From positions 1 through 11,432 of the forward strand of contig JASHZK010000311.1 of NCBI GenBank assembly GCA_030042575.1: a stretch of 11,432 bases of DNA, given 5' to 3'. Source of the stretch: Acidimicrobiales bacterium (lineage in GTDB: Bacteria; Actinomycetota; Acidimicrobiia; Acidimicrobiales; UBA8190). Both the position numbers and the translations under genes were made by a program. The notes under the pieces were generated by a model. The model saw nothing but the letters and a program-made list of their open reading frames with translations. It had not been told where the DNA came from and searched no databases. Shown in pieces: positions 1-11,432 of this stretch (position 1 is its first letter; each line of letters opens with the position of its first letter).

Positions 1-203
1 ACTTCCATGACGGGCACGTGCACCACGTCCATGGCGACCATTGGGACGAGTGTGAGCCCACCCACGCCCAGGCCGCGGGCCACGACGACCACCGACACGG
101 CCAGAACTGCGGCCACAGCACGGTCGAACACGGTGACCATGTCGACTACCTTCACGAGGGGCATCGCCACGCTGCCCACGCCGGCCATTGGGACGAGCAC
201 TGA
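1..203 (+). CDS. Histidine-rich, probable zinc-binding small protein (3' end, truncated by the window)
   Basis: The reading frame is open from base 3 to a TGA at 201-203 and has no in-frame stop at the left edge, so the gene starts upstream. About one residue in four is His, with a few Cys, Asp and Glu (CEPTHAQ, NCGHSTVEHGDHVDYLHEGH), which suggests binding of zinc or another soft divalent metal. No membrane segment or enzyme motif is visible. The last 17 residues (LHEGHRHAAHAGHWDEH) match the first 17 visible residues (FHDGHVHHVHGDHWDEC) at about 10 positions, so the protein appears to consist of a repeated unit of about 30 residues and the window opens inside the first unit. A GTG at 18 could be taken as a start, but it would cut the first repeat in half. 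Small proteins of this kind are common in actinobacteria and are often named zinc transporter proteins from His content alone. A metal store or chaperone is inferred, not shown. Confidence 0.7.
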   Translation, partial: FHDGHVHHVHGDHWDECEPTHAQAAGHDDHRHGQNCGHSTVEHGDHVDYLHEGHRHAAHAGHWDEH

Positions 204-210
204 GCCGGGG

Positions 211-246
211 CGAGGGGGGCGTGGCGCCGGCGCCACGGCCCCCTCG
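211..246. terminator. Strong GC hairpin between convergent genes, candidate bidirectional terminator
   Basis: The arms CGAGGGGGGCGTGGCGCC (211-228) and GGCGCCACGGCCCCCTCG (229-246) are complementary at 17 of 18 positions, with one G-G mismatch (219/238). The structure lies 8 bases past the stop of the His-rich gene and 5 bases past the stop of the convergent amidohydrolase gene, filling the gap. There is no T-run on either side, so intrinsic termination is less certain than the position suggests. It could instead stabilise both 3' ends. Confidence 0.6.
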
Positions 247-250
247 GCTT

Positions 251-1120
251 CTACCGGAATCGATAGACGCGCTCGGCGTTGGCGGCAAAGAGCTTCTCCC
301 GTGACGACCCGTCGAGCCCCTCGGCCACGGTGCTGAAGGTGGTGTAGAGGTCGTCGAAGGTGCCGTACATGGCGTCGACCGGGAAGTTGCTGGCGAACAT
401 GCACCGATCGACTCCGAAGGCCTCGATGGCCCGCTCGAGCCAGGGGCCGAGAACGTCGATGTCCATGGACTGAAGCGGCATGGCCAGGCCCGACAGCTTG
501 CACACCACGTTCTCGCCGAGACCGGCCAGGGCCTCGATGCCCCTGGTCCACAGGGCCCGCTCCTCGTCGGTGTTCGAACGGGGCCACCCCGTGTGCTCGA
601 CGACGACTGTCAGACCATCGAAGCCGGCCAGTCGTTCGGCCCCGGACTGCAGTTGATCGGGATGGGTCATGAGCTCGAAGACCAGGCCCCGCTCCTGCAG
701 GGCGTGCAGCACTTCGGGATCGGGCACGGGCCGGTCCAGAGGTCCCATGGGGCGGACCCCCCGGAAGCGATAAGCAGCCATCTGCCGATCGAGGAGCTCG
801 ATGGCCTCGGCCACCGAGTCGGTGGGCGGCAGCCCACCGATGACGACATCGGGGCCGCCCTCGGCATCGGCCCTGGCATCGAGCTCGATGGCCTCCTCGA
901 TCGAGTGGACGCCAGTGGCAGCAGCGACGTTGACGAACTTCTCCACGTTCCACCGAGCCGACTCGGCTCGATAGGTGCCGACGTCGAAACGGCGGAACAT
1001 CCTCGACGCCTCCCCGGCGCCACCCGCCGGCGGATGGGCGAGGTACGGGTACCAGTCGCTACGAGCGGGGTCCCAGATGTGCACGTGGGCATCGACGACG
1101 CGGGTGGGGCGAACGGTCAT
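251..1120 (-). CDS. Amidohydrolase of the COG3618 / 2-pyrone-4,6-dicarboxylate lactonase group
   Basis: A 289-residue cytosolic TIM-barrel hydrolase. It begins with the beta-1 motif VVDAHVHIWDP (His12 and His14), followed by the family features FRGVRP (119-123), EHTGWP with His176, VVCKLSGL (205-211), RCMFASNFPVD (239-249) and a C-terminal NAERVYRF. Known family members hydrolyse lactones (2-pyrone-4,6-dicarboxylate, fuconolactone and other sugar lactones), often without needing a bound metal. The Asp found in the SDWP motif of many members is Asn245 here, with Asp249 four residues later; the SNFP version occurs in part of the family. The ATG at 1118-1120 is supported by AGGAGG at 1125-1130 (4-base spacing) and by a 4-base ATGA overlap with the stop of the preceding dehydrogenase. 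It is the last gene of the operon. Given the Baeyer-Villiger enzyme two genes upstream, opening the lactone or ester it makes is the likeliest role. The substrate is not known. Confidence 0.92.
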   Translation of the reverse strand: MTVRPTRVVDAHVHIWDPARSDWYPYLAHPPAGGAGEASRMFRRFDVGTYRAESARWNVEKFVNVAAATGVHSIEEAIELDARADAEGGPDVVIGGLPPTDSVAEAIELLDRQMAAYRFRGVRPMGPLDRPVPDPEVLHALQERGLVFELMTHPDQLQSGAERLAGFDGLTVVVEHTGWPRSNTDEERALWTRGIEALAGLGENVVCKLSGLAMPLQSMDIDVLGPWLERAIEAFGVDRCMFASNFPVDAMYGTFDDLYTTFSTVAEGLDGSSREKLFAANAERVYRFR

Positions 1121-2778
1121 GGCACCTCCTTCGGCCACGCCCGGCCCGAGGCGCCGACGATCTCGCCCAGCACGGGATCGAGCCAAGGCGGAACCTGGGG
1201 ACCTCCGTAGACCACGCTGGTGAGCGGTCTGGGGTGGCTGCGAAGTCCGAGCCAGCCGGCACCCACCACCAGCTCGGCACCGACCAGGGCGCCGGCGCCC
1301 GGGGCGGTGAGCAGATGGGCCACCAGCTCCCCGGCCGGCCGGGCCGCCTCTTTGTCGGTTGCTTCGATGCTCATGGCGAAAGCCGAGACTCGCCCTTCGG
1401 TCGTGGCTCGGGAGACTCGGGCCAGCTGCGCCGACGCCTGGGCCCGGCTGCGACCACCCGCGGTCACGGCGTCGGTGAGCGTCACCAGCCGCAGTGGGCG
1501 CCCGGCGCCCGACGCGTAGTCGGCGGCGGCCCGGGCCCATCCGGCATCGGCGTGGATCTGCTCGATGATCCCCTCGTGCTCGGCCAGCACCTGCTGCCAC
1601 CCGTCGGCCCCGTGACCTGTGGAGGGGCCTCCGGCCCGGGCGACGACGACGGCGTCGAGCGGGCCCACCGATTCCACGACCGAGCGCAGCCGGCTGGCCG
1701 CCTCGGCGAAGCCGCCAGCCACCTCCACGTGGTGGCAGGCAATCGAGCGCGCCTCGAGCACCGCCGCCAGCGAGGAGGACATGGCCGGGCGATCACTGAC
1801 CACCACACAGGAGCGCACCTCTCCGGCCTCGATCTCGCCGTCCGGGGCCTCGAAGACAGGGCCGAAGCGTGGATTTCCCCCACCTTCGCTCGCCTGTTTG
1901 GCTTCGGCCGGGGCGAAGGCACGGGGCACGACCTCGCGGAGGACTCCAGCCAGGGACACGGCATCTTGGCTGCGGACGACTTCGAGCAGGCGCGGCTCAT
2001 CGATGAGAGCCAACTCCGAGCCGCCGGTGAAGAACACCCGGCCGCTGCACCATCCCAGTCGGTCGTCCACGAGATAGGCGCCGATGGGGCCCATGTCGGC
2101 GGGGCCGGGCATCGATCTGAACAGCGAAAGTCCCCCGCCACCGCCCACCCTGCCCTCCTGGCGAGCGCGCTCGACGGCGGCGGCGACCATCCGGGTGGCG
2201 GCAATGGGCGAGATGGCGTTGACGGTCACCCCGGGAGGCACCACACGGCCCAATTGCCAGGTCAAGTTGGCGACAGCCCGTTTGGCGCAGCTGTAGCCCC
2301 CGGCATCGGCCGCTCGCCATCCCGAGCCCGAGGTGACGCCGAGCATGCGACCGTGGCCGGCCGCCGCCATGAGGGGCAGGGCGGCGGCGAGGACGTTGAG
2401 GTAACCGCCCAGGTGCACATGGAGCAAGGCCGACCAGTCTTCCTCGGTGCCTTCGGCGAAGCCGCTCTTACGGGTGATGCCGGCCACGTTGACCACGGCG
2501 TCGAGCCCGCCGAGCTCGTCGGCCAGCTCCTGGAAGAGTGCCCGCACGGCGTCGGCGTCGGTCACCGAGGCCGACGACGCCCGGGCCGAGCCACCGGCGG
2601 CCTCGATGCGACTGGCCGTCGTCTCCGCGTTTTCCGTCAGCCGTTCGGTGCCGTCGACGGTCACCAAGGGGTCGACGGTGACGATGTACCAACCGCGGCG
2701 GGCGAGCTCCTCGGCGATGGCCGCTCCGATCCCGCCCCCGCCGCCGGTCACGACGGCGACCCGCTGCCGCCCGCTCAC
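1117..2778 (-). CDS. Short-chain dehydrogenase/reductase with an extra degenerate C-terminal SDR-like domain
   Basis: 553 residues, about twice the usual SDR length. Residues 1-260 form a complete classical SDR: cofactor loop TGGGGGIG (11-18), NVAG (97-100), active-site Ser in GVTSGSG (150 or 152), YSCAK with Tyr162 and Lys166, and an ISPIAATRM loop after the active site. These enzymes oxidise secondary alcohols or reduce ketones with NAD(P). Residues about 320-510 have a second alternating alpha/beta pattern (SCVVVSDR, LDAVVVARAGG, RLVTLTDA, GAELVVGAG) that looks like another SDR fold but lacks a glycine-rich loop and YxxxK, so it is probably structural. The GTG at 2776-2778 overlaps the TGA of the upstream monooxygenase (GTGA). 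No good Shine-Dalgarno sequence precedes it, so translation probably depends on coupling. Its stop overlaps the next start (ATGA). In this operon it probably forms, or returns, the ketone used by the monooxygenase. Substrate and cofactor preference cannot be read from the sequence. Confidence 0.9.
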   Translation of the reverse strand: MSGRQRVAVVTGGGGGIGAAIAEELARRGWYIVTVDPLVTVDGTERLTENAETTASRIEAAGGSARASSASVTDADAVRALFQELADELGGLDAVVNVAGITRKSGFAEGTEEDWSALLHVHLGGYLNVLAAALPLMAAAGHGRMLGVTSGSGWRAADAGGYSCAKRAVANLTWQLGRVVPPGVTVNAISPIAATRMVAAAVERARQEGRVGGGGGLSLFRSMPGPADMGPIGAYLVDDRLGWCSGRVFFTGGSELALIDEPRLLEVVRSQDAVSLAGVLREVVPRAFAPAEAKQASEGGGNPRFGPVFEAPDGEIEAGEVRSCVVVSDRPAMSSSLAAVLEARSIACHHVEVAGGFAEAASRLRSVVESVGPLDAVVVARAGGPSTGHGADGWQQVLAEHEGIIEQIHADAGWARAAADYASGAGRPLRLVTLTDAVTAGGRSRAQASAQLARVSRATTEGRVSAFAMSIEATDKEAARPAGELVAHLLTAPGAGALVGAELVVGAGWLGLRSHPRPLTSVVYGGPQVPPWLDPVLGEIVGASGRAWPKEVP

Positions 2779-4643
2779 GACGCCGGCGACCGAACCTGGA
2801 GCTCCAACCCGGCGAAGCGGCCGGCTTCGATCCACTGCTCGAGCAGGGTGCGGTAGCCGAACCAGTCCCCCATGCCCCGGCCGTAATTGCCGTTTCGGCC
2901 CGTGATCGCCTCGGGGTGACCTTCGTTGTTGAGGCGGGAAGGGGTGCAGGCCGACATCACACCGCTGGGATCGACCCAGGAGTCCATGATCTTCTGCGTC
3001 CACGCATCTTCCGCCTCGGCGCTCACCTCGAAGACCTCGATCCCCTTGTCTTCCAGCAGCCCCACGGTGCGGCCCACGAACTCGGCTCCCAGTACGGCGA
3101 GCTGCGTGTAATTGACTGTCACCACCGCCTGTTGAGCTGGGGCCGGCATGATGAACATGTTGGGGAAGCCGCGGCTCATGATCCCGAAGAGGGTGGCGGC
3201 GCCCTCCTCCCACTTCTGGGCCAGGGTGATCCCGTGACGACCGACGATCTCATGGCCGACCTTCCGGGAGAGCGGGGTGAGCTCGGGCTCGAAGCCGGTG
3301 CCGTAGATGATGCAGTCGACCTCGTAGGGCCTTCCGCCTACCACCGGGCCCTTCTCGGTGATCCGCTCGATACCGCCCGGGCAGTCGACCAACGTGACCT
3401 TGGGATTGTTGAAGGCGAGCAGGTACTCGTCGTGGAAGCACGGCCTCTTGCACAGGTACCGGTAGTAGGGCTTGAGCATCTCGGCCGTGGCGGGATCGTC
3501 GACCAATTGCTCGACCCGACGACGATGCAGCTCCATGATGTCGTAGTCGATCTCCTCGGCTCTGCGCTGGTAGTCGGCGATCGTCCCGTCCTTCGAACGC
3601 GGGGGATTGTGCACAGCGGCCCAATGGTGGGTCCACCCGTCGTCCACCTCGTCCACCTCGACCGAGCGGCCCAAGATGATGGCCTGGAAGTTGTCCATGC
3701 GCGCCGATTGCCACCCCGGCGCCAGGGTCGTGGCGAAGTCGGGATCGGTGAGCCGGTTCCCCCGTTCACCCACGGCCGACGGCGTGCGTTGGAACACGTA
3801 GAGGTGCTCGGCCGCCTGGGCCAGAGGAGGCACGCACTGAATGCCGGTGGCCCCGGTGCCCACGAAGGCGACGACCTTGTCCGCCAGTTCGGTCAGGGGC
3901 TCGTGTGGCCCGCCCCCGGTGTAGCCGTAGTCCCAACGAGCGGCGTGGAACGAACGCCCCCCGAAGTCCTCCATGCCGGCGATAGCGGGGAGCTTCATGA
4001 GGCTCAGGATCCCGGGGGCGAGCACGTAGTAGCGGCAACTGACCTGGTCCCCCCGGTCGGTGGTGATGAGCCACCGGGCGGCGTCCTCTTTCCATTGGGC
4101 CCGGGTGACGCCGGTGTGGAACAGGGCGTCGTCGACGAGGTCGTAGCGCTCGGCGATCATCTCCAGGCAACGAAGGATCTCCTCGCCGAAGGCGTAGCGA
4201 CGGGCTGGGAGGTACCCCAGCTCTTCGAGCATCGGTATGTAGATGTACGACTCGACGTCGCACATGACACCGGGGTACCGGTTCCAGTACCAGGTACCGC
4301 CGACTCCCCCGGCCTGATCGATGATCCGAATCCGTTCGAGGCCGGCGTTGCGCAGGTGGGCCCCGGCCACCAGCCCGGCCATGCCGCCTCCCACGATGAC
4401 CACGTCGACCTCGTCGGCGACCGGTGGCCGCTCGACGACCGGGGTGAACGGATCGTCGCGGTAGCGGGCGAAGTCGGTGTCGGCCCGCAGGTCGCGGATG
4501 TCGGCCCGGCCGGGGAGCAGCCGCTTGTCCCGCTCAGAGAGATACTTGGCCCGTACCTCTTCCCAGTCGACGCTCACCGAGCCGTTACCGGCCGAGGAGA
4601 CGGTGGGCGGCACAGACGACGACGGTGGACCTTCTTGCGGCAC
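2775..4643 (-). CDS. Type I Baeyer-Villiger flavin monooxygenase
   Basis: 622 residues from the GTG at 4643. It uses FAD, NADPH and O2 to insert oxygen next to a ketone, giving an ester or lactone. Two Rossmann loops are present, GGGMAG (85-90, FAD) and GTGATG (262-267, NADPH). Between them lies the complete fingerprint FxGxxxHxxxW[PD], read as Phe227, Gly229, His233, Trp237 and Asp238. GGTWYWNRYPG (115-125) and CKRPC with Lys399 and Arg400 match the FAD contact and the cofactor/catalytic Lys-Arg pair of characterised enzymes such as PAMO. A C-terminal NNEGHP plus an N-terminal arm of about 75 residues before the first Rossmann strand place it among the longer members (the cyclopentadecanone monooxygenase type is about 600 residues). 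The first 22 residues are low-complexity Ser/Pro/Gly, and a GTG at 4577 would give 600 residues; neither start has a Shine-Dalgarno sequence. A TATAGC box at 4658-4653, 9 bases before the upstream GTG, would fit a leaderless message. First gene of the operon. Confidence 0.95.
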   Translation of the reverse strand: MPQEGPPSSSVPPTVSSAGNGSVSVDWEEVRAKYLSERDKRLLPGRADIRDLRADTDFARYRDDPFTPVVERPPVADEVDVVIVGGGMAGLVAGAHLRNAGLERIRIIDQAGGVGGTWYWNRYPGVMCDVESYIYIPMLEELGYLPARRYAFGEEILRCLEMIAERYDLVDDALFHTGVTRAQWKEDAARWLITTDRGDQVSCRYYVLAPGILSLMKLPAIAGMEDFGGRSFHAARWDYGYTGGGPHEPLTELADKVVAFVGTGATGIQCVPPLAQAAEHLYVFQRTPSAVGERGNRLTDPDFATTLAPGWQSARMDNFQAIILGRSVEVDEVDDGWTHHWAAVHNPPRSKDGTIADYQRRAEEIDYDIMELHRRRVEQLVDDPATAEMLKPYYRYLCKRPCFHDEYLLAFNNPKVTLVDCPGGIERITEKGPVVGGRPYEVDCIIYGTGFEPELTPLSRKVGHEIVGRHGITLAQKWEEGAATLFGIMSRGFPNMFIMPAPAQQAVVTVNYTQLAVLGAEFVGRTVGLLEDKGIEVFEVSAEAEDAWTQKIMDSWVDPSGVMSACTPSRLNNEGHPEAITGRNGNYGRGMGDWFGYRTLLEQWIEAGRFAGLELQVRSPAS

Positions 4644-4698
4644 GCGCTCAACGCTATAGCCCTGCCGTGATCTATGACACCCACGTCAGCAAAAGCCA

Positions 4699-4723
4699 CC
4701 CGGTCACCCCGGTCACCCGGTCA
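4699..4723 (-). repeat. Three direct repeats of TGACCGGG upstream of the monooxygenase operon
   Basis: On the minus strand TGACCGGG occurs at 4723-4716, 4715-4708 and 4706-4699, almost head to tail (periods 8 and 9 bases). The array lies 56-80 bases upstream of the GTG at 4643, in the only sizeable non-coding gap before the operon. Iterated sites just upstream of a promoter commonly bind an activator or repressor. No regulator gene is adjacent, so the protein involved is unknown. The rest of the 4644-4784 gap holds a perfect 12-bp palindrome, GCCGGATCCGGC (4754-4765), and the hairpin at the clpP stop; no gene is seen. Confidence 0.5.
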
Positions 4724-4779
4724 TCCCCGGCCCTGGTCCCCTCCGCCCCCGTAGCCGGATCCGGCGACCGGCCCGGGGA

Positions 4780-4797
4780 CGCCGTCACACGACGGCG
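4780..4797 (-). terminator. Short hairpin spanning the clpP stop codon, weak terminator candidate
   Basis: CGCCGTC (4780-4786) and GACGGCG (4791-4797) form a perfect 7-bp stem with a 4-base loop. The clpP stop (4785-4787) lies inside it. No T-run follows in the minus direction, so it may act as a 3'-end stabiliser or a weak terminator separating clpP from the monooxygenase operon. Confidence 0.3.
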
Positions 4798-5477
4798 CGT
4801 GTTTCCGATTCCCCGGGCGAGGTGAGGGCGACCGTCCGAGGCGGGTCGGCGCCGCCGGCAGCGCCGGCGGCGCACAGTCCCCGGGTGGGCGCGATGATGT
4901 CGTCGACGAGTCCGTAGGACTTGGCCTCTTCGGCGGTCATGAAGAAGTCGCGGTCGATGTCCCGCTCCACCTGCTCCACCGACTGGCCCGAGTGGAAGGC
5001 GATGATCTCGGCCATGCGCCGGGTGGTGGCGAGCACTTCGCGGAGGTGGATCTCCATGTCCCGCGGCGCCCCTCGCGTGCCGGCGGAGCCTTGATGGATC
5101 ATGATCTTGGCGTTGGGCAGGGCGAAGCGTTTGCCGGGAGACCCGCCGCACAGGATCATGGCGGCCGCCGACATACCCATACCCACACAGATGGTGGACA
5201 CGTCGCAGCTCACGTGCTGCATCACGTCGTAGATGGCCATTGCCGCGTAGGACATACCGCCGGGCGAGTTGATGTACAGAGCGATGTCGCGCTCGGGCTC
5301 GTCGGCCGCCAGGTACAGGATCTCGGCCACCAGCAGGTTGGCGATCTGGTCGTCGACCTCCTGGCCGAGGAACACGATGCGCTCCTTGAGCAGCAACGAG
5401 TAGATGTCGAAGGGCCGGTCTCCCCGGGAGGTCTGGTCGAAGACGGTCGGGATCACCGCCGATTGCCCACGAGCCAT
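4785..5477 (-). CDS. clpP: ATP-dependent Clp protease proteolytic subunit, catalytically complete
   Basis: A 230-residue serine peptidase subunit that assembles into heptameric rings and degrades proteins delivered by a Clp ATPase in the cytosol. The N-terminal VIPTVFDQTSRGDRPFDIYSLLLKERIVFLG region is typical of ClpP (given here only as landmarks: IPTVF at 9-13, KERIVFLG at 31-38). The triad is intact: Ser103 in GMGMSAAA, His128 in MIHQG and Asp177 in DRDFFM. INSPGG (69-74), which shapes the substrate groove and oxyanion region, is also present. The nucleophile motif GMGMS departs from the common GxAAS. The family fold ends near residue 198; the last 30 or so residues are a Gly/Ala/Pro/Ser-rich tail not usual in ClpP. 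The ATG at 5475-5477 has a strong GAGGAGGAGGGG ribosome binding site. No clpX or second active clpP is adjacent. Instead it faces an XRE regulator and an inactive ClpP homologue across a palindromic gap, so it is probably an accessory ClpP rather than one of the standard clpP1P2 pair. Confidence 0.95.
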   Translation of the reverse strand: MARGQSAVIPTVFDQTSRGDRPFDIYSLLLKERIVFLGQEVDDQIANLLVAEILYLAADEPERDIALYINSPGGMSYAAMAIYDVMQHVSCDVSTICVGMGMSAAAMILCGGSPGKRFALPNAKIMIHQGSAGTRGAPRDMEIHLREVLATTRRMAEIIAFHSGQSVEQVERDIDRDFFMTAEEAKSYGLVDDIIAPTRGLCAAGAAGGADPPRTVALTSPGESETRAVV

Positions 5478-5503
5478 GGCCCCTCCTCCTCACCTCCGAG
5501 AGC

Positions 5504-5533
5504 TTGTCTGCGATCTCGAATATGAGATATCAT
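5504..5533 (+). promoter_or_regulatory. Candidate sigma70-type promoter for the XRE/ClpR-like genes
   Basis: TTGTCT (5504-5509) and TATCAT (5528-5533) are separated by 18 bases and match the vegetative consensus at 4/6 and 5/6 positions. Transcription would begin near 5540, between clpP and the XRE gene. The -10 box lies inside the palindrome at 5515-5540, so a protein bound there would block it. Confidence 0.4.
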
Positions 5534-5540
5534 ACTCGAG
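5515..5540. promoter_or_regulatory. 26-bp AT-rich imperfect palindrome, candidate operator of the divergent Clp locus
   Basis: The half-sites CTCGAATATGAGA (5515-5527) and TATCATACTCGAG (5528-5540) are inverted complements at 11 of 13 positions (mismatches at pairs 5520/5535 and 5526/5529). It is the most AT-rich patch in the surrounding GC-rich sequence. It lies between the divergent start codons, 38 bases upstream of the clpP ATG and 32 bases upstream of the XRE GTG, and covers the -10 box of the plus-strand promoter. Autoregulation by the adjacent XRE protein, with joint control of clpP, is the natural inference. Confidence 0.55.
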
Positions 5541-5571
5541 GTATGGAGGTTCACGCCTCGAGGACGCGGCG

Positions 5572-5838
5572 GTGGTGAACGAGCGTCGTCACGAGCCGCT
5601 GCTCCCCGGCTTCAAGGAGCTGGCCGAGCGCCGGCGGGCCCTGGCCGAAGATCTGGTGAGCCGGCGACTGGCGCTGGGACTGTCGCAAACGGAAGTGGCC
5701 GCCAGGATGGGGACCTCGCAGTCGGCGGTGGCCAGGGTGGAGGCCGGCCAGTCCGATGTCCGGCTCTCGACCCTGGAGCGCTATGCAGCCGCCGTCGGCT
5801 ACGTCATCGACTGGCGGTTGCAGGGCCGTGGCCGCTGA
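5572..5838 (+). CDS. XRE-family helix-turn-helix DNA-binding protein
   Basis: 88 residues from GTG 5572 (or 87 from GTG 5575). The core, residues about 28-80, is a Cro/C1-type fold: LVSRRLALGLSQTEVAARMG (helices 1-2), then TSQSAVARVEAGQ as the recognition helix region, then LSTLERYAAAVGY and a short C-terminal strand VIDWRLQ. The preceding 25 residues are charged and helical (FKELAERRRALAED) and could mediate dimerisation. There is no sensor or enzyme domain. An AGGA at 5561-5564 gives a 7-base spacing to the first GTG. The frame is open further left to an ATG at 5404, but that would run through the clpP start, the promoter and the palindrome, so it is rejected. The gene overlaps the following ClpR-like gene by 11 bases. 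Binding the adjacent palindrome as autoregulator and clpP regulator is inferred from position. An antitoxin role is possible, but no toxin is adjacent. Confidence 0.83.
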   Translation: MVNERRHEPLLPGFKELAERRRALAEDLVSRRLALGLSQTEVAARMGTSQSAVARVEAGQSDVRLSTLERYAAAVGYVIDWRLQGRGR

Positions 5839-6388
5839 CGATCCCCACCGCCTCGGGCTGGTCCCGCTGGCCGACACCGTGGCCGGCGCCCTCCTCCGTC
5901 GGCGCGTCCTCGTGGTGCACGGAGCCCTCGACCACGACCGGGCGTCGGAGGTCTCGGCCACCCTCATGACCCTCGACGCCCTGGGCGACGAGCACGTCGA
6001 GCTGCAGATGAGCTCAGCTGACGGACCTGTCGACGCCGGCTTGGTGGTGGCCGACGTCATCGACGTGCTCGGGGTACCGGTGCACACCGTCGGCCTGGGC
6101 TTGCTCTCGGGCGGCGCCGTCGTCGTGCTGGCCTCGGGCAGCCACAGGGTGCTGTTCAAACACGCCCGGTTGCATCTGCGCCAACCGGACATGACCGCCT
6201 CCGGGCGCGCCATCGACATCGAGCGCACCATGGCCGAGCAGGTCTCCCGGCGAGACGCCTTCTACGGGCAGCTGGCCCGCCGCACCGGCCGCAGCCGGGG
6301 CGAGATCGAGCTCGAATGGGGCGGCGGCCGCTTCCTGGGGGCGGAGGACGCCGTGACCCTGGGATACGCCGATCACGTCCGGGGCTAG
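5828..6388 (+). CDS. ClpP-fold protein lacking the catalytic triad (ClpR-like)
   Basis: 186 residues from GTG 5828. The order of ClpP landmarks is kept: VLVVHGALDHDRASEV (27-42, like IVFLGQEVDDQIAN), ELQMSSADG (58-66, like ALYINSPGG), VHTVGLGLLSGGAVVVLASG (85-104), HARLHLRQ (112-119, like NAKIMIHQ) and GGRFLGAEDAVTLGYADHV (166-184, like DFFMTAEEAKSYGLVDDI). The catalytic positions are replaced. Without gaps the nucleophile position is Gly95 (a Ser lies one residue earlier), the His is Arg118 and the Asp is Gly167. It should therefore not be a peptidase. Cyanobacterial and plastid ClpR subunits are inactive in the same way and co-assemble with ClpP, so mixing with the divergently encoded ClpP is plausible. 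An ATG at 5756 in the same frame would give 210 residues but lies deep inside the XRE gene. Its TAG shares CTAG with the stop of the convergent amidotransferase. No signal peptide is seen. Confidence 0.8.
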   Translation: MAADDPHRLGLVPLADTVAGALLRRRVLVVHGALDHDRASEVSATLMTLDALGDEHVELQMSSADGPVDAGLVVADVIDVLGVPVHTVGLGLLSGGAVVVLASGSHRVLFKHARLHLRQPDMTASGRAIDIERTMAEQVSRRDAFYGQLARRTGRSRGEIELEWGGGRFLGAEDAVTLGYADHVRG

Positions 6389-7101
6389 CCGGCGCCGTCG
6401 CCCACGATGGCGGCGAAGCGATCCAGCACCGTGCGACCGGTCGGAGCCAGGGCGGCCAGGACCTTGGCGGCCGGGCCCTCGATGGCCCGGCGGGGCACGC
6501 CCCTGGCGGCGGCGGCATCACCGAGATCGGTCAGAAAGGCGGTCACGGCCTGGGCGTCCACTTCCAGATGGAACTGCAGCCCCCAGGCCCGGGCACCGAA
6601 GCGAAAAGCCTGGTTGGCGTACTGCTCGCTCGAGGCCAGGTGTACGGCGCCGGCGGGCAGATCGAAGGTGTCGCCGTGCCAGTGCAGCACGGTCAGGGGG
6701 GAGACCACACCTCGGAACAGCGGGTCGGCGGCGGTGTTGGCCGAGAGGGCAATCGGTTTCCAGCCGATCTCGACACCCTGTCGTCCGGGATACACCGCGG
6801 CGCCGGCGGCGGCCGCCAGGAGCTGGGCGCCCAGACAGATGCCGAGGATGGGCACCTGGCCATCGAGGGCCCCTCGCAGCATGGCCAACTCGGAGCGACG
6901 AGAAGGGAAACCCTCATCGGTGGTGGCCGACATGGAGCCACCCATGACGACCACGGCGTCGTAGCCACCGACCTCGGGGGGAACGGCGTCACCGGCGTAC
7001 ACCCGGCACACGTCGAGCTCGACGTGGTGTCGCTCGAGCGCCTCGGCAACCAGATAGGCCTTCTCGGGCTCGAGGTGCTGGACGACCAGGCACCTGGTCA
7101 T
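6385..7101 (-). CDS. Class I glutamine amidotransferase, stand-alone (GMP-synthase-like domain)
   Basis: 238 residues, cytosolic. The triad of the family is visible: Cys89 in GICLGAQLLA, His178 and Glu180 in GLQFHLEV. The oxyanion region VVMGGSMSA (51-59) and the LHWHGDTFDLPAGAVHLASS segment (starting at 139) place it with COG0518 domains related to the amidotransferase half of GMP synthase. Such domains release ammonia from glutamine for a synthetase partner, or act on gamma-glutamyl compounds. No synthetase domain or partner gene is adjacent, so the acceptor is unknown. The ATG at 7099-7101 has AGGTG 8 bases upstream. The start is 15 bases after the stop of the 67-residue gene, which suggests co-transcription. 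The last 50 or so residues form an alanine-rich helical tail beyond the core. The stop overlaps tail to tail with that of the ClpR-like gene. Confidence 0.9.
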   Translation of the reverse strand: MTRCLVVQHLEPEKAYLVAEALERHHVELDVCRVYAGDAVPPEVGGYDAVVVMGGSMSATTDEGFPSRRSELAMLRGALDGQVPILGICLGAQLLAAAAGAAVYPGRQGVEIGWKPIALSANTAADPLFRGVVSPLTVLHWHGDTFDLPAGAVHLASSEQYANQAFRFGARAWGLQFHLEVDAQAVTAFLTDLGDAAAARGVPRRAIEGPAAKVLAALAPTGRTVLDRFAAIVGDGAG

Positions 7102-7116
7102 GGACGCACCTGCCCC

Positions 7117-7320
7117 TCACGCCACCGGGCGGGGCGGCCCCGCCAGAGACGTTCGCTCGAAGGAGGCCACCACCTCCTTGGTGGTGTCGGGGTGGGCGGG
7201 ATCGGCGGCGGGGGGCAGGTAGTTGTAGAGGCTGACCCACTGGCCGTCGTCGTCGAAGTCGTCGGCCTCGACGTCGACGGTGGATCCGTCGTCGACGAAC
7301 TCCAGCCGGAAACGCGGCAC
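7117..7320 (-). CDS. Small acidic protein of unknown function
   Basis: 67 residues from the GTG at 7318-7320, with AAGGTG 7 bases upstream, which is a good ribosome binding site. I do not recognise a named family. The N-terminal half is a short beta-rich stretch (PRFRLEFVDDGSTVDVEADDFDD is the region 2-24; key pieces are FRLEF, STVDVEADDF and WVSLYNYLP) with a strongly acidic patch. The C-terminal half (KEVVASFERTSL) ends in a Pro/Arg tail. The pattern of a strand, an acidic turn, WVSLY and then VxSFER suggests a small beta-barrel or sheet that may respond to an ion or bind a basic partner, but this is only inferred. It is followed after 15 bases by the amidotransferase gene and preceded by 40 bases after the c-di-GMP gene, so it may be the first gene of a two-gene unit or the second gene of a longer one. 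Confidence 0.72.
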   Translation of the reverse strand: MPRFRLEFVDDGSTVDVEADDFDDDGQWVSLYNYLPPAADPAHPDTTKEVVASFERTSLAGPPRPVA

Positions 7321-7360
7321 CGGGAGGCACCTTAGGCCCCGGTCGGGCCCGTGTCACCCT

Positions 7361-10129
7361 TCAGGCGACTTGACGTCCCGCCTTGGGCGCCACCGCCGGT
7401 CCCGCCGGCGGAGCACCGCCCTGCAGGTAGTTGGAAACAGCCAGCATCTCGGTGAGATCGTCGGCGGGCATGGGTTTGGCGAAGTAGAACCCCTGCACGG
7501 TCGTGCAGCCGATGGACTGAAGGTGGTGGAGCTGCTCTTTGGTCTCGACCCCCTCGATCACGGTGGTGATGCCAATGACACTGGACAGGTTCACCACGGC
7601 CGAGACGATGGCCGACTTCACCGGGTCGATCTCGACTCGTTCCACGAAGCTGCGGTCGACCTTGACCACGTCCACCGGGAAGTTGGCCAAGTATCCCAAA
7701 GCCGAATAACCGGTGCCGAAGTCGTCGATCGACACCTTGACCCCGAGACGCTTGAGCCGGGTGAGGATCTCGATGGTCCGCTCGGCGTCCTCCATGGCCA
7801 GGCTCTCGGTGATCTCCAGGCTGATCTGAGCCGGATCCACCTGGGTACGAACCAGCACCTCCTCGATGTCCTCCACCAGGCCCTTTTGCTGGAACTGCCG
7901 GGCCGACAGGTTGACGGCCACCGTGAGCGGGAGGCGCAAGCGCTCACGCCACTGCCGGGCCTGGACACAGGCCTGTTCCAGCACGACCCGGCCCAAGGGC
8001 AGGATCATCCCGGTGTCCTCGGCCAGGCCGATGAAATGCGACGGCGCCAACAGCCCGCGGTTCGGGTGCTGCCAGCGCACCAGGGCCTCGGCCCCTGTCA
8101 CCCTGCCGTCGGCGATGGAGACCACGGGCTGGAAGTACACGACCAACTCGTCGCGCTCGAGCGCTTTGCGCAGGGCCGACTCGAGGTCGATGCGCTCAGC
8201 CGAACGGGTACCCATGGCCTCGACGTCGAAGACCTCGAAGTTTCCGCCCCGGCCCTTGGCCTTGGCCTGGTACATGGCCACGTCGGCGTCGTGGAGGACG
8301 TCGTCGCGCGTCTTGTCGGAATCGGTCAGGGCGATGCCGATGCTGACTGTGGCCACCACCTCGTGCCCACCGGGGAGCACGATGGGTTCCTGCATGCGGT
8401 CGAGGATGCGCTGGGCGCAGGCAACCGAGTCTTCGGGGCTGGCGACGTTCTCGAGCAACAGGGTGAATTCGTCTCCGCCGAACCGGGCCAACATGTCGCC
8501 GGGGCGCACGGCCGACTTCAGGCGCTCGGCTATGGCTATCAGCAACTGGTCACCCGAGTGGTGGCCGAGGCTGTCGTTGACGATTTTGAAACGGTCCACG
8601 TCGGCGAAGAGCACGGCGTGCTGTTCGTCACTGCGTTGCGAGCGACGTAGAGCATGGTCGAGGTGATCCAGGAACAGCCGCCGGTTGGGCAGCCCGGTCA
8701 GCGCGTCGTGGAAGGCGTGGCGGGCCAGCTGCTCCTCGAACTGCTTGCGATCGGTGATGTCCCGGAAGACGAGCACGGCGCCGGTAGCGGCACCGTCGTT
8801 CATGATGGGGGACACGGTGAAGGTGACGTGGAAGCTCGAACCGTCGGCCCGGTTGAAGGTGGTGTCGTAGTTGGTGACGGAGTCGAGCTTGGCCATGGCC
8901 CGCACGGCCGGGGCCAGGATGAAGCTCGGTGCCTGAAGGCCGAAGTCGAGGCCGGCCTCGAGCTGATGGCCTTGGAGCTCCGGCGTCTGTTGCCAGCCGA
9001 GCATGCGCAGAGCCGCCGGGTTCACGAAGGTGACCTGGCCCGAGCGGTCGACGGCGCACACCCCTTCGCCCAGGCTCGAGGTGATGGCCGACAGCCGCTC
9101 GCGTTGGTGCCGGCCCTCCTGGTACAACGCCGCATTGGTGAGGGCCGTGGCCCCCACCGCGGCCAGGGCATCGAGCAGAGCCTGGTCGGCACGGTCGAAG
9201 GCGAAGCCACCGTGGCGGCCGGAGACCCCCAGCACCAGCGGCTCATCGGTGAGGGGCAGCGGGGACTGCAGCGCTCCGTTCGCCTCACCGGGTCGGGCCA
9301 AGGTGGCGTCGCTGCAGTGCAGCAACTCCCGAGCCGAGGCCACGATGGCGTCGGTGGTCTGCTCGGCCCCCATCGATCTGTTGATGTCGAGCGTCGAGTC
9401 GAACAGGCCCAGCAACCGGGCCCGGTCTCGGCGGGCGTCGAAGTGGCCGGCGACCACCCGTCGGAGGATCACCAGTGGCAGCACGGCCAGGACGAGTGCC
9501 CAGGGAAAGGCCGAGATCACGAGTGCGGTGGGCACGGCCAGGGTGAGGCAACCTCCGGCCACCAGCAAGACCACGTCCATGCCGTCGAGCACCGACGTGC
9601 GCAGCGAGGTCCCCAGGGCCACGGTGAGGACCGCCATGGCCAGGTTGTCGACCACGAAGAAGACGACGACCGCCGCCAGGGCGCCGACGACGTCGGTGGG
9701 GGTGACGGAGCCGTGGTGGGTGATGATCAGCCCGCCCACCGAAGCTCCCGCCCATATCGAGGCGGTGCCCTTTCCCCAGTTGAAAGCCACCCGGGAGGGG
9801 GCCATCCCCCGCACCAACATGCCCACGAGGAGCACGGCGGCCGTGCAGGCGACGACCACGGCGGGGGGGAAGAGGAGGAGCAGGACCACGTAGAAGCCCT
9901 CGTCGACGAGGCAGTGCAGAGCTTGGTCCCCCCGGTACATGCGCAGGGGCCAGATCCAGGTGGCCAGCCACAGGGCCACGAGGAGCGCCACCGTGGCCAA
10001 GGAGGTGACAGAGGGCGACCAGTGCGTGAGCTGCCAACCGGCAACGGCGCCAGCCACGATCCCAGCCGTGGTGACGGTGGCGATGACGCCCTTCACCCGC
10101 CAGGGCAGTCTCACTGCAGCGACCCCCAT
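7361..10129 (-). CDS. Membrane-anchored GAF-PAS-GGDEF-EAL cyclic di-GMP enzyme
   Basis: 922 residues. The N-terminal part (about 14-226) has roughly seven hydrophobic segments and is a likely membrane sensor of unassigned type. A GAF-like domain follows (about 235-338, ending LLDALAAVGATALTNAALYQE with helix 317-337), then PAS (about 343-460, with GEGVCAVDRSGQVTFVNPAA and VFRDITDRK), GGDEF (about 468-635) and EAL (about 645-895). The cyclase motif RFGGDEF (549-555) is intact, with the inhibitory RxxD site (Arg542 to Asp545) at the standard distance. The phosphodiesterase motifs EAL (681-683), NLSARQF, DDFGTGYS (802-809), KVDRSF and EGVET are also intact, so both synthesis and breakdown of cyclic di-GMP are possible, presumably switched by the sensors. 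The ATG at 10127-10129 has only a weak upstream site; GTG 10114 is an alternative, 15 bases downstream and preceded by GGGGG. A 237-base gap with a hairpin and a candidate promoter lies upstream. Confidence 0.96.
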   Translation of the reverse strand: MGVAAVRLPWRVKGVIATVTTAGIVAGAVAGWQLTHWSPSVTSLATVALLVALWLATWIWPLRMYRGDQALHCLVDEGFYVVLLLLFPPAVVVACTAAVLLVGMLVRGMAPSRVAFNWGKGTASIWAGASVGGLIITHHGSVTPTDVVGALAAVVVFFVVDNLAMAVLTVALGTSLRTSVLDGMDVVLLVAGGCLTLAVPTALVISAFPWALVLAVLPLVILRRVVAGHFDARRDRARLLGLFDSTLDINRSMGAEQTTDAIVASARELLHCSDATLARPGEANGALQSPLPLTDEPLVLGVSGRHGGFAFDRADQALLDALAAVGATALTNAALYQEGRHQRERLSAITSSLGEGVCAVDRSGQVTFVNPAALRMLGWQQTPELQGHQLEAGLDFGLQAPSFILAPAVRAMAKLDSVTNYDTTFNRADGSSFHVTFTVSPIMNDGAATGAVLVFRDITDRKQFEEQLARHAFHDALTGLPNRRLFLDHLDHALRRSQRSDEQHAVLFADVDRFKIVNDSLGHHSGDQLLIAIAERLKSAVRPGDMLARFGGDEFTLLLENVASPEDSVACAQRILDRMQEPIVLPGGHEVVATVSIGIALTDSDKTRDDVLHDADVAMYQAKAKGRGGNFEVFDVEAMGTRSAERIDLESALRKALERDELVVYFQPVVSIADGRVTGAEALVRWQHPNRGLLAPSHFIGLAEDTGMILPLGRVVLEQACVQARQWRERLRLPLTVAVNLSARQFQQKGLVEDIEEVLVRTQVDPAQISLEITESLAMEDAERTIEILTRLKRLGVKVSIDDFGTGYSALGYLANFPVDVVKVDRSFVERVEIDPVKSAIVSAVVNLSSVIGITTVIEGVETKEQLHHLQSIGCTTVQGFYFAKPMPADDLTEMLAVSNYLQGGAPPAGPAVAPKAGRQVA

Positions 10130-10190
10130 GGCATGCTACTCAGACCGGTCTTTTCTTCGCGTTCCCTGGTTGCGAAGGCCACGTGCGCCC

Positions 10191-10220
10191 GCCCCTTCGG
10201 CTTCACCGCCCCGAAGGGGC
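10191..10220. repeat. Perfect inverted repeat upstream of the c-di-GMP enzyme gene
   Basis: GCCCCTTCGG (10191-10200) and CCGAAGGGGC (10211-10220) are exact inverted complements separated by 10 bases. It lies 62-91 bases upstream of the GGDEF-EAL start and about 150 bases past the prenyltransferase stop. There is no T-run on either side, so a terminator is unlikely. It overlaps the start site predicted by the promoter at 10222-10251 and may be an operator or a 5'-leader hairpin. The rest of 10130-10366 also holds a CTTCGC/GCGAAG stem (10158-10180 region) and the palindrome AGACCGGTCT (10142-10151); no convincing gene is seen. Confidence 0.5.
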
Positions 10221-10221
10221 C

Positions 10222-10251
10222 ACGATATGACCACATTTGGTGCTAAGGCAA
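10222..10251 (-). promoter_or_regulatory. Candidate promoter of the c-di-GMP enzyme gene
   Basis: On the minus strand TTGCCT (10251-10246) and TATCGT (10227-10222) are 18 bases apart, each matching the vegetative consensus at 4 of 6 positions. The start would be near 10215, inside the inverted repeat, giving a leader of about 85 bases. Weak match; position is the main support. Confidence 0.28.
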
Positions 10252-10366
10252 CCGCTGAGTGCGGCATTGTCCTTTCGTTGGGCAGATCCCACTGTCCGTG
10301 CGCGTCAGCTGGTGAATCTGCTACTCCCGGTGCCGAACGAGGGTCGGCTCCGCCCCCGTGAGGCGC

Positions 10367-11422
10367 TCAGTGGATGCCGGCCCCGGCTGCCACCACCAGC
10401 CCCAGCACCAGCAAGGAGCCGGCCCGCCGGGTGTGGACGAAGGCGGCGGCGGCAAACCACAACGGCCACACCGGAAATCCCTCGGGGGGGGCGTCCGGCT
10501 TGGGCCTCCCGAAGGCTCGCCACACCGTGACCAGCTTGGGCAGGGCCGCCAGGGCCAAGAGCGCCGGCCAGGGCAGGGCCCCCACCCCGACGCAGACGAT
10601 GAGCACCAGGTAGAAGCCGGCCATCAACCCCTGGGTGGCCAGCCGGGCCCGTCCTTCGCCCATCAGCACCGGCAGCGTCCGCACTCCAAGGGGCGCGTCG
10701 TAAGGCGCCTTGTCGATGTGCTTGCCCATGAGCACGGCCGTGCACAAAAGCCCGTAAGGCAGCGAGGCCACCCAGATCTCCCAGGGCAGGCTTCCCACCG
10801 CCGCGTAGTAGACGCCGCACACCATGAGCGGCCCCCACACCACGAGCACGTCAGGCTCCCCCAGCCCCCGTTTCTTGAGACGCAACGGGGGGGCGGTGTA
10901 GGCGATGCTGAGGGCGAAGCCCCCCAGGGCGAAGGCCACGATGGGCCAGCCCCGGTACAGGGCCAGCACGACCAGGATGGCGAGGTCGACGGCGTTGACG
11001 GCCAAGGCGGCACGGGCCAGGCCCCGCCTGTCGATCATCCCGGACAACACCGGGTGGGGGGCGTACAGGGCCCGGGGATAGGAATCGGTGTCGTTGCCCA
11101 CCTCCACGTCGAACAGGTCGTTCATCAGGTTGTTCGACATGTGGGCCAGCACGATGCCGGCGAAGGCCAGCACCAACAACCCCGGACGCAGCCCGGGTCG
11201 GTGCACGGCCAGCAGGGTGGCGATGGCCCCGGACACGAGGGTCATGGGCAGCACCGCCGCCCGGGTGAGCACGAGCCAGCGGGCCACCATGTCCATGGGC
11301 CGGCCGCTCGGGGGGTTGGTGGTCCGCAACACCTCGACCCAGGCGGACACCCGCCCCTGGGGCCGGGGCGCTGAGGATCGGGTGGGTGGCGACTGCGCCG
11401 ATCCGTGCTCCAGGGTGCTCAC
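10367..11422 (-). CDS. UbiA-family membrane prenyltransferase
   Basis: 351 residues, with about eight or nine hydrophobic segments, as expected for integral membrane enzymes that join a polyprenyl diphosphate to an aromatic or other acceptor. The first Asp-rich motif is NNLMNDLFDVEVGND (97-111: Asp102, Asp105), which binds Mg-diphosphate. YTAPPLRLKKRGLGE (175-189) resembles the loop of MenA-type enzymes. The second Asp-rich motif is KHIDKAPYDAPLGVRTLPV (234-252: Asp237, Asp242, Arg248), a variant of the usual NNxRDxxxDxxxGKRTL. The overall look is closer to MenA (menaquinone synthesis) than to UbiA or heme A synthase, but the altered second motif leaves the acceptor open. The GTG at 11420-11422 is 10 bases from the window edge and the frame stays open beyond it, so the true start may lie outside. 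The first 42 residues are hydrophilic and precede the first membrane helix. No pathway partner is adjacent inside the window. Confidence 0.9.
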   Translation of the reverse strand: MSTLEHGSAQSPPTRSSAPRPQGRVSAWVEVLRTTNPPSGRPMDMVARWLVLTRAAVLPMTLVSGAIATLLAVHRPGLRPGLLVLAFAGIVLAHMSNNLMNDLFDVEVGNDTDSYPRALYAPHPVLSGMIDRRGLARAALAVNAVDLAILVVLALYRGWPIVAFALGGFALSIAYTAPPLRLKKRGLGEPDVLVVWGPLMVCGVYYAAVGSLPWEIWVASLPYGLLCTAVLMGKHIDKAPYDAPLGVRTLPVLMGEGRARLATQGLMAGFYLVLIVCVGVGALPWPALLALAALPKLVTVWRAFGRPKPDAPPEGFPVWPLWFAAAAFVHTRRAGSLLVLGLVVAAGAGIH

Positions 11423-11432
11423 CGGGCCGATG

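Follow-up and report, generated by a model that had tools for sequence, protein, structure and literature searches.

A conserved Acidimicrobiales unit of an accessory ClpP, an XRE-type regulator and a ClpP homologue without catalytic triad

Introduction

For the cyanobacterial and plastid type a Clp core of ClpP3 and ClpR is described, the latter being a subunit without a catalytic triad (PMC7966870). In Streptomyces the accessory ClpP3-ClpP4 is described as standing under PopR and ClpP1-ClpP2 under ClgR, and the regulator of the accessory ClpPs is reported in the same account to be an activator which is itself degraded by ClpP1P2 (PMC9765437). Mycobacterial ClpP1P2 is presented as a hetero-oligomer in which the ATPase docks on one ring only (PMC4416901).

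The window analysed here is a stretch of 11,432 nucleotides which makes up one complete contig of an Acidimicrobiales assembly (2.39 Mb, 58.9% complete), and it contains a ClpP gene, an XRE regulator gene and a gene for a ClpP homologue that lacks the catalytic triad. The last is called ClpR for its missing features, with no claim to membership of the ClpR lineage. Like the ClpR of cyanobacteria, plastids and apicoplasts it combines a ClpP fold and a lost triad with a position beside an active ClpP, and the cyanobacterial-type ClpR would by analogy be its nearest counterpart in action. The nearest regulated accessory ClpP is the Streptomyces ClpP3-ClpP4 under PopR, which likewise consists of actinobacterial accessory ClpP genes with a dedicated regulator, and one feature of PopR/ClgR-type control of clpP3-clpP4, a regulator of the XRE type whose gene accompanies an accessory clpP, is present in the unit. 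It differs from the Streptomyces system in an operator position that fits repression, in its divergent layout and in having one dead subunit. Mycobacterial ClpP1P2 may serve by analogy as a model for a ring that does not dock, although both of its partners have peptidase residues, whereas one subunit of the present unit has none and the genes are divergent. No description of an XRE-ClpR-ClpP unit was found among the matches listed from the open-licence literature.

Organisation of the locus

The clpP gene (4785..5477, minus strand) matches the Pfam family CLP_protease with 241.6 bits, the curated cut-off used for both Clp genes being 20.2 bits. Its residues S103, H128 and D177 correspond to the triad S97, H122 and D171 of E. 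coli ClpP, a numbering which rules out D173 of the same protein as the catalytic Asp. The triad-complete ClpP that had been annotated on the minus strand is thus present, and by domain and triad the product is predicted to be a ClpP peptidase subunit; the triad is complete in all 50 ClpP rows of the alignment. The structure model of this ClpP is weak (pLDDT 77.4) and no result rests on it. Across a gap of 94 bases (5478-5571) lies the gene of a Cro/C1-type HTH regulator of the XRE family (5572..5838, plus strand; HTH_3, 46.1 bits), which is likely to start at GTG 5572 or 5575, has 88 residues when read from GTG 5572 and ends with the stop codon 5836-5838. The clpR-like gene (5828..6388, plus strand; CLP_protease, 82.4 bits) starts at GTG 5828. 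The initial annotation had described an HTH gene overlapping by 11 bases a ClpP-fold gene without triad residues, and both points were confirmed: the overlap spans 5828-5838, and the three triad positions hold G, R and G.

The flanking genes encode an FAD/NAD(P)-binding oxidoreductase (2775-4643, minus strand; Pfam), a class-I glutamine amidotransferase (6385-7101, minus strand; Pfam) and a long GGDEF/EAL-like protein (7361-10129, minus strand) named by eye from the sequence. None of these neighbours is conserved with the three-gene unit in flanks of about 6 kb at 57 loci. Over the same distance, if an antisense reading of ClpP (25 loci) is set aside, no other gene family is common to more than 7 of the 57, in a clustering so coarse that the unit's own cluster absorbed some spurious frames.

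Conservation of the unit and status of its ClpP

A scan of the genome collection with the ClpP alignment confirmed 424 relatives, of which the best 80 were taken; judged by record title, the relatives belong mostly to Acidimicrobiales. At 53 of these 80 ClpP-selected loci all three genes are present, with XRE and ClpR sharing a strand and ClpP lying opposite to them, a count which includes the near-copies L035/L036, L056/L061 and L077/L079. The remaining 27 comprise one locus that lacks XRE only (L043), four that are truncated by contig ends (L046, L050, L088 and probably L074), six with neither XRE nor ClpR (L090-L093, L095 and L097) and other ClpPs (L098-L113). In the near-identical L077 and L079 about 2.1 kb separate XRE from ClpP.

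Since ClpP was the criterion of this first selection, whole genomes were also selected in the opposite direction, by ClpR. Among 397 Acidimicrobiales genomes, 34 have ClpR at E <= 1e-40, spread over 25 of 203 genera, so that the unit is patchy within the order. Loci were recovered for 30 of the 34 genomes, some of them common to both selections, and 28 of the 30 hold all three genes; of the other two, L193 is truncated by a contig end and L194 lacks XRE only, and ClpR thus adjoins the unit's ClpP in 29 of 30. In genome G170 the unit is apparently split across two contig ends. One further genome of the 34, G263, is represented by L009 (G263:C200:741-1265), where a triad-less ClpR-like gene has neither XRE nor the unit's ClpP within its 2.8 kb, and no XRE relative was found in G263 at 1e-8. 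A lack of neighbourhood in relatives was the first of the conditions by which the initial annotation would have had its idea refuted, and the idea survived both selections: judging from gene order, the three genes are inherited together as a conserved unit. The distances between the proteins are correlated (Mantel; ClpR-ClpP 0.65, ClpR-XRE 0.59, ClpP-XRE 0.55) and their nearest neighbours agree in 30/50, 32/50 and 30/50 cases, respectively. The Mantel correlations were rejected as evidence of contact, as they show shared inheritance and do not single out ClpP.

The unit also occurs in the named strain Acidiferrimicrobium sp. IK (L057), the record of which carries no label as a metagenome-assembled genome, and in records labelled Dormiibacterota (L084, L085) and Acidobacteriota (L061). 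The proteins of L061 are 96-100% identical to those of L056, which makes misbinning likely in that case, and horizontal transfer is possible for L084 and L085.

In a tree the ClpP of the unit forms a clade of its own, to which neither of the two housekeeping ClpPs in these genomes belongs. Three relatives were checked (G244, G233 and G173), and in each the two housekeeping ClpP genes lie on separate contigs, with clpX adjoining one of them. The accessory status proposed for the window's ClpP is borne out by the separate clade and by these additional genes; the tandem clpP1-clpP2 pair next to clpX that had been expected of actinobacteria does not exist in the three relatives. At residue 5, in the axial loop of ClpP, the XRE-ClpR group has Thr (58 of 59 rows), and the other two groups have Met (6/6 and 15/15). 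A His at position 82 of ClpP was discarded as a mark of pairing with ClpR, being present also in five of six ClpR-less loci and, at L113, in two ClpPs of Pseudanabaena.

The ClpR-like protein

All 54 ClpR members match PF00574. The AlphaFold2 model of the window's ClpR is confident (pLDDT 92.9), and the 50 matches listed for it in the PDB are all ClpPs, with TM scores of 0.84-0.91 by query length. Residues were counted in 54 ClpR and 50 ClpP rows in E. coli ClpP numbering. All three triad residues are gone in 53 of the 54 ClpR rows and the remaining row keeps the Asp only: the position of S97 holds Gly (53/54) or Thr (1/54), His is found in none of the 54 at position 122, and at position 171 there are 45 rows with Gly and one with Asp. 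Beyond the triad, R170 is retained in 6/54 and Y62 in 8/54 ClpR rows against 50/50 ClpP rows for both, and Pro4 of the axial loop is present in 2/54 (51 rows being gapped there) against 50/50. The docking patch is partly kept, with positions 23, 24, 28, 48 and 82 hydrophobic in at least 80% of ClpR rows; F112, however, is hydrophobic in 33% of ClpR versus 98% of ClpP rows, and L114 in 30% versus 86%. On the handle helix, positions 137 and 142 have turned polar in ClpR, being hydrophobic in 2% and 6% of its rows compared with 100% and 98% of ClpP rows. Together with the loss of R170, the polar handle makes the usual ring stacking of ClpR doubtful.

ClpR diverges faster than ClpP, with a median pairwise identity of 39% versus 73%. 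Among the pairs that give a finite dN/dS, the 20 closest, which overlap with one another, have values between 0.08 and 0.31, and these indicate purifying selection on a protein that is not decaying; in 19 of the same 20 pairs ClpP has the lower ratio. The ClpR frames are open across more than 50 loci. At L041 alone the ClpR frame is broken (3958-5571, minus strand).

In a quick tree with long branches all ClpR rows group in a single clade (support 100), outside of which the Pseudanabaena sequences fall (support 100). The Pseudanabaena sequence of L113, which we take to be a ClpR, shares with the unit's ClpR a Gly at the position of Ser97, yet this one cyanobacterial sequence that was compared keeps His122, Y62, L114, L189, the hydrophobic handle residues and R170, which are mostly lost in the unit's ClpR. 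No further triad-less relatives were found in the phylum among the best 29 non-window loci listed, all of which have full triads. The top ClpR-profile score outside the window's genome, among the phylum matches listed, belongs to L148 (G404, another actinobacterium), where two triad-complete ClpP genes lie adjacent on the same strand.

The XRE regulator and its predicted operator

The XRE family has a conserved N-terminal arm, ERRHEPVFPGF. Against the NCBIfam model of the HipB/Y4mF antitoxin the window's gene scores 38.6 bits, below the cut-off of 71.65; among the anti-phage defence families of PADLOC there is none for either Clp protein, and the XRE gene matches HTH-bearing models only. An in-frame ClpR start lies within -20 to +5 bases of the XRE stop at 49 of 53 loci.

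The gap between clpP and XRE had initially been described as palindromic. The 26-base palindrome CTCGAATATGAGATATCATACTCGAG, in which 22 of 26 positions match the reverse complement, scores 14 where the best of 20 shuffles of that region reaches 16, and by itself is no better than chance. What stands is a conserved predicted operator, which in the window reads GATCTC-N6-GAGATA (GATCTCGAATATGAGATA, 5512..5529, assigned to no strand) and agrees with TATCTC-N6-GAGATA, a motif also present in relatives, at 11 of 12 bases. This motif was tested on 52 XRE-ClpP gaps (51 loci and the window) against dinucleotide-preserving shuffles. It occurs at at least 11/12 bases in 40 gaps versus 0.04% of shuffles, and at at least 10/12 bases in 48 gaps versus 0.6%, well beyond chance in a test that is partly circular because the motif was derived from the same gaps. 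At least 11/12 bases are also matched in 22 of the 28 ClpR-selected loci, a set which overlaps with the ClpP-selected one. Three loci truncated by contig ends still have the operator (10-12/12), and the six that have neither XRE nor ClpR reach 7-9/12 at best. Genome-wide, sites with at most one mismatch number one in G244, inside the unit, two each in G000 and G173, one of them in the unit, and none in G233, where the unit's own site matches at 10/12; a reversed control pattern is found once in G233, once in G173 and nowhere in G244 or G000.

A candidate promoter of the XRE-clpR operon, TTGTCT - 18 - TATCAT (5504..5533, plus strand), was found by a consensus scan, in which one such element was found against 0.1 expected in shuffles, a figure that by itself is no proof of function. 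The window's operator lies between the -35-like and -10-like elements of the operon, a position that fits repression.

A natural experiment is offered by genome G728 (L194, also recorded as L043), which has no XRE between ClpP and ClpR. The gap between these two genes, about 65 bases by profile edges, has a perfect operator, and the closest XRE relative, with full family score, is encoded on another contig (C25) with no adjoining Clp gene; a perfect operator precedes it by 5 or 11 bases, according to which start codon is used. These are the sole sites with at most one mismatch in 4.6 Mb, where the reversed control finds one. Barring misbinning of the XRE contig, which is possible as G728 is a metagenome-type assembly, the regulator appears to have moved and retained an operator, and ClpP and ClpR to have stayed together. 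Such an arrangement implies that XRE probably controls both divergent promoters, and it favours ClpP as the likelier partner of the dead subunit. The self-regulation suggested at the outset agrees with the operator conserved between XRE and ClpP (48/52 gaps) and with the separate operator of the XRE gene in G728.

Related ClpPs with an ArsR-AHSA1 operon

An ArsR-like gene is divergent from ClpP in 20 of a set of 22 ClpP-selected loci (L090-L093, L095 and L097-L113), namely L090-L093, L095, L097-L099 and L101-L112, and a gene of the AHSA1/SRPBCC type was detected between the two (E <= 0.01) in 14 of these 20. Pfam assigns AHSA1 to 4/4 proteins tested, and the ArsR-type HTH families HTH_20 and HTH_5 to 4/4 and 3/4, respectively. 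These loci, of the Thermoleophilia type and from six Acidimicrobiaceae loci, share with the unit the ClpP clade (support 100/95) and a divergent regulator operon, and they differ in that regulator and partner belong to unrelated families. The six Acidimicrobiaceae loci have a palindrome of their own, TGCAACTAATTGATTGCA, which they match at 14-18 of 18 bases. In the best tree these six fall inside the XRE-ClpR group, which requires two changes, but a single XRE-ClpR clade is not rejected by the AU test (p 0.371), and it is for this reason not claimed that XRE-ClpR reverted or was swapped to AHSA1-ArsR at least twice. The exchange of the two pairs at the same place suggests that the accessory ClpP needs a private switch.

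Proposed role of the unit

The reading towards which the evidence leans is that of a self-regulated accessory Clp unit, in which the dead ClpR would assemble with the neighbouring ClpP and lower or polarise its activity. Co-inheritance of the unit and the location of the operator between divergent promoters point to XRE as setting the output of ClpP, XRE and ClpR from that site, and its release would raise ClpP together with its attenuator. We infer that ClpP and ClpR form a complex, or mixed rings. The pocket in which the ATPase docks is split residue by residue between neighbouring ClpP subunits. Where ClpR makes up a ring or occupies a place in one, the active site would be missing, an axial loop could not be recognised and the pocket for the LGF/IGF loop of the ATPase would be eroded, for which reason it would be expected to lower or polarise ClpP activity. 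The changes in the docking patch and the loss of the axial loop fit an inactive subunit that tunes ATPase docking, but given the polar handle and the missing R170, ClpR is unlikely to stack in a double ring as an ordinary ClpP-like partner would. As a ring or ring position with no recognisable N-loop, an eroded patch and no triad would be one that ATPases could not use, an attenuator or one-sided cap is favoured; ClpR may cap one face of the particle or, alternatively, titrate ClpP into assemblies unusable by the ATPases. Several observations weigh on the other side of this reading, namely the altered handle and R170 positions, the close coupling of the XRE and ClpR genes, distance correlations in which ClpP does not stand out, the orphan ClpR-like gene of G263 and the patchy distribution of the unit.

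ClpR could instead be a co-regulator of XRE. The two would then bind DNA as a complex, and ClpR, a former protease fold, would release the repressor on sensing a ligand or peptide, with ClpP as a mere target gene. The tight coupling of the XRE and ClpR genes (49/53) would also suit such a complex, as would their correlated distances (0.59) and the related loci with ArsR and AHSA1/SRPBCC (14/20), where a regulator is again found with a non-protease partner. In G728, however, XRE lies away from ClpR, and ClpP and ClpR are together round an operator; even allowing for a complex formed in trans, a co-regulator role is considered unlikely. It is harder still to believe that ClpR is not paired with its neighbour and joins the housekeeping ClpPs, or forms a ring of its own as a docking or storage scaffold. 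G244, G233 and G173 do have two housekeeping ClpPs each, and the orphan ClpR-like gene of G263 has no neighbouring ClpP of the unit's clade, but ClpR stands beside the unit's ClpP in all but one of the 30 ClpR-selected loci and the exception is truncated by a contig end.

That ClpR is a decaying, functionless duplicate would accord with the loss of all catalytic residues, with its low median identity compared with ClpP and with the broken frame at L041. The dN/dS of 0.08-0.31 in 20 close pairs, the open frames at more than 50 loci and the confident AlphaFold2 model run counter to decay and render it very improbable.

Implications

On the preferred reading of a self-regulated accessory unit, a broader and more tentative proposal can be made. 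An actinobacterial lineage may have evolved its own, more extreme ClpR, without catalysis, axial loop, docking patch or ring-stacking residues, in which one operator wires the dead subunit to a ClpP whose antagonist or cap it would be, and this wiring may be a swappable cassette, with ArsR-AHSA1 in the same position. Why some organisms have dead subunits in a Clp core is difficult to investigate in plastids because of the many types of subunit that are mixed there. The unit described here is minimal, with a single active and a single dead subunit, one regulator and one operator, and it is present in a named strain. If the proposal is true, a ClpR that has lost both docking and catalysis would make it possible to tell the effect of the number of active sites from that of ATPase docking.
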